Source of the DNA: Mesorhizobium terrae
GTDB taxonomy: Bacteria > Pseudomonadota > Alphaproteobacteria > Rhizobiales > Rhizobiaceae
Reading direction: 5' to 3'
Length of the DNA: 64,000 nt
NCBI RefSeq assembly: GCF_008727715.1
Contig: NZ_CP044218.1
Coordinates: 3,303,501-3,367,500, forward strand
Positions 1 through 64,000 of the stretch are shown here, one piece after another; positions within the stretch are counted from its first letter, which is position 1, and each line of letters begins with the position of its first letter. A program made the translations under genes and the position numbers. The notes beneath the pieces are model-generated. The model saw nothing but the letters and a program-made list of their open reading frames with translations. It was not told where the DNA came from and did not search any database.

Positions 1-1
1 C

Positions 2-541
2 ACCGCCATGGTCGAACGCGATCTTTCGGCCGAAATGCAACGGGCGACCGATGCGGTCGTAACCGCTTTGTCATCGGGCAAGGCGTTTCTGATCTGTGGC
101 AATGGCGGTTCGGCCAGCGATGCGATCCACATCGCCGGCGAACTGGTCGGGCGGTTCCTGAAAGAGCGCAAGGCCTATAACGTCATTGCGCTGCCTGCCA
201 ATGCCGCGGTGTTGACCGCCTGGGGCAACGACTACGGTTTCGACACTGTCTTTTCGCGCCAGGTCGAAGCGCATGGTGCGCAAGGTGCGGTGCTGCTGGC
301 GATTTCGACCAGTGGCAATTCGCCATCCATCCTGGCAGCGGCCGAACAGGCGCGAACGATGGGCATGACCGTGATTGGCATGACCGGCGATACCGGCGGC
401 AAGCTGAAGCCGCTCTGCGATGTGCTGCTCAACGTGCCTTCGACCTCGACGCCGATCATCCAGCAAGGCCACATCTGCCTCTACCATTATCTGTGCGAGG
501 AGGTGGAAATCCGCCTCAGCGCCAGCCCGGACAACCGATGA
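2..541 (+). CDS. gmhA: Phosphoheptose isomerase GmhA, 5' partial
   Basis: Converts sedoheptulose 7-phosphate to D-glycero-D-manno-heptose 7-phosphate, the first step of ADP-heptose synthesis for the LPS inner core, in the cytoplasm. The protein is a single SIS sugar-isomerase domain. It has the conserved CGNGGSASDA loop about 30 residues into the visible part, a second phosphate-binding stretch (AISTSGNSPS) and a C-terminal QQGHICLYH segment. GmhA proteins normally have about 20 more residues before the CGNGGS loop, and the frame stays open to the window edge, so the true start is probably outside the window; the ATG at 8 is then internal. The stop codon overlaps the gmhB start (ATGA at 538-541), which indicates translational coupling within one operon. 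Confidence 0.9.
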   Translation, partial: TAMVERDLSAEMQRATDAVVTALSSGKAFLICGNGGSASDAIHIAGELVGRFLKERKAYNVIALPANAAVLTAWGNDYGFDTVFSRQVEAHGAQGAVLLAISTSGNSPSILAAAEQARTMGMTVIGMTGDTGGKLKPLCDVLLNVPSTSTPIIQQGHICLYHYLCEEVEIRLSASPDNR

Positions 542-1137
542 CGGAAGACGCTGTCCGGTTCCCGCTCGCCGAGCCGGGGCTGTGGGTGGAGCGTGTCGGC
601 GACACCGTCTTTCCGTCGGGCGAGCCGGCCCTCTTTCTCGATCGCGACGGCACCATCAATGTCGATACCGGCTATCCGAGCAATGCCGGACAGGTCGTTC
701 TGCGCGAAGAAATCGTGCCGGTCATCCAGACCGCCAACAGCGTCGGGCTTCCGGTCGTCGTGGTAACCAATCAGTCCGGCATCGCGCGCGGCTATTTCGG
801 CTGGGCTGAATTCGCGGCGGTCAATGGTCGCGTGCTGGAGCTTTTGCACGCAAGGCATTGCTCGGTCGACCTGGTGTTGGCGTGCGCCTATCACGAAGCA
901 GGCAACGGACTGCTCGGCGTGGCCGATCACCCGATGCGCAAGCCCAATCCGGGCATGTTGCTGCGGGCGGCCGAGATTTTGAAGGTCGATCTGGCACATT
1001 CGCTTGTGGTCGGCGACAAGCAAGCCGATGCTGAAGCCGGGCGTCGGGCGGGGCTGTCGAAAATATTCCTGGTGGGCGGCGCGGTCAGCGCGGAACAGGC
1101 CGCGATCGCCGAAATGGAAACTATTCGCCGGCTTTGA
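538..1137 (+). CDS. gmhB: D-glycero-D-manno-heptose-1,7-bisphosphate 7-phosphatase GmhB
   Basis: Removes the C7 phosphate from heptose 1,7-bisphosphate in ADP-heptose synthesis. It is a HAD-superfamily phosphatase of about 199 aa, the usual family length. Motif I is DRDGT (residues 35-39), motif II is the TNQSG stretch near residue 80, motif III the KPNPGM lysine near 140, and the GDKQAD acidic motif lies near 155. A longer reading frame reaches back to 493, but the ATG at 538 overlapping the gmhA stop gives the expected N-terminus. The gene ends inside the 3' end of the convergent glycosyltransferase (17-bp overlap). Context supports a role in LPS heptose supply. Confidence 0.9.
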   Translation: MTEDAVRFPLAEPGLWVERVGDTVFPSGEPALFLDRDGTINVDTGYPSNAGQVVLREEIVPVIQTANSVGLPVVVVTNQSGIARGYFGWAEFAAVNGRVLELLHARHCSVDLVLACAYHEAGNGLLGVADHPMRKPNPGMLLRAAEILKVDLAHSLVVGDKQADAEAGRRAGLSKIFLVGGAVSAEQAAIAEMETIRRL

Positions 1138-1936
1138 CCGAGCTGCCATTGGAGCTGGAGTCGCGCGCTTCGAACAGCTTCGCCTCGGTCACATAAGAAT
1201 AGAGAAACACCATCGCAGAATGGACGTAGCCGTGGCGGCCGCAGAGAAAATAGCGCTTGCCGACGTAAAATTTGAGGAAATTGACCCAGGGTGAGAACAC
1301 GAGGCGCGACATGCTCGGCTCGTCTCCCTGCTCCATCTGGGCTTCGACCTTGAGCGACGAATAGGCGTTCGTGCGGCTCAACTCGTTCGCAACCGACGTC
1401 GGGCGGCGGTGGAGCAATGTGCCTTTCTGAATCAGGGCTGTCTCGCCAGGGACCTTGTAGGTTTCATGCACGCGGCGGGAGAGGTCGACCGATGCCTTGT
1501 CGCGCCGGAAGAGCCGAAAGATGCGGTTATGGGCAACCCACCGATGGGCATAGCCGTAACCGTTGATCCAATCGCGGCGGCGGACGTACCAGCCGTTGAC
1601 GGCGTCATCGCCCTTCTGTGTCGCTTCCATGATCGACTGCTTCAACTCGGTATCGACGCGCTCATCGGCATCGATGCTCAGGCACCAGGGCTGGGTAGCG
1701 TGCGTGAGTGCGAAGAGCCGCTGCTGCGGAAAACCAGGCCACTCATTGCGGATCAGACGGATCGGAAAGCCTTTCGCCGCAAAGCTTTCGATGCATTCGA
1801 GCGTGCCGTCGGTCGATCCCGAATCCACGACGACGATCTCCGCGCAGAAGTCGACGCTTTCCAGGCAGTCGGCGATCATGCCGACTTCGTTCTTGCAAAT
1901 GATGAGCGCGGAAACGGGAGCTTGAAATCGGGACAT
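1121..1936 (-). CDS. Family 2 glycosyltransferase, LPS-core type (WaaE/KdtX-like)
   Basis: Inverting GT-A glycosyltransferase predicted to add a hexose to the LPS core. Visible features are the N-terminal SALIICKNE nucleotide-binding strand, VVDSGSTDGT near residue 37, and the DADE metal-binding acidic motif at about residues 89-92. The rest resembles WaaE/KdtX-like proteins (RWVAHNRIFRLF, then a basic amphipathic segment suited to peripheral membrane binding). About 271 aa from the ATG at 1936; a TTG three codons upstream (1945) is also possible. It is convergent with and overlaps gmhB by 17 bp, so both operons contribute to the LPS core. The sugar donor cannot be read from sequence. Confidence 0.8.
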   Translation of the reverse strand: MSRFQAPVSALIICKNEVGMIADCLESVDFCAEIVVVDSGSTDGTLECIESFAAKGFPIRLIRNEWPGFPQQRLFALTHATQPWCLSIDADERVDTELKQSIMEATQKGDDAVNGWYVRRRDWINGYGYAHRWVAHNRIFRLFRRDKASVDLSRRVHETYKVPGETALIQKGTLLHRRPTSVANELSRTNAYSSLKVEAQMEQGDEPSMSRLVFSPWVNFLKFYVGKRYFLCGRHGYVHSAMVFLYSYVTEAKLFEARDSSSNGSSVKAGE

Positions 1937-1987
1937 CTGAAACAATCTGAGAGAAGGTCGGATAATGCCTTGCGGCCGGCACTTTCC

Positions 1988-2476
1988 CTATGTTTGGTGC
2001 GCCGCGCCGATTTCAACCAGTCCTTCGTCCTTGACCTGGCGGATGGTCAATGCGGTCCGCACCGTGTCAACATTCGGCGTGGAGGTTAGTTCCTCGATCA
2101 CGAAACTTTGGAAGGTGGCGAGGTCGCTGGTAACGCAATGTAGCAGAAAGTCGGATTCCCCCGATACCATCCAGGCGTCGCGAACGATGGGCCAGCTGCG
2201 GGTACGTTCGGCGAAGGCCTTGAGTTCCGCATCGGCCTGATGATGCAGACCGATGAGGCAGAATGCCACGACATCCATGCCGAGCACGGGCGCATTCAGC
2301 AAGGCGCGATAGCCGCGGATGATGCCGCTTTCCTCCAGTCGCTTGACGCGTCGAAGACAGGGAGGGGCGGAAATGCCGACCCTGCGCGAAAGCTCGACAT
2401 TGGTCATACGGCCGTCTTTTTGCAGCTCGCGCAATATCTTCCAGTCGATGGCGTCGAGATCGGCCTTGATCGGCAT
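1988..2476 (-). CDS. Lrp/AsnC family transcriptional regulator
   Basis: DNA-binding regulator of the leucine-responsive family, probably amino-acid responsive. The N-terminal winged helix-turn-helix (LDAIDWKILRELQKDGRMTN, then VELSRRVGISAPPCLRRVKRL) is followed by a RAM/ligand-binding domain containing GESDFLLHC. It is 162 aa from the ATG at 2476, which gives the standard MPIKADLDAID start; an in-frame extension to 2572 lacks family support. It is divergent from trxB across a gap of about 260 bp. An Lrp, trxB and LysR trio is a familiar rhizobial arrangement, but whether this Lrp controls trxB is inference. Confidence 0.88.
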   Translation of the reverse strand: MPIKADLDAIDWKILRELQKDGRMTNVELSRRVGISAPPCLRRVKRLEESGIIRGYRALLNAPVLGMDVVAFCLIGLHHQADAELKAFAERTRSWPIVRDAWMVSGESDFLLHCVTSDLATFQSFVIEELTSTPNVDTVRTALTIRQVKDEGLVEIGAAHQT

Positions 2477-2734
2477 GGTCGCTGTCCGCTGCGCAAGAAT
2501 GTTTCGCGACATCGTCATTAAACGAGTTTGCGGGTCGCGCCATCCCTGCGAAAAGGAAATTTCGATATTCACCGGGGGTTAACCACAAGCATCCGGTTCC
2601 GCATCGTGTATTCAGCATTATGGGGACACTTGTCGCACGTCCTTGCTGGGGAAGGGGCCAGCACTTACATTGCGGCAACAATTGCCGCTCGTTTCGGCCG
2701 CGCCATGCGGCCGTCCTTCGCAAAAGGCCGTTTC

Positions 2735-3709
2735 ATGACCGTCAAGCACGCGCCCGTTCTCATCATCGGCTCCGGCCCGGCCGGCTACACTGCTGCCATC
2801 TACGCGGCGCGGGCGATGCTGAAGCCGATGCTGGTCGCGGGCCTGCAGCAGGGCGGCCAGCTCATGATCACCACGGATGTCGAGAACTATCCGGGTTTTG
2901 CCGAGCCGGTGCAGGGGCCGTGGCTGATGAGCGAGATGCTGAAGCAGGCCGAACACGTCGGTACCGACATCGTCAATGACATTATCACCGAGGTGAACCT
3001 GGATGTTCGCCCCTTCGTGGCCAAGGGCGATTCCGGCACGACCTACACGGCGGATACGCTGATCATCGCCACCGGTGCGCAGGCCAAGTGGCTGGGCATC
3101 CCTTCCGAGCAGACTTTCATGGGCTTTGGCGTGTCGGCTTGCGCCACCTGCGACGGCTTTTTCTATCGCGGCAAGGACGTCGCCGTGGTCGGCGGCGGTA
3201 ATTCCGCTGTTGAAGAGGCGCTCTATCTGGCCAATCTGGCCAAGTCGGTTACGGTCATTCACCGTCGCAGCGAGTTCAGGGCGGAACGCATTCTGCGCGA
3301 ACGCCTGATGAAGAAGGATAATGTCCGCGTCATCTGGGACACGGTGGTGGACGAGATCACCGGCCGCCCCGGGAAGACACCGCTGCCGCCTTCGGTCGAA
3401 GGACTGAAGCTGCGCAACGCCGTCACCGGTCAGGAAAGCCTACTCAAGGTCGATGGCGTGTTCGTGGCGATCGGTCACGCGCCGGCGGTCGAACTGTTCG
3501 CCGGCAAGCTCAAGCAGAAGTCGAATGGTTATCTGTGGACCGCGCCGGATTCGACGCGCACCGATATTCCGGGCGTCTTCGCGGCCGGCGATGTCACCGA
3601 CGATATCTATCGGCAGGCGGTGACCGCGGCGGGTATGGGATGCATGGCGGCGCTCGAAGCCGAGAAATATCTCGCGGGCATAGAGGTACATCGGGAAGCG
3701 GCGGAGTAA
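2735..3709 (+). CDS. trxB: Thioredoxin-disulfide reductase TrxB
   Basis: NADPH-dependent FAD flavoprotein that reduces thioredoxin in the cytoplasm. At 324 aa it is standard length. The FAD-binding GSGPAG sits at residues 12-17, the redox-active CATC pair at about 136-139, the NADPH-binding GGGNSA at about 153-158, and the C-terminal FAD motif (GVFAAGDV) near 285. The frame is open back to 2528, but the ATG at 2735 matches the family N-terminus. The LysR regulator follows 55 bp downstream on the same strand. Confidence 0.95.
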   Translation: MTVKHAPVLIIGSGPAGYTAAIYAARAMLKPMLVAGLQQGGQLMITTDVENYPGFAEPVQGPWLMSEMLKQAEHVGTDIVNDIITEVNLDVRPFVAKGDSGTTYTADTLIIATGAQAKWLGIPSEQTFMGFGVSACATCDGFFYRGKDVAVVGGGNSAVEEALYLANLAKSVTVIHRRSEFRAERILRERLMKKDNVRVIWDTVVDEITGRPGKTPLPPSVEGLKLRNAVTGQESLLKVDGVFVAIGHAPAVELFAGKLKQKSNGYLWTAPDSTRTDIPGVFAAGDVTDDIYRQAVTAAGMGCMAALEAEKYLAGIEVHREAAE

Positions 3710-3764
3710 GCCGCAAAATCTCCGAAATCTTTCTTCAGACGCCAAAACGAAAACGAGGGGAATC

Positions 3765-4661
3765 ATGGCGCTGGATTGGGACAAACTTCGCGTGTTTCAC
3801 GCCGCAGCGGAGGCTGGCTCCTTCACGCATGCGGCCGAGACACTGCATCTTTCACAATCGGCCATTTCGCGGCAGGTCAGCGCGCTGGAACACGATGTCG
3901 GCGTGCCCCTGTTCCATCGCCATGCCCGCGGGCTGGTGCTGACCGAACAGGGCGAGATGCTGTTTCGCACGGCGCACGACGTGCTGATGAAGTTGGAATC
4001 GATCAAGACAAGGCTGGCGGAGTCCAAGGATCGGCCATCCGGCATTCTGCGCGTGACGACCACGGTCGGTCTTGGGGCCGGCTGGTTGACCGATCGGGTG
4101 CAGGAATTCATCGACCTCTACCCGGAAATCCACCTCCAGCTCATCCTCGCCAATGAAGAGCTGGACCTGACCATGCGGCAGGCGGACTGCGCCATCCGGC
4201 TCAGGCAGCCCCAGCAGCCGGATCTGATCCAGCGGCGCCTGTTCACGGTCCACTTCCACCTCTACGCCTCGCCGGCCTATGTGAACAAATATGGCAAGCC
4301 GGCCTCCGTGGCCGAGTTGAAAAACCACCGCATCGTCACGTTCGGCGTGCCGGTGCCGACACATCTTTCGGAGCTCAACTGGCTGGAGACGGTCGGCGAT
4401 TTCGAAAGCGGCCAGCGCGTTCCGACGCTGCAGATCAACGACATCCTGTCGATCAAGCGCGCCGTCCAGGGCGGCGCAGGCATCGCCATGCTGCCCGACT
4501 ATGTCATCGGCAAGGATGCCGGTCTGGTGCAGCTTCTTCCGGAAACCGAAGTACCGTCCTTCGACACCTACTTCGCGTATCCCGATGCGATGAAGAATCA
4601 GGCCAAGCTGCATGTGTTCCGCGACTTCATCATCGCGAAGGCTCGCAACTGGTCATATTGA
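3765..4661 (+). CDS. LysR family transcriptional regulator
   Basis: 298-aa LysR-type regulator. The N-terminal helix-turn-helix (about residues 5-64) contains the typical FTHAAETLHLSQSAISRQV recognition segment, followed by a periplasmic-binding-protein-like effector domain from about residue 90. The start ATG at 3765 follows an AGGGG ribosome binding site. The gene lies 55 bp after trxB on the same strand and may be cotranscribed. The effector and targets are not readable; a redox-related role is suggested only by position. Confidence 0.88.
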   Translation: MALDWDKLRVFHAAAEAGSFTHAAETLHLSQSAISRQVSALEHDVGVPLFHRHARGLVLTEQGEMLFRTAHDVLMKLESIKTRLAESKDRPSGILRVTTTVGLGAGWLTDRVQEFIDLYPEIHLQLILANEELDLTMRQADCAIRLRQPQQPDLIQRRLFTVHFHLYASPAYVNKYGKPASVAELKNHRIVTFGVPVPTHLSELNWLETVGDFESGQRVPTLQINDILSIKRAVQGGAGIAMLPDYVIGKDAGLVQLLPETEVPSFDTYFAYPDAMKNQAKLHVFRDFIIAKARNWSY

Positions 4662-4710
4662 AGGCAAGCTGGTTCAGCTCCCGTTTCGGCAGATTGGGTG
4701 CCGGCGGCGC

Positions 4711-5214
4711 TCAGCCGCCTTGCCATGGCGTCAGCCGTGGCAGCCAGCCGGGAACGGCGCGCCGATAGGCTTCGTACTGGGCGCCGTAACGCCTTGCCAG
4801 GGTCGGTTCTTCGTAAAGGCGAACAAAAGACCCTACCGCCACCGCCACGACGATCGCGTAGAGAAGGACGGCCCAACTGGCGAAGAGCATCGCTTGGCCG
4901 ACAATGATCGACAGCACCGCGACATACATCGGGTTGCGGACGAAGCGGTAGACACCGCCAACGACCAGCTTTTCGGTCGGCGCGATCGGGGCAGGGGTGC
5001 CGGAGCCTTCGAGGGCAAAACGGGCAAAGCAATGAACCAGCACGGCAATCGCCGTGATGATCAGCAGCGCGCCGAGCAGGGTTTGAGGCAGGAAGCCTGA
5101 GAAGGGCATCCTGTAACGGTCGAGGACCAGCCAAGGCAACACACCAGCTACGATGCACGGTGCCAGCAGGAAGAAGACGGCACTGCCCGCCACCGCCGAA
5201 GCTCTGGTCTTCAT
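4711..5214 (-). CDS. Isoprenylcysteine carboxyl methyltransferase-like membrane protein
   Basis: Small polytopic inner-membrane protein of 167 aa with four to five hydrophobic segments and the ICMT/PEMT-type C-terminal signature (GGVYRFVRNPMY, later EEPTLARRYGAQYEAYRRAVPGW). Members methylate isoprenyl groups, phospholipids or small lipophilic substrates with S-adenosylmethionine; the bacterial substrate is usually unknown. The ATG at 5214 follows a GGGGAT ribosome binding site and begins directly with the first hydrophobic region; a longer frame to 5421 looks non-coding. It is convergent with the LysR gene. Confidence 0.75.
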   Translation of the reverse strand: MKTRASAVAGSAVFFLLAPCIVAGVLPWLVLDRYRMPFSGFLPQTLLGALLIITAIAVLVHCFARFALEGSGTPAPIAPTEKLVVGGVYRFVRNPMYVAVLSIIVGQAMLFASWAVLLYAIVVAVAVGSFVRLYEEPTLARRYGAQYEAYRRAVPGWLPRLTPWQGG

Positions 5215-5430
5215 GACAATCCCCGTGCATTGGGCCGCGAAAGGGCTAGCCCATATGATGCCTGTTTCGATGGCAGCGGTCCGCGCTGTTGGCATGCCTG
5301 ATCGACGTTGTTTGCAGCGCAGCACGACAATCATTGTGCAATATGCTTGCTTTTCTGGCCCTATGGCCAAGAAATGCGCGTTGGACCACAGCCTGTGCCT
5401 TTTTGCATGTGTGCGTTGCAAAATGAGTGC

Positions 5431-5459
5431 TTGTTTCTTGGGCAGGATACGCCCATATA
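5431..5459 (+). promoter_or_regulatory. Sigma-70-type promoter for the candidate sRNA
   Basis: TTGTTT (5431-5436) and CATATA (5454-5459) are separated by 17 bp and would start transcription at about 5466, just before the structured element. The spacer contains GCAGGATACGCCC (5442-5454), which is repeated downstream at 5590-5602. Confidence 0.45.
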
Positions 5460-5465
5460 TCAGTC

Positions 5466-5579
5466 ATCTCCTGGGCGCGTTCTCCTCCCATTAGCGCCCT
5501 CGAGTGTTCCCCTCTGGAGGTTTAGCCCTAACGGGCACTTCCATTCAACTTAGCCGGGTCTTCGCGATCCGGCTTTTTT
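5466..5579 (+). ncRNA. Candidate trans-acting sRNA with anti-SD loop (alpha-r14/'cuckoo'-like)
   Basis: Intergenic element of about 110 nt. A perfect 6-bp stem (GGGCGC 5473-5478 with GCGCCC 5494-5499) presents CTCCTCCC (5482-5489), complementary to Shine-Dalgarno sequences, in its loop. A second imperfect hairpin (AGTG/CCC pairing GGG/CACT, about 5503-5537) carries CCCCTCTGGAGG. A Rho-independent terminator closes the element. This layout is that of the Rhizobiales alpha-r14/cuckoo sRNAs, which bind mRNA translation-initiation regions. Assignment is by architecture only. Confidence 0.45.
5552..5579 (+). terminator. Rho-independent terminator of the candidate sRNA
   Basis: AGCCGGGTC (5552-5560), a 5-nt loop and GATCCGGCT (5566-5574) form a 9-bp stem with one G-T pair, followed by a run of six T. 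Confidence 0.75.
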
Positions 5580-5589
5580 GTTTTCTGAA

Positions 5590-5944
5590 GCAGGATACGC
5601 CCTCGCGGCGATCTTTCAGCATCGAGCCCCATTCCCGACCAATAGTGCCGCACCATCCACCGTCGCCAGCTGGTCCAGCGCGCGGCGGTTTCGGAAATCG
5701 GCTGCCCAAGCGCTATTCATCCGCCGTGTAACGGTGACATGTAACATCAGGTAACATGCAGTCGACGCGAATTAGCGACTATGCACATACCCAGGACGCG
5801 GTGTGGATTGTTCGGGGATGGGGGCATCTTCCGAACAGTCGGGCTCTGGCAACGGCCGCGTCCAGTCCTATTTTTCCCGGTGTGGCGGCCGCCGGGGCCA
5901 GGCGGCGGACTTGAGGTTTCCTCCCGGAGACGAAGCGGTCCCAG
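5590..5944. other. Intergenic stretch without a supported gene
   Basis: It begins with a second copy of GCAGGATACGCCC (5590-5602), preceded by TTGTTT as at the sRNA promoter, but no -10 element or sRNA-like stem follows. The remainder has no reading frame with convincing protein character. A second unrecognised RNA ending at the 5945-5979 terminator is possible but not demonstrated. Confidence 0.4.
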
Positions 5945-5979
5945 AAAAACGGCGCCCCGCAATCGGAGCGCCGTTTTTT
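5945..5979. terminator. Bidirectional Rho-independent terminator
   Basis: AACGGCGC (5948-5955) pairs with GCGCCGTT (5968-5975). The stem is preceded by an A run and followed by a T run, so it can act on both strands. It lies 63 bp beyond the 3' end of the minus-strand EF-G-like gene. Confidence 0.75.
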
Positions 5980-6041
5980 GTTCAACGCTGCAAGCCTTGT
6001 GGCCCAGCCAAACGGCTTTTCCCGAAGGCAGCCGGTATTCC

Positions 6042-8093
6042 TCAGGCTGCCTTGCCGTTAGAGTTCATGACCTCGTCGGCCAGGCGCCCGGTCAATTCGG
6101 CCATATGATCGAAGGTTGCCGTATAGCTGGCCACGCCGGCGGTCGCCGAGCGCAGCTCGATGATGAGGTCACCGATCTCAGCCTGCGGCATTGTCGCCTC
6201 CACCACATCCCATCCCGGCCAGTCGGAGCGGGCGTCGTATCCCAGGATTTGGCCACGACGTTGCGGAATGAGGGCAATGATCTTGGCCGTCGCATCCGAT
6301 GGCGTGACGATCTCGACCTTCATGACCGGCTCCAACAGTACGGGCGAGCAGGCCGCCATGCCCTCCTTCATGGCGAGTTTGGCCGCCATCTGGAAGGCCA
6401 TGTCGGACGAGTCGACCGCGTGGTAGGAACCATCCGACAGGTTCACGGTGACGTCGACCACGGGGAAGCCGAGCGGCCCGCCCTTGAGATAGTCGCGTAC
6501 GCCCGTCTCCACCGACTGGATGTAGGTCTTCGGCACCACACCGCCTGTGATCGTGTCGGTGAACTGGAAACCCGTGCCGCGTGGCAACGGCTTGATCTCC
6601 AGCACCACGTCGCCGAACTGGCCGTGGCCGCCCGACTGTTTCTTGTGGCGGCCACGCTGCTGTACGGATTTGCGGATTGTCTCCCGATACGGCACTGCGG
6701 GGGCGTGGCCCTCGATCTGGATCTGGTTCTTGCCTTCCAGACGTTCGCGCACCACCCGCAGATGCATCTCGCCATGTCCCGACAGCACTGTCTCGGCCGA
6801 ATCCTGGTTGTGGCTGACGCTGAGCGAGGGATCCTCCTCGGCAAGCCGCTGGATGGCGGCCGACATTTTGACATCGTCCTTGCGTTCCTTGGGCCGCAGG
6901 GCAAAGGCAAAGACCGGCCGTGGCGCGGCGAGCGCCGCGAGCGGTTTGGCGCCACCCTTGGCGGAGGTCAGGGTCTCGCCGGTGCGGACTTCGTCGAGCT
7001 TGCCCAGCGCGACCGTGTCGCCGGTCCTGGCCGACGGCTGTTTCGATTGGTCCTTGCCCAACATGCGGTAGATGCCGGAAATCTTCGCCGTGTTTCCATT
7101 GGGCAGGAAGAGCTCGGCGCTGTCGGCCACTTGCCCCGACAGGATGCGGGAGACTGACAGCTTGCCGCCATGGGCGGTGTGGATGGTCTTCATCACCTGC
7201 ACGATCGCTGCCGGTCCATCGAGCACACCGAGGCGCTTGCGGGTCGCGTCGATGTCGGGAGCGTCATGGCGGATGGTCTTGAGGAGGCGCAGAACGCCAT
7301 TGCCCTTTTCGGCGGTGCCGATCAGCACCGGCGTCACCGCGCCGGTTCGCAAATCCGCGGCCAGGTCGTCGAAGACAGCGTCGCGGGGCGGTTCGATCTC
7401 CTCAAGCAGTTGCTCCATCAGCTGATCGTCGTGGTCGGCCAGCGTTTCCAGCATCGAGAAGCGGGCCTCGATCTCGCGCGCCTTGTCGTCGCTGGGGATT
7501 TCAGCGACCTCGCTTTCGGCATATTCGCGATAAATGTAGGCGCGCTCCAAAGCGAGGTCGATCGAGCCGATGACGACCCCGTCCTTGCGCAACGGAATCT
7601 GGCGCAACAATAGCGGCACGGAGCTGGTCGGCTGCAGCATCTTCAGCGTTTCGCGCACGCCGGCTATCGCCTTGTCGACCTTGTTGAGGAACAGGATGCG
7701 CGGCACGCCGAGTTCGTCGAGCTTGCGCATGATGAGCTGGAGAGCCGGAATCTTCTTCTCGTCTGCCTCGGCCACGACCACCGCGATGTCGCATGCAGCG
7801 AGCACGGGTTCGGCCTCGAACGCAAATTCGATGGAGCCGGGGCAATCGACGAAGGTGAGCTGGTCGCCCATGAATTCGGTGGATGCGAAAGTGGCTTCGA
7901 CGCTCATGGCGTGCGAGCGGGCTTCCGGCGAATGATCCGACACGGTGTTGCCGGACGAGACCGGGTTCTGCCTGGGAATGGCGCCCGTGCGGGCGAGAAT
8001 GGCTTCGAGAAGTGTCGTCTTACCGCTGGCGAAGGGACCGACTATGGCGATGCATTTCGGTCCCGAGCGTCGTCCTCCGGCGCGATTACCCAT
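6042..8093 (-). CDS. Elongation factor G-like translational GTPase (EF-G paralogue)
   Basis: 683-aa paralogue of EF-G with all five EF-G domains: GTPase domain with P-loop GPFASGKT (about residues 19-26), G3 as DCPGS in place of the usual DTPGH, and NKVD as G4; then domain II, and domains III-V (VPYRETI, GHGQFGDV, GYDARSDW). Such alphaproteobacterial second EF-Gs are distinct from the essential FusA beside rpsG/rpsL. Their exact role (recycling, stress or back-translocation) is not settled. The ATG at 8093 follows a GGAGG site. No other translation gene adjoins it. The altered G3 (Pro-Gly-Ser instead of Pro-Gly-His) would remove the usual catalytic histidine, which hints at slow GTP hydrolysis. 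Confidence 0.85.
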   Translation of the reverse strand: MGNRAGGRRSGPKCIAIVGPFASGKTTLLEAILARTGAIPRQNPVSSGNTVSDHSPEARSHAMSVEATFASTEFMGDQLTFVDCPGSIEFAFEAEPVLAACDIAVVVAEADEKKIPALQLIMRKLDELGVPRILFLNKVDKAIAGVRETLKMLQPTSSVPLLLRQIPLRKDGVVIGSIDLALERAYIYREYAESEVAEIPSDDKAREIEARFSMLETLADHDDQLMEQLLEEIEPPRDAVFDDLAADLRTGAVTPVLIGTAEKGNGVLRLLKTIRHDAPDIDATRKRLGVLDGPAAIVQVMKTIHTAHGGKLSVSRILSGQVADSAELFLPNGNTAKISGIYRMLGKDQSKQPSARTGDTVALGKLDEVRTGETLTSAKGGAKPLAALAAPRPVFAFALRPKERKDDVKMSAAIQRLAEEDPSLSVSHNQDSAETVLSGHGEMHLRVVRERLEGKNQIQIEGHAPAVPYRETIRKSVQQRGRHKKQSGGHGQFGDVVLEIKPLPRGTGFQFTDTITGGVVPKTYIQSVETGVRDYLKGGPLGFPVVDVTVNLSDGSYHAVDSSDMAFQMAAKLAMKEGMAACSPVLLEPVMKVEIVTPSDATAKIIALIPQRRGQILGYDARSDWPGWDVVEATMPQAEIGDLIIELRSATAGVASYTATFDHMAELTGRLADEVMNSNGKAA

Positions 8094-8280
8094 GCTGACC
8101 TCCACTCAGGCATTTCGCTGAGAGCGGCGGCCGGCCTGTCGGCCGTCGCAGGCAGGTCGGTTAGCCACCTGCCGGAGATCATCGAAACATGGGTTAGGAG
8201 GCAGGGCAAGGAAAATAGGTGACGATCGGGCGCGGATGACCGACAAAGGCGCTCGGGCTGGTTTCAGAAGGAGAACGCCG

Positions 8281-8676
8281 GTGAAAATCATCGCTTGCGG
8301 CAGCGTGCCGACAATCATCGCCTCCAATGCCTATTTCACCGGGCGGGTGACGCAAAATCCGATCATCGAGACCGAGGCGCCGGCGCGGCTGCGCGCAACC
8401 TCGGTCAGTTTCGAGCCGGGTGCTCGCACGCATTGGCACACGCATCCGCTCGGCCAGACGCTTTACGTCGTCTCCGGAGCGGGACTTGTTCAGAGTTCGG
8501 GCGGGCCGATCCGCGAGATCAGGGCCGGCGACACTGTCTGGTTCGAGCCTGGCGAGAAACACTGGCACGGCGCCGGTCCGAAGACGGCGATGACCCATAT
8601 CGCCATGCAGGAAGCGCTCAACGGCTCGCCGGTCGATTGGCTGGAACCGGTGAGCGACGAGCAGTATGGCGGCTAA
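8281..8676 (+). CDS. Cupin domain protein
   Basis: 131-aa single-domain cupin. Cupin motif 1 is visible as HWHTHPLGQTLYVVSG (two histidines and the spaced Gly) and motif 2 as PGEKHWHGAGP, giving a plausible His-rich metal site. Proteins of this type are often annotated as carboxymuconolactone-decarboxylase-associated or (R)-mandelonitrile-lyase-like cupins; the substrate is unknown. GTG at 8281 preceded by AGAAGGAG is the best start; an in-frame ATG at 8236 lacks such a site. It is divergent from the EF-G-like gene. Confidence 0.75.
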   Translation: MKIIACGSVPTIIASNAYFTGRVTQNPIIETEAPARLRATSVSFEPGARTHWHTHPLGQTLYVVSGAGLVQSSGGPIREIRAGDTVWFEPGEKHWHGAGPKTAMTHIAMQEALNGSPVDWLEPVSDEQYGG

Positions 8677-8703
8677 GGCCGACGGCCCGACCGCTGCCCA
8701 AAC

Positions 8704-8732
8704 AAAAAGCCCGGTCCAGGACCGGGCTTTTT
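8704..8732. terminator. Bidirectional terminator between convergent genes
   Basis: Perfect hairpin GGTCC/GGACC extended by GCCC/GGGC and flanked by A5 on the left and T5 on the right. It ends the cupin gene on the plus strand and the aminotransferase gene on the minus strand. Confidence 0.9.
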
Positions 8733-8758
8733 CAATCATTGCATCATGGTAGCCGTTT

Positions 8759-11043
<2,285 letters not shown>

Positions 11044-11226
11044 TCGACGACATGTGCCGCAAGCGCCTGTTGGCCGACCCTCACGCGCTCTTTGCACGAA
11101 TTGCGCGGGAATCGAGAGCGGCGCCGTTAAGCGAATGCATCACTGTCGCTGATCGAAATACAGCAAAAGAAATCGCTGGATGATGTACCCTGGCTGCGGC
11201 AAAGGGGTGCTTTCCGGGGAAGCGCG

Positions 11227-11838
11227 ATGACAATATTCTACGGCATGATCGACAGCGGCAACTGCTACAAGCCGCGCCTTCTGATGGCCAAGCTTGGTCT
11301 GCCCTTCACCAATGTCGAAGTCTCCTCGCACAACGGTGCGACGAGAAAACCGGACTTTGTCGCCAAGAACCCGAATGCGATGGTGCCTCTGCTCGAACTG
11401 GACGATGGCAGGCGCATCGCCGAATCCAATGCGATCCTGCTTTATCTTGCCGAAGGCACGCGGTTCCTGCCCGCCGATCGCTACGAGCGGGCGCTTGCCT
11501 ATCAATGGCTGTTCTTCGAGCAATACAGCCATGAACCCTATATCGCCGTGCGCAAGGCGTTGCTGACTTTTCCCGAGCGGGCCAAGGATGCAACGCCGGA
11601 ACGGCTCGCAACGACGCTGGAGCGCGGCAACAAGGCGCTTGGCGTGATGGAGCAGCGACTGCGGCAGAGCCCGTTCTTTGCAGGAAACAGCTACAGCGTC
11701 GCCGATATCGCGCTTTATGCCTACACGCATACGGCCGAGTTCGGCGGCTTCGATCTCAAGGTCTATCCGGCCGTCGGCGCATGGCTCAAGCGCGTTGAGG
11801 CCGATCCCGGCCACGTCCCGATCGAATGGCTGCCGTGA
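11227..11838 (+). CDS. Glutathione S-transferase family protein
   Basis: 203-aa protein with an N-terminal thioredoxin-like GST domain (VPLLELDDGRRIAESNAILLYLA holds the cis-Pro and the ES glutathione-binding pair) and an all-helical C-terminal domain (SVADIALYAYTH). Soluble; conjugates or transports glutathione adducts of unknown electrophiles. It is followed by a second, divergent GST gene 46 bp downstream; the two are only distantly similar, so this is not a recent tandem duplication. Confidence 0.88.
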   Translation: MTIFYGMIDSGNCYKPRLLMAKLGLPFTNVEVSSHNGATRKPDFVAKNPNAMVPLLELDDGRRIAESNAILLYLAEGTRFLPADRYERALAYQWLFFEQYSHEPYIAVRKALLTFPERAKDATPERLATTLERGNKALGVMEQRLRQSPFFAGNSYSVADIALYAYTHTAEFGGFDLKVYPAVGAWLKRVEADPGHVPIEWLP

Positions 11839-11884
11839 GACAATTCAACATGGGCCGCGCCATTGATTGCGGGAAGGCGACTTC

Positions 11885-12511
11885 ATGATCCTGATCGGGC
11901 AATATGATTCACCGTTCGTGCGGCGGGTCGGCATCGCGCTGACGCTCTACGGCATTCCCTTCGAGCACAGACCCTGGGCGACCTTTGGCGACGCCGACAA
12001 GATCCGGCCCTACAATCCGCTGACCCGCGTGCCGACGCTGGTGCTGGACGATGGCGAAGTGCTGATCGAAAGCCATCTCATCCTCGATTACCTCGACAGC
12101 CTGGTGCCGGCCGAGGAGGCGATGTTTCCGCGCGCGCAGCCGTTGCGGCGCAAGGCGCTCAAGGTGGCGGCACTTGCGACCGGCATGGCCGACAAGGCGG
12201 TGAGCCTGTTCTACGAAAAGCGCCTGCATGCCGATGTTTCCGGCCTGTGGGCGGAGCGGTGCCGGACGCAGATCGCTGGCGTACTCGCCGCGCTGGAAAG
12301 CGATCTGGCGGATCGCGGACATGAATTCTGGTTCGGCGACCGCATTGGCCATGCCGATATCGCGGTGGGAGCGGCGCTGCGTTTCGTTAACGACGCGCAT
12401 CCGGGGCTGGTGTCGATGTCCGGATTTCCGAAGCTGGCGGCGCATGCGGCAAAGCTCGAGGCGATGCCGGTCTTCAAGGCGATCGCCCAGGAGTTCGTGG
12501 CGCCGGCCTGA
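11885..12511 (+). CDS. Glutathione S-transferase family protein
   Basis: 208-aa GST. The N-terminal GST-N domain has DSPFVRRVGIALTLYGIPFEH, the cis-Pro loop RVPTLVLDDGEVLIES and a helical C-terminal domain (GHADIAVGAALRFV). It starts at the ATG at 11885; an in-frame GTG/TTG extension upstream is short and unsupported. It probably shares the transcript of the preceding GST and is closed by the terminator at 12548-12571. Confidence 0.88.
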   Translation: MILIGQYDSPFVRRVGIALTLYGIPFEHRPWATFGDADKIRPYNPLTRVPTLVLDDGEVLIESHLILDYLDSLVPAEEAMFPRAQPLRRKALKVAALATGMADKAVSLFYEKRLHADVSGLWAERCRTQIAGVLAALESDLADRGHEFWFGDRIGHADIAVGAALRFVNDAHPGLVSMSGFPKLAAHAAKLEAMPVFKAIAQEFVAPA

Positions 12512-12547
12512 GCGGCGATCGCTTCGAAGGTCGATGGGAAAAAACAA

Positions 12548-12571
12548 AAAGGCGGGATAAATCCCGCCTTT
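12548..12571 (+). terminator. Rho-independent terminator of the GST pair
   Basis: AAAGGCGGGAT and ATCCCGCCTTT form a perfect stem with a 2-nt centre. A-rich sequence precedes it. Confidence 0.75.
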
Positions 12572-12696
12572 CCAATGTCTGCTAGCCTGACCCGGAGCAT
12601 TCTGGGTGACGCTGGCGGCAATCTGCCGCTTCAGCCTGTCTTGCCTTTCATGCTCCGGCGCGCTTCTCGCGCGACTGCCAGTACATCCGTGACTTG

Positions 12697-12728
12697 CCGC
12701 GCGCCCCGGGCTATTGCCCGGCGCGCGC
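12697..12728 (-). terminator. GC-rich hairpin downstream of the cold-shock gene
   Basis: CCGGGC (12706-12711), loop TATT, GCCCGG (12716-12721), extended on both sides by alternating CG. It lies just beyond the csp stop codon. It lacks a strong T run, so termination is plausible rather than certain. Confidence 0.45.
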
Positions 12729-12739
12729 CTTGCGCCAAA

Positions 12740-12949
12740 TCAGGCTGCCGACAGAGATCCAGCCGAGGACTTGCCGGTGCGGCGGTCCTGCTCGATCTCG
12801 TAGCTGATCTTCTGGCCATCAGCCAGGGTGGTCAGACCAGCACGCTGCACAGCGGAGATGTGGACGAAAACGTCCGCGCCGCCGGCATCAGGCTGAATGA
12901 AACCGAAGCCCTTGGTGGCGTTGAACCACTTGACCGTTCCAGTTGCCAT
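12740..12949 (-). CDS. Cold-shock protein of the CspA family
   Basis: 69-aa single cold-shock (OB-fold) domain with RNP1 (KGFGFIQP) and RNP2 (VFVHISAV), starting [10 protein letters not shown], the standard family N-terminus. Acts as an RNA/ssDNA chaperone. The ATG at 12949 follows AAGGAAC. A gene-free leader of more than 150 bp lies upstream, as is usual for csp genes that are controlled at the 5' UTR. Its neighbour is divergent. Confidence 0.95.
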
Positions 12950-13220
12950 ATCGATGTTCCTTCACATTCACTTGCGTTTTCTTCAGACCGGACCCTATCC
13001 GGCCGTTGGTATCGAGATTTTGGAGAAAGACGGGAGCAAACGCGGGTATCGCGAGGCATGGGGTCAATCGGCCCAAATATCAACGCCACGCATATAAGCG
13101 ACTTTTTCTCCAAAAACAAGGTGGTGTTGTTCAATCGTCAATGCAGTGCACCGCCAGACTGGCGAGATGCAGGACGGCGGCGTAATCTGGCGGCTTGCGC
13201 GCTTCACGCCGGAGGAGGCC

Positions 13221-13553
13221 ATGAAAAAGACGATCCTGCTTGCCGCCTGTCTGTCCCTGGTGGCCGCCGAAGCCGGGGCGATCTCGCGCTACGATCCGAC
13301 CCGCATGAGCTGCGACCGGGTGCAGGCGCTGGTTACCCGCGAGGGCGCCGTCATCCTGCGTTATCGTTCCAAGCACAATCCCAACCTGCCGCTCTATGAC
13401 CGCTACGTAGCCAGCGCTCGCTTCTGCGACATGGGCGAGGTGCGCAGCCGCGCCTATGTGCCGAGCGCGGACACCAGTTCCTGTCCGGTGTTCAAATGCA
13501 AGCGGCCCGACAACGACCGCCGCTTCCGCCGCATGATCACGCCGTTCGACTAA
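13221..13553 (+). CDS. Small secreted protein, unknown function
   Basis: 110-aa protein with an N-terminal signal peptide (MKKTILLAACLSLVAAEAGA) and a mature region containing four cysteines (MSCDRVQ, RFCDMGE, SSCPVFKC), suggesting periplasmic disulfides. The start is clear: ATG at 13221 after GGAGGAGG. No domain is recognised. It is divergent from csp. Confidence 0.7.
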   Translation: MKKTILLAACLSLVAAEAGAISRYDPTRMSCDRVQALVTREGAVILRYRSKHNPNLPLYDRYVASARFCDMGEVRSRAYVPSADTSSCPVFKCKRPDNDRRFRRMITPFD

Positions 13554-13600
13554 CGGTTCGCCCGGCGCGCTTTTTCGAGCGTCAGTGGCCATATGCCTGC

Positions 13601-14194
13601 TCAGAACCCGAACGAAGCCTGCTTTGATGGCGGCGGCCCGACGTGGACGCCTTCCATCGCCAGCATCTTTTCCTTGGTGTTGGAGCCGCCCGGAGCCGAG
13701 AAGCCACCGATCTTGCCGCCGGCCGCGGTGATGCGATGGCAGGGGATAACCAGCGGCACCGGATTGGCGCCGAGCGCCGCCCCCGTCTCGCGCGCCAGGC
13801 CGGTATGGCCGGCGCGTTTCGCCAGTTCGCCATAGGTGGTGGTTTCGCCGAAGGCCAGCTTGCGGGCGGCGTCGTAGATGGCAAGACGAAAATCGTCGAC
13901 GCCGTCGAGATCGACCGGCACTTTCGAGAAATCGACCGTTTCGCCGGCCGCGTAGGCCTTGATCGAGGCGATCAGTTCGGCCACCCAGCCCGGCGCTGTG
14001 TTCTCATCGAAATGCTTGCCCGGCACGGCTTCCAGCCTGAGCAGCCGGCGTTCCAGGCTTTCGCGACTGGACTGCGGCAGGCACAGGCGGATCAATCCGC
14101 GTTCGTTCCAGGCGATGCCCATGAAACCCATCGCCGTCTCGAAGATGGCATGGCCGGGTATTGTAGCAACGGTCTTTTCAATGGCGGTCTGCAT
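13601..14194 (-). CDS. ogt: Methylated-DNA-[protein]-cysteine S-methyltransferase
   Basis: 197-aa suicide DNA-repair protein that moves O6-alkyl groups from guanine to its own cysteine. The active-site motif PCHR lies in VIPCHRI near residue 145, with the preceding GETTTYGELA winged-helix region and the following GGFSAPGG loop. An N-terminal ribonuclease-H-like domain precedes it. It lacks an Ada-type regulatory domain, so Ogt is the better name. Confidence 0.9.
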   Translation of the reverse strand: MQTAIEKTVATIPGHAIFETAMGFMGIAWNERGLIRLCLPQSSRESLERRLLRLEAVPGKHFDENTAPGWVAELIASIKAYAAGETVDFSKVPVDLDGVDDFRLAIYDAARKLAFGETTTYGELAKRAGHTGLARETGAALGANPVPLVIPCHRITAAGGKIGGFSAPGGSNTKEKMLAMEGVHVGPPPSKQASFGF

Positions 14195-14379
14195 GATGCG
14201 GTTCCTTCCATTTCCAGCGTGGCTTCCAGGGAAGAAACCGACGCAAAACAGTACAAATCATGAACAATCTGGCATGTTTCGCGGCTTTTCGCCACCCGAA
14301 AACCATTTCCCCTCGAGGTTGCCCGACCAAAATCGGTGGTGTAATGAGCATTTAACGATTTGCATGAACAGAGCGCGGC

Positions 14380-15483
14380 TTGCGAACAACAGCCCACACC
14401 CTGTCGATCGGTATTCTGCTGGCAGCGGCCGGCGTTTCCGGTTGCACATCCACCACCGCGGTGAAGCCGGCCCTGGCTCCAGCCACGACGTCGACCGCCG
14501 AGAGCGATGCCGGCTTTGCGCTGGCACTGCCCGAGCAGGTGTCGGTGCTGCCCGAATCCTCGGGGCTCGCTCCGGTGCAGTTCGCGGCGCTTCCGGCTGA
14601 AGCTGCGGGTGCTGCCTTTGCCGGCCCGACGCCGCAGGAAGCCGCCAAGGCCACAGCAACGCTGGCGACCACGCCCGGCACCAGCGCCCGTCTCGCCAAT
14701 TCCACGGCCGTAGCAGCGGCAGCCGTCCCGGCTGCTGCGACCGCAGCCGCTACACCGGCCTCCGCGACCGCCATTCACGCCAATCCGGCAAGCGCTGCCC
14801 AGCCGACGGCGGCCCAGGCCGCAGCCCAGCCCGCGACTTCCACCGCAACGTCCGGCCGCGTCAGCACGCTTTCGGCCCGCATGGGCGGCAATCTGCCGGC
14901 ACCCAAGCCGGTGCTGAAGCCGGCGCCGGTTATCGTTGCCTCCGCCGCCACCAGCCTGGTCTTCCCGGCCGCACCCGCCACGCCGAAAGCCGCCAAGGCG
15001 CTGCCCGGTGTGCAGCCGATCGCCTATTCCGGCCCGGTGCCGATCTACCTCACGCTGCCGGAACCCGAGGCCGAAACGCCGGCGCCGGCCGGTGCGGGCC
15101 GTGGCGAGGTCGATCGGCTGATCGCCAAATACGCTGCGCTCTACGAGGTGCCGATCGAACTGGTACGCTCGGTGGTGAAGCGCGAATCGACCTTCAACCC
15201 GCGCGCCTACAACAATGGCCATTGGGGGCTGATGCAGATCAAGCATGCCACCGCGCGCGGCATGGGTTACGGCGGCGCGCCCAAGGGCCTGTTCGACGCA
15301 GAGACCAATCTGAAATACGCGGTGAAATATCTGCGCGGTGCCTTCCTGGTTGCCAATGGCGACTACAAGCGCGCCGACCGGCTTTACCAGACCGGCTATT
15401 ATTACGACGCCAAGCGCAAGGGCCTGCTCGAAGAGACCGGCCTTGGCCGCGACCGCAAGCGCAAGCCCGAACCGGACGCCTGA
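14380..15483 (+). CDS. Lytic transglycosylase lipoprotein (SLT domain)
   Basis: 367-aa lipoprotein. A signal peptide with lipobox VSGC ends at about Cys22, then an Ala/Pro/Thr-rich linker of about 210 residues reaches the cell-wall zone. The C-terminal SLT domain (about residues 245-345) has ELVRSVVKRESTFNP with the catalytic Glu, then GHWGLMQI and Y-rich helices. Cleaves peptidoglycan glycan strands to 1,6-anhydro products. The start is TTG at 14380; the nearby ATG at 14363 is out of frame. The low-complexity linker is unusual in length. The GNAT gene follows 34 bp downstream and may be cotranscribed. Confidence 0.85.
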   Translation: MRTTAHTLSIGILLAAAGVSGCTSTTAVKPALAPATTSTAESDAGFALALPEQVSVLPESSGLAPVQFAALPAEAAGAAFAGPTPQEAAKATATLATTPGTSARLANSTAVAAAAVPAAATAAATPASATAIHANPASAAQPTAAQAAAQPATSTATSGRVSTLSARMGGNLPAPKPVLKPAPVIVASAATSLVFPAAPATPKAAKALPGVQPIAYSGPVPIYLTLPEPEAETPAPAGAGRGEVDRLIAKYAALYEVPIELVRSVVKRESTFNPRAYNNGHWGLMQIKHATARGMGYGGAPKGLFDAETNLKYAVKYLRGAFLVANGDYKRADRLYQTGYYYDAKRKGLLEETGLGRDRKRKPEPDA

Positions 15484-15517
15484 GCCGGACACGGCCAGCG
15501 GCAGGGATGAGCGGCCG

Positions 15518-16009
15518 ATGACCCAGCACCATATCGACAAGACCGACGACGTCGGCATCCGCCTGCGGCGTTCGCTGGCGGAGGAGGTCGCGGCGCCGGC
15601 CTGGCCCGACGGTTTTACGCTGCGCCCCTTCCAGGCAGCCGACGCGCGCGCCGTGCATGCGCTGCTCACCCAGACGCTGGCGAAGGAAGAAGAGAATTTC
15701 GACCTCTGGTGGGCGCTGCATTCCAGCGACGCCGAATACGACCCGGCGCTGTGGTTCGTGGTGGACGGCCCCGACGGGCGGCTGGCGGCGGTGGCGCTGT
15801 GCTGGACCAGCGACTATCTCAAATATCTGGCCGTGCACCCCGACGCGCGGCGCAACGGACTGGCCGAAGCGCTGCTGCTGCACGTCTTCGCCACCTTCAA
15901 GGCGCGGGGCGCCGCCCGCGTCGACCTGAAGACGATGGTGGTCGAAAACGCCAACGCCATCCGCCTCTACCGCCGCCACGGCATGGTCGAGGTGGACTGG
16001 GCGGGGTGA
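15518..16009 (+). CDS. GNAT family N-acetyltransferase
   Basis: 163-aa acetyltransferase. The GNAT fold is shown by YLAVHPDARRNGLAEALLLH (acetyl-CoA binding motif A) and the C-terminal VVENANAIRLYRRHGMVEV. Substrate unknown. The ATG at 15518 follows an AGGGATGAGCGG stretch, 34 bp after the lytic transglycosylase gene. Confidence 0.85.
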   Translation: MTQHHIDKTDDVGIRLRRSLAEEVAAPAWPDGFTLRPFQAADARAVHALLTQTLAKEEENFDLWWALHSSDAEYDPALWFVVDGPDGRLAAVALCWTSDYLKYLAVHPDARRNGLAEALLLHVFATFKARGAARVDLKTMVVENANAIRLYRRHGMVEVDWAG

Positions 16010-16014
16010 GAAGC

Positions 16015-16360
16015 GGTCCGCTTCAGCGGACGAAAAGCCAACTGCTTGGCTTTTCGAGCTTCGAACGCCCCGAGTTTACGAGGGGCCGGGAAGCGGTTCG
16101 CCGCAGGCGAATTGGAAGGTCCGGTGGACCTTCCAAAGGGCTCGAACGCCCGAGGCAGTAGCCGAGGGCTGGGGGCGGTCCGCTAACGCCCCGAGTTTAC
16201 GAGGGGCAGGGGGCGGTCCGGTGGACCTTCCCAAGGGCTCGAACGCCTAAGGCCATAGCCGAGGGCCGGGGGCGGCATCACTCCGGCCCTTCGCTGTCGC
16301 TTCGGGCGTTCGAAACTCGAAAGCCAAGCAATTGGCTTTTCGTCCGCTAACGCGGACCAT
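16015..16360. repeat. Intergenic palindromic repeat mosaic
   Basis: Two palindromes of one family bracket a tandem duplication. CGAAAAGCCAA, 4 nt, TTGGCTTTTCG lies at 16031-16056. A near copy with one A deleted and a GCAA loop lies at 16318-16342. Both are next to GCGGTCCGC/GCGGAC inverted repeats. Between them a segment beginning CGCCCCGAGTTTACGAGG occurs twice (from about 16067 and 16189). Each copy continues with GGTCCGGTGGACCTTCC, AAGGGCTCGAACGCC and TAGCCGAGGGC. A third copy of the palindrome lies at 19868-19893. Confidence 0.85.
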
Positions 16361-16363
16361 TTC

Positions 16364-16699
16364 TCACTCCCGCCTGCCATAGTCGATCTCCGGCGGGTTG
16401 GAGCCGATGTCGATCAGGTAGAGCAGGATCGCCTTGAATTCGTCCGCCGCGCGCTGGCTGATGCCGACGCTGCTGGTGCAGTTGGTGGCCTTGTGGCGCA
16501 AAATGATGTGGCATTGGCCGCTCTTGCGGCAGGTTTTGTTGGGGCAGGATTTCGGCGCGCCGTCGCGCGTGAAGGTCATGCGCGCCGCGCGGGTGAACAG
16601 CGCCAGCACGAAGGGGTTATTGTTGGACAGAAACTCGTGCATGTAGCCCGGCGTCTCCAGGTTCTTCCACAGATCGTCGTAATAATCGTCTCTCGGCAT
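16364..16699 (-). CDS. Conserved-looking hypothetical protein with Cys cluster
   Basis: 111-aa soluble protein, no signal peptide. The centre has CPNKTCRKSGQC followed by a fourth cysteine about 15 residues on, which could bind a metal. The N-terminus is acidic/aromatic (MPRDDYYDDLWKNLETPG). The clean start and balanced composition support coding. No family is recognised. It lies directly next to the repeat mosaic. Confidence 0.65.
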   Translation of the reverse strand: MPRDDYYDDLWKNLETPGYMHEFLSNNNPFVLALFTRAARMTFTRDGAPKSCPNKTCRKSGQCHIILRHKATNCTSSVGISQRAADEFKAILLYLIDIGSNPPEIDYGRRE

Positions 16700-17434
16700 T
16701 GTCGAACTCCCGGGTAAGCGCGCGGCCCGTCGCCGCCACGCCCGCTTTCGCGTCTGGCCGTTGAAAAAGGGGTGGGAAGCGGGGCGCCGGGTCGGTGCCT
16801 CTTAGCAAACAGTACGTGGCGCCTTCCGGGCGCCCCGCCAGTGTTCTTGCCCCGGACCGACCTCGCCGTCATTCGCGACGGCAGACTTCGGACCTCAAAG
16901 CCGCCATTCGCGGCAGCCGGGTTTTTCCAGGGCCCGGACTTAGGGCTCGTCACCAGACAGCGCCACCGTTAGCGCTGCCAGTCCGGCACCGGCGCCCTCC
17001 CTGATACCCGGTGCGCACCAGGTTCCCGTGAGGGCGATGGGCCGATTGTGGCGTGTGCCCCGAACGTGTGGACAAATCCGGGCGTGGTTTTCGTGCGGTT
17101 TTCGGCAAGGGACTGAACGGACAACGTTCTTTCTTTGAGCTTGCGTCTTCCTCCACGCATCCAATCCACATCCTGCACCGCGCCGACGCATCAGCGCTCC
17201 GGCATGGATTCCCGACACGCTCCGCTCGTTCCTCGCTCACGCGGTCGGGAATGACGGAGTTTTGCGGGGTGCGCCACGTGGCGCCACGCTTGTGCGGGGG
17301 GGAGTCGCGTCCGCCGCGTCGGTCCGCGGCGACTGCCTGCGCGGGCCGTCGCCCACGTCGGCAAAGCCCGCGACGCGCCGCCGCGCTTGTCTGCCGCTGC
17401 CGCCCGTCTATCCTGCCGCGAAACAGGGGAGACG
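16700..17434. other. Long intergenic stretch, no supported gene
   Basis: No reading frame here has convincing protein character. The only clear structure is the palindromic repeat at 17208-17252. Confidence 0.5.
17208..17252. repeat. Short palindromic intergenic repeat
   Basis: ATTCCCGAC (17208-17216) and GTCGGGAAT (17244-17252) are perfect inverted arms around a CGCTCCGCTCG-type spacer. This form is common in rhizobial intergenic regions. Confidence 0.6.
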
Positions 17435-17890
17435 ATGATGGACTGGAAACTGCCGAGACAAGGCGCCTGCCGCTGCGGGCGCGTCAAGATTACGGTGAGT
17501 GCGGCACCCTTGGTGACCATGGCCTGCCACTGCACCGGCTGCCAGAAGATGAGCTCTTCGGCCTATTCGCTGTCGGCCGCCATTCCGGCCGAGGGTTTTG
17601 CCGTCACCGAGGGCGAGCCGGTGATCGGCGGCCTGCACGGCGCCGACGCGCACCATTATTTCTGCAGCCACTGCATGAGCTGGATGTTCACGAAAGCCGA
17701 GGGCATGGACTGGTTCGTCAATGTGCGCCCGACGCTGCTCGAAGGCGCGGGCGACTTCGCGCCCTATATCGAGACCTGGGTGGGTGAAAAACTGCCCTTC
17801 GCCGAGACGGGCGCGGTGAAAAGCTACGAGGCGCTACCGCCGATGGAGGATTATGAGGGGTTGATGAAGGAGTTTAGGGAGTGGGGGTGA
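17435..17890 (+). CDS. GFA family (glutathione-dependent formaldehyde-activating-like) protein
   Basis: 151-aa zinc-binding protein of the GFA/CENP-V family. It has CRCGRVK, CHCTGCQK and a CSHCMSW pair, the usual cysteine set for two zinc sites. Family members bind glutathione and related thiols; formaldehyde activity is not implied for every member. Start ATG at 17435 (or 17438) after AGGGGAG; translation from 17387 is unlikely. It is the last high-GC gene before the AT-rich reverse transcriptase block. Confidence 0.85.
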   Translation: MMDWKLPRQGACRCGRVKITVSAAPLVTMACHCTGCQKMSSSAYSLSAAIPAEGFAVTEGEPVIGGLHGADAHHYFCSHCMSWMFTKAEGMDWFVNVRPTLLEGAGDFAPYIETWVGEKLPFAETGAVKSYEALPPMEDYEGLMKEFREWG

Positions 17891-18066
17891 GTAGATAGAA
17901 AGCGTACTAAATCCCTACATAGAAATCAATCAATCTCGGTATAATCCAGGTAAATAAACTATACTACATCTCTGCGCACCCAATTGATTGTAGCTTATAT
18001 AGTATTATTGGTGAAAATTAACCGACGAGATAGCTGTATTAATTTTCAAGTACCTACAAAAAAAGC
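17891..18066. other. AT-rich structured region 3' of the reverse transcriptase gene
   Basis: Markedly AT-rich, without a gene. It holds two inverted repeats: CAATCAAT near 17926 with ATTGATTG near 17983, and GAAAATTAA with TTAATTTTC around a 17-nt loop (about 18013-18047). It may be a terminator or processed RNA of the RT transcript, or a remnant of the insertion junction. Confidence 0.4.
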
Positions 18067-19632
18067 TCATGCATTGAGAACTATTTCGGCTACTAAATGA
18101 TTCATGCTGGATGAATTGCCAAAATACTTAAGTCTATGATTTCGAGAGATTTTCTTCAGCCCTCTCGATCCCACTGCAGATGACCATGCCAACCAATCAG
18201 ATTGCCCGCTGACGAGATAATCATTTCGTAACTCCGGCAATCCAAATCGTGTATCCGGTATCTCTAGAATCTTTGCCTTGGATATAGAAGTTGCGGAGGT
18301 GTGATTGAACAATTTGTCTATTAATTCTGCCGTGTTTTTCGTTTGCATTAAGAAATCTTCAAGTATTGAAGATATCCAAAATAGTTGAAATTCCATTAGT
18401 CTCCTTTTTGGCTTTAATACGGAAAGTATTGTTTCAGAAAGAAGCTCTTTATCTTTGACCGATGCGCAAAAATTATAAACGCTCTTTGTGAGGTGTGGAA
18501 ATCTTTCCAATATATACGGAAGTCTTTTCTCGACTTTACCGGAATTTTCTCTCATAATTGTTAGTATTAATTCTGCATCTTCTTCTTCTATGGTTTGATT
18601 TTCGAGTATTGTATTTATGTAGTCCATTTCCTTTTCGCTTAAGGGGGATTTGAAAAGATGTTCCTTCAGTATCTCGTTGCCGGACTCGTCGTATCCTTGC
18701 GTTATAAGTATCCTTCGTCTCTCTAGGAGTTTCTGTTTTACCTCATCGATTTCGTTCTCCATTTTTAGGAGAGTGGCGTTGCCCTTGTGGGTCTTAAGCG
18801 GGTTTACTGATAAGTTCTTATCGCCGAGGAGGCGTTGAATGGCTTGGAAATCGTCGTCAAGGTCTTCAGCTCTATCGGAAAACAGATAGAAGTCATCCAT
18901 AAAGCGAACAATTTTCTTGGATCTAAGCCCGTGATAATTATCAACAAATCGAATGAAGTCGTTTCCAATCATTTTGGTTGGGTATAAGCCCTGCGGGAGG
19001 CAGTCGACAGATATCCCAGATTTTATCTGTCTGAGCATCTGGCCTAGGCCTTCGGCGTCCGCATCGGATGCGCCAAGTTCGGAAAACCAACTTACGAGGT
19101 CGTGATGGTAGATGTTGTTAAAATATGACGCAACATCGAAGCTCATAGAGTATTCGTATTCACTCGTATACTCAGATATAGCGCCCTTGAAGGCTTTGTA
19201 AGCGGACGTCGGCGATATCGGCGCCCCTTCCTGAAAACGGTATCCGTAGTGAGACCTGCTTATTATGTGAGGTTTGCGAAATAAATTCTTATTCCGAAAT
19301 ATTATGTCATATATATAATATTCAGATATAGCATCCAATTTTACAGTTCTTCTCAGGTGATTTTCCGGTTTCGCACCGTAAACTCTTATTTGTGATATAA
19401 AAGAGTAATGATTATTGTCCTTATCTAGGCATTTGTTGATATAATCTTTAACTAAGCTCTCTCCATTGTTGATAAGAAACTTGTTCGTGTTCAATGGAAA
19501 CAGTGTTCTGCCGAAATCTTCGTTGTAGAACTCCAGCGTGCTTCCCATCGGTATAGTAGGCGATTTCGACGAGAGGGTTTTCGCTGGTTTAGCGGGTTTC
19601 GATTTTGCTGCTGTATTTGACTTGGCAATCAT
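18067..19632 (-). CDS. Abi/UG-type reverse transcriptase, putative phage defence
   Basis: 521-aa RNA-directed DNA polymerase-like protein. RT motifs are in order: FDVASYF (motif A Asp near residue 166), LPQGLYPTK (about 212) and RFMDDFYLF (the YxDD box as FMDD, about 244). A helical C-terminal extension follows (about 330-400, HEAT-like), ending with DWLAWSSAVGSRGLKKISRN. There is no group II maturase/HNH domain. This architecture fits abortive-infection (AbiA/AbiK/AbiP2) and 'unknown group' defence RTs; I cannot assign the subgroup. The ATG at 19632 follows GGAG; ATG 19650 and TTG 19686 are alternatives. The base composition is foreign: 19/60 G+C in the line at 18301. No partner protein gene adjoins it. 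Confidence 0.85.
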   Translation of the reverse strand: MIAKSNTAAKSKPAKPAKTLSSKSPTIPMGSTLEFYNEDFGRTLFPLNTNKFLINNGESLVKDYINKCLDKDNNHYSFISQIRVYGAKPENHLRRTVKLDAISEYYIYDIIFRNKNLFRKPHIISRSHYGYRFQEGAPISPTSAYKAFKGAISEYTSEYEYSMSFDVASYFNNIYHHDLVSWFSELGASDADAEGLGQMLRQIKSGISVDCLPQGLYPTKMIGNDFIRFVDNYHGLRSKKIVRFMDDFYLFSDRAEDLDDDFQAIQRLLGDKNLSVNPLKTHKGNATLLKMENEIDEVKQKLLERRRILITQGYDESGNEILKEHLFKSPLSEKEMDYINTILENQTIEEEDAELILTIMRENSGKVEKRLPYILERFPHLTKSVYNFCASVKDKELLSETILSVLKPKRRLMEFQLFWISSILEDFLMQTKNTAELIDKLFNHTSATSISKAKILEIPDTRFGLPELRNDYLVSGQSDWLAWSSAVGSRGLKKISRNHRLKYFGNSSSMNHLVAEIVLNA

Positions 19633-19726
19633 ACGGAACTCCACGAACATTAAGCCCAATGTATCCGACCTATTTTTTCCTATCAAGTTTTATAAATACT
19701 GATGTTTTACTTGGTGATGATGGGTG

Positions 19727-19735
19727 CCCCCCCCC
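19727..19735. repeat. C9/G9 homopolymer upstream of the RT gene
   Basis: Run of nine C (G on the gene strand), about 95-103 bp before the RT start codon, in the presumed promoter or leader. Such tracts can vary in length by slippage. Confidence 0.5.
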
Positions 19736-19867
19736 TCTTTGCGTTCCAGGTACCTGTCACGGGCTTGATCGTTCGCGGCACGAGTATCCGTTGGATGAAT
19801 GAGCACCCTACGTACATTCTATACGAACGCTACTTTCCAGCCTTGTAGATTCGGGACGTTCATCGCT

Positions 19868-19893
19868 CGAAAAGCCAAGCAACTGGCTTTTCG
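19868..19893. repeat. Palindromic repeat, third copy
   Basis: CGAAAAGCCAA, GCAA, CTGGCTTTTCG: same family as 16031-16056 and 16318-16342, with a GNRA-type tetraloop. It is placed on the opposite side of the RT segment. Confidence 0.8.
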
Positions 19894-19951
19894 TTCGCTG
19901 CGCAGACCGCTCTTCACCTCGTGAAATGAGGCGCTCACGGCGCTCTTCCTC

Positions 19952-20147
19952 CTCCCCTTGTGGGAGAAGGTGGCTCGACGCGTTAGCGTCGAGACGGATG
20001 AGGGGTGTTGGACGGAGCGCTTGCTCGAAAGATCGAGGCGATGTGAGGTGCCGTTGCGAAACGTCCCGTTTCTTCCAGCACCCCTCATCCGACTTCGCCA
20101 GCGGCGGCTTTGCCGCCGGGCTCGGTCACCTTCTCCCGCAAGGGGAG
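19952..20147. repeat. MITE-like long inverted repeat element
   Basis: The outer arms 19952-19972 and 20127-20147 (CTCCCCTTG...AAGGTG versus CACCTT...CAAGGGGAG) match as inverted repeats at 20 of 21 positions. The inner arms 19995-20011 and 20075-20091 (GATGAGGGGTG versus CACCCCTCATC) match at 16 of 17. A transcript would fold into one long hairpin. This element type is widespread in Rhizobiales intergenic DNA. It lies directly downstream of carB. Confidence 0.75.
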
Positions 20148-20159
20148 AAGGGAAAGGGC

Positions 20160-23648
<3,489 letters not shown>

Positions 23649-23681
23649 TGTCTCGGTCCGTTCTAACTCTTTGTTTTGTCA

Positions 23682-23722
23682 CATGATCTTGTCCGAAAAG
23701 TCTACAACTTTTCGGGATCATG
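23682..23722. repeat. Rhizobial palindromic repeat upstream of carB
   Basis: CATGATC at 23682 and GATCATG ending at 23722 enclose CCGAAAAG/CTTTTCGG arms. This imperfect 41-bp palindrome is of a kind found repeatedly in Mesorhizobium/Rhizobium intergenic DNA. It lies 34 bp upstream of the carB start, so it may be in its leader. Confidence 0.65.
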
Positions 23723-24212
23723 CTCCAGCCTGCGCCAAGAACCGGGACGGGGGCTTCTCCATTTCGCGCGCTGGCGCGCGCAGAGACCCGGCCGGGTTGC
23801 GCAGGAAAGGATTCTTGTATCAGGCTAGGCGGGCCTTATAGGCGAGAGTTTCGGCCGATGTAACCCCGAAAATGACAAGGGCGCGATGGTGTTGTTGACG
23901 CATGCCGGCGTGCGGCGCATCGGCGGCGGGCAGGTGCCTTTCAACGGTGGCATCGCGGCAGGCTGGCTGCCGGGTATCTTGTGCCATGGGCAGTTCACAT
24001 CGTTCGCTGCGGTGGCCGGCCGCCGGTCGTCATCGAGCCAGACGTGATGGCGTCCGTGCAATGGCGCTTCCGATCGGGATCGTTGAGATGTGGATCGGCG
24101 ATCTCTTGTTCGAGGCGACTGCCAAGTGAGTGAGGTCAGAAGCGGCGAGTTGATCCCGCTCAATCTAGCAACGTTGAAGGAGCAGCACCACTCAGCTAAC
24201 ACTTCACCATAA
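23723..24212. other. Intergenic stretch, no supported gene
   Basis: No reading frame with convincing start, composition or motif. Short frames on both strands look non-coding. Confidence 0.5.
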
Positions 24213-24653
24213 ATGCAGTGGGAGGCAATGTTGTCGAACGGTGTCCGTGACAGTTTTCGCGGAGTGTTAGTTTGGCTCTACGAACGCAAGGCCCTGCTGC
24301 TTGCCGCAGCTTTCGTGGCCCTCTGTAATTTCTACTATTTTGATATCAGGTATTTTTCCGCGCTTCATCCCGGTCTTTGTCAGCCTCCTGAGCCCGTTTG
24401 GTCCCGGTTTAACAATAGCCCAGATGCGGTAGCTCTACCTCGCGCCTTTCTGTTCCTGCTTTTGGCTGTCGCAATGTTTGCAGTCTATCGGGGCGGCAGA
24501 AGCTATCCTTCGTTCTGGAGGTTTGTGTTTCCCAGATTGTATGAGTGGTTCATGACGCTCCCTCGCGTGCGGCCAATTGCCCTAAGTACATCGTTGACAT
24601 TGTTTGCTCTGGGATTGTCGTCCATGGCCGCCATGGTCGCCGCTTGTTCGTAG
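24213..24653 (+). CDS. Putative membrane protein, unknown function
   Basis: Up to 146 aa with three hydrophobic segments: KALLLAAAFVALCNFYYF near residue 27, FLFLLLAVAMFAVY near 80 and STSLTLFALGLSSMAAMVAA at the C-terminus. No family is recognised. The start is uncertain: ATG 24213 has no good ribosome binding site, while GGGAGG just before 24228 favours ATG 24228 or TTG 24231. Lower GC than the core genes nearby. Confidence 0.5.
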   Translation: MQWEAMLSNGVRDSFRGVLVWLYERKALLLAAAFVALCNFYYFDIRYFSALHPGLCQPPEPVWSRFNNSPDAVALPRAFLFLLLAVAMFAVYRGGRSYPSFWRFVFPRLYEWFMTLPRVRPIALSTSLTLFALGLSSMAAMVAACS

Positions 24654-24751
24654 ACAGGTCACAGTCATCTATGCGGACCAGCTCAGCTTCGGCTGGATAG
24701 ATGTTTTTCGTTTGTGGATCGGGTTTCTGGTCCGACGTGTGCCAACGACGG

Positions 24752-25879
24752 TCATGGATTGGAGTACGGGCCGGTCGGCTGGGTCCAGTCTTTAGCCGGC
24801 CACCCCGGCAGCGGCTGATCTGATGGTTCGGCTGCGTGATTTTCACGACAAGCCTCTCCGACATTGGGGCTGAGCCCAATTAGTTGCGATCCGTCTTTTT
24901 TGTTCGCGCAGGGGAGCGATCGAGATTTGACATCGCTTGGCAAGATCGCCGCTTCAGTTGCGTCATTCGATAGCTTGGGCTTGTCCGCAGGAGGCATTAT
25001 CGTCCTGCAATTTGCCGGCAATGGATTGTTGCTGCAGACTTGCTTCCCGGTCAGCAGATCAAGTGAATCCAGACTGGTAACCAGCTTCATCTTCAGCATG
25101 TTCTGCGGCACCAACTGATGAATGGCGCTGGCCGGGGTGTTTTTCATCGTAACGAGCACATCCTGTTCGACGCCCATCTCTTTTAGGTAGGCACCAAGCT
25201 TTTTCTCCAGCGACTTGCTCATCTTGTAGGTTTTGTAGCTGCCGGCATTGTCTTGGGTGCTCGTTTCCGTGGTGATTTTGTACCTTTTGCCCCGCACGGT
25301 ACGATAGGTGGTTCGGTAATGTCTTATGATGCGGGTGTGGGTCGTCGTAACTTGGTGGACGCCGAGAAAGGCTTGGTTGCCGACCAGACGCCTGTTGCCG
25401 CCGGCAAACATCAGCGGACAGGCGGAATTGCATATGGCACCGTGGTCAAAAAGGTTGCCAACATACTGAGTAATCACACCTTCGCCGGTTGCGATGCAGC
25501 TTGAGCTGTAGGACGAGCTACCGTCGCAATGGGTTTTGCCAACGGCGATATCGAGCTTGTTCTTGCGGATCAGTCGGCCTAGCGCCATCGCGGCATTAAC
25601 ATCGCCGCCGGGAGAATCGATGATGATCGGCAGCTTTCTTCCATCGAGTATCTTGAGAACGCGCTTGAACAGAGCCGGTGTGCTTGCCTGAATTGCGCCT
25701 TCGGCCGATATCCATTCAGGACAGGTCGGCTCACAACCCGGCGCATTGCTCCGGACAATGCCGAATTGCATTGTTGAGCCTATAAAGTCAGGCAAATCTT
25801 CCGCGGATGCAGCATTTCCCGTTACCAGCGGCGCCAGAAGCCAGACATGCCGCAGTGACCACAATAGCCAACGATGCAA
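24752..25879 (-). CDS. Periplasmic ClpP/SppA-fold serine protease-like protein (COG3904 type)
   Basis: 375-aa exported protein. After a signal peptide ending near SAEDLPD comes a ClpP/crotonase-fold region: PIIIDSPGGDVNAAMALGRLI (about residues 84-104), then GAICNSACPLMFAGGNRRLV with the candidate nucleophilic Ser, and FLGVHQV with the candidate His. The C-terminal 90 residues are Pro/Ser/Lys-rich. It probably acts in the periplasm; the target is unknown. The apparent start is TTG at 25879, only 5 nt after a run of ten G on the coding strand, which also serves as Shine-Dalgarno. Confidence 0.75.
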   Translation of the reverse strand: MHRWLLWSLRHVWLLAPLVTGNAASAEDLPDFIGSTMQFGIVRSNAPGCEPTCPEWISAEGAIQASTPALFKRVLKILDGRKLPIIIDSPGGDVNAAMALGRLIRKNKLDIAVGKTHCDGSSSYSSSCIATGEGVITQYVGNLFDHGAICNSACPLMFAGGNRRLVGNQAFLGVHQVTTTHTRIIRHYRTTYRTVRGKRYKITTETSTQDNAGSYKTYKMSKSLEKKLGAYLKEMGVEQDVLVTMKNTPASAIHQLVPQNMLKMKLVTSLDSLDLLTGKQVCSNNPLPANCRTIMPPADKPKLSNDATEAAILPSDVKSRSLPCANKKDGSQLIGLSPNVGEACRENHAAEPSDQPLPGWPAKDWTQPTGPYSNP

Positions 25880-25884
25880 AAAAG

Positions 25885-25894
25885 CCCCCCCCCC
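25885..25894. repeat. C10/G10 homopolymer in the ribosome binding site
   Basis: Run of ten C on the plus strand, which reads GAGGGGGGGGGGC immediately before the TTG start of the protease-like gene. Its length could vary by slippage and alter Shine-Dalgarno strength or spacing. Confidence 0.6.
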
Positions 25895-26105
25895 TCAGTA
25901 CCCCGACTAACGCCCCATAATGCAACCAGAATAATCTACGGTTAGGCGCTTGCAATCTGCGTCTCGACTTCGCGGCAATCTGGCGGTGTAAAAATGAATC
26001 GTTGTGCAGCTAAGGCAGGGAAGAGTGGTTGGAGAGCCGTTCGAATGGCCGCCTGATCGCGGAGGAGGAGCCCCGACCTTTCGACCGGGGTTCCCAAGCT
26101 TGCGG

Positions 26106-26462
26106 CTACCAGCGTGGACCCCAGCCCCGTTCGCGCCAGCACCGAACGTGCGTTCGGCCGTGGCGCCAGTATCGGCGGCATACACGCCGCCAGCCTGGGC
26201 GCCTCGGCCGGTGATGCCCGTGCCGTCGACCCCAATGGCGGCGATCCCAGTGTCGTCGGTGGCCTCGGCCATGATCGACCAACTCGACTTCGGCGCTGTC
26301 TTCGCCATCGAATACGGCGGGTTCTGCTTTATCGAGTTCATCCAGGATGCCGCCACGAGCGGAAGGCACGCCGGCAAGGGCCTCGCCTGGGCGAAGTGTC
26401 ACCGCAACCGCAGCGGCGCCGGCAAGGCCGAGTATTCCGGTCAGAAATAGCCGTCGATCCAT
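26106..26462 (-). CDS. Tat-exported Arg/His/Trp-rich small protein
   Basis: 118-aa protein. The N-terminus MDRRLFLTGILGLAGAAAV is a twin-arginine signal followed by a hydrophobic stretch and an AxA-like site (ALAG). A short acidic linker (ELDKAEPAVFDGEDSAEVEL) leads into a C-terminal half dominated by Arg, His and Trp, with RRVCRRYWRHGR and VRCWRERGW. Related small Tat proteins with a basic tail are common in Mesorhizobium; their role is unknown. Metal binding or polyanion binding are possibilities. The ATG at 26462 follows GGAGGAG. Confidence 0.75.
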   Translation of the reverse strand: MDRRLFLTGILGLAGAAAVAVTLRPGEALAGVPSARGGILDELDKAEPAVFDGEDSAEVELVDHGRGHRRHWDRRHWGRRHGHHRPRRPGWRRVCRRYWRHGRTHVRCWRERGWGPRW

Positions 26463-26695
26463 TTTCTCCTCCGTCAACTGCACCCCCAACATACCACTCA
26501 ACCCGGGGCCTGCTGAATGGTTCCTGAACGTATCGGGACGATAGGGCACACGAACCTGTGACGGGCGCATTCCGGACGGAGCCAAGAAGGACTGAATAGC
26601 GGGCCAGCGGGAAACCAAGTTGCCGGTCCATGACGCATCCGATATTCGGGATGTCGGGCGCTCTGGCCCGCCAACGGGAATGGGAGAGGCCCACC

Positions 26696-27052
26696 ATGAC
26701 ACGCACGACGGTTCTCAAGTTCGGCAAGGTGGAAAACGCCGATACCAGCGACCTGCCGGGCTGGGTTGTGGTCGAGGGAAAGCCCACGATGAAGACCGCC
26801 GTCCAGCACACCACCAAGGACGGCAAGGTTCTGTCGGGAACCTGGCAGGCGACCCCGGGGACCTATCACGCGACCTACACGGACTATGAATTCGTCCACA
26901 TGATCGCCGGCCGTATCGTCATCACTCCCGATGGCGGCGAACCGGTTGAGGTCGGGCCCGGCGACGCCTTTGTCGTGGAAGCGGATTTCAAAGGCACATG
27001 GAAGATCGTCGAGCCGGTGACGAAACATTTCGTCGTCACGGTTGGATCGTAA
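26696..27052 (+). CDS. Cupin domain protein (DUF861/EutQ-like)
   Basis: 118-aa single cupin with LSGTWQATPGTYHATYTDYEFVHMIAG and GPGDAFVVEADFKGTW, the pattern of DUF861 cupins (ethanolamine/ureidoglycine type). Family members bind small amino or ureido compounds; the substrate here is unknown. ATG 26696 is chosen because it gives the family N-terminus after GAGAGGCCCACC; the frame opens at 26630. Divergent from the Tat protein gene. Confidence 0.8.
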   Translation: MTRTTVLKFGKVENADTSDLPGWVVVEGKPTMKTAVQHTTKDGKVLSGTWQATPGTYHATYTDYEFVHMIAGRIVITPDGGEPVEVGPGDAFVVEADFKGTWKIVEPVTKHFVVTVGS

Positions 27053-27084
27053 AAGCGCTCCGCTTTCTGGTGGCGCCGTTGGCG

Positions 27085-27285
27085 CTACACCTTAAACCGC
27101 TTCCCTTTCAGCCCCCTGGGCTTCATGCCGTCCGCGGTTTCCACGAATTGAGCCACGGTGTCGATCCACGCCGCCGTCTTTGGCGGGATCTCCGCTTCTT
27201 CCGTCAGCCACGCCTTGCCTGCGACACAAGCTGAACGACCAGGCGCTCCTGCGTTCTGGTGCTTCCGACCCAGGAGCGCCGGCAG
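27085..27285 (-). pseudogene. Possible gene remnant with frameshift
   Basis: One frame reads KAWLTEEAEIPPKTAAW followed by VETADGMKPRGLKGKRFKV and a TAG stop at 27085. It has strong protein character but no start. Just upstream, another frame reads RRSWVGSTRTQERLVVQLV, as though a single reading frame has been broken near 27230. No family is recognised. It lies directly beyond the stop of the secreted protein gene ending at 27286. Confidence 0.35.
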
Positions 27286-27825
27286 TCATCTTCGGCTGTA
27301 GATGCCGCTGGCCTCGCCTCCGGGGTCGACCAGCGACAATTGCCCGTCTTCCAATTGCCAGTCGAACGAGACAGGCTTCAGGTCGCCGGTGCCGAATTTC
27401 CAGCTGCCGGTGAGGTCCGGCCGGCAGCCATTGACGGATTTGTAGCTTCCCGCCTTGGGCATGAAGAGCAGGGTCGAGCCGTTCACCGTCACCGTGCCGG
27501 TCTTCAGCGTCAGTGTCTGGACCTGGCCGCAACCGTCGATCAGCGACGATTGAAACAGCGAATATTCGGCGCGGCCGTCCTGGCGGAAGGTGAAGGAGAT
27601 GCTGCCGCCGCTGCCGGGCGCGCAGGCGCCGAGAGGGTCGCAATATTCGCCGGAGGTGGCGGCAAAACCCCATTTGCCGACAAGTGCCACGGGCACCGCC
27701 CCATGGCGGGCGCGTATCGCCGGTCCCTTGCCCAGGCCGGCGGCCTCGGTCGCGCCGAAGGTCAGCCACCCGGCCAGGACGATGAGCGCCGCGCCGTATG
27801 CATGGTGCGACAGGCCCCTCAGCAT
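27286..27825 (-). CDS. Secreted protein, possible small beta-barrel
   Basis: 179-aa protein with a signal peptide (HHAYGAALIVLAGWLTFGATEA). The mature part is rich in Gly, Ser and alternating hydrophobics (LVGKWGFAATSGEYCDPLG, SISFTFRQDGRAEYSLF, LTGSWKFGTGDLKPVSFDW), with four cysteines. The repeated 'GxW' strand starts resemble calycin or lipocalin-like barrels, but this is only a fold guess. Its ATG overlaps the upstream lipoprotein gene by 7 bp, so it is the third gene of a coupled operon. Confidence 0.65.
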   Translation of the reverse strand: MLRGLSHHAYGAALIVLAGWLTFGATEAAGLGKGPAIRARHGAVPVALVGKWGFAATSGEYCDPLGACAPGSGGSISFTFRQDGRAEYSLFQSSLIDGCGQVQTLTLKTGTVTVNGSTLLFMPKAGSYKSVNGCRPDLTGSWKFGTGDLKPVSFDWQLEDGQLSLVDPGGEASGIYSRR

Positions 27826-28172
27826 CCCTTGCTCCCGATCAGCTGTTTCAGATAGGCAAGCCGGGTGCCGATGACCTGATTGACGATCGCCATCTTGCCG
27901 GCCGGCGCCATGCCGCCATATTTCTTCGGCGCCGGGCCAGCACCTTGGGCCATCTCGTAGTTTGACGTCAGTTGCCGCAAATCCGCACAGGACATGTTGG
28001 CATATTTCGCCTGCTCCTGCGGGCTGATGACGGCCGACTGCGCCATGCCGATCGAGTTGGCGGCGGCCATGCCGGCCATGCCGACGACGGCCGAGACAGG
28101 ATTGACGCCGACGCAACCGGCAAGGCTGAAACAGACAATTGGAGCCGCCAGGACTGTACCTCTCAGGCTCAT
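27819..28172 (-). CDS. Small lipoprotein, unknown function
   Basis: 117-aa predicted lipoprotein: signal MSLRGTVLAAPIVCFSLAGC with lipobox LAGC. The body is Ala/Gly/Met-rich (VVGMAGMAAANSIGMAQSA), followed by MSCADLRQLTSNYEMAQG and ending with a second Cys. The motif 'sCadLr...n' recurs in small rhizobial outer-membrane lipoproteins. Its ATG overlaps the stop of the upstream 50-aa gene (ATGA at 28169-28172) and its 3' end overlaps the downstream secreted gene. Confidence 0.65.
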   Translation of the reverse strand: MSLRGTVLAAPIVCFSLAGCVGVNPVSAVVGMAGMAAANSIGMAQSAVISPQEQAKYANMSCADLRQLTSNYEMAQGAGPAPKKYGGMAPAGKMAIVNQVIGTRLAYLKQLIGSKGC

Positions 28173-28321
28173 GGCTGACGCTCCCCGACGCGCGGCGGCA
28201 GCTTGAGGTCGCGATGGTCGGCGACGGTTTTGCCCAACGCGATGGGAAGCAGGTAGACACGCGCATTGAAGCCCGCCGAGGCGAGGGCTGACAGCGTCTT
28301 GACTATTTGCAGATAAAACAT
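28169..28321 (-). CDS. 50-aa small protein leading a secreted-protein operon
   Basis: Short frame starting at ATG 28321 after AGGGAG, a good ribosome binding site with about 6-nt spacing. The sequence begins MFYLQIVKTLSALASAGFNA and ends with a basic tail (HRDLKLPPRVGERQP). Its stop overlaps the lipoprotein ATG, which supports translation. It could be a leader peptide coupling expression or a small membrane-associated protein. No family is recognised. Confidence 0.55.
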   Translation of the reverse strand: MFYLQIVKTLSALASAGFNARVYLLPIALGKTVADHRDLKLPPRVGERQP

Positions 28322-28480
28322 CGGACTCCCTTGTGATCGTTGCCAATGCGCTCCGGGTTTGGAAACGCGCCGCAAACTAGGTTGAGTGGGAGGAGGCGGC
28401 TTGGACGGAACGGCCCTAAAAGCGGCCAGAACGGCCCTGTATTGACGTTTTGAGGGGCTGGGCGCATATCAGCGCGCTTC

Positions 28481-29452
28481 TTGGCAGGGGATGCGACAGT
28501 GGGCCCATCCGCCTCGTTTCGGCTGGTGACGGACGCAATTCCGGCGCGGGATCGTGTCGAGATCATGCGCGAGGTCTACGGCCGCACGGTCTTGAAAGTT
28601 GACCTCGATCCGCTTGCGCCGACACAGGTCGACATGCGGGTGCGCGCTCTACCAGGCCTCGGCATCGCCACCGGCAGCTGTTCGGAATTCAGGGTGCATC
28701 GTTCGACGCCGTTGATCGACAATGACGACTTCGTCCTGCTGGCGGCGCTCGACGGGGTGAGCGTCATGAAGCATCGCGGCCGCGAGGAGCCGGTCGGCAA
28801 CGGCCAGGCGCTGATGATGAGTGGGGACGAGGTTGGCCTCAATGTGATCCAGCCCGGCGGTCTTCGCTTCGTCAATATGAGCTTTTCGCTGAAGCAGCTT
28901 TCACCGTTGATCGGCGATCCCGCAGCGGTGCTGATGCAGCCGCTGGCGACCGGCGGCTGGGCGATGCGGCTTCTGCTCGACTATGTCCAGGCGGTCCAGG
29001 ATGCGGGCGACGGGCTGACGCGCGAAGCGTCGCATCTGGCGACGACGCATATTTTCGATCTTGCCGCACTTGCGATCGGCGGGACCAGGGATGCGGTGGA
29101 GATCGCGCGCGGCCGTGGCGTGCGCGTGGCGCGGCTGCGCGCCATCAAGGCCGACATTGTCGCGCATGGCGGCGATCTGTCGGTCGACGATGTCGCCAAA
29201 CGTCACCGGCTTTCGGCACGCTACATACGCAAATTGTTCGAGAGCGATGGCATGTCACTGTCGGATTTCATGCTTGGCCAGCGACTGCTGCGCGCGCATC
29301 GCATGCTCTGCGATCCGCGCTGCTGTGGCCGCAACATCACGGCCATCGCCTTCGAGGCCGGCTTCAACGATCTGTCCCATTTCAACCGGGCGTTCCGACG
29401 GCGCTTCGGGACCACGCCGTCCGACGTGCGCGACACAGCCTCGCGGGCATAG
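28481..29452 (+). CDS. AraC family transcriptional regulator
   Basis: About 323 aa. The N-terminal two-thirds resembles the AraC-binding-like effector domain; the C-terminal double helix-turn-helix is clear (LSVDDVAKRHRLSARYIRKL, then ITAIAFEAGFNDLSHFNRAF and RRRFGTTPSDVR). The start is TTG 28481 or GTG 28499. It is divergent from the small secreted operon, which it may regulate (inference from position). Confidence 0.85.
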   Translation: MAGDATVGPSASFRLVTDAIPARDRVEIMREVYGRTVLKVDLDPLAPTQVDMRVRALPGLGIATGSCSEFRVHRSTPLIDNDDFVLLAALDGVSVMKHRGREEPVGNGQALMMSGDEVGLNVIQPGGLRFVNMSFSLKQLSPLIGDPAAVLMQPLATGGWAMRLLLDYVQAVQDAGDGLTREASHLATTHIFDLAALAIGGTRDAVEIARGRGVRVARLRAIKADIVAHGGDLSVDDVAKRHRLSARYIRKLFESDGMSLSDFMLGQRLLRAHRMLCDPRCCGRNITAIAFEAGFNDLSHFNRAFRRRFGTTPSDVRDTASRA

Positions 29453-29483
29453 GGCGTACCCTTTCCCGGCAAGCCCGGAACAG

Positions 29484-29540
29484 GGTTCCATCTACTGTTT
29501 GAGCAAAACGTTTCCGGGAACCGGATTCCATTTTTCGGGC
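29484..29540. repeat. Partial rhizobial intergenic palindrome
   Basis: TACTGTTTGAGC, then CGTTTCCGGGAACCGG and TCCATTTTTCGGG. This is the same general type as the GTCCGAAAAG/CTTTTCGG repeat at 23682-23722, with a degraded right arm. Confidence 0.5.
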
Positions 29541-29590
29541 CGGTTTGGATGAGCCGCCTGGGTGTTCTCCTGACCGGTGCGCCTGCGCCC

Positions 29591-30919
29591 CTACAGCCAG
29601 CCGCCGGTGAAACCGGCGCGGCGCAGGCCGGTGACGATATAGGGCGATTGGCGCATCAGGTTCCAGATGAGGCCGGTCCAGTGGTTTTCGATCATCACGG
29701 GGATGGGGCCCTGGTTGATGCCGACATGGTCGGGCGAAACCCAGCCGGTGTGGTGGCGCCCGGTCAGCGTCGGATTGTAGCTGGCGACGAAGCCGTAAGG
29801 ATTGTCGTCCTTCAGGTCGATCTCGTGATAATAGCGCAGCACCGGCAGCACGATTTCGGGCGCGAAGGGCAGCGAGGCGATCGCCGCCCAGGGCGAGACG
29901 GTGCCGTCGTCCGGTCCATAGGGGGCGCCGCGCGCCCGGTAGTCATAGAAACGCCGCTTGACGCCCTTGATGACGCGTTTGCTGTAGCCGGGACCGTCGG
30001 ACGCGGTGATGCCCCAGCAATGGGCCTTGTAGCCGGCGAAGCCGTGCGGGTTGCGGATGGCGTATTCGCGCTGGACATAGGTGGCGCGGCGGCTGTTCTC
30101 GAAATAATCGAGGCCCTTTTCGCGCATGAAAGCGTCGCGCAGATCGCGGAAGTCGATCCAGACATGCGACATCTGATGGATGAAGAGCGGGCCGGCATAG
30201 ACGAAGTGCTGGCCGTAGATCGTCTTCCAGCGATAGGTGGCCAGCCAGGCCGCGTAGCTTTCGGCCGGCAGCGGGAAGGTGGGCGAACCGAGGCCGAGGA
30301 TGTAAAGCAGCAGGGCCTCGCTGTAGCCCAGCCAGCGATAGGAGATGAAGCCGGTTTCCGGCTTCCAGCCGAGCGAGACGGCGGCGCCGCCATTCAGCGC
30401 CCACGCCCAGTCGACGCGCCGGTAGAGGGCTTCGGCCAAAGTGCGGATCTCGGCTTCCTGTGGCTCATCTTCCCGGAAATAGGCGCCGGCGGCGATGACG
30501 CCGCCGAACAGCAAGGCGGTGTCGATGGTGGAGAGTTCGCAGTTCCAGACCCTGCGGCCGGTCTTCATGTCGAGGAAGTGGTAGTAGAACCCCTTGTAGC
30601 CGGTGGCGTCGGGCTCGGGCCCTTGCCGGCTGTTCCAGAAGAAGCGCAGCGTCGCCAGCGTGCGCTCGCGCGCCTCCTGCCTGGTCATGAAACCGCGCTC
30701 GACACCGACGGGATAGGCGGTGAGCGCCATGCCGACGGCTGCGATCGAGGCGGGCGAACCTTGCCTCGTGCGGTCGGCGACCAGGCCGTTTTCGGGATTG
30801 GCCTCGATCAGGAAATAATCGAAGGCGGCACGCTGGAAGAAGGCCAGCAGCTCGTCGTCGGAAGACGGCGCGGCGGTGCCGTCGACGGCGGTCCTCGATG
30901 GGTGCTTGGCGGCCGCCAT
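29591..30919 (-). CDS. Glucoamylase-domain protein (PF10091/GH144-like)
   Basis: 442-aa soluble protein without an obvious signal peptide. It starts with AFFQRAAFDYFLIEANPENGLVADRTR, then GFYYHFLDMKTGRR, ELSTIDTALLFGGV, and the C-terminal YGFVASYNPTL and GINQGPIPVMIENH. These are hallmarks of the (alpha/alpha)6-barrel glucoamylase domain, which includes endo-beta-1,2-glucanases (GH144). Rhizobia make cyclic beta-1,2-glucans, so turnover of such glucans is a plausible job, not shown. The start at ATG 30919 is preferred; the frame continues to 31000. Confidence 0.8.
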   Translation of the reverse strand: MAAAKHPSRTAVDGTAAPSSDDELLAFFQRAAFDYFLIEANPENGLVADRTRQGSPASIAAVGMALTAYPVGVERGFMTRQEARERTLATLRFFWNSRQGPEPDATGYKGFYYHFLDMKTGRRVWNCELSTIDTALLFGGVIAAGAYFREDEPQEAEIRTLAEALYRRVDWAWALNGGAAVSLGWKPETGFISYRWLGYSEALLLYILGLGSPTFPLPAESYAAWLATYRWKTIYGQHFVYAGPLFIHQMSHVWIDFRDLRDAFMREKGLDYFENSRRATYVQREYAIRNPHGFAGYKAHCWGITASDGPGYSKRVIKGVKRRFYDYRARGAPYGPDDGTVSPWAAIASLPFAPEIVLPVLRYYHEIDLKDDNPYGFVASYNPTLTGRHHTGWVSPDHVGINQGPIPVMIENHWTGLIWNLMRQSPYIVTGLRRAGFTGGWL

Positions 30920-31069
30920 GGTCAGCCGGCGGGCCCGGCTTGATCGTGGCGATGCACGATGCAAGCGGGTTGCTTCGGCGTGGTGTCGGCCATGCGGCAA
31001 GGGATATCAGGCGCTGTCGCGGCCGGCCAGTCAAAAGGAGGGGAGGCTGACTGGCCGGCTGCGATGGCG

Positions 31070-32080
31070 TCAGCGGTCGGCCAGCCTGACCAGCATCTTG
31101 CCGGTGTTGTCGCCGGAGAACAGGCCGAGGAAGGCTTTCGGCGCGTTGTCGAGGCCTTCATGGACGGTGTCGCGCGACGTCACCTTGCCGTCCTTCAGCC
31201 AGCCGATCATGGCGGCCGAGAACTGCGGGTAGAGGTCGTAGTGGTCGAGCACGATGAAGCCGCGCAGCGACAGCCGCTTGACGATGATCGAGGCGAGGTT
31301 GTGCATGACTTCCGCCGGCTGCTCTTCATTGTAGCCGGCGATCATGCCGCTGATGACGACGCGCGCCGAATTCTTGGCGACGGCCAGCGCCGCATCGAGA
31401 TGATTGCCGCCGACATTGTCGAAATAGACGTCGATGCCTTCGGGGGCTGCCTCGCGCAGTGCCGCCGTCAGGTCGGTGGCGGTCTTGTAGTTGACGACGG
31501 CGTCGGCGCCGAGTTCACGCAGCCAGGCGGCCTTTTCCGCGCTGCCGACCGAGGCGATGACGCGCGCGCCCTTGGCCTTGGCGATCTGCACGGCCATCGA
31601 GCCGACCGCGCCGGCCGCCGCCGAGACGAAGACGGTCTCGCCTGCCTTGAGGCCGCCGATGCGTTCGAGGCCGATATAGGCGGTGAAGCCCGGCACGCCG
31701 AGCGGCCCGAGCCAGGCTTCGGCCGGCGCGGCGTCAAGATCGACCTTGGTGACGCCGGCGGCGTCGATCACGGCATGGTCGCGCCAGCCGGCGAAGTGGC
31801 TGACGACATCGCCCTTGGCGAAGCCTTCGGCGCGGCTCTCCTCGACGACGCCGACGGCCGAACCTTCAAGCGGCTCGCCGACCTGGAAGGGGGCGATATA
31901 GCTCGGCTGGTCGCGCATGCGGCCACGCATATAAGGATCGACCGACATCCACAGCGTCCTGACCAGAAGCTGCCCTTCACCGGGCGCCGGCAGCCTGCGT
32001 TCGGCCTTGCGGAATGTGTCGAGAGTGGGGGTGCCGGCGGGGCGGCTGTTCAAGAGGATTTCACGGGCTACAACAGACAT
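31070..32080 (-). CDS. NADP-dependent MDR-family oxidoreductase (CurA/YncB-like)
   Basis: 336-aa zinc-independent medium-chain dehydrogenase/reductase, probably reducing alpha,beta-unsaturated carbonyls with NADPH. It has the N-terminal SVDPYMRGRM typical of leukotriene B4 dehydrogenase/CurA enzymes, the Rossmann AAAGAVGSMAVQIAKAKG near residue 155, and FDNVGG. Divergent from a TetR gene across a short gap with three palindromic sites, so it is very likely the TetR target. Confidence 0.9.
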   Translation of the reverse strand: MSVVAREILLNSRPAGTPTLDTFRKAERRLPAPGEGQLLVRTLWMSVDPYMRGRMRDQPSYIAPFQVGEPLEGSAVGVVEESRAEGFAKGDVVSHFAGWRDHAVIDAAGVTKVDLDAAPAEAWLGPLGVPGFTAYIGLERIGGLKAGETVFVSAAAGAVGSMAVQIAKAKGARVIASVGSAEKAAWLRELGADAVVNYKTATDLTAALREAAPEGIDVYFDNVGGNHLDAALAVAKNSARVVISGMIAGYNEEQPAEVMHNLASIIVKRLSLRGFIVLDHYDLYPQFSAAMIGWLKDGKVTSRDTVHEGLDNAPKAFLGLFSGDNTGKMLVRLADR

Positions 32081-32095
32081 GGGTTCTCTCCTATA

Positions 32096-32136
32096 TTACT
32101 GATCGTAAATTACCCTTGGTAAGTTACTGATGGTAA
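32096..32136. promoter_or_regulatory. Three-site operator array, TTAC-N5-GTAA at 14-bp spacing
   Basis: TTAC-TGATC-GTAA (32096-32108), TTAC-CCTTG-GTAA (32110-32122) and TTAC-TGATG-GTAA (32124-32136): three dyads with identical 4-bp arms and 14-bp periodicity. They lie 16-56 bp upstream of the oxidoreductase start and before the TetR start. Probably bound by the TetR protein. Confidence 0.75.
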
Positions 32137-32197
32137 CATAAGTGGCCACCAACGCCGATCAAGCGGCTGGCCAAAATAATTCGCGACGGTGACGGGC

Positions 32198-32794
32198 ATG
32201 AACGAAGGCGTGACGAAAAGACTGGCGAAAGCGGACCGTCGCCTGCAATTGCTGGAGACGGCGCGCGCCATCATCGCCGACGAGGGCACCGACGGGCTGA
32301 CGCTCGGCCATGTGGCCGAACGCGCCGGCGTGTCCAAGCCGATCGCCTACGAACATTTCGGCACGCGCGCCGGCCTTTTGGTTGCATTGTGCGACCAATA
32401 CAACGACCGCCAGCTGGCGGCGCAGGCGAGGGTTCTGGAAGCCGGCGGCGACACGGTGGAAGCTGTTTCGCAGATCTTTGCCTCGTCCTATGTCGGGTGC
32501 GTGCTGGACATGGGCCCCGAAATGGGCGCCACATTTGCCGCCCTTGCCGCGACGGAGGAGACGGCGGCATTCCGCCAGGTGCTGCGCGACGGCTATGTCG
32601 AGCGCTACCGCAAGGCCTTTGTCGGGCTGATCGACATGGCGCCGGCCGATGCCGACGTCCTTTACAAGGGGCTGCTGGGCGCCGCCGAGGCGCTGGCGCA
32701 GGATGCCGTTGCCGGCCGCGTTTCGCGCGAGGAGGCGGTGAGGGCGCTGACCCGCATCTTCGCGATGACGCTGAAACCCTATGAGCGCAGGTGA
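32198..32794 (+). CDS. TetR family transcriptional regulator
   Basis: 198-aa repressor-type regulator. The N-terminal HTH (GLTLGHVAERAGVSKPIAYEHFGTRAGL) is followed by a variable helical ligand-binding domain. ATG 32198 is preferred to GTG 32189. It is divergent from the MDR oxidoreductase; the shared gap carries three TTAC-N5-GTAA dyads, so autoregulation plus control of the oxidoreductase by an electrophile is the simplest model. Confidence 0.88.
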   Translation: MNEGVTKRLAKADRRLQLLETARAIIADEGTDGLTLGHVAERAGVSKPIAYEHFGTRAGLLVALCDQYNDRQLAAQARVLEAGGDTVEAVSQIFASSYVGCVLDMGPEMGATFAALAATEETAAFRQVLRDGYVERYRKAFVGLIDMAPADADVLYKGLLGAAEALAQDAVAGRVSREEAVRALTRIFAMTLKPYERR

Positions 32795-32936
32795 GGCGGG
32801 TAGGGTTTCAGGCGCAAGGCAGGCCGTTGGTCGCGACGGCTAAGCCATTGGTGTTCCTGTTCGATCGCTTGATTGGTAACGTCTCAGTAAGAACGGCCGC
32901 ATAGTCTCTTCTCCAGGCGTGTACTGGGGCAGCCGC

Positions 32937-33929
32937 ATGACGATCGAGACGGTTGAGCGAGGACGGCTCACGGGCGTTACGGCTGTTCATCAGCTCGTCC
33001 TGTTCGTCGCGGTTTGGTGCCTGGTCAGCTTTACCGTATCGCCGAGGGCCTATCTCGACCTGACCGCCTGGCACCTGGCGATGATGACGCTGGCGTCGCC
33101 GGTCATCGTGGTCATCGCCCTTGGGGTACCGTCCCTCATTGCCGGTTGGGACAGCCCGGTTCGTTATGTCCACGACAAGGTGAACTCTCGCTGGGCGAAC
33201 GCGCTTTTCGTGGCCGTCGGTTTCGCGTTGTGCCTGGCGGCGTTTTCGACGCTGAAGACGACGTTCCCCGAGGTGGTGCCGTTCTGGGCCGACAAGTGGC
33301 TGGCGAACGCCGACAAGTCGCTCTACGGGCACTCGCCATGGCGCTTTGCCCATGCCGCGGTAGGCCGGTTCTGGGCGGGATGGCTGTTTAACGCCTATGA
33401 ATATCTGTGGACGCTGGAGTGGCTCTGCGTGCCGATCGCGCTCGCCTTCTGCGCCAGCGTCCGGACCCAGCTTCGTTATTACTGGGCGCTGGCGCTGACC
33501 TTCGTGATCGGCGGCCTGATCGTCGCGGCGATTTTCTCGTCCGGCGGGCCGATCTTCTACGATCGCATCCTGGGCTCGACGCGTTTCGCCGAACTCGACG
33601 CCAAGCTGATCGGCCTGGCGAATATCGGCGGCGCGGCCTCGTTCTCGGACTATCTCTACAGCCTCTATCTGTCCGGCCACGCCGATCTCGGCAGCGGCAT
33701 TTCGGCCATGCCCAGCATGCATGTCGCCGTCGCCTGCCTGAACGCCTGCCTGCTTGCCTCCATCAACAGATGGGCGGGGCTCGCCGGCTGGCTGTTTGCC
33801 GCGGTGATCATGTTTGGATCCGTCTATACCGGCTGGCATTATTCGCTGGACGGCTATGCGTCGATCCTGATCGTTTCGGCGATCTGGTATGCGACCGGCC
33901 GCTGGCTGCAGCCAACGCCCCCGGCCTGA
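32937..33929 (+). CDS. PAP2 superfamily membrane phosphatase
   Basis: 330-aa polytopic membrane protein with about six hydrophobic segments. Phosphatase signature motifs are near the C-terminus: SAMPSMHVA (motif C2-like with Ser and His) and GWHYSLDGYAS (C3-like His and Asp). This is the Aur1/inositol-phosphotransferase-like PAP2 branch, acting on lipid or polyprenyl phosphates at the outer face of the inner membrane. It starts at ATG 32937 (the frame opens at 32919). Monocistronic. Confidence 0.82.
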   Translation: MTIETVERGRLTGVTAVHQLVLFVAVWCLVSFTVSPRAYLDLTAWHLAMMTLASPVIVVIALGVPSLIAGWDSPVRYVHDKVNSRWANALFVAVGFALCLAAFSTLKTTFPEVVPFWADKWLANADKSLYGHSPWRFAHAAVGRFWAGWLFNAYEYLWTLEWLCVPIALAFCASVRTQLRYYWALALTFVIGGLIVAAIFSSGGPIFYDRILGSTRFAELDAKLIGLANIGGAASFSDYLYSLYLSGHADLGSGISAMPSMHVAVACLNACLLASINRWAGLAGWLFAAVIMFGSVYTGWHYSLDGYASILIVSAIWYATGRWLQPTPPA

Positions 33930-33948
33930 GTGCTGCGCTGCGACGGCG

Positions 33949-33972
33949 CCCGGTCACCGCGTGGTGACCGGG
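33949..33972. terminator. Hairpin between convergent genes
   Basis: CCCGGTCACC, GCGT, GGTGACCGGG: perfect 10-bp stem with a tetraloop, centred between the ends of the PAP2 gene and the secreted protein gene. No T run, so termination strength is uncertain. Confidence 0.55.
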
Positions 33973-33982
33973 CTGTCCTTCG

Positions 33983-34315
33983 TTATTCGGTGATGGTGTA
34001 GTCGCTCATCTGGCAAAGATCCTGGGTGTCCTCGAGATCGTCGAGATCATCGCCCTGGAACTCGAAGCGCATATCGTATTTGCAGGCGCGGCGACCGTCC
34101 TTGATGGTGATGGTGACGCTGCCGCCGGGCGCCAGCGCGTTTTGCCCGAACACGTCCTCCTCCCAGTTATCCTCGCCGACCGGCGAGGTGTAGAAGGCAT
34201 TGAGGACGGAGTTGGTGCCGTTCTTCAGTGTAAACACCAGATCGTCGGCCTTAGCCGATCCCATGACGGCAAGCGTCAGCGCCGCCGCTGAGGCGGCGAT
34301 TGTCCAGTTCTTCAT
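33983..34315 (-). CDS. Small secreted acidic protein, unknown function
   Basis: 110-aa protein with a signal peptide (MKNWTIAASAAALTLAVMG, cleavage near AKA). The mature part reads LVFTLKNGTNSVLNAFYTSP, WEEDVFGQ, GGSVTITIKDGRRACKYDM and ends acidic with LCQMSDYTITE; two cysteines. Similar short periplasmic proteins occur in other alphaproteobacteria and in cyanobacteria, without known function. ATG 34315 is clear; the upstream frame is spurious. Confidence 0.7.
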   Translation of the reverse strand: MKNWTIAASAAALTLAVMGSAKADDLVFTLKNGTNSVLNAFYTSPVGEDNWEEDVFGQNALAPGGSVTITIKDGRRACKYDMRFEFQGDDLDDLEDTQDLCQMSDYTITE

Positions 34316-34496
34316 TTCAAGTATTCCCCAGCCCGAAATTGAGCCATTGTTGTTATAGGCAGGCGCCGCGCGCGCCGCCAGCCCGTCTCGAATGGGCCAA
34401 GGCGAACAATTTTGATCCCCCGGCGGCGCTGCGCGGCGGCCGGCTGGCGGGTTTGCCTGCCACGTGGGTGCAAACCTCGCGCGGGGCTTCTTCGGG

Positions 34497-35135
34497 CTAG
34501 TTGGGGCAGGTGGCGGGCTGGCCGTTGAGGCCTTGCGCTTGCCTGGCGAAGGTGGCGGCGGTGTCGCCGCCCTTGCGGCTGAGCTTGACCACATAGATGC
34601 CGTCGAAATCGTCGCCCTGCCATTTGGGCACGCTGTCGGGATCGCCGTCGTGATCCTTCATCAATTTGCGCGCCAGCTTGACGAGCTGCTTGTGCTCCCA
34701 GGCGACGAGAACAAGCGCATTGGCGTAGGCCTTGTCCTCGAGCCTCGCCTGCAGCTTCGAAATGTCCTCGACGCCGATGCCGGCATTGACCGGCAGGCCG
34801 AAGGCGATCGCCGTCGGTTCGACGGTGGCAAGCGGCCTGACATAGTCATAGGCCTCGCCCTGGTCGGTCTTCTGATCGGCCGGATTTGGCGCGAAGATGG
34901 CGGCCGGCACCCCGAACCGCGCCTTGACGACCGCCGGCAGGCGCAGCGACCGGTTCAGGCCCTGGCAATTGAGCTGTCCCAACCCCTGCGGCGGTTTTTC
35001 GCCGTGGCGGATCAGCACGATGGTCTCGGTGCCGTCGGCGGCGCTGGCGGGGGTCGTCGATGGTAGAAGCGCGAAGGCGAAAGCCACGCCGGCGCTGATG
35101 GCGAATACGGTCCGGCGAACGGCTTTGATGGGCAT
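34497..35135 (-). CDS. Secreted histidine phosphatase family protein
   Basis: 212-aa protein with a signal peptide (VFAISAGVAFAFALLPSTTPASA) and a reduced phosphoglycerate-mutase-like fold. The phosphohistidine motif LIRHGEKP is at about residue 41, and the second catalytic region VAWEHKQLVKLARKL lies near 140. Likely a periplasmic phosphatase of unknown substrate. It ends with a Cys four residues before the stop. Separated by 60 bp from the upstream gene on the same strand. Confidence 0.8.
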   Translation of the reverse strand: MPIKAVRRTVFAISAGVAFAFALLPSTTPASAADGTETIVLIRHGEKPPQGLGQLNCQGLNRSLRLPAVVKARFGVPAAIFAPNPADQKTDQGEAYDYVRPLATVEPTAIAFGLPVNAGIGVEDISKLQARLEDKAYANALVLVAWEHKQLVKLARKLMKDHDGDPDSVPKWQGDDFDGIYVVKLSRKGGDTAATFARQAQGLNGQPATCPN

Positions 35136-35194
35136 GGTTTCGCTACCTTCCTGTTCGAACTGGCGCTTATCCCGCCTGCCGCCTGCGTCGGAAG

Positions 35195-35839
35195 CTAACT
35201 CTTGGCATAGATGCCGGTGCCGAGCGAGGCGTTGTCCGCTTCCCACGGCATTGCCCAGCTCATCACATAGTCGGTGCCATTGATGGAGCCGAGGCCAAGA
35301 AACGTCCCGGCCTGGCGTTGGGCAAGCCAGTAATCCTTGTTGAATTCCGAATAACCGGCGCCGCCGATCTTGTTTCCGCCGCTGTAGAGATCGACCTGAA
35401 CGGTACGGTAGCCCAGTTCCGGGATTTCCGAAGCTCGCTGGATTTTCAGCGTGCCATTGGCGAGCGCCTCGGAGAAACCGGCCAGCCTGGCGGTGCCGTT
35501 TTGAGCGGCATTGGCCATAACCTGCTCGCGCAATTCGGCATCGCCGAGTTGAGGCTGGTCCTTCACGACCCAGCTGTCGGCCCCGAGCGACTGCAGCCAT
35601 TTCGCTTTTTCCGCCGAGACGATCGCTTTGGCGAGATTGCCGCTCTCTTGCGCGCTGCCTGAAACAAGCTGCTGAATTTTCAACAACGCGTCGGACACAG
35701 TGGGAGACAGCGAGCGCGTGGAAACCGGGTTGAGACCAGAAGCAATCCGCCCAACAGGGGCTGGGCTGCCTGCCGTCGTGACACTCATCAGCTTTAGCGC
35801 CGCAGTGGCCGTGGTGGAAACCGTATTCACCAAAACCAT
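35195..35839 (-). CDS. Hypothetical protein, unknown function
   Basis: 214 aa, no signal peptide or membrane segment. Low-complexity Ser/Thr/Val-rich N-terminus (MVLVNTVSTTATAALKLMSV), a helical middle (SDALLKIQQLVSG, AKAIVSAEKAKWLQSLGA) and a C-terminal part with GYRTVQVDLYSGGNKIGG and YWLAQRQAGTFLGLGSINGT. It looks like a genuine, stable protein of a rhizobial family with unassigned function. The Thr-rich, cofactor-free start could be a secretion-competent (type I or III) N-terminus, but nothing proves it. Confidence 0.6.
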   Translation of the reverse strand: MVLVNTVSTTATAALKLMSVTTAGSPAPVGRIASGLNPVSTRSLSPTVSDALLKIQQLVSGSAQESGNLAKAIVSAEKAKWLQSLGADSWVVKDQPQLGDAELREQVMANAAQNGTARLAGFSEALANGTLKIQRASEIPELGYRTVQVDLYSGGNKIGGAGYSEFNKDYWLAQRQAGTFLGLGSINGTDYVMSWAMPWEADNASLGTGIYAKS

Positions 35840-36000
35840 GATTACCCCCTCCGTACTTTCCCATTCCAGAGTATAGCGGGAACGTTAACTGTCCATTCTC
35901 TCAGGCGCTGGGGCTGTGATGCAGGCCCCGAAGCGCTGTTGCTTGTCGGTCAGCGCCATGTGTGATTTTCTTGGCCTCGTCTCATCTGGGAGGGGGAACC

Positions 36001-37107
36001 ATGAGAACGCGCTTCTTCGCTTTGGCCGCGAAACTGCTGGCCGCAACGTTTTCATTGCTTGTCGGCGCCACCAATTTCAGTTTCGCCGACGCAACCGTCC
36101 CGACGGCAGACATTGACGGCGCTTCCGACAATGCCCTCGTCAAGCGCTATGAAGGGTCCTTCATCGTCTCGTATGAGAAGCTGGCCTATACCGACTTCAG
36201 CCTGCCGCTGTCGCCGCTCAAGGTGAGCCAGGATCCCGACGCGCGCGACAAGAACAACAACCGCGTTTTTGCTCCCGACAAGAAGATCGACGCGGAAGGC
36301 GCCCTTACCCGCATCGCCTATGTGCTGCCGGCCCAGCGTTCGCCGCTGGAGGTGCTTCGCAACTATGAGGACGTGATCGCGCAAGGCGGCGGCGAAGTGC
36401 TGTTCCAATGCAAGAAGGAGGAATGCGGCGGCGCCTCGGATCGCTCGTCCGATGGCGGCGGTGGCGATATGAGCCTGACCATGTATTCCTTTTCGGCATC
36501 GGACCTTAAGGACGCCGATTTTAGCAACGGCAAATGCGCGTTGGCGTCCTCGATTGCCGACCAGCGCTATTTCACAGCCAGGATGCCCCAGGACGGCGGT
36601 GACGCCTATGTGGCCGTCCAGACCTACACGCTGATGGACACGCTCTATTGCAAGGAACTCAACGGTCGAACCATTGCCATCGTCCATGTGCTGGAACCCA
36701 AGGCGCGCGACAAGAAGATGGTTGTCGTCGAGGCCGCGAAAATGCAGGAGAGCCTGACCGCCAACGGCTCGATCTCGCTCTATGGCATCTATTTCGATAC
36801 CGACAAGGCCGACATCAAACCGCAGTCCGATCCGACGCTCAAGGAGATCGCGACGCTGCTCTCGAACGAGCCGAAGATGGCGGTTCTGGTGGTTGGCCAT
36901 ACCGACAACCAGGGCAGCTTCGATCACAATGTCGATCTGTCGTCGCGCCGGGCGAATGCGGTCAAGTCCGCGCTGGCAACCCAATATGGCATCGACACCA
37001 ACAGGCTGACCGCGGCCGGGGCCGGCATGATGGCGCCCGTTGCTTCAAACGACACCGATGACGGCCGCGCCAAGAACCGGCGCGTGGTGCTGGTCAAAGC
37101 CAATTAG
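36001..37107 (+). CDS. OmpA-like C-terminal domain envelope protein
   Basis: 368-aa exported protein. Signal peptide to about residue 28, an N-terminal region of about 220 residues, and a C-terminal peptidoglycan-binding OmpA domain: IYFDTDKADIKPQSDPTLKE, VVGHTDNQGS, SSRRANAVKSAL and NRRVVLV. Anchors the outer membrane or a periplasmic complex to peptidoglycan. The N-terminal half resembles DUF4892-type domains. Start ATG 36001 after GGGAGGGGG. Confidence 0.85.
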   Translation: MRTRFFALAAKLLAATFSLLVGATNFSFADATVPTADIDGASDNALVKRYEGSFIVSYEKLAYTDFSLPLSPLKVSQDPDARDKNNNRVFAPDKKIDAEGALTRIAYVLPAQRSPLEVLRNYEDVIAQGGGEVLFQCKKEECGGASDRSSDGGGGDMSLTMYSFSASDLKDADFSNGKCALASSIADQRYFTARMPQDGGDAYVAVQTYTLMDTLYCKELNGRTIAIVHVLEPKARDKKMVVVEAAKMQESLTANGSISLYGIYFDTDKADIKPQSDPTLKEIATLLSNEPKMAVLVVGHTDNQGSFDHNVDLSSRRANAVKSALATQYGIDTNRLTAAGAGMMAPVASNDTDDGRAKNRRVVLVKAN

Positions 37108-37254
37108 GGGACGCAGGCGGCCGACTGCTCCAAACCCATCCCGATCACGATTGTCGCCGGCATCCGATTGCCTTTGGCGGCCTTCCGGGCCATGCGGTTC
37201 CATGGCAGGCAATAAGAGCGATTGCCGCATCAGGCGCAGCCGGGGAGGGCGGAA

Positions 37255-37644
37255 ATGTCCGAAAGCATCCAGCCGAAAATGGCCAGGCACGAGGTTGCCA
37301 GGGATTATGTGGACTTCCTCAGGACAGCGCTGACGGTCTTCACCTGGACGGCGCTGTGCACGGCGGTGACCGTCTTCGCCTGGAGCCCGGCGCTGATGGA
37401 GTACGGTCTCCTTGCCAAGGGGCTGGCGGTGGTGGTTTCTTTCGTCGCGCTGACAACCACGATCGGCGGTGCCTACAGCCTGGTGCTGGCCGCCTATGCC
37501 CTGCGCAAGAAGATCGTGCGCCACGCGCCCTGGGCCATCCTGCTGCCGGTGGCCTTTTTCGGCCCCATCGCGCTGTGGGCATTCGGGCTGGTGGCGGTGG
37601 CGATATTCCTGGTGCCGATGATCAAGAACATCGCCCAGTTCTAG
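37255..37644 (+). CDS. Small membrane protein, unknown function
   Basis: 129 aa with three hydrophobic helices: FTWTALCTAVTVFAW, LAVVVSFVALTTTIGGAYSLVLAAYAL and ILLPVAFFGPIALWAFGLVAVAIFLV. The ATG at 37255 follows a GGGAGGG site. No family is recognised. It stands alone between the OmpA-like gene and the AraC pseudogene. Confidence 0.65.
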   Translation: MSESIQPKMARHEVARDYVDFLRTALTVFTWTALCTAVTVFAWSPALMEYGLLAKGLAVVVSFVALTTTIGGAYSLVLAAYALRKKIVRHAPWAILLPVAFFGPIALWAFGLVAVAIFLVPMIKNIAQF

Positions 37645-37770
37645 CCCGTGGGGATGGCTGTCGCGTGTCTTCTGTCCGCATTCGGAGAGGGCTTCGAAGA
37701 GCGGGGGAGGGCGGGACGTGAAGCTAATCGTGTATCGTGGGGACGAATAATGCGCTGAGCGAGGGGGCTG

Positions 37771-38019
37771 GTGAGCGCTGTTCAATCGCACATGCAGCCG
37801 CTGACGACCGAGGACATACCGCGCGGCGAACGGCTGGCTTTCGTGCATGATTTCATCGGCCGTCTTGATTTGAACCCGCGCGGGTCGCAAGCGCCATCAT
37901 AGACATCGCCTACGAAGCCGGCTTCTCCGACATCTCGTCGTTCAACCAGGCCTTCCGCCGCCGCTTCGACGCGTTGCCTTCGGCGGCCCGGATACCTCGG
38001 CCTGCCTCGCAGAGGCATG
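37771..38019 (+). pseudogene. AraC family regulator remnant with internal deletion
   Basis: GTG 37771, preceded by GAGGGGG, begins an AraC-type N-terminus (QPLTTEDIPRGERLAFVHDF) that reaches a TAG after about 45 codons. In the next frame, from about 37884, the AraC C-terminal HTH appears intact: IDIAYEAGFSDISSFNQAFR then RRFDALPSAAR. About 200 residues between the two parts are missing. The product cannot be a functional regulator. Confidence 0.75.
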
Positions 38020-38245
38020 GGAAGTTCGGGCGCCTCGCCGGCGTTGCCACTTTGGCGAGCTTTTGCTTGTCGGCCCGGATCGCATGTGGTTTCTTGAATT
38101 TGACAAGTTTCCCGGGCGTGGGGCCTCCGCTGGAATGGAACAAGAGGAGGGCGCTATTCCGTCAAATATCTCGATCGATTCCGACAACTTTCAATCATCC
38201 CGGCATGTTCATGCCAGGAGCTCGACAAACGTTTGGGAGGCTAAG

Positions 38246-38731
38246 ATGAAGAAACTTGTTTGCGCGTCTTTTGCTCTGTTTGCGATCGGATCGGCGGCAT
38301 CTGCCGAAGAGTTGCACGAAAGAAATATCTCTTTGGCAACGGCAACCGAACTGGCTCAAGAAGGCGTCGCGGCGTGCAGTGCCAAGGGCTACAATGTCTC
38401 GGTCGCGGTGGTCGACCGCGCCGGCTTGCTCCGGGCGCTTTTGCGGGCCGATGCCGCTGGTCCTCACACCGTCGGTGCCGCGCAGGCAAAGGCGTTCACC
38501 TCGGCTTCTTCTCGTTCGCCGACGAGCGCGATAGCAAAAACGGTGCAGGAAAATCCCGGGGCCGCCGGCGTGGCCGACATTCCCGGATATCTGGTCCTCG
38601 CCGGTGGCGTTCCCATCAAGATCGGCGATGAAACCATCGGTGCGATTGGCATCGGCGGCGCCCCTGGCGGGAACCTGGATGAAGAATGCGCCGTGGCTGC
38701 CTTGGACAAGGTCAAGGACAAGTTGAAGTAG
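38246..38731 (+). CDS. Secreted GlcG/HbpS-family (heme-binding-like) protein
   Basis: 161-aa protein with a signal peptide (MKKLVCASFALFAIGSAASA). The GlcG/HbpS fold is shown by CSAKGYNVSVAVVDRAGLLRA, VGAAQAKAFTSASSRSPTS, and the Gly-rich VPIKIGDETIGAIGIGGAPG with DEECAVAALDKV. Homologues bind heme or cobalamin-type cofactors or are glycolate-operon proteins of unknown activity. Start ATG 38246 after GGGAGG. Confidence 0.82.
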   Translation: MKKLVCASFALFAIGSAASAEELHERNISLATATELAQEGVAACSAKGYNVSVAVVDRAGLLRALLRADAAGPHTVGAAQAKAFTSASSRSPTSAIAKTVQENPGAAGVADIPGYLVLAGGVPIKIGDETIGAIGIGGAPGGNLDEECAVAALDKVKDKLK

Positions 38732-38846
38732 ATTCTGCCTGGGCTGTTTGCATTTTCATCCGCCGCCCGCCTTCGCGCCGGCGGCGGAGTTCGTTTTTCG
38801 CTTCTTCGCCCAGGAGAACACCGCCTGCGGCCCGCTCGGCTCACCC

Positions 38847-38897
38847 GCCGTCTTGCCCTTTGCCGGCGCTTGGACAAAGATTTCACAAGAGGCATTG
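38847..38897. repeat. Duplicated segment, copy 1
   Basis: About 51 bp starting GCCGTCTTGCCCTTTGCC and running to GCATTG, repeated at 40991-41041 with roughly nine mismatches. In one frame it reads AVLPFAGAWTKISQEALGEW, so both copies may descend from a coding sequence. Confidence 0.55.
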
Positions 38898-39253
38898 GGG
38901 GAGTGGACGTGGCGGGCCTTCAACGTGAGCATGGCAGAAATGCCCGGGATGTTTCGCTACTCGTGCATAGTTTGCTGTGGGCGGCGCTGTCGGTTGCGGC
39001 GTTTTACACTGCTGGGCCGTATTCGTTCGCGAGCTGCTGGGTGGTAATCCCGATATACATACGACCACTCGTCTGGATGTATTTTGCGTTCGCCGCTTAT
39101 TGTGCCGGGACACTTCTGTTGTCGGCGGCAATCCCCACGCTGCGGCAGACCAGCTACTTCCAAATCGCCGGACACGGCATAATTGCAGTCCTCGGAATAG
39201 TTGTTTGCGGGCTGGCTGCGACTGCTGCTGCCGGGCAGGTAAGCTGTCTCTAG
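38870..39253 (+). CDS. Putative membrane protein, unknown function
   Basis: Up to 127 aa with hydrophobic segments LLVHSLLWAALSVAAFYTAG, VWMYFAFAAYCAGTLLLSAA and GHGIIAVLGIVVCGLAATAA. The start is uncertain: TTG 38870 opens the frame, and GTG 38903 is close to GGGGGAG. The 5' end overlaps a segment that recurs at 40991. No family is recognised. Confidence 0.45.
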   Translation: MDKDFTRGIGGVDVAGLQREHGRNARDVSLLVHSLLWAALSVAAFYTAGPYSFASCWVVIPIYIRPLVWMYFAFAAYCAGTLLLSAAIPTLRQTSYFQIAGHGIIAVLGIVVCGLAATAAAGQVSCL

Positions 39254-39372
39254 GCACCCCAAGTGCCGCTCTTTCATGTCTGAATCCTCCGAAGTCTTTG
39301 CGTGATAGTTTGTAGTGCTCGACAGCAATAGGACCGCGTGATTTGCTCTCCCAAAGAATCGGGGGAAAAAGC

Positions 39373-39801
39373 ATGGGGAAAACGTTTTCGCTCAACCTGT
39401 CGATACTGGCGTTACTCTCGGCTCTAGCAATTGCCGGGTGTCAGTCATCTAGTGAGGTTTCTCATGGACCCGCGAAAAGCGCGGGCGGTTGGCTCCAATA
39501 TGACGCCGCCATGCGTCAGGCCGACAAAATGCGCGCCCGCAACAAGTTGCCAGTTTCCATCCAGTGCAGGGTCGTCGGTGGAACATCTTCCGATCCTGTT
39601 CGCGCTGTCAAAGTCAAATGGTCTTCGACCGACAAGGCCATCCGGTGGACGTGGGCTGTGGGCAATGATCGTGATTTTGCGAACGCAAATGCCGCCGCCG
39701 CCGCTAACGGCCTTAGAATAGCGTCCAAATCTCGTACGATCGATGAGCGAACCAACCTACCCTCGGTCTGCGCGATCTGGCACAGCAGACCAGGAAAATG
39801 A
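39373..39801 (+). CDS. Predicted lipoprotein, unknown function
   Basis: 142 aa with a lipoprotein signal (SLNLSILALLSALAIAGC, lipobox IAGC at about Cys23). The mature part contains SIQCRVVGG, VKVKWSSTDKAIRWTWAVG and a final SVCAIWHSRPGK. No domain is recognised. Start ATG 39373 after GGGGGAAAA. Confidence 0.65.
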   Translation: MGKTFSLNLSILALLSALAIAGCQSSSEVSHGPAKSAGGWLQYDAAMRQADKMRARNKLPVSIQCRVVGGTSSDPVRAVKVKWSSTDKAIRWTWAVGNDRDFANANAAAAANGLRIASKSRTIDERTNLPSVCAIWHSRPGK

Positions 39802-39809
39802 GAGATACC

Positions 39810-39829
39810 AAGCCGCGTGCTTCTGGCGC
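39810..39829. repeat. 20-bp direct repeat, left copy
   Basis: AAGCCGC-G-TGCTTCTGGCGC. It matches 40390-40409 at 19 of 20 positions (C in place of the G). The pair brackets the double-CxxC gene. Confidence 0.6.
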
Positions 39830-39938
39830 CGAGCTTAGCCTGTCATCTTTCAGCGACCAGTCTCTCACGAGGCCTTTGCGCACACTTAACCGAGACGGCA
39901 ATCTTCGGCGGCCGTTGCCTACCAGCGCGCGTAGAGGA

Positions 39939-40226
39939 CTATGTGCCTTTGCGGGAGACTAGTCGCGGCGTGTCAAACTCCGAAGGTTCGTTAACACGCT
40001 GCGAAGTGAAATCCGATGCGTTCAAAAGCCGCCCAAGACGCGCCTCTATGCAGCCTATGCAAAGGAACTCTTCGTCGGTCAGGCCGTGCTCGTTGGGAAC
40101 CATAGGCGGCATGCCCGCTTGGGCCCATATCTCAGGTAGCACCATGTACCACTCCCAAGTTCCCTTGGTTACCGGGCGCGGCGTCGTATCTAGCCCGCAA
40201 TCCTGGCAAATGGCCCCCATCCGCAA
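39939..40226 (-). CDS. Small double-CxxC (zinc-ribbon-like) protein
   Basis: 95-aa soluble protein. CQDCGLDTTP near the N-terminus and LCIGCIEARLGR in the middle give two CxxC knuckles for one zinc. Between them lies GTWEWYMVLPEIWAQAGM, after which comes LNASDF. This is the pattern of small proteins carried by phages and many bacteria, function unknown. A one-base shift at the 3' end would extend the frame to LYARW and a stop, so the terminus may be altered. It is flanked by 20-bp direct repeats. Confidence 0.72.
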   Translation of the reverse strand: MRMGAICQDCGLDTTPRPVTKGTWEWYMVLPEIWAQAGMPPMVPNEHGLTDEEFLCIGCIEARLGRLLNASDFTSQRVNEPSEFDTPRLVSRKGT

Positions 40227-40389
40227 CGCCTCTCTGAGAATCCAGCCAGGGCGGATGCCACGGCTTTGGCCAAGATATCAGATGGCTCCTAAAATCTCGC
40301 GCCGGGCTACCCTCCCGACTGGCTGCTGGCCATGGCCCGAAGCCATGATCTCCAAGTGTCGAGGCGCAGCAGCTTACCCTGCTAGCTCT

Positions 40390-40409
40390 AAGCCGCCTGC
40401 TTCTGGCGC
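40390..40409. repeat. 20-bp direct repeat, right copy
   Basis: AAGCCGC-C-TGCTTCTGGCGC, the partner of 39810-39829. The DNA between 40227 and 40468 otherwise holds no supported gene. Confidence 0.6.
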
Positions 40410-40468
40410 TTCAATCTGCTTTCGATCTAACGCCGCGTAAGGGTTTAGTTGCGATCCGAAGGCCGAAT

Positions 40469-40846
40469 CTATCGATACAGCGTTGGATCTCTGGCCTTTT
40501 CAGTTCTGCAATCCCCCGCTCGCTGGACGGCGATCGCAAAAGCCCTCTCGTAGACGTGGATGGCTTTCTGGAACTTAGACCGATCTGGCGTCAGATGCTT
40601 ATCCATCCCGTCGTACAAAATGACGGGGAGAGCAAGCATGGCTCTACCACCTTCAGTCGGCTCAAACCGGCATCTCTGCGTCACGGCGACCATATCGCCG
40701 GCCATTGTCGCAGCCTTGCTCAAATAGGCGTCACTCTTCCCAGCCAAGAAATTGATGTTGTTTCGCTCCCCTTGTCCGGCTGAAGCAGACGACGCAGCGA
40801 AGCAAATTCCTGCACAGAATGCAGCGACAGCGAGCCCAAATTTCAT
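40469..40846 (-). CDS. Small secreted protein, unknown function
   Basis: 125 aa with a signal peptide (MKFGLAVAAFCAGICFAASS, cleavage near ASA). The mature part has a helical middle (DAYLSKAATMAGDMVAVTQR) and two cysteines (QRCRFEP, GDCRTEK) that could form a disulfide. Start ATG 40846 after GGGGGA. No family is recognised. Confidence 0.65.
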   Translation of the reverse strand: MKFGLAVAAFCAGICFAASSASAGQGERNNINFLAGKSDAYLSKAATMAGDMVAVTQRCRFEPTEGGRAMLALPVILYDGMDKHLTPDRSKFQKAIHVYERAFAIAVQRAGDCRTEKARDPTLYR

Positions 40847-40990
40847 TAGTCCCCCAAAATTATCTCCGGAACTTACGTTCCCGCATAGGTGAATAGCTGT
40901 CAAAGTTTTCCGCTGCGGGGCTCTCGGCAAAAAACTAGTTTTATTTAACGCAATAAATATGGGCTAAGTGACGATTTCCCCGAAAAGGTT

Positions 40991-41041
40991 GCCGTCTTGC
41001 CCTTTGCCAGCACCTGGGCAAAGCTTTCATGACGGGCATTG
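40991..41041. repeat. Duplicated segment, copy 2
   Basis: Partner of 38847-38897. It ends just before the ribosome binding site of the 87-aa gene at 41054, and reads AVLPFASTWAKLS followed by a stop. Confidence 0.55.
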
Positions 41042-41053
41042 AGGAGAATGGGC

Positions 41054-41317
41054 ATGACCAAACCAATGGATCTGGGCAACCCGGAAGACGCATGGCAGTT
41101 GCGGGCTACGAGCGTTACGCAGAGTTTCGGTGTCGCATTGCGTGAGCTGCACGACAGCAACCCCTGGCCTGACCAACCCTTCCTGCCTTTGGCCATCAAT
41201 CACCTGATGACCGAATTGTGGGATCAGCGGTTCAGCCAAACAGATATACGGGAAGCTTTCGAGACGGCGATTGCGGACCTGCCGAGATATGCGGGCGGAC
41301 AGGAGCGCAGGCGTTAG
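41054..41317 (+). CDS. Hypothetical protein, 87 aa
   Basis: Soluble, no signal peptide. It begins MTKPMDLGNPEDAWQLRATS and contains LRELHDSNPWPDQPFLPLAI, then LMTELWDQRFSQTDIREAFE, a helical, acidic composition typical of a real small protein. ATG 41054 sits 8 nt after GAGGAG; the ATG at 41048 is too close. No family is recognised. Confidence 0.6.
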   Translation: MTKPMDLGNPEDAWQLRATSVTQSFGVALRELHDSNPWPDQPFLPLAINHLMTELWDQRFSQTDIREAFETAIADLPRYAGGQERRR

Positions 41318-41450
41318 CCACGATCTCGCAAAGTCTCCGCGCCACGCCCAACCCACCACCGCCGCCCGCGATCTTGAGGGCGACGACAACTATTAATAAT
41401 TTCGCATCGTTTCGATTGCCGAGCAACGGAAGACGGAATACTGCTTCCCG

Positions 41451-41678
41451 ATGAAGAAATTTTGGCCCTTGTTCTTTGCTGCCAGTCTGGGATGCCTGAT
41501 CCTGGCCGGGTACAGCCTGTACACGGGTGGTAGCGTTGCGTCTCCCAGGGAAGCGCAATGCTCTCGTATCCTTCAAAGATACGCCAATGAGGGACAGCCG
41601 CCCGAGCGGGGTACTGTCGACTATTTCGAATATGCGGATTGCTATCGCATTATCTGCGATCCCGAACCGAGTTCCTGA
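41451..41678 (+). CDS. Small exported or membrane-anchored protein, 75 aa
   Basis: It begins MKKFWPLFFAASLGCLILAG, a signal peptide or single membrane anchor. The rest (SPREAQCSRILQRYANEGQ, DCYRIICDPEPSS) contains three cysteines. No clear ribosome binding site, no family. Confidence 0.5.
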   Translation: MKKFWPLFFAASLGCLILAGYSLYTGGSVASPREAQCSRILQRYANEGQPPERGTVDYFEYADCYRIICDPEPSS

Positions 41679-41738
41679 CCTTTCGCGGGGTAGCGCTATC
41701 AGCCGCCCGATTGCGGCGTCTGTCTGCCCTGCCGCCCC

Positions 41739-42092
41739 TCAACCCGCTTCGAACGCTTCCTCGATGCGGGGGATGGCTTCCAGGCCGGCGCCGGCGATGA
41801 TGCTGTCGAGCAGGCCGGGGAAGCGGCTGTCGAGATCGGCGCGGCGCAGCGTGATGAGGCGGCTGGTGCCGACCACTTCGGTGCGGGTGATGCCGGCTTC
41901 GCGCAGCTTGGCCAGGTGGTAGCTGAGATTGGTCTTCGAGCCGAGCGCCAGGAAGCGGCTGCAGTTCATCGGCACGCCCTCGCGGCGGGCGAGGTGGGCG
42001 ACGATGGCGAGCCTGGTCGGATCGCCGAGCACGGAGAGCACCAGCGGCAGGCTGATCTGGTCGGTGGTGGGGTGCGGCAGGGTCATCGACAT
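41739..42092 (-). CDS. ArsR family transcriptional regulator
   Basis: 117-aa winged-helix regulator: LVLSVLGDPTRLAIVAHLAR, a GSKTNLSYHLAKLREAGI recognition helix and the wing TSRLITLRRADLD. No obvious ArsR metal-binding cysteine pair, so the ligand is probably organic. The start is ATG 42092 or 42086. Divergent from an MFS transporter gene, which it likely represses. Confidence 0.85.
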   Translation of the reverse strand: MSMTLPHPTTDQISLPLVLSVLGDPTRLAIVAHLARREGVPMNCSRFLALGSKTNLSYHLAKLREAGITRTEVVGTSRLITLRRADLDSRFPGLLDSIIAGAGLEAIPRIEEAFEAG

Positions 42093-42194
42093 GCGCCCAA
42101 GGTAAGGCCTGTTTCGGCCCGGTTCAATGCGCCGGCAAACCGCCGGTTGCGCGGTCCACTGACATGAGGCTGACAGGAGCCTTGTGGCATGGAA

Positions 42195-42240
42195 TTGACA
42201 AATCGCCAAGTCAGGTTCAATTGTTCAATGATTTTTGAAC
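42195..42240 (+). promoter_or_regulatory. MFS promoter with ArsR operator candidate
   Basis: TTGACA (42195-42200) is followed 17 bp later by a -10 region. A perfect inverted repeat GTTCAA-N6-TTGAAC at 42223-42240 lies just before the MFS start, and a further TTCAA half-site lies just upstream. This placement over the start region suits repression. Confidence 0.6.
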
Positions 42241-42253
42241 AAAGGATCATGCC

Positions 42254-43429
42254 ATGGACAAGCGCATCTTCTGGCTCGCGCTCGGTTCCTTCACCATCTC
42301 GACCGAGGGGTTCGTCGTCTCCAGCCTGTTGCCGGAGATCGCCACCGACGCCGGCATCTCGGTGCCGCTGGCCGGCACCCTCATCACCGCCTTCGCGCTG
42401 GCCTATGCGGTCGGCGCGCCGGTGCTGGCGACGCTGACCGGCGACTGGGACCGCCGCCGCGTCATCCTGTGGACGCTGGCCTTCTTCGTGCTCGGCAATG
42501 TCGTGGCCGGGCTGTCCTCCTCCTTCGCCGTGCTTCTGGCCGCCCGCATCGTGATGGCGCTGGCGTCCGGCCTGTTCGCCGCGACCGCGCAAGCGACAGC
42601 GGTGGCGATGGTCGACAGCCATCACCGCGCTCGCGCCATCGCCGTCGTCGTTGGCGGCACAACGGTGGCGGTGGCGATCGGCGCACCGCTGGGCGCATTG
42701 CTGGCGACCTTCGCCGGCTGGCGCGGCACCTTCTTCGCCATTGCCGCCTTCGGCGCGCTGGCCGGGCTGGTGCTGGCATGGCGGCTTCCACGCGGCATGA
42801 CCGGCACGCGGCTGTCGCTGCAGGCGCGGCTGGGCGCCGCGCTGCGCCCCGGCGTGCTGCCGGTGCTGGCGACGACGCTCTTGGCGCTGACCGGCGCCTT
42901 CACCGTGTTCTCCTACATCGCGCCTTTGGCCATGCAGGGCGCCGGCCTCGGCGAGATCGCGCTGCCGGCGCTGCTGCTCGCCTTCGGCGTCGGTGCGGTC
43001 GCCGGCAACATCGCCGGCGGCCAGCTGGCCGACCGCATCGGCGCAACGCGCACGGTCGGCGGGTCGCTGGCGCTTTTGACCGGCATCATGGCGCTGTTGT
43101 CGGCGGTGCCGGCGTTGCCGCCCGCGCTGGCGGTGCCGCTCTTGTTCGCGCTGATGGTGCTGTGGGGCCTGATCGGCTGGGCGCTACCGCCGGCGCAGGC
43201 CAGCCGCATCGTCAAGCTGGCGCCGGACGCTGCACCCATCGTGCTCTCGCTCAACGCCTCGGCACTGTATTTCGGCGTGGCGCTGGGCGCCGTGGTGGGC
43301 GGCGCGGTGCTGCGCTTCGGCGGGCCGGTCGACCTCGGTGTCGTCGCCGCGCTGTTCCCGCTGGCGGCGCTCGGCGTGCTGCTGGCCAGCCGCCGTGGCG
43401 CCGAGCCGGCGGCGGTGCCGGCGGAGTAG
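42254..43429 (+). CDS. MFS transporter, DHA1/AraJ-like
   Basis: 391-aa major facilitator with about 12 membrane segments, starting FWLALGSFTISTEGFVVSSL as in AraJ/YdhP-type drug or sugar efflux proteins. Motif A-like GDWDRRRVI lies after helix 2. Proton-driven efflux of an unknown small molecule is the likely role. It is divergent from an ArsR-type regulator. Confidence 0.88.
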   Translation: MDKRIFWLALGSFTISTEGFVVSSLLPEIATDAGISVPLAGTLITAFALAYAVGAPVLATLTGDWDRRRVILWTLAFFVLGNVVAGLSSSFAVLLAARIVMALASGLFAATAQATAVAMVDSHHRARAIAVVVGGTTVAVAIGAPLGALLATFAGWRGTFFAIAAFGALAGLVLAWRLPRGMTGTRLSLQARLGAALRPGVLPVLATTLLALTGAFTVFSYIAPLAMQGAGLGEIALPALLLAFGVGAVAGNIAGGQLADRIGATRTVGGSLALLTGIMALLSAVPALPPALAVPLLFALMVLWGLIGWALPPAQASRIVKLAPDAAPIVLSLNASALYFGVALGAVVGGAVLRFGGPVDLGVVAALFPLAALGVLLASRRGAEPAAVPAE

Positions 43430-43436
43430 GTCGCGT

Positions 43437-44285
43437 TTAGTTCGGCCTGCCGTTTGCCGTAAGGCTCCGCGACGAGAACCAGACATCGCCGAAGATGGCG
43501 GTGGCGGTCTTGTCCGGGGCCTTTTTCGCGGTCAGCACCAGCGAGCGGCTGTGCTCGGCTTCTGCGCGAGTGGGAGCCTTGGTGGCGGCATCGCTGTGCG
43601 AGGCGCCGACGCAGGGGATGAACCAGGAGCGCATGAACGGATCGCAGGCAAAGCCCTTGTCGAGGCGCGTGACCATGACGGCGAGCCCGATCGCCTCGGA
43701 CGGCCGCCAGGGGAAGACCAGCCGGCCACCGGGCTTGAGCGCCTGCAGCCATGATGCCGGCGGTGCCACGACACCGGCGCAGACATAGACGATGTCGGCG
43801 GCGGGCAGCTCCGCTTGCACGGCGTCGGCGTGGATCACGGTGACGTTGTCAAAGCCGGCGAGGTTTTCGCGCGCCCGCTTGGCGAGATCGGCTTCGAGCT
43901 CATAGGCCGAAACGCTGCCGCCGGGCGCGACCAGCTTCGACAGGATGGCGCTGTAGTAGCCGGTGCCGGCGCCGACATGGACGACATGTTCGCCGGGCCT
44001 GGGCGCCGCCCTGGCCATCCACATGGCGTGCAGCAGCGGCTCGCCATTGTTGATGCCCTTGGCATGGTCCAGCGCAACGAGGTTGTTCTGGTAGATGTAG
44101 ACGGGATCGGCGCTCGGCGTTTCGACGGGATGCTTGAAACCGGCGACGATGGTCCACGGGCCGGGGCCAAGGAAGGCTTCGCGCGGTACGGTGGCGAAGG
44201 CCTTTTCCAGGCGCGGGTCCTGGGCGCCTGCCTGCAAGGCGAGCAGGCGGGCATAGAAGCGGCGGACTTCGGCGATCTTGGTCAT
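43437..44285 (-). CDS. Protein-L-isoaspartate O-methyltransferase-like protein
   Basis: 282-aa SAM-dependent methyltransferase of the PCMT family. The N-terminus has VPREAFLGPGPW, followed by GEPLLHAMWMARAAP, the SAM motif HVVHVGAGTGYYSAILS and VTVIHADA. The C-terminal 90 residues are an extra extension compared with the standard 210-aa Pcm. It may repair isoaspartate in proteins or methylate another target. It lies convergent with the MFS gene, 7 bp apart. Confidence 0.82.
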   Translation of the reverse strand: MTKIAEVRRFYARLLALQAGAQDPRLEKAFATVPREAFLGPGPWTIVAGFKHPVETPSADPVYIYQNNLVALDHAKGINNGEPLLHAMWMARAAPRPGEHVVHVGAGTGYYSAILSKLVAPGGSVSAYELEADLAKRARENLAGFDNVTVIHADAVQAELPAADIVYVCAGVVAPPASWLQALKPGGRLVFPWRPSEAIGLAVMVTRLDKGFACDPFMRSWFIPCVGASHSDAATKAPTRAEAEHSRSLVLTAKKAPDKTATAIFGDVWFSSRSLTANGRPN

Positions 44286-44306
44286 GGCGCTCGGTCAAAA
44301 ATTTGC

Positions 44307-44334
44307 GGCGGCGCGGAATTGCTTCCGCGCCGCC
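44307..44334 (-). terminator. Rho-independent terminator of mntH
   Basis: GGCGGCGCGGAA, loop TTGC, TTCCGCGCCGCC: perfect 12-bp stem. On the minus strand a T run (TTTTTG) follows within a few bases. It lies 38 bp past the mntH stop. Confidence 0.85.
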
Positions 44335-44371
44335 GTTCATCCTAGCGCATTTTCGCGAATTGCAACCGGGC

Positions 44372-45739
44372 TTAGCCGAGCCCGATGATGGTGTCGTAGA
44401 GCAGCTTGAAGTTGAGGCCGAGGATGAGTGCTGCCACCACCCAGGCCAGCACCGCGACGCCGCGCGAGATGGCGAAGGAACCCATCTTCTCGCGGTCCGA
44501 GACGAAATGGACCAGCGGGATGACCGCGAAGGGAAGCTGCATGGACAGGACGACCTGGCTGAACACCAGAAGCTCGGCCGTGCCCTTTTCGCCATAGAGC
44601 GCGGTGACGACGACCACCGGGATGATGGCGAGGCCGCGGGTGAGCAGCCGGCGCGCCCATTGCGGGATGCGCAGATGGAGAAAGCCCTCCATGACGATCT
44701 GGCCGGCGAGCGTCGCAGTCACCGTCGAATTGAGGCCCGAGGCGAGCAGGGCGACGGCGAACAAGGTCGAGGCGATGCTCAAGCCCAGCAGCGGCGACAG
44801 GAGCTGGAAGGCCTGGCCGATCTCGGCGACGTCCTGGTTGCCGCTGCCGTGGAAGGCGACGGCCGAGACGATGAGGATGGCGGCGTTGACGAACAGCGCC
44901 AGCATCAGCGCGATGGTGGAATCGAGCGTCGCCCATTTGATGGCGTCGCGCTTGCCGGGTTCGGTGCGCGGATAGGCGCGGGTCTGCACGATGGAGGAGT
45001 GCAGGTAGAGATTGTGCGGCATGACCGTGGCGCCGATGATGCCGATGGCGACATAAAGCATGGCCGGGTTGGTGACGATCTCGGACGAAGGCACGAACAG
45101 GCCATGCAGGATCGAGCCGGCCGGCGGCGCTGCGGCGAAGATCTGCACGGCGAAACAGCCGAAGATGACGATGAGCAGGGCGATGACGAAGGCTTCGAGA
45201 TAGCGGAAGCCCTTGTTCATCAGCAGCAGCACCAGGAAGGCGTCGAGCGCGGTGATCAGCGCGCCGCCGATCAGCGGGATGCCGAACAGAAGGTTGAGCG
45301 CGATGGCGGTGCCGATGACCTCGGCGAGGTCGCAGGCGATGATGGCGAGTTCGCAGGCCACCCACAAGGCGTAGGCGACGGGCTTGGGATAATAGGCGCG
45401 GCAGGCCTGGGCGAGGTCGCGGCCGGTGGCGATGCCGAGGCGGGCGGCCAGCGCCTGCAGGAGGATCGCCATCAGGTTGGACAGCATGATGACGAAAAGC
45501 AGCGTGTAGCCGAACTGGGCGCCGCCAGCGAGGTCGGTGGCCCAGTTGCCGGGATCCATATAGCCGACGGAGACCATGTAGCCAGGGCCCATGAAGGCGA
45601 ACAGCCGGCGGAACCAGACGCCGGTGGTTGGCACGGCGATGGTGGAATTGACCTCCGGCAGGCTCGGCCTGGCATCGCCCATCGGCCGGAAGAATTGCCT
45701 GCCGGCGGATAGCGTGTCGGCGGTCTCGGCGTCTTGCAT
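44372..45739 (-). CDS. mntH: Nramp-family Mn2+/H+ transporter MntH
   Basis: 455-aa inner-membrane divalent-metal importer with about 11 helices. Metal-binding motifs are present: DPGN in [10 protein letters not shown] (helix 1) and [10 protein letters not shown] (helix 6). It supplies manganese under low Mn or oxidative stress. ATG 45739. Divergent from mntR; a candidate MntR site lies 60-78 bp upstream. Confidence 0.95.
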
Positions 45740-45798
45740 GCTTATGATCCTGCGGGGAATGTATGAACTGGCAGGGTGAACTTATGCCCATGCTCAAC

Positions 45799-45817
45799 AT
45801 TATGCAATATGCTATAT
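45799..45817. promoter_or_regulatory. Candidate MntR box
   Basis: ATTATGCAATATGCTATAT is a dyad of the form AT-N3-GCA-N3-TGC-N3-AT, close to the known GCA-N2-TGC MntR box of enterics but one base wider. It lies in the mntH-mntR intergenic region. Confidence 0.45.
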
Positions 45818-46009
45818 TTCATTGTCTTGGCTTTTTGATTGTGCCAGCTTTTTCGCTTAAGGGGCGACTAGAGCGCTGTTCCGCTTCGGGTGGTGCAGCA
45901 CGAAAAAGGGCGGGTTTCCGGTACGTTCGGCGTGGCGGCATAAATGTCCCTGAAAAATCAAAGCCCATGCTATAAAAGCGGAAGGCCGGATCAGTCCTGG
46001 GAGAAACGA

Positions 46010-46465
46010 TTGGCGTCGAGACCGAAATCCGTTCCGCGCGACGAGCCGCTGCCGGATGCCGAAGTGCATTCGGAAGGTTTTCGCCAGACCCGCGAAGCGC
46101 GCCGCAGCGCGCTGGTGGAGGATTATGTCGAGCTGATCGCCGACCTGATCGAGGACGGCAACGAGGCGCGCCAGGTTGATATCGCGGCGCGGCTGGGCGT
46201 GGCGCAGCCGACGGTGGCCAAGATGCTGACCCGGCTGTGCGCCGACGGGCTGGTGTCGCGCAAGCCCTATCGCGGCGTGTTCCTGACCGACGCCGGCCGC
46301 AAGGTGGCCGAGGAAAGCCGCGACCGCCACCAGACGGTGGAGGCTTTCCTGCGCGCGCTGGGCGTGAGCGCGGAGACGGCGCGCATCGACGCCGAAGGCA
46401 TAGAGCACCATGTCAGCGCCGAGACGCTGGGAGCCTTTCGCAAGGCGATGGCGAAGGGGTTGTAA
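46010..46465 (+). CDS. mntR: Manganese-responsive regulator MntR (DtxR family)
   Basis: 151-aa DtxR-type repressor. Winged [23 protein letters not shown], followed by [19 protein letters not shown]. The metal-binding/dimer helix region has [20 protein letters not shown] with Glu/His ligands. TTG 46010 with GGGAG 6 nt upstream is the best start; an in-frame ATG at 45944 lacks a site. Represses mntH when Mn2+ is sufficient (family knowledge). Confidence 0.88.
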
Positions 46466-46497
46466 GGGCCGCGGGCTACAGGCCCCGGGAGCCCCGC

Positions 46498-47388
46498 TTA
46501 GTTTTTAAAGTAGCCCGGCCCGTCGACATCGGCGATCAGCCCCGGCTGGTTCGGGTGCCAACCAAGCCATTCCCGGGTCTGTGCGCTCGACGTCGGATTG
46601 TCCATCGCCGCGAAATGCGCAAGCCAGCCGAAATGGGCGTTCGCTTCCTCGTGCGACAGGCTGACGATAGGGAGCTGCAAGCGGCGACCGACGACCTCGG
46701 CAATCTCGCGGAACGGAATGCCTTCCTCGGCAACCGCGTGGTAGCGGGCGCCGGCCGAACCCTTCTCAACCGCCAGCCGGAAAAGTCGTGCGGCATCGAT
46801 GCGGTGTACGCCCGGCCAGCGGTTCTGTCCGTCACCCACATAGGCCGACGCGCCTTTGCGGCGTGCAAGATCGATCAGCATCGGCACGAAGCCGTGATCC
46901 CCCTCGCCATGCACCGAGGGCGCGAGGCGCAGAACCGAAACATTGATGCCCCGGCTTGCAAGCGCTGCAGCGGCTTCTTCCGACGCGACACGCGGATTCG
47001 GGCCGGAAATGGCCGCATCGTTTTCGGTGGCGAGCGGGCGTCCCTCAAGCAGGCCGGTCGCCGAGGTGACGACCAAGGGGCGACCGGAACCGGAAAGCGC
47101 CGAGCCGAGCGCGTCGATGACACGCCGGTCGGTCTCGCAGCTCTCCTTGAATTTCGAGAAGTCGTGGATGAAGCCGGTGTGGATCACGCCGTCGGCGGCC
47201 GCCGCGCCACGGCGCAGGCTGTCGAGGTCATCGAGCGAGCCGCGATGCGCGGTGGCTCCAGCCGCCGTGAGGGATGCAGCCGCACCCTCGGAGCGGGCGA
47301 GGCCGATGACCTCGTGTCCGGCCGCGAGGAGGTCCTGAACCACGGCGGAACCGACAAAGCCGGTGGCACCAGTAACGAATATACGCAT
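46498..47388 (-). CDS. NAD-dependent epimerase/dehydratase-like SDR
   Basis: 296-aa extended-type short-chain dehydrogenase-like protein. The N-terminal GATGFVGSAVVQDLL Rossmann motif is at residues 7-21; then VIHTGF, and a DRRVIDALGSAL helix. The usual YxxxK is poorly kept (ASEEAAAAL at the expected place), as in the TylA/NmrA-like atypical branch, so redox catalysis is uncertain. Divergent from an XRE/MmyB-like regulator that probably controls it. Confidence 0.82.
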   Translation of the reverse strand: MRIFVTGATGFVGSAVVQDLLAAGHEVIGLARSEGAAASLTAAGATAHRGSLDDLDSLRRGAAAADGVIHTGFIHDFSKFKESCETDRRVIDALGSALSGSGRPLVVTSATGLLEGRPLATENDAAISGPNPRVASEEAAAALASRGINVSVLRLAPSVHGEGDHGFVPMLIDLARRKGASAYVGDGQNRWPGVHRIDAARLFRLAVEKGSAGARYHAVAEEGIPFREIAEVVGRRLQLPIVSLSHEEANAHFGWLAHFAAMDNPTSSAQTREWLGWHPNQPGLIADVDGPGYFKN

Positions 47389-47455
47389 GAAGATGGTCTC
47401 CTGACTGGAATGGAGACCGATGTGGATCAGTGTGATATCCTGGTAAAGTAGTGAT

Positions 47456-47474
47456 GTTATACAGGTATAATAAC
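47456..47474. promoter_or_regulatory. Dyad in the SDR/XRE divergent gap
   Basis: TATAC-AG-GTATA (47458-47469) nested in GTTAT...ATAAC (47456-47474), just upstream of the XRE gene start. A candidate operator for the XRE/MmyB-type protein. Confidence 0.5.
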
Positions 47475-47487
47475 TAACAGGACGAAC

Positions 47488-48375
47488 ATGCCGGTCGTTG
47501 GCGAAAATCAGACGAGCGTGGTCTGCATGGCGGAGAATGCGCTCGGCAACTATCTGAAGGGGCTGCGGGCGAAGCTCGATCCGGCAGCCTTCGGTCTTTC
47601 AGGCGCGCGGCGGCGCACGCCGGGCCTGCGGCGCGAGGAGGTGGCGCAGCGCGCCAACATCAGCGCCACCTGGTACACCTGGCTGGAGCAGGGGCGGGGC
47701 GGTGCGCCTTCGGCCGACGTGCTCAACCGCATTTCGCGCGCGCTGATGCTGACCGATGTCGAGCGCGAACACCTGTTCCTGCTCGGGCTCGGCCGGCCGC
47801 CGGAGGTCCGCTACCGGCCATCGGAAGGCGTTTCGCCGCGCCTGCAGCGCGTGCTGGACGCGTTCGAGATCAGCCCGGCCTACATCAAGACCGCGACCTG
47901 GGACGTGGTGGCGTGGAACGCGGCCGCGGCCGCGGTGCTGACCGACTACGGCATGCTCGCGCCCGAACAGCGCAATATTCTGCGCCTCGTCTTCCTCAAT
48001 CCACGCGTCCGCGCAAAACAGACGGACTGGGAAGGCGTCGCCCGGTTCGTCGTGGCGGGTTTCAGAGTCGATGCCGCGCGTGCAGGCGCCGGCGAAAACG
48101 TCCGGGCGCTGGTGCAGGAACTCAGCCTGCTGAGCCCGGAATTCGCCGAGATGTGGCGCGAGACCGACATCCGCGCTCATTTTGAAGGCGCCAAATATCT
48201 GCAGCATCCCTCCGGCGGCATGATCGCCCTGGAGTTTTCGGCCTTCGCCGTCGACGGCAGGCCGGACCTCGGCATGGTGGTCTACAATCCGGCGACGCCG
48301 CAGGACGAGGAAAAGGTGCGGGCCCTGATCAAGGCAAGCGAAGCGGCAAGGAAGGCTCCGGCCGAACCCGCCTGA
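47488..48375 (+). CDS. XRE/MmyB-like transcriptional regulator
   Basis: 295-aa regulator. The N-terminal HTH is of the form GLRREEVAQRANISATWYTW then LEQGRGGAPSADVLNRISRA; the C-terminal half is the MmyB-like ligand-binding PAS-type domain (PAYIKTATWDVVAWNAAA, NILRLVFLNPRVR). Such regulators typically sit next to, and control, an oxidoreductase, as here. ATG 47488, with ATG 47527 as an alternative. Confidence 0.88.
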   Translation: MPVVGENQTSVVCMAENALGNYLKGLRAKLDPAAFGLSGARRRTPGLRREEVAQRANISATWYTWLEQGRGGAPSADVLNRISRALMLTDVEREHLFLLGLGRPPEVRYRPSEGVSPRLQRVLDAFEISPAYIKTATWDVVAWNAAAAAVLTDYGMLAPEQRNILRLVFLNPRVRAKQTDWEGVARFVVAGFRVDAARAGAGENVRALVQELSLLSPEFAEMWRETDIRAHFEGAKYLQHPSGGMIALEFSAFAVDGRPDLGMVVYNPATPQDEEKVRALIKASEAARKAPAEPA

Positions 48376-48575
48376 GCGCACCCGTTACAGCGTCGAAGCC
48401 AAAAGTGAAGATTGGCGTCCCGGCGCGGCCGTCTGTGCCAGAGTTGGGATGGGATTTTTCGGGCTTTCGCGCATGCCCGCCAAACCAAAAATCCTGTGAC
48501 TTGCCACAACCGTTGCGATAACACTGATCGCATTCGGCCAAGCGGCCGAAGCGCTATTCAATACGAGGACTTGCC

Positions 48576-49511
48576 ATGCTCTGGAGAGGTCGCCGTCAGA
48601 GTGACAATATCGAGGACGATCGCAGCGACAGCGGCGGTGGCACGCCCGGCGGCCTGGGTGGCGGCCCCGGCCAGTTTCGCATCCCGATCGGCGGCCGCGC
48701 CGGCGGCGGCGGTCTCTCGGGCATCATCATCCTGGTGGTGCTCTATTTCGGGCTGAAGTTCCTCGGCATCGATCCGATGCAGGTGCTGGGCGGCGGTGGC
48801 GGGCTGCTGGACAGCGGCAGCGGCAACGGCCAGTACACGCAGTCCGGCCAGCCCGGGCAGGGCGCGCCGGCCAATGACGAGATGAAGCAGTTCGTGGGAA
48901 CGGTGCTGGCCGAGACGGAGGACGTCTGGAACGGCATCTTCAAGGCCAATGGGCTGACCTACGAGGAGCCGAAGCTGGTGCTGTTCAGCGGCCAGATCCG
49001 TTCGGCCTGCGGCTTCGCCTCGGCCGCTTCCGGGCCGTTCTATTGCCCGAGCGACCACAAGGTCTATCTCGACATGGCCTTTTTCGATCAGCTCGCCAAC
49101 CAGTTCGGCGCATCAGGCGATTTCGCCAATGCCTATGTCGTGGCGCACGAGGTCGGCCACCATGTGCAGAACCTCACCGGCATCCTGCCCAAGTTCAACC
49201 AGATGCGGCAGCGCATGAGCGAGGTGGACGCCAACCACATGTCGATGCAGGTCGAACTGCAGGCCGACTGCTTCGCCGGCGTCTGGGGCCACTACACCGC
49301 GCAGAAGGGCCTTCTGGAGAAGGGCGACCTGGAGAGCGCGCTGAACGCGGCCAAGCAGATCGGCGACGATACGCTGCAGAAGAAGATGCAGGGTTACGTC
49401 GTGCCCGAAAGCTTCAACCACGGCACCTCCGCGCAGCGGCAGAAGTGGTTCAAGGCGGGTTTCGATTCCGGCAAGCTTTCGAGCTGCGACACCTTCAACA
49501 ACCCGATCTGA
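48576..49511 (+). CDS. Neutral zinc metallopeptidase (YpfJ/KPN_02809 family)
   Basis: 311-aa membrane-anchored protein. A Gly-rich N-terminus and one membrane helix (SGIIILVVLYFGLKFLGI, about residues 48-65) precede a peptidase domain with the HEVGHH zinc motif near residue 190 and a downstream Glu (VELQADCFAG) as third ligand. Probably periplasmic. Substrate unknown. It starts at ATG 48576. The aldo/keto reductase follows 12 bp downstream, so the two are probably one operon. Confidence 0.85.
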   Translation: MLWRGRRQSDNIEDDRSDSGGGTPGGLGGGPGQFRIPIGGRAGGGGLSGIIILVVLYFGLKFLGIDPMQVLGGGGGLLDSGSGNGQYTQSGQPGQGAPANDEMKQFVGTVLAETEDVWNGIFKANGLTYEEPKLVLFSGQIRSACGFASAASGPFYCPSDHKVYLDMAFFDQLANQFGASGDFANAYVVAHEVGHHVQNLTGILPKFNQMRQRMSEVDANHMSMQVELQADCFAGVWGHYTAQKGLLEKGDLESALNAAKQIGDDTLQKKMQGYVVPESFNHGTSAQRQKWFKAGFDSGKLSSCDTFNNPI

Positions 49512-49523
49512 CGGCAGGCATAA

Positions 49524-50441
49524 ATGGCGATTGAACGACGCATCGCGCTTGGCGCGGAGCTTTCCCTGTCGCGTCTGGTGTTCGGTGCCTGGCGGCTGCT
49601 GGATGGGCCGGAGCGGCCGGACGCCGAGGCGGTGGCGCGGCTGATCGGAACTGCCGTCGATCTCGGCCTGACCAGTTTCGACCATGCCGACATCTATGGC
49701 GATTACGAAGTGGAAGCTGCCTTCGGCGCCGGGCTGGCGCGCTGGAAGGGCAGGCGCGAGGCGATCCAGCTCGTCACCAAATGCGACATCATGCTGATCT
49801 CGGCCAACCGGCCGGACAACTGGATCGAGCACTACAACACCGATGCGGCGCATATCGCGGCCTCGGTGGAGCGTTCGCTCGTCAATCTTCGCACCGACTA
49901 TCTCGACCTTCTGCTTTTGCATCGGCCCGACCCGCTGACGCAGGCCGACGAGACGGCGCGGACGCTTGAGGATGTGGTGCGTTCCGGCAAAGTGCGCGCC
50001 ATCGGTGTTTCCAACTTCACGCCGTCGCAGTTCGACCTGCTTGCCTCGCGGCTGCCGTTCCCGATCGTCACCAACCAGATCGAACATTCGGTGCTGGAGA
50101 CCTCGGCGCTCTATGACGGCCGGCTCGACCACGCGCAGCGGCTGCGCTACGCGCCGATGATCTGGTCGCCGCTCGGCGGCGGTTCGCTGTTCACCGGCAA
50201 GGGCGAACGCGAGGAGCGGGTGCGCAAGGCGCTGGCGCGGGCGGCGGAGGCGCATGGCGTCAACGACATCTCGGCGATGGCGATCGCCTGGCTGCTGCGG
50301 CATCCGGCCAGGCTGGTTCCGGTGCTGGGCACGATGAAGCCGGAACGGCTCGGCCAGCTGGTCAAGGCGCTCGACATCGATCTCGACCGCCAGCACTGGT
50401 TCGCCATTCTGGAAGCCAGCGAAGGCCACCCGGTGCCGTAA
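49524..50441 (+). CDS. Aldo/keto reductase
   Basis: 305-aa NADPH-dependent reductase, YdhF-like. The Asp-Tyr-Lys-His tetrad is visible: FDHADIYGDY, LVTKCDI, LLLLHRPDP, and cofactor-binding VLGTMKPERLGQ. Reduces carbonyl compounds of unknown identity. Only 12 bp after the metallopeptidase gene. Confidence 0.9.
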   Translation: MAIERRIALGAELSLSRLVFGAWRLLDGPERPDAEAVARLIGTAVDLGLTSFDHADIYGDYEVEAAFGAGLARWKGRREAIQLVTKCDIMLISANRPDNWIEHYNTDAAHIAASVERSLVNLRTDYLDLLLLHRPDPLTQADETARTLEDVVRSGKVRAIGVSNFTPSQFDLLASRLPFPIVTNQIEHSVLETSALYDGRLDHAQRLRYAPMIWSPLGGGSLFTGKGEREERVRKALARAAEAHGVNDISAMAIAWLLRHPARLVPVLGTMKPERLGQLVKALDIDLDRQHWFAILEASEGHPVP

Positions 50442-50597
50442 GGCTGACCGCCTGGCGGATTGCATCGCGAAAACGGCCTCGTCCTGGCGGCTGCTGTCAG
50501 GAGAAATGGCATGAGAACGTTCTTCCATTGTTCCTGTGACAAGCTTCGCCTATAAGGACCGTCCCGCCGCGGCCCGGCGGATGAGGGATGCGCGATC

Positions 50598-51866
50598 ATG
50601 CTTGAAGCCAAGACCGCAAGGCGGGGTTTGATCCTCGTCTTCACCACGCTTTTGCTCGATATCATCGGCTTCGGCATCATCATGCCGGTGCTGCCTGCCT
50701 ATCTGCAGGAACTGACCGGCGTCGGTGTCAGCGAGGCGGCGATCGAGGGCGGCTGGCTGTTCTTCGCCTATGCCGCCATGCAATTCGTGTTCGCGCCGGT
50801 GATCGGCGGCCTCAGCGACCGTTTCGGGCGCCGGCCGGTGCTGCTCGCCTCGGTACTGACCTTTTCCATCGACAATCTGATCTGCGCCATCGCCTGGTCC
50901 TATCCGATGCTGTTCATCGGCCGTGTGCTGGCCGGCATTTCCGGCGCCAGCTATTCGACCACCTCGGCCTATATCGCCGACATTTCGAACGACGAGAACC
51001 GGGCCAAGAATTTCGGCCTGCTCGGCATCGCCTTCGGCGTCGGCTTCGTCATCGGCCCGGTGCTGGGCGGCCTGCTTGGCACGTTCGGGCCGCGCGTGCC
51101 GTTCTATTTCGCGGCGGGCCTGGCCTTCCTCAACTTCCTCATCGCGCTGTTTTTGCTGCCGGAAACGCTGGATGAGAAACACCGCCGCCGCTTCGAGTGG
51201 AAACGGGCGAACCCGGTCGGCACTCTGCTGCAGATGCGCAATTATCCGGGCATCGGCTGGATCGGGCTGGTGTTCTTCCTGATGACGCTCGGCCACATGG
51301 TCTATCCGGCGGTGTGGTCGTTCGTTTCCAGCTACCGCTATGGCTGGAGCGAAACGCAGATCGGCCTGTCGCTCGGCGCCTTCGGCCTGTGCGGTGCCAT
51401 CATCATGGCAACGGTGCTGCCGCGCGTCATTCCGGCGCTCGGCGAGTGGCGCACAGCGGCGATCGGCCTGAGCTTCACCGCCGCCAGCGCCATCGGCTAC
51501 GCCTTCGCCATGCAGGGCTGGATGATCTACGCCGTCATCGTGGCGGGCTGCCTGGAGGCGCTGGCCGACCCGCCGCTGAGGAGCCTGGCCGCCGGCAAGG
51601 TGCCGCCTTCGGCGCAGGGCGAATTGCAGGGGGCGATGACCTCGATCTTCTCGATCACCTCGATCATCACGCCCTTGCTCTATACGGGGATCTTCTCATG
51701 GTTCACCGGGCCTGACGCGCCAGTGACGTTTGGCGGCGCGCCCTATGTGCTGGCGGCGTTCTTCCTGGCGCTGGCGGTGATCGTTTTCGTCACCAAGGTG
51801 GCGAGACCGACGCCGAAGGAAGTGGAACAGATGCATCCGCAGGAAAGTGCTGCCGGCGGGCATTGA
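50598..51866 (+). CDS. TCR/Tet-type MFS transporter
   Basis: 422-aa 12-helix efflux protein of the DHA1 TetA-like branch ([19 protein letters not shown]; motif [15 protein letters not shown]; motif C region [12 protein letters not shown]). Similarity to tetracycline pumps does not show that it exports tetracycline; many chromosomal rhizobial copies do not. It ends at a strong terminator. Confidence 0.88.
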
Positions 51867-51891
51867 CCCCACGGCGAACGGGCATGGAAGG

Positions 51892-51917
51892 AAAGGCGGC
51901 TTCGGCCGCCTTTTTTG
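51892..51917 (+). terminator. Rho-independent terminator after the MFS gene
   Basis: AGGCGGC, TTCG tetraloop, GCCGCC, followed by T6. Confidence 0.92.
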
Positions 51918-51965
51918 TTTTTCTGGCGGCATTTGCGGGCGGTTCGGGATGCGGCGAATTTTTAT

Positions 51966-52020
51966 TCAACCAATTGGTTGACAATAAAATGCCGCTCCAT
52001 ATATTCAACTAATAGGTTAA
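51966..52020 (+). promoter_or_regulatory. ArsR promoter with paired palindromic operators
   Basis: A perfect 16-bp palindrome TCAACCAATTGGTTGA (51966-51981) and an imperfect copy TCAACTAATAGGTTAA (52005-52020, 13 of 16 identical) lie 39 bp apart. They overlap the -35 (TTGACA, 51978-51983) and follow the -10 (TATATT) of the ArsR gene promoter. A further GGTTGA half-site lies next to the start. Confidence 0.75.
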
Positions 52021-52039
52021 CAACTGAAAGGTTGAATGA

Positions 52040-52384
52040 ATGGCAACGGACCCTCTCTCGCTCACCTTCGCCGCCCTGGCCGATCCGACGCGGCGCGCCA
52101 TCCTGGCGCGTCTCGCCCAGGGGCAGACAAGCGTCGGCGAGCTCGCGGCGCCGCACCAGATGAGCCTGGCGGCGGTTTCCAAGCATATCAAGGTGTTGGA
52201 GACGGCCGGACTGATCAGCCGCGAGAAGGACGCCCAATACCGCTACTGCAAGCTCCAGGCCGGACCGCTCAAGGATCTGGACGGCTGGGTGGCAGCCTAC
52301 CGGGACCTGTGGCGGGACAATCTCGACCAGCTCGACGCCTATCTCGCCGAGATGCAGCGCGGCGACGACACCAACAAGCAGTGA
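52040..52384 (+). CDS. ArsR family transcriptional regulator (SRPBCC operon)
   Basis: 114-aa winged-helix regulator: FAALADPTRRAILARLAQGQ, then MSLAAVSKHIKVLETAGLI and a wing ending RYCKLQ. No metal-ligand cysteines; this is the branch that accompanies AHSA1/SRPBCC proteins. The paired operators at its promoter suggest autoregulation. The SRPBCC gene starts 28 bp downstream. Confidence 0.9.
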   Translation: MATDPLSLTFAALADPTRRAILARLAQGQTSVGELAAPHQMSLAAVSKHIKVLETAGLISREKDAQYRYCKLQAGPLKDLDGWVAAYRDLWRDNLDQLDAYLAEMQRGDDTNKQ

Positions 52385-52412
52385 CATTCCAGAAAAGCAT
52401 AGGGAAACCGAA

Positions 52413-52898
52413 ATGAACAAGATGCACGTCGAGGCCCCCGAGGGTGAGCCAATCGTCCGCATGACCCGCACCTTCGACGCGCCGCGCGCGCTGGTGTGGC
52501 GGGCCTGGACCCAGCCCGAACATGTCGCCCGCTGGTGGGGTTCACGCGCCATGGGCACCACCAAGGTGATCAAGCTCGATCCCCGTACCGGTGGCGAATG
52601 GCGCTTCGAGCACACCATGCATGACGGCTCGATCTTCATCTTCTTCGGCAAATATCTGGAAGTCGACGAGCCGGGCAAGCTGGTCAACACCTTCGCGCTG
52701 GAAGGCATGTTCGAGGACAGGCCGGTGATTGAAACCCATCGCCTCGAGGAGGTCGACGGCAAGACCCACTACACCGGCATTTCGCGCTTCGAGAGCATCG
52801 AGGACCGCGACGGCATGGTCGCCTCGGGCATGGAAGCCGGCGCGCAGGCCACCATGGACCAGCTCGAAGAACTGCTCGGCGAACTGGTAGCCGCCTGA
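52413..52898 (+). CDS. SRPBCC (AHSA1-like) domain protein
   Basis: 161-aa START/Bet v1-like fold, typical of the activator of Hsp90 ATPase-like family: FDAPRALVWRAWTQPEHVAR WW segment, RTGGEWRFEH, ending QATMDQLEELLGEL. It probably binds a hydrophobic ligand. Cotranscribed with the ArsR gene, and probably the ligand-side partner of that regulon. Confidence 0.88.
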   Translation: MNKMHVEAPEGEPIVRMTRTFDAPRALVWRAWTQPEHVARWWGSRAMGTTKVIKLDPRTGGEWRFEHTMHDGSIFIFFGKYLEVDEPGKLVNTFALEGMFEDRPVIETHRLEEVDGKTHYTGISRFESIEDRDGMVASGMEAGAQATMDQLEELLGELVAA

Positions 52899-52973
52899 TT
52901 ACTGGCCGCCTGATTTCAGGCTGCCGGACCTCTGGTCGGCCTTCGGGCCGGCACTTTCCGAACCTCTAGCGTA

Positions 52974-53002
52974 CCCAACCGGCCGCATACGGTCCGGTTG
53001 GG
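52974..53002 (+). other. Intercistronic hairpin
   Basis: CCCAACCGG and CCGGTTGGG form a perfect 9-bp stem with an 11-nt loop between the SRPBCC and hydrolase genes. It lacks a T run; it could be an attenuator or mRNA-stability element. Confidence 0.4.
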
Positions 53003-53036
53003 GACCGCTGATCCCCCAAAAACACAGGAACATCCC

Positions 53037-53891
53037 ATGAAACCGCTATCCATCGCGGGCGCGGCCTTGCTCGCGCTTTTTTCCACCCTCGCACCTGCCT
53101 CCGCGCAGGAGGCACCGGCACCGCAGCCGATCGAACTGCATCACCAGATCCGGGGCGAGGGGCCGCCGCTGGTGCTGCTGCATGGCGCCTTCATGACCAT
53201 CGAGACCAACTGGGCGGGCAGCCTTGCCGAGCTTGCCAAAACCAACAAGGTGATCGCGGTGGAGTTGCAGGGCCATGGGCGCACCGCCGATCGCGACGGT
53301 GCGCTCAGCCACGAGGCGATGGCCGACGACGTCACCCGCCTGCTCGACAAGCTTGGTGTCGAGAAGGCCTCGGTGCTGGGCTATTCGATGGGCGGCAATG
53401 TCGCTCTGCAGATGGCGCTGCGTCATCCCGATCGTGTCGAACGGCTGGTGGTGGTGTCTGCCGCCGCCAGCGACAAGGGCCTCGCCGCCGGCCACAAGGA
53501 GATGGTGCAGCATCTTTCGGCCGATATGTTTGCCGGTACGCCGATCGTCGGCGAATACCAGAAGCTGTCGCCGAAGCCGGACTTCCCCGGACTGGTCGCC
53601 AAGATCAAGCAGCTCGAGCTGAAGCCGTTCGATCTGACGGCCGAACTCAAGGCGGTGAAGGCGCCGACATTGCTGATCGCCGGCGATGCCGATATCGTCA
53701 CGCTCGGTCATCTGGCCGAGATGCACGCGGCGCTTGGCGGCCATGCCAATGGCGACGTCAACGGACCGTCCAGGGCGCAGATGCTGGTGCTGCCCGGCAC
53801 CACCCATATGGGCGTGTTCGCTTATCCGGCGAAGGCGCAGCAGGTGGCCGCTGCCGCCAACGCCTTCCTCAGCGCGCCGGCGCCGAAGTGA
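53037..53891 (+). CDS. Exported alpha/beta hydrolase
   Basis: 284-aa serine hydrolase with a signal peptide (LSIAGAALLALFSTLAPASA). The nucleophile elbow GYSMGG gives the catalytic Ser; the HG oxyanion motif is LLHGAF, the acid is in IAGDADIV and the His in LPGTTHMG. Likely a periplasmic esterase or epoxide-hydrolase-like enzyme. Same direction as the ArsR/SRPBCC genes, 139 bp downstream. Confidence 0.88.
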   Translation: MKPLSIAGAALLALFSTLAPASAQEAPAPQPIELHHQIRGEGPPLVLLHGAFMTIETNWAGSLAELAKTNKVIAVELQGHGRTADRDGALSHEAMADDVTRLLDKLGVEKASVLGYSMGGNVALQMALRHPDRVERLVVVSAAASDKGLAAGHKEMVQHLSADMFAGTPIVGEYQKLSPKPDFPGLVAKIKQLELKPFDLTAELKAVKAPTLLIAGDADIVTLGHLAEMHAALGGHANGDVNGPSRAQMLVLPGTTHMGVFAYPAKAQQVAAAANAFLSAPAPK

Positions 53892-53930
53892 CCGCGACGC
53901 GACATTGAGAACCGGTGCACCCGGCAAACA

Positions 53931-53958
53931 AAAGGCCCCGCGATACGGGGCCTTTTTT
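53931..53958. terminator. Bidirectional terminator between hydrolase and carA
   Basis: AAAGGCCCCG, short loop, CGGGGCCTTTTTT: perfect stem with T run on the plus strand and an A run for the minus strand. Confidence 0.88.
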
Positions 53959-53986
53959 CATTGCGTCATCAGTTAGCGCGGGCTGT

Positions 53987-55186
53987 TCAGCGCTCGGCCA
54001 GTGCCGGCTCGCCCTTGTTGGCGCGAATGAGGTTGGCGAAGCGGCGGAACAGGTAGTGCGAATCCTGCGGGCCGGGCGAGGCTTCCGGATGGTGCTGCAC
54101 GGAGAACACCGGGCGGCCCTTCAGCGTGATGCCGCAGTTCGAGCCGTCGAACAGCGAAATGTGAGTCTCTTCAACGCCTTCCGGCAGCGACTTGGAGTCG
54201 ACCGCGAAGCCGTGGTTCATCGACACGATCTCGACCTTGCCGGTGGTGTGGTCCTTGACCGGGTGGTTGGCGCCGTGGTGGCCCTGATGCATCTTCTCGG
54301 TCTTGCCGCCGAGCGCCAGCGCCAGCATCTGATGGCCGAGGCAGATGCCGAACACCGGGATGTCGGTCTTGAGCAGGTCCTTGATGACCGGCACGGCGTA
54401 TTCGCCGGTGGCGGCAGGATCGCCGGGACCGTTGGAGAGGAAGATGCCGTCCGGCTTCATCGCCAGGATCTCGTCGGCACCGGTCTTGGCCGGCACCACG
54501 GTGACCTTGGCGCCGAGGCCGGCGAGCAGGCGCAGGATGTTGCGCTTCACGCCATAGTCGACGGCGACCACATGCATGGTGGGCTCGGCCTGTTCGCCAT
54601 AGCCCGCGCCCCAGGCCCACGGTGTTTCCTTCCACACCGACGACTGGCCGGAGGTGACTTCCTTGGCGAGGTCGAGGCCGAGCAGGCCGGTCCATTCGGC
54701 GGCGCGACGCTTCAGGTCGGCGACGTCGAACTCACCGTCCGGCGCATGGGCGATGACGGCATTGGGCATGCCCTTCTCGCGGATCAGCGCAGTGAGTGCG
54801 CGGGTGTCGATGCCCGACAGCGCGACGATGCCGCGCCGCTTCAGCCACTGGTCGAGATGACCGGCGGCGCGGTAGCTGGAAGGGTCGGTGACATCGGCCT
54901 TGAAGATGGCGCCGACGGCGCCTGCGCGCGCGGCCGGGTTGAGGTCCTCGATGTCCTCGTCATTGGTGCCGATATTGCCGATATGCGGGAAGGTGAAGGT
55001 GACGATCTGGCCGGCATAGGACGGGTCGGTGAGGATTTCCTCGTAGCCGGTGAGCGCGGTGTTGAAGCAGACTTCGGCGACGGCCGAGCCGGTGGCGCCG
55101 AGGCCGCGCCCTTCGATGACCGTGCCATCTGCCAGCACCAGAAGGGCGGTCGGCTTTTCGGTGGTCCAGGGGGCAGTCGTGGCCAT
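53987..55186 (-). CDS. carA: Carbamoyl phosphate synthase, small (glutaminase) subunit
   Basis: 399-aa amidotransferase that hydrolyses glutamine to feed ammonia to CarB. The N-terminal CPSase small-chain domain starts ALLVLADGTVIEGRGLG; the class I glutaminase domain has the catalytic Cys in FGICLGHQML and the His/Glu of the QHHPEASPGP motif. ATG 55186. It is divergent from the YqeY-like gene and not linked to carB, an arrangement usual for rhizobia. Confidence 0.97.
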   Translation of the reverse strand: MATTAPWTTEKPTALLVLADGTVIEGRGLGATGSAVAEVCFNTALTGYEEILTDPSYAGQIVTFTFPHIGNIGTNDEDIEDLNPAARAGAVGAIFKADVTDPSSYRAAGHLDQWLKRRGIVALSGIDTRALTALIREKGMPNAVIAHAPDGEFDVADLKRRAAEWTGLLGLDLAKEVTSGQSSVWKETPWAWGAGYGEQAEPTMHVVAVDYGVKRNILRLLAGLGAKVTVVPAKTGADEILAMKPDGIFLSNGPGDPAATGEYAVPVIKDLLKTDIPVFGICLGHQMLALALGGKTEKMHQGHHGANHPVKDHTTGKVEIVSMNHGFAVDSKSLPEGVEETHISLFDGSNCGITLKGRPVFSVQHHPEASPGPQDSHYLFRRFANLIRANKGEPALAER

Positions 55187-55428
55187 GGCGGCTCTCCATC
55201 AAGAGGCGGACAAGATGTAACCAAGCCGGCAATAGATTGCGCGCCAAAAAGCGCCGGGCAATCCTGCCCGCGCCAATCCATGTAACCAGTTTGGTTGCAA
55301 GGCCCTCCCATAAGTGAAGGGGCGGGCAGGGTCAATCGTTGCGGGCCGGGCGAAGGCGGGATTTGTGCCGCAAGCTTGTGATTTCGGCCGAAATGCCATT
55401 TATCAGGTCAAAACCAAGGAGCAGGACG

Positions 55429-55878
55429 ATGCGCGAGAAGGTCACCGAAGAGGTCAAGGCAGCCATGAAGGCCGGCGACAAGTCGCGGCTGACCACGCTG
55501 AGGCTGATCCAGGCCGCGATCAAGGACCGCGACATCGCCAATCGCGGCACTGGCAAGGACGCGGCCAGCGACGACGAAATCCTGCAGCTGCTGGCCAAGA
55601 TGGTGAAGCAGCGCGAGGAATCGGCCAAGGCCTTCGAGGATGGCAACCGACCGGAACTCGCAGCCAATGAGCGCGCCGAGATCGTCATCATCCGCGATTT
55701 CATGCCGACGCAGATGGATGCGGCGGCGACCGAGGCGGCGATCCGCGCCGTGATCGCCGAGACCGGTGCCGCCGGGGTCAAGGACATGGGCAAGGTGATG
55801 GCCGGCTTGCGCGAAAAATTCGCCGGGCAGATGGATTTCGGCAAGGCCAGCGGGTTGGTGAAGGGGCTGTTGGGCTAG
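55429..55878 (+). CDS. GatB/YqeY domain protein
   Basis: 149-aa protein of the YqeY family, with LTTLRLIQAAIKDRDI, VKQREESAKAFEDGNRPELA, IRDFMPTQM and VKDMGKVMAGLREKF. Related to the tRNA-binding tail of GatB, with a suggested but unproven role with aminoacyl-tRNA. ATG 55429 (frame open to 55339). Opposite carA, which is the conserved neighbour in alphaproteobacteria. Confidence 0.92.
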   Translation: MREKVTEEVKAAMKAGDKSRLTTLRLIQAAIKDRDIANRGTGKDAASDDEILQLLAKMVKQREESAKAFEDGNRPELAANERAEIVIIRDFMPTQMDAAATEAAIRAVIAETGAAGVKDMGKVMAGLREKFAGQMDFGKASGLVKGLLG

Positions 55879-55997
55879 GCTTCTTCGACTGCGCGGGCCG
55901 GCCGGAATTTTTTCCGAGAAAATTTTTCGGGCGATGTCGAATCCAGGCGACGGGGTTCGACAATGGGCGTCAACAACGCACCTGAAGGAGATGACCC

Positions 55998-56372
55998 GTG
56001 CGCTATATCTGCCTGATCTATTACGATGCCAGGAAGCTGTTCGACGGTAGCGCCGAATCCAATGCGGCCCTTGGCGAATGCGCCAACCATGACGAGAAGC
56101 TCAAGGAAAGCGGCCATTTCGTCACCGGCGAGGCGCTGGAACTGCCGTCGAGCGCGATGACCGTGCAGGTGCGCGACGGCAAGATGTCGTCCACCGACGG
56201 GCCGTTCATGGAAACCCGCGAGATGCTGGGCGGCATCATCGTCATCGACGCCCGCGACCTCGACGAGGCGGCCAGGGTGGCCAGCACCCATCCGCTGGCG
56301 CGCATCGGCGCCATCGAAGTGCGGCCGACGGTCGATTTCTCGTCGCCAATTCCCACGCTAGCCGACCTTTGA
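55998..56372 (+). CDS. YCII/DGPF domain protein
   Basis: 124-aa protein: MRYICLIYYDARKL N-terminus, the DGPF motif (STDGPFMETREMLGG) near residue 72 and DLDEAARVASTHPLA. DGPF/YCII proteins are the conserved partners of ECF42-type sigma factors. GTG 55998 follows AAGGAG at the right distance; the ATG at 55991 is out of frame. The sigma gene starts 7 bp after the stop. Confidence 0.88.
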   Translation: MRYICLIYYDARKLFDGSAESNAALGECANHDEKLKESGHFVTGEALELPSSAMTVQVRDGKMSSTDGPFMETREMLGGIIVIDARDLDEAARVASTHPLARIGAIEVRPTVDFSSPIPTLADL

Positions 56373-56379
56373 GCCTGCG

Positions 56380-57618
56380 GTGACCGACGCCAACGCACGC
56401 GCCGCCGTGGAGGCGGCCTATCGCGGCGAGAAGCGGCGCGTGCTGGCGACGCTGATCCGCCTGCTTGGCGGGTTCGAAGCGGCGGAGGAGGCCTTGCACG
56501 AGGCCTTCGCCACTGCTGCGCAACGCTGGCCGGTCGAGGGCGTGCCGGCCAATCCCTATTCCTGGCTGGTTTCGACCGGGCGCTTCAGGACCATCGACCG
56601 CTGGCGCCGGCAGGCAAGGCTCGCCGCTGCCATGCCGGACCTGACCGCGCTGGCCGACGCCACGGTCGAGACCGTGTTGCCGGAGGAAATCCACGACGAC
56701 GAGTTGCGGCTGATCTTCACCTGCTGCCACCAGGCGCTGGCGCCGGACGCGCGCATCGCGCTGACGCTGCGCGAGGTGGGCGGGCTGACGACGGAAGAGA
56801 TCGCGCGCGCCTATCTGGCGCCGGCACCGACGATCGCGCAACGCATCGTGCGGGCGAAGGCGAAGATCCGCGACGAGGCGATCCCCTATGAAGTGCCCGG
56901 CCGCGCCGAACTGCCGGCGCGCACCGAAAGCGTGCTCAAGGTGGTCTACCTCGTCTTCAACGAAGGGTATGCCGCGACCGAGGGGCCGGAGCTGACCAGG
57001 ACCGATCTTTCGGCCGAGGCGATCCGGCTCGGCCGGCTGGTGGTGGGCCTGCTCGACGAGCCGGAGCCGCTCGGGCTGCTGGCGCTGATGCTGCTGCACG
57101 AATCCCGGCGCGCCGCGCGTGTCGACGCCACCGGCGACCTGGTGCTGCTGGAAAATCAGGATCGTTTGTTGTGGGACAAAAGCCTGATCGCCGAAGCCTT
57201 CGGCCTGATCGAGCGCGCCTTCGCCATGCGCAGGGCAGGGCCTTATCTGCTGCAGGCGGCGATCGCGTCGGTCCACGCCGGCGCGCCGAGCGTCGATGAG
57301 ACCGACTGGGCGCTGATCGTCGGGCTCTATGACACGCTGCTGCGCGTCGACCCTTCGCCGGTGGCCGCGCTAAACCGAGCCACCGCTATCGGCAAACGCG
57401 ACGGGCCGGCGGCAGGCCTGGCGGCGGTGGAGGCAGCGCTTCGCCAGGGCGGTCTCGACAGCTATCATCTGGCGCATGCGGCGCGGGCCGACATGCAACG
57501 CCGGCTCGGACAAACGGAGGCAGCGCGCGCCTCCTATCGGCGCGCGCTGGAACTGGCGCGGCAACCGGCCGAGCGACGGTTCCTCGAGGCACGGCTGGCG
57601 GAACTCGGCGGAAGCTGA
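56380..57618 (+). CDS. ECF sigma factor with C-terminal TPR-like domain (ECF42 type)
   Basis: 412-aa alternative sigma factor. Region 2 includes AEEALHEAFATAAQRWP and RTIDRWRR; region 4 has ARIALTLREVGGLTTEEIAR. The C-terminal 200 residues (LQAAIASVHAGAP, LAHAARADMQRRLGQTEAAR) are helical repeats like TPR. In ECF42 systems no anti-sigma factor is present and the C-terminal domain is needed for activity. Start GTG 56380, immediately after the DGPF gene. Confidence 0.9.
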   Translation: MTDANARAAVEAAYRGEKRRVLATLIRLLGGFEAAEEALHEAFATAAQRWPVEGVPANPYSWLVSTGRFRTIDRWRRQARLAAAMPDLTALADATVETVLPEEIHDDELRLIFTCCHQALAPDARIALTLREVGGLTTEEIARAYLAPAPTIAQRIVRAKAKIRDEAIPYEVPGRAELPARTESVLKVVYLVFNEGYAATEGPELTRTDLSAEAIRLGRLVVGLLDEPEPLGLLALMLLHESRRAARVDATGDLVLLENQDRLLWDKSLIAEAFGLIERAFAMRRAGPYLLQAAIASVHAGAPSVDETDWALIVGLYDTLLRVDPSPVAALNRATAIGKRDGPAAGLAAVEAALRQGGLDSYHLAHAARADMQRRLGQTEAARASYRRALELARQPAERRFLEARLAELGGS

Positions 57619-57625
57619 GGCCCAC

Positions 57626-58630
57626 CTATCCGCCCTGTTTGACGATCCACTCCGGCGGTTCCTTCTCGGTGCTGCCGTCGATCTTGATGGTGTTGTCCCT
57701 GGCCCAGCGGTAACCCCACATCGGGCCGAATTTGGTCGCGGCTGTCAGCGGCTTTTGGTAGGCGGGGTCGGCCTGCGCCGCCTCCAGCGTGGTGAAGCCG
57801 TATCCGGCCTCTTCGAAGAGGGTGAGGATGCGGTCGAGGGTGACGGCATTCAGGCGATTGACATGCAGGAGCATGATCGCCGGCGGCTCGTAGCCCAGCA
57901 CCTGGCGGTTGAGGTTAGCATAATAGACGATCTGTTCCCGAGTGTGGTCGAGATAGGCGGCGACGATACGTTCGGTCGTCGCCTTGTCCTTGGCGGCGAG
58001 CGCCTTTTCATAGGCGCGGTCGAACAGATAGTCCGACGTGTCGATGGTCGAGGCGGCAAGGGTGTAGCCGTGTTTGGCAGCGAGTGCGGCAATCGCCTCC
58101 TGCTTCTCGGGCGTGTTGCCGAGGTGGTTGTAGGGGAAGCGCAGGAAACGCGGCTTCCGAGCGGCCGACCGGAACAGGAAGGGGCCGATGCTGCGTTCGC
58201 CATCGACGATTTCCTTCTCGATCGCGGCCAGGTCGAGCGCGTTGCTGTCGGCATGGGAAAAAGTGTGGTTGCCAAGGTCGAGATTGGCGTCGACCCATTC
58301 CTTCAGGATTTCCTGGCCAAGCGGGCCGATCTCCTCGACGCGTTTTTCAACGACGAAGCCGGTGGCCGGGGTATTGTGCGCCTTCAGCGCGCCGAGAATG
58401 TCGCGGTTTGCCTGCCGGACGGCGTCGAGCGTCGGCGGCACCGGTGCCTCGGGATCGGCTGCATTGGCATGCGGCAGGTCATCGAAGGTGATGGCGACGG
58501 TGCGGGCGGCGGGCTGTTCGGCAGCCTCGGAGCCGCCGGGGCCGCACAGGGATACCAGGGCGAAGCCGAAGAGGATCGCGGCGGCGGCGCCAAGCCTGCC
58601 CTGGGTAATTGTCTTTTCCGTCTCGGTCAT
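57626..58630 (-). CDS. Exported polysaccharide deacetylase (NodB-homology)
   Basis: 334-aa protein with a signal peptide/anchor (LGAAAAILFGFALVSLCG) and a NodB-homology domain: TVAITFDDLPH (first metal Asp), LGNHTFSHAD (the two metal His) and PRFLRFPYN. Probably deacetylates a cell-envelope polysaccharide such as peptidoglycan or an N-acetylglucosamine polymer. ATG 58630. Convergent with the sigma factor gene, 8 bp apart. Confidence 0.88.
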   Translation of the reverse strand: MTETEKTITQGRLGAAAAILFGFALVSLCGPGGSEAAEQPAARTVAITFDDLPHANAADPEAPVPPTLDAVRQANRDILGALKAHNTPATGFVVEKRVEEIGPLGQEILKEWVDANLDLGNHTFSHADSNALDLAAIEKEIVDGERSIGPFLFRSAARKPRFLRFPYNHLGNTPEKQEAIAALAAKHGYTLAASTIDTSDYLFDRAYEKALAAKDKATTERIVAAYLDHTREQIVYYANLNRQVLGYEPPAIMLLHVNRLNAVTLDRILTLFEEAGYGFTTLEAAQADPAYQKPLTAATKFGPMWGYRWARDNTIKIDGSTEKEPPEWIVKQGG

Positions 58631-58734
58631 CGCTCTTCTCAGTGTCCCGTTCGTCGGTTGTCGGCCGCGTATTGGGACAGCTTCATTGCGCCTGCATTGC
58701 AATGCGAAGGGGCATGTTCGATGGCGGAGCGGTC

Positions 58735-58766
58735 GGGATACCGCGCCCGTTCAGGCGCGGTATCCC
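58735..58766. terminator. Perfect hairpin downstream of the GNAT gene
   Basis: GGGATACCGCGCC and GGCGCGGTATCCC form a 13-bp stem with a 6-nt loop. It lies 14 bp beyond the stop of the minus-strand acetyltransferase gene. A T run is absent on that strand. Confidence 0.6.
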
Positions 58767-58779
58767 TTGTCATGAGCGG

Positions 58780-59832
58780 TCAGTCGGTCTCGGCCGCGCG
58801 CTGTCTCTCGACGATGGCCTTGAAGGCGGCATCGCCGGTCAGACCCTGCAGCGCCCAATAGTCCTCCAGCCATTCGGCCTCGCCATCCCAGCCGCCGTCG
58901 ACAAGCCGTTCAAGGCTGGCAAGGGCGCGCGTCCGGTCGCCGAGGAGAGCCCAGGCGCCGGCGGCATGGAAGTTGTACCAGCCGATCGTTTCGGCGGCCG
59001 CTTCCACATGACGGGCCCAGTCGAGGCAGGTGTCACGATCGAGGTCGCCGACATTCTCGGCCGGCAAGCTGCCGCTATAGGCAACGTGACGGTCGAGCTC
59101 GACCAGTCCGATCTGGCGCGCGACGGCAAGCGAGCCCCGGTTGGAGGCGTGCGAATGCCATTCGATGTCAGCGATGCCGCGGCGTAGGCATTCCGCGACC
59201 GCGGCTGCCGCCGCCGCCCGGCCGAGGCCGAGACGGCGGTAATCGGGCTCAGTGCCGACGCCGAGTTCGCAGCGGCTGGCGGCGACGCTGTCGGACAGGC
59301 AATGGCTGACCACCTTGCCGTCATGCAGCACGCAGAAGCCGACACCCTCGTCCAGGAAGCGCTTTTTGGAGCGCCACTGGCCGATGCCGTCCAGCGCATC
59401 TGCGGCGCCGGGCACGGTGTCGAGCAGCGAACGGCTGATCCGCCTGAGACTGAAGCCGTCGGGCAGCGGCGGCGTGGCGGGGAGCGGGGATGAGCCGGAC
59501 GCAAGGCCCATGCGCACCCTGGGATGCGGCCGCGCGAAGGGGTTGGCCCAGACTTCGCCGAGGAGGTCCGTCCACGGCTCTTCCGCGAACAGATAGGCCC
59601 AGGCCGGAATGCGTCGCTTCAAGGCGCTGAAGCGGCGCCGGTCGGGCGTGCCGGCCAGGAAATAGCCGTCGCCGGCGCTCAGCAGCGCGATGGTCGGCGC
59701 TGTCCTGTCGTCCACCCACAATTCGGCGTCGGTAACGCCCTCCAGTGCCGCGACGACCGCGACATGGATGGCGGCAAGGTCTTTCAGAAGGGGTTGAGCG
59801 GCCGCAAAGGCCTTTCGCTCGAGTTTTTGCAT
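58780..59832 (-). CDS. GNAT acetyltransferase with C-terminal helical domain
   Basis: 350-aa protein. The N-terminal third is degenerate; a GNAT core follows around residues 190-260 (GVGTEPDYRRLGLGRAAAAA, then ASNRGSLAVARQIG). The last 80 residues (AWALLGDRTRALASLERLVD) are helical, repeat-like. No substrate can be read. ATG 59832 is preferred over an upstream TTG at 59847. Confidence 0.78.
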   Translation of the reverse strand: MQKLERKAFAAAQPLLKDLAAIHVAVVAALEGVTDAELWVDDRTAPTIALLSAGDGYFLAGTPDRRRFSALKRRIPAWAYLFAEEPWTDLLGEVWANPFARPHPRVRMGLASGSSPLPATPPLPDGFSLRRISRSLLDTVPGAADALDGIGQWRSKKRFLDEGVGFCVLHDGKVVSHCLSDSVAASRCELGVGTEPDYRRLGLGRAAAAAAVAECLRRGIADIEWHSHASNRGSLAVARQIGLVELDRHVAYSGSLPAENVGDLDRDTCLDWARHVEAAAETIGWYNFHAAGAWALLGDRTRALASLERLVDGGWDGEAEWLEDYWALQGLTGDAAFKAIVERQRAAETD

Positions 59833-60180
59833 GAATGTGCAATCCAATCAGGGCGCCTCGTGGCGAGGTCGCCCATATCAAACAGAGAAGAAACGGCAGC
59901 GCCGTTCCCGAAGAAGCCGGCATCAGCCCGCCGGCGCCTGGCGCGTGGTGCTGTCATGCTGCTACCTCTCTGTTCAGGTGGCCGGAACGGCCAAGGGATT
60001 GCAAAGGGCCGCTCCGCGATCGGCGAAGCAGCGGAACGCGGTGCGTCGGCCGCCGATTTGTTTTTCGAATATGGCGGATCGGAGGCGGCCCAGTCCTGTT
60101 TCGCAAAGCTCATGGAGAGGCGATTGGAGGCGTTGGCCATCGCCTCGCCGACTGTCGCGGTTGCCGCTGTTCGAATTGAA
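59833..60180. other. Intergenic stretch, no supported gene
   Basis: Overlapping frames on both strands (for example 59784-60140 minus, 59835-60179 plus) have basic, low-quality composition and no ribosome binding site; none is accepted. Confidence 0.5.
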
Positions 60181-60645
60181 TTAGGCGTTGCCGTTCCGAC
60201 GCTTGGCGCTCATGGCGCGCAACATCTCGTCCATGGCGTCGCGCGCGGCGAGGTTGACCCTCGCCATATCCTTCAGCCGCGCCTTGATCTTGTCGGAAGG
60301 ACTGGCCTCTGCGCCCTTCAGCAGCTGATTGGCCAGCGCTTCGAGGAGCCGGTTCTGCTGGCCGAGCATCTCCTCGTAGTTTTCAGAAACCTCGTAGAGG
60401 ATGCGCTTGGTGCCGCGAATGCTGCGGCGGCGGGCGAGGGTGTATTGTTCCAGGAGGCGCGCGGCGACGCTGGCGCTGCTCTTGCTGATTTCGAGATCGG
60501 CCGAAATGCGGTCGAGATCGACGGCGTCCGGCATCAGGAGCAGATAGCCGTAGAGACGCGCAGCCGTCAGCGGCACGCCCCAGGGCACGAAAAGCCGGGC
60601 GATGTCGTCGATGAAGCGTTGCTGATCCGCGTCCATAATTGACAT
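60181..60645 (-). CDS. GbsR/MarR family transcriptional regulator
   Basis: 154-aa winged-helix regulator: RLFVPWGVPLTAARLYGYLL, ISADLEISKSSASVAARLLE, YTLARRRSIRGTKRILYEVS, then a helical dimerisation tail. ATG 60645. It is divergent from the ICMT-like gene. A perfect dyad overlaps its own start codon, suggesting autoregulation. Confidence 0.86.
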   Translation of the reverse strand: MSIMDADQQRFIDDIARLFVPWGVPLTAARLYGYLLLMPDAVDLDRISADLEISKSSASVAARLLEQYTLARRRSIRGTKRILYEVSENYEEMLGQQNRLLEALANQLLKGAEASPSDKIKARLKDMARVNLAARDAMDEMLRAMSAKRRNGNA

Positions 60646-60665
60646 ATTCGATATTTTCCGAATAT
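60644..60665. promoter_or_regulatory. Operator candidate overlapping the GbsR start
   Basis: ATATTCG (60644-60650), 8 nt, CGAATAT (60659-60665): perfect 7-bp inverted arms covering the start codon and ribosome-binding region of the regulator. Confidence 0.6.
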
Positions 60666-60877
60666 ACTTGATTTGCTGAAAATTTATACCGGTTCGGCCG
60701 GTTCACGGCAATCCGGCCCGCGGCGCAGCCTTTCCCCGCGACGGTACGGTATCCCTGGAGGCATCCCATGTCCGGCCCACCCGTAGCTGAAGCGCGTACG
60801 CGGGCGTTTGCCCGTGTCATCGGCCCTTTCGTATTGCCGCGCCACGCGGCGACGGCTCGAGGCAATGAGGTGGTGAG

Positions 60878-61576
60878 ATGACGCTGGACGAAAAAAGCGG
60901 GCGGACCATGCTCGGCTATTATCTGCAGTTGACGCTCTGGACCCTGTTCCTCGCGGTGGTCACTTTCCTCGCCGCCGGAACGCTTGCCTATCCGGGCGGC
61001 TGGGCGATGATCGTGCTGTTCGGCGGCGGCGGTGTCGTCATGGTCGCGTGGCTGTCGCGCCGCAGCCCGCAATTGCTGCGCGAGCGCATGAGCCCGCCCA
61101 TCCAGAAACATCAGGAAAGGTGGGACAGGATCTGGCTTTCGCTGTTCATCCTGGCGTTTCTCGTCTGGTTCGCCTTCATGCCGTGGGACGCCGCGCGCCG
61201 GGATTTTACCGCCGTGCCGCTTTGGCTGCAGGCGGTGGGCGGGCTGCTGATCGTGGCCAATTATGCCGGCACCTTCTGGACCTTCAATGCCAACACCTTT
61301 GCCGCGCCGGTGGTGAAGATCCAGGAAGGGCAGACGGTGATCGACACCGGCCCCTATGCGCTGGTGCGCCATCCCATGTATGCGAGCGCGTTGCTGCTGT
61401 TCCTCGGCATGCCGCTGCTGTTCGGCTCGTGGAGCGGCCTGTGGGGCACGGCGGTGCTCGGCATCGCGCTGGCCTGGCGCAGCGTGCGCGAGGAAACGGT
61501 GCTGCGGCGCCAATTCGCGAACTATGACGACTACAGCCGCCGCGTGCGCTACCGGCTGGTTCCGCTCGTCTGGTAA
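60878..61576 (+). CDS. Isoprenylcysteine carboxyl methyltransferase-like membrane protein
   Basis: 232-aa protein with five or six membrane helices and the ICMT C-terminal signature: VIDTGPYALVRHPMYASALL, then EETVLRRQFANYDDYSRRVR. A SAM-dependent membrane methyltransferase of unknown substrate. A second, shorter ICMT-like gene is at 4711-5214, and the two share the RxPMY block. Divergent from the GbsR regulator. Confidence 0.82.
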   Translation: MTLDEKSGRTMLGYYLQLTLWTLFLAVVTFLAAGTLAYPGGWAMIVLFGGGGVVMVAWLSRRSPQLLRERMSPPIQKHQERWDRIWLSLFILAFLVWFAFMPWDAARRDFTAVPLWLQAVGGLLIVANYAGTFWTFNANTFAAPVVKIQEGQTVIDTGPYALVRHPMYASALLLFLGMPLLFGSWSGLWGTAVLGIALAWRSVREETVLRRQFANYDDYSRRVRYRLVPLVW

Positions 61577-61598
61577 TGCAGGCGGGGCCTGTCCGGCC

Positions 61599-62819
61599 TT
61601 ATTCCGCGGCGCCTGCAGGCAAAGGCGGCCTGATGCCGCTGCGGCGCTCGGCGGTGTAGGAGATCAAGGCCACGGCAACGCCGACCACCATGGCGGCGGC
61701 GCCCAGCACCGGCAGCGCGCGGTAGCCGTAACCGGCACTCAGCATCACGGCACCGACGGAGGAGGCGAGGGCGATGCCGACATTGAAGCCCGAGGGGATC
61801 AAGGACGAGGCAAGGTTGGAGGCATCCGCCGTCCACGACAGGATGCGGGCCTGGATCGGTGCGCCGATGGCGAAGTTGAGCGCGCCCCACAGCGTGATCG
61901 CGACCACCATCGGCAGTGGGTTCGGGCTGACCGCGTAGATGACGGCAAGCATCACCGCCTGCAGGGCGAACAGGGTGATGATCGAGGGCATCAGCTTCCA
62001 GTCGGCCAGCCGTCCGCCGACGAAGACGCCTATCGTGGCGCCGACGCCGTTGAGCAGCAACACCCATGGCACTTGCGCCTTGCTGAGACCGGTGACCTCC
62101 TCAAGGAAGGGCGTGATGTAGGTGTAGAGCGTCATCTGGCCCATCATCAGCATCAGCATCAGGATGAGCGAGGTCCACACCTGCTGGCGTCCCAATGCGC
62201 GCACCTCGCGCGCCAGGCCGGCCGACTTGGTCGAGGCGCCGGTGGTGCGCGGCAAAAGGGCGGCTATCGCCAAAAGCGAGACGACGCCCAGAATGCTCAT
62301 CACCCAGAAGGTGGCGCGCCAGCCCCACAGATTGCCGATTGCCGTGCCGACCGGCACGCCGATGATGTTGGAGACGGTGAGGCCGGACAGGACCAGCGCG
62401 ATCGCCATGCCGCGCTGTTCGGGGCGCACGAGGCTGACCGCAACCACCATGGCGACGCCGAAATAGGCGCCGTGCGCCACGGCGACCGCGACGCGCAGCG
62501 CCAGCATGGACAGGAAATCGGGGGCGACGGCGCAGGCGACCTGGCCGACGGTGAAGGCGATGGCCAGCGCGATGAGCAGCGCCTTGCGCGATACTTTCGA
62601 TGTCGCCAGCGTCAACAGCGGGCCGCCGATGGCGATGCCCAAAGCGTAGCCGGAAACCAGATAGCCGGCGCTCGGCACCGAGACGCCGAGCCCCTCGGCC
62701 ACCTGCGGCAGCACGCCGGCAATGACGAATTCCGTCGTGCCGAAGGCAAAAGCGGCCAGGAAAAGGGCGATCAGGGGAAGAGGCATAAGGCGGACCGGAA
62801 GCGCTATGGGATTGGCCAC
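61599..62819 (-). CDS. MFS transporter, AraJ/YdhP-like
   Basis: 406-aa 12-helix major facilitator: FLAAFAFGTTEFVIAGVLPQ, GYLVSGYALGIAIGGPLLTL, VSLVRPEQRGMAIALVLSGL. Typical arabinose-polymer or drug efflux type. GTG 62819 is the apparent start, with ATG 62786 as an alternative. Convergent with the ICMT-like gene (22 bp). Confidence 0.88.
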   Translation of the reverse strand: MANPIALPVRLMPLPLIALFLAAFAFGTTEFVIAGVLPQVAEGLGVSVPSAGYLVSGYALGIAIGGPLLTLATSKVSRKALLIALAIAFTVGQVACAVAPDFLSMLALRVAVAVAHGAYFGVAMVVAVSLVRPEQRGMAIALVLSGLTVSNIIGVPVGTAIGNLWGWRATFWVMSILGVVSLLAIAALLPRTTGASTKSAGLAREVRALGRQQVWTSLILMLMLMMGQMTLYTYITPFLEEVTGLSKAQVPWVLLLNGVGATIGVFVGGRLADWKLMPSIITLFALQAVMLAVIYAVSPNPLPMVVAITLWGALNFAIGAPIQARILSWTADASNLASSLIPSGFNVGIALASSVGAVMLSAGYGYRALPVLGAAAMVVGVAVALISYTAERRSGIRPPLPAGAAE

Positions 62820-62896
62820 AGATCACGGCACGTGCCGCCGGGCAATCGATAAATTATGGATCGGACTTTAGATTTTCTTGATGGCGGCGATCGCCC

Positions 62897-63124
62897 TTAC
62901 GGCACCGCTTCGGGCGCCGTGCCAGGTTTGCGGCCATAAGGAATGCGTAGCCAGGCCCGCTCGTGCAGGTAATAAAGGATCGATTTCGTCACCACTTCGG
63001 TGAGCCCGATGGTTGCGGCGAGCTTGATGCTGCGGGTGATGATCAAGGACAGCACGATCGTGTCGATGGTGCCGGTAACGCGCCAAGAGATGGCCTTGGC
63101 GAAACTGCGTGAATGCGTGTCCAA
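62897..63124 (-). CDS. DUF2061 small membrane protein
   Basis: 75 aa. It matches the DUF2061 pattern throughout: SFAKAISWRVTGTIDTIVLS, then a hydrophobic helix, and EVVTKSILYYLHERAWLRIP. Two membrane helices. Function unknown. TTG 63124 with GGAGGAG upstream is the start. Confidence 0.85.
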   Translation of the reverse strand: MDTHSRSFAKAISWRVTGTIDTIVLSLIITRSIKLAATIGLTEVVTKSILYYLHERAWLRIPYGRKPGTAPEAVP

Positions 63125-63187
63125 TCCCGTCTCCTCCCGAGGATCGAGCCAAGCTAGCGTGACGAAGGGCGGCGCCGCAACCTTGCG

Positions 63188-64000
63188 TTACATCGCCTTG
63201 AGGCGGGAATCGCTGAGCAGGCCGCGCTTCTCCAGCACCGGATAGGTCATGGAGGCGAGCAGCGAGTTGATCTGCTTCAGGTCGCGGATGGTGTCGAGAT
63301 GGATGGAGCTGGTCTCGATGGAATTGGGCGAACCGTCGCGCAGGCGCTCGAAATGGGCGCGGCTGGTTTCTTTCTCGCGGTCGCGCAGCCGGTCCTTCTC
63401 TTCGACGATCTGACGGGCGGTCTCGGCGTCGCTGGAGATCAGCACGTTGAAGGCAAGCCGCGCATTGGCAAGCACCGAGGCGTGGAAGGCAGTCAATTCG
63501 CGCCAGCCTTCCGGCGTGAACTCCAGGCCGCGCTCCATCTTTTTGCGCACCAGCGGCAACATGTTGCGCACGATGATGTCGCCGACCTGCTCCAGCTTGA
63601 CGCAGGCGCCGATCAATTCCTGGCAGCGCAGCGCCTCGTCCTCGGTCAGCGAATTCTTGGTGACCTTGGCGAGGTAGAGCTTGATGGCGGCGTGTTTCTG
63701 GTCGACGCGGTCGTCGAGCGCGGCGAGCGCCCGGATCTTGTCCTCGTCGGCCTGTTCATAGAGGTCGATGACACGCTTCAGCATGATCTCGACGGTCTCG
63801 CACACCCGTACCACTTCGCGCGTGGCGTTGGCCAGCGCCTGGGACGGCACGTTGAGCGCCGCCTCGTTCAGCGCCGAAAGCTCCGTCACCTGGAAGGCTT
63901 CGGCCGGCTGCGGCTTGGCGCCCAGTGCAACGATCTTTTCCGAGGCGCGGTAGACGAGGCCGGCCAGCGGCAGGCCGGCCAGCAGGATAATGATGTTGAA
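63188..64000 (-). CDS. Na/Pi cotransporter family protein, C-terminal PhoU-like part (partial)
   Basis: 271 codons to the window edge, frame open beyond it. The first visible residues are the end of a membrane helix (NIIILLAGLPLAGLVYRA). After that comes a PhoU-like helical domain: LNVPSQALANATREVVRVCE, LVRKKMERGLEFTPEG, SIETSSIHLDTIRDLKQINS. This is the C-terminal part of an NptA/YjbB-type sodium-dependent phosphate transporter. The transport domain is outside the window. Confidence 0.82.
   Translation of the reverse strand, partial: FNIIILLAGLPLAGLVYRASEKIVALGAKPQPAEAFQVTELSALNEAALNVPSQALANATREVVRVCETVEIMLKRVIDLYEQADEDKIRALAALDDRVDQKHAAIKLYLAKVTKNSLTEDEALRCQELIGACVKLEQVGDIIVRNMLPLVRKKMERGLEFTPEGWRELTAFHASVLANARLAFNVLISSDAETARQIVEEKDRLRDREKETSRAHFERLRDGSPNSIETSSIHLDTIRDLKQINSLLASMTYPVLEKRGLLSDSRLKAM

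Follow-up and report, generated by a model that had tools for sequence, protein, structure and literature searches.

A reverse transcriptase (RT) gene of low GC content lies in the high-GC chromosome of Mesorhizobium terrae, next to a core gene that we take, from its sequence, to be carB. The locus raises the questions of what kind of RT this is, how it might work, and what holds such a gene at this site. A preliminary description had read it as a foreign, stand-alone Abi/UG-type RT with a likely role in phage defense, had been unable to place its subgroup, and had singled out the phenylalanine that replaces the tyrosine of the YxDD motif. We followed up this reading computationally in a window of 64,000 nucleotides, the whole stretch of DNA analyzed here.

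The RT gene, drt5, runs on the minus strand from an ATG at position 19632 to position 18067 (stop codon included) and encodes 521 amino acids. A TTG codon 54 bases upstream of the ATG offers an alternative start for a protein of 539 residues. We preferred the shorter version because a GGAG sequence lies six bases upstream of the ATG, and all motifs are numbered on the 521-residue protein. The ORF is real and its frame is intact, with RVT_1 as the only Pfam domain above cut-off. Its catalytic aspartate triad (D166, D246, and D247) is intact and invariant in all 118 aligned sequences, a set obtained from 120 listed sequences by removing two of fewer than 470 residues. The GC content of the ORF (539-residue version) is 0.40, and the two 1-kb bins at 18-20 kb reach 0.39 and 0.46, the remaining bins of the window ranging from 0.54 to 0.71. 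The features of the locus are collected in Table 1.

Table 1. Coordinates of features at the drt5 locus (positions within the window)
Feature	Position	Strand	Evidence
Inserted segment, 2,269 bp, from the carB stop to the stop of the convergent gene	17891..20159		Homology to the sites of G055, G054, and G005 breaks there
carB, core gene flanking the slot	20160..23648	-	ORF; 3' end matched in 97/99 genus genomes, one split over two contigs
Convergent gene, presumably GFA-like, other flank	17387..17890	+	89-93% protein identity after carB in G055, G054, and G005
drt5 coding sequence, intact	18067..19632	-	NF041750, 704 bits (cut-off 550); PADLOC Drt5, 684.7 bits
RT motif A FDVASYF, residues 165-171, catalytic D166	19120..19140	-	D166 in 118/118 relatives
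LPQG motif, residues 212-215	18988..18999	-	Q214 and G215 invariant in 25/25
FMDD motif, residues 244-247, catalytic D246/D247	18892..18903	-	F244, D246, and D247 in 118/118
Lys/Ser/Ala/Pro-rich N-terminal tail, about residues 1-27, probably disordered	19552..19632	-	pLDDT below 50 at residues 1-26
Dispersed intergenic repeat inside the insert	19918..20154		Further matches in the own genome (G000) and many genus genomes
Second dispersed repeat, with an 11-bp-stem hairpin at 19868-19893	19850..19918		14 matches in the own genome (G000), self included

The protein matched the NCBIfam DRT5 equivalog NF041750 with 704.1 bits (cut-off 550) over model positions 1-483 of 484, and the PADLOC Drt5 profile with 684.7 bits, the next family, RT_UG20, reaching 103.6 bits. 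Because the two HMM libraries agree, we assign the subgroup as DRT5, and the HMM margins made a UG1-UG28 tree unnecessary. We consider it virtually certain that the gene encodes an intact DRT5 reverse transcriptase. The window protein resembles the family in its full-length match, its FMDD motif, and its helical C-terminus, and shows no family-defining difference; its N-terminal tail has counterparts of 24-81 residues in 14 of 25 aligned relatives, the other 11 having 0-5 residues there. F244 of the FMDD motif is invariant in the 118 sequences, and the phenylalanine is therefore a signature of DRT5. We take DRT5 to be UG16 in the UG nomenclature and presumably a class 1 Abi/UG polymerase. Its relatives are abundant: of 7,997 candidates scored, 975 proteins matched at E values up to 1e-10. 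The best 119 relatives listed (self excluded) are 48-66% identical to the window protein, and several of them are named antiviral reverse transcriptase Drt5 in their source.

Profiles for other kinds of RT scored low. The retron model St85, the sole retron model listed, gave 21 bits (cut-off 235), the group II maturase profile 30.6 bits (cut-off 300), and no CRISPR-type RT model in PADLOC exceeded 43 bits; these scores give no assignment to retron, group II intron, or CRISPR RTs. A search of positions 16000-22000 against Rfam up to E=1 returned three matches, each to a miRNA family and each short of its gathering score, and no intron family or msr/msd RNA beside drt5, Rfam holding part of the retron RNAs. 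A similar name also had to be set apart: in the available text of PMC13275509, DRT5S and DRT5L are treated as class 3 RTs, a class whose defining trait there is a nitrilase or phosphohydrolase domain next to the RT, and the window protein has RVT_1 alone above the Pfam cut-off. DRT5S and DRT5L are probably the small and large forms of UG5, a naming trap distinct from the DRT5 of NCBIfam and PADLOC, and we rejected them as direct evidence on DRT5.

DRT5 is rare in the genus, where matches at E values up to 1e-50 were found in 5 of 146 genomes. In the class sample it occurs in two of 385 genomes, its own included, and in the order sample in its own genome alone among 347. The four other copies in the genus lie away from carB, on other contigs or at distances of 0.2 and more than 1 Mb. 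One of these genomes (G051) carries DRT5 (L031, contig C14) together with a DRT6 gene at the carB site (L087 5279-6940, contig C8). The drt5 copies in L005, L006, L007, L008, and L009 look split, interrupted, or partly matched, from real decay or from assembly error.

The AlphaFold2 model of the protein predicts an RT-like lobe followed by a helical C-terminal lobe. This model aligned over both lobes with the solved structures of DRT6, DRT4, AbiK, and Abi-P2 (397-445 aligned residues at 11-15% identity), which suggests that DRT5 has the two-lobed RT and helical fold of these single-gene polymerases. The Foldseek TM-scores against the Abi, DRT4, and DRT6 chains were modest (0.34-0.57), and group II RT domains came very close to DRT6 in Z (19.2); families missing from the structural match lists were not counted as evidence. 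In AbiK and Abi-P2 the priming tyrosines, Tyr44 and Tyr61, lie between helices 2 and 3 of the fingers according to the available text of PMC9508834. Placing this segment on DRT5 by the order of helices in the model, rather than by superposition, we found no conserved tyrosine in residues 70-100 of the 118 aligned sequences, in contrast to AbiK and Abi-P2. Y85 is Tyr in 94 of these sequences and Phe in 19, and T96 (99%) is the sole hydroxyl residue within the segment conserved in at least 90% of them.

Much of the preliminary description thus stands: the 521-residue RT with its three motifs, the AT-rich DNA in a high-GC chromosome, the helical C-terminus (in the predicted structure), and the lack of a retron, group II intron, or CRISPR assignment were all confirmed, and a structural comparison with AbiK that it had put forward gave the two-lobed alignment with AbiK, Abi-P2, DRT4, and DRT6. 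Sequence, structure model, and site agree with a foreign, stand-alone Abi/UG-type RT, for which phage defense would be the likely role. Two points changed, as the subgroup can be placed and the phenylalanine is no oddity of this protein.

drt5 stands alone in its segment. On two Roseobacter plasmids (L027 331-2142; L028 1-5992) a gene for an ATP-binding protein, which we take to be HerA-like, lies directly upstream of drt5, and on one of them SIR2 and HsdR-like genes are annotated further up. Inspection by eye of the ORFs listed for the window and for 16 further DRT5 loci showed no like ATP-binding gene. We rejected this gene as a conserved DRT5 partner; it seems to be a neighboring system in a defense island.

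The limits of the foreign segment were seen by comparison with close relatives. In G055 and G054 the site is empty, with about 40-50 bp between the flanking genes (48 and 59 when measured from the limits of the protein matches), and in G005 it holds a different AT-rich segment with a gene for 438 amino acids and a GC content of 0.41. Homology between the window and these sites breaks off at the stop codon of carB (for G005 2 bases past it, for G055 31) and starts again at 17890-17891, and on these end points we place the insert at 17891-20159. By sequence comparison, the foreign DNA is a defined AT-rich insert of 2,269 bp. Two dispersed repeats lie in it (Table 1), and a near copy of the hairpin at 19868-19893 occurs at 16031-16056, 3.8 kb apart.

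A survey of the genus showed that cargo recurs at this site. We compared the regions downstream of carB in 95 genus genomes, having set aside the own genome, the one with a split gene, and two (G007 and G057) with weaker carB hits (E about 1e-19); with the window included, 81 of 96 loci reach 7.1 kb downstream of carB. An ORF of at least 140 codons with a GC content below 0.52 was present within 0-2.4 kb of carB in 52 of these 81 loci, as against three at 2.4-4.8 kb and one at 4.8-7.1 kb. The median GC content followed the same pattern: it was 0.645-0.66 over the last 400 bp up to the carB stop, fell to 0.49-0.55 over the next 1.8 kb, and was 0.635-0.65 beyond 2.4 kb. In 56 of the 81 loci we could trace an AT-rich block, with a median length of 2.1 kb (5-95%: 1.0-3.15 kb; the procedure limits it to 3.8 kb), and it started at a median of 0 bp from the carB stop (75th percentile 56 bp). 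The contents differ widely, 93 ORFs (at least 140 aa, GC below 0.54) from 60 of 96 loci falling into 55 sequence groups.

Outside the genus, with GC content judged relative to each locus, 16 of 37 loci from other genera of the family had cargo in the slot, and so did one of 40 from the order sample, compared with 51 of 80 in the genus (Fisher tests: p = 8e-12 for the genus against the order sample and 0.045 for the genus against the family). The family figure comes from 40 fetched loci less three that were too short, one of the 40 order loci itself belongs to the family, and both sets of 40 came from high up in the carB rankings and so represent nearer relatives rather than a random sample. 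We are confident that drt5 is the single cargo gene of a replacement-type defense hotspot that Mesorhizobium and related genera carry downstream of carB, a recurrent slot that goes beyond the preliminary description.

By PADLOC, a good share of the cargo genes scanned resemble known defense genes. Among 40 cargo proteins from 31 loci besides the window, 22 matched PADLOC profiles, covering 19 of the 31 loci; the proteins were selected by hand, the longest and one per group first, and five loci had been chosen through an RT search, without which the count is 14 of 26 (thresholds were 1e-10 in the first batch and 1e-5 in later ones). Other UG/Abi RTs occupy the slot in five of the 95 other genus loci: DRT6 in four (364-535 bits, the L096 copy being a part of 387 residues) and a UG13b RT (439 bits). 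The further matches comprised dCTP deaminase (526 bits), bSEFIR (330), AbiLi with AbiLii (328 and 78), AbiU (224), PDC-M70A (201) with a weak dGTPase (33), NsnA/PD-T4-2 (198 and 120), Hydrolase/Hydrolase-TM (161 and 132), an AriA/Old-like ATPase (93), SIR2-pAgo-like (75), pAgo-like (73), and PDC-S49 (72), and weakly ThsA-like (36), dGTPase and DarG (29 and 27), and LmuB (27). In the other genera, 10 cargo proteins from nine loci gave six matches (AbiU, PDC-M34B, PDC-M70A, NsnA, and weakly dGTPase and pAgo). None of 40 control proteins encoded 2.6-7.1 kb downstream matched PADLOC, a weak control in which 15 are copies of one core gene. Pfam families in the 93 cargo ORFs include HSDR_N, RVT_1, AAA, AIPR, GmrSD, HD, HEPN, SIR2, NACHT, and RloB, and no integrase, resolvase, or transposase is among the 25 commonest of the 58 families.

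Twelve of the 31 scanned loci gave no PADLOC match (L067, L074, L077, L078, L080, L108, L119, L120, L121, L142, L143, and L147); the cargo of L074 carries NACHT by Pfam. Seven unmatched genes are candidate new defense genes: L067 5947-7263 and L143 5117-7390, scanned at 1e-10, and L080 865-2271, L121 861-2861, L119 793-2280, L142 1417-2832, and L120 5839-7083, scanned at 1e-5. Pfam gave a helix-turn-helix in L143 only, L080 having been scanned just within the 93-ORF tally. Eight genomes share a gene of 256-262 codons at the slot, either as the only cargo or together with other genes (L102 500-1288, L109 2577-3365, L125 4633-5421, L150 2673-3461, and four more loci); HSDR_N_2 matched weakly in the one tested singly, and the tally has eight HSDR_N_2 members.

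The idea of replacement-type islands is already known (discussion of PMC10250203). In the available text of that paper, cDHS1 and cDHS2 of Pseudomonas aeruginosa have medians of 26 and 6 kb and are flanked by a tRNA-Pro or tmRNA gene, and 71% and 53% of the sites contain mobile genes. Like these, the carB slot is a fixed core-gene position that holds many defense systems across isolates; unlike them, as far as that text goes, it has AT-rich blocks with a median of only 2.1 kb, the domains listed for it include no mobility gene, and it appears closer to the "replacement islands" of the same paper. The only tRNA or tmRNA gene of the window lies at 53 kb, none being near the slot. We found no description of the carB slot in the titles and abstract openings searched, which cover part of the open literature.

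As to how DRT5 works, we lean slightly towards a stand-alone enzyme, an oligomeric DNA polymerase of the type of AbiK, DRT4, and DRT6 that is protein-primed, needs no template, and brings about abortive infection (its activity, priming, lack of a template, and defense role are what we infer). On infection, DRT5 would synthesize single-stranded DNA joined to the enzyme itself, and this DNA would harm the infected cell or tie up phage replication factors, and the spread of phage would be stopped by abortive infection. It is unlikely, in our view, that DRT5 instead copies an ncRNA (adjacent, in its own mRNA, or from the host) into a defined cDNA, as DRT2 and DRT9 do. Room for such a template is left by the chemistry of DRT5, which is not established according to a 2026 overview (PMC13213688), by the missing AbiK-type priming tyrosine, and by the 288 nt upstream of drt5, which fold better than shuffled sequences (z -2.29, 3 of 200 shuffles as good). 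However, the best hairpin of this upstream segment is part of a repeat dispersed in the genus, of which the window has a second copy, and we rejected the segment as a drt5 ncRNA; the downstream fold gave a z of 0.05. Comparing 600 nt upstream of the conserved core and 400 nt downstream in 19 DRT5 loci (a small set without a positive control, with positions extrapolated for partial matches such as L006), we found similarity only within the close pairs L001/L005 and L027/L028. With the flanks unshared and the upstream structure partly a dispersed repeat, a retron-like or DRT2/DRT9-like RNA next to the gene is disfavored, and the predicted structure aligns over its full length with single-gene enzymes.

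That drt5 is a passive, unselected foreign gene beside carB by chance, with no role in defense, seems very unlikely. The rarity of DRT5 in the genus would fit such a gene, yet the frame and all catalytic residues are intact, the slot holds other UG/Abi RTs and further defense genes, and occupancy drops from 52 to three and one of 81 loci in the next two intervals. For the movement of the cargo, homologous recombination in the flanking core genes is the most likely route, because the insert ends at two stop codons and the domains shown include no mobility gene. An unrecognized site-specific or transposable element is an improbable alternative: the dispersed repeats within the insert and the abruptness with which AT-rich DNA begins at the carB stop speak for it, whereas the 25 commonest cargo families lack integrases, resolvases, and transposases, rare cases aside. 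We therefore regard a DRT5 in the carB hotspot that acts by protein-primed abortive infection as probably the best overall explanation. A wider proposal, to which we give an even chance, is that the 3' end of carB in Mesorhizobium and its sister genera is a dedicated one-cassette defense slot with scarless swaps of small AT-rich cassettes, normally a single system each, between the stop codons of carB and the following gene, that the unmatched cargo represents unrecognized phage-defense systems, and that DRT5 is protein-primed at a site other than that of AbiK.

DRT1, DRT5, and DRT8 are listed as the three of nine DRT types whose mechanism is not established (PMC13213688). For this question the locus offers an intact DRT5, a predicted structure of high confidence over the full length, and as candidate priming residues Y85, T96, Y108, Y131, Y170, Y175, Y217, Y314, and Y503. 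The drt5 protein is a new member of a known family, and its locus exposes a recurrent, compact slot rich in defense genes. This slot is a predictable address for finding new defense genes across a large bacterial group that includes nitrogen-fixing symbionts, and, since a cassette holds one to three genes, a locus is nearly a clone as it stands. The site further permits a test of how chromosomal defense genes move without visible mobile elements.
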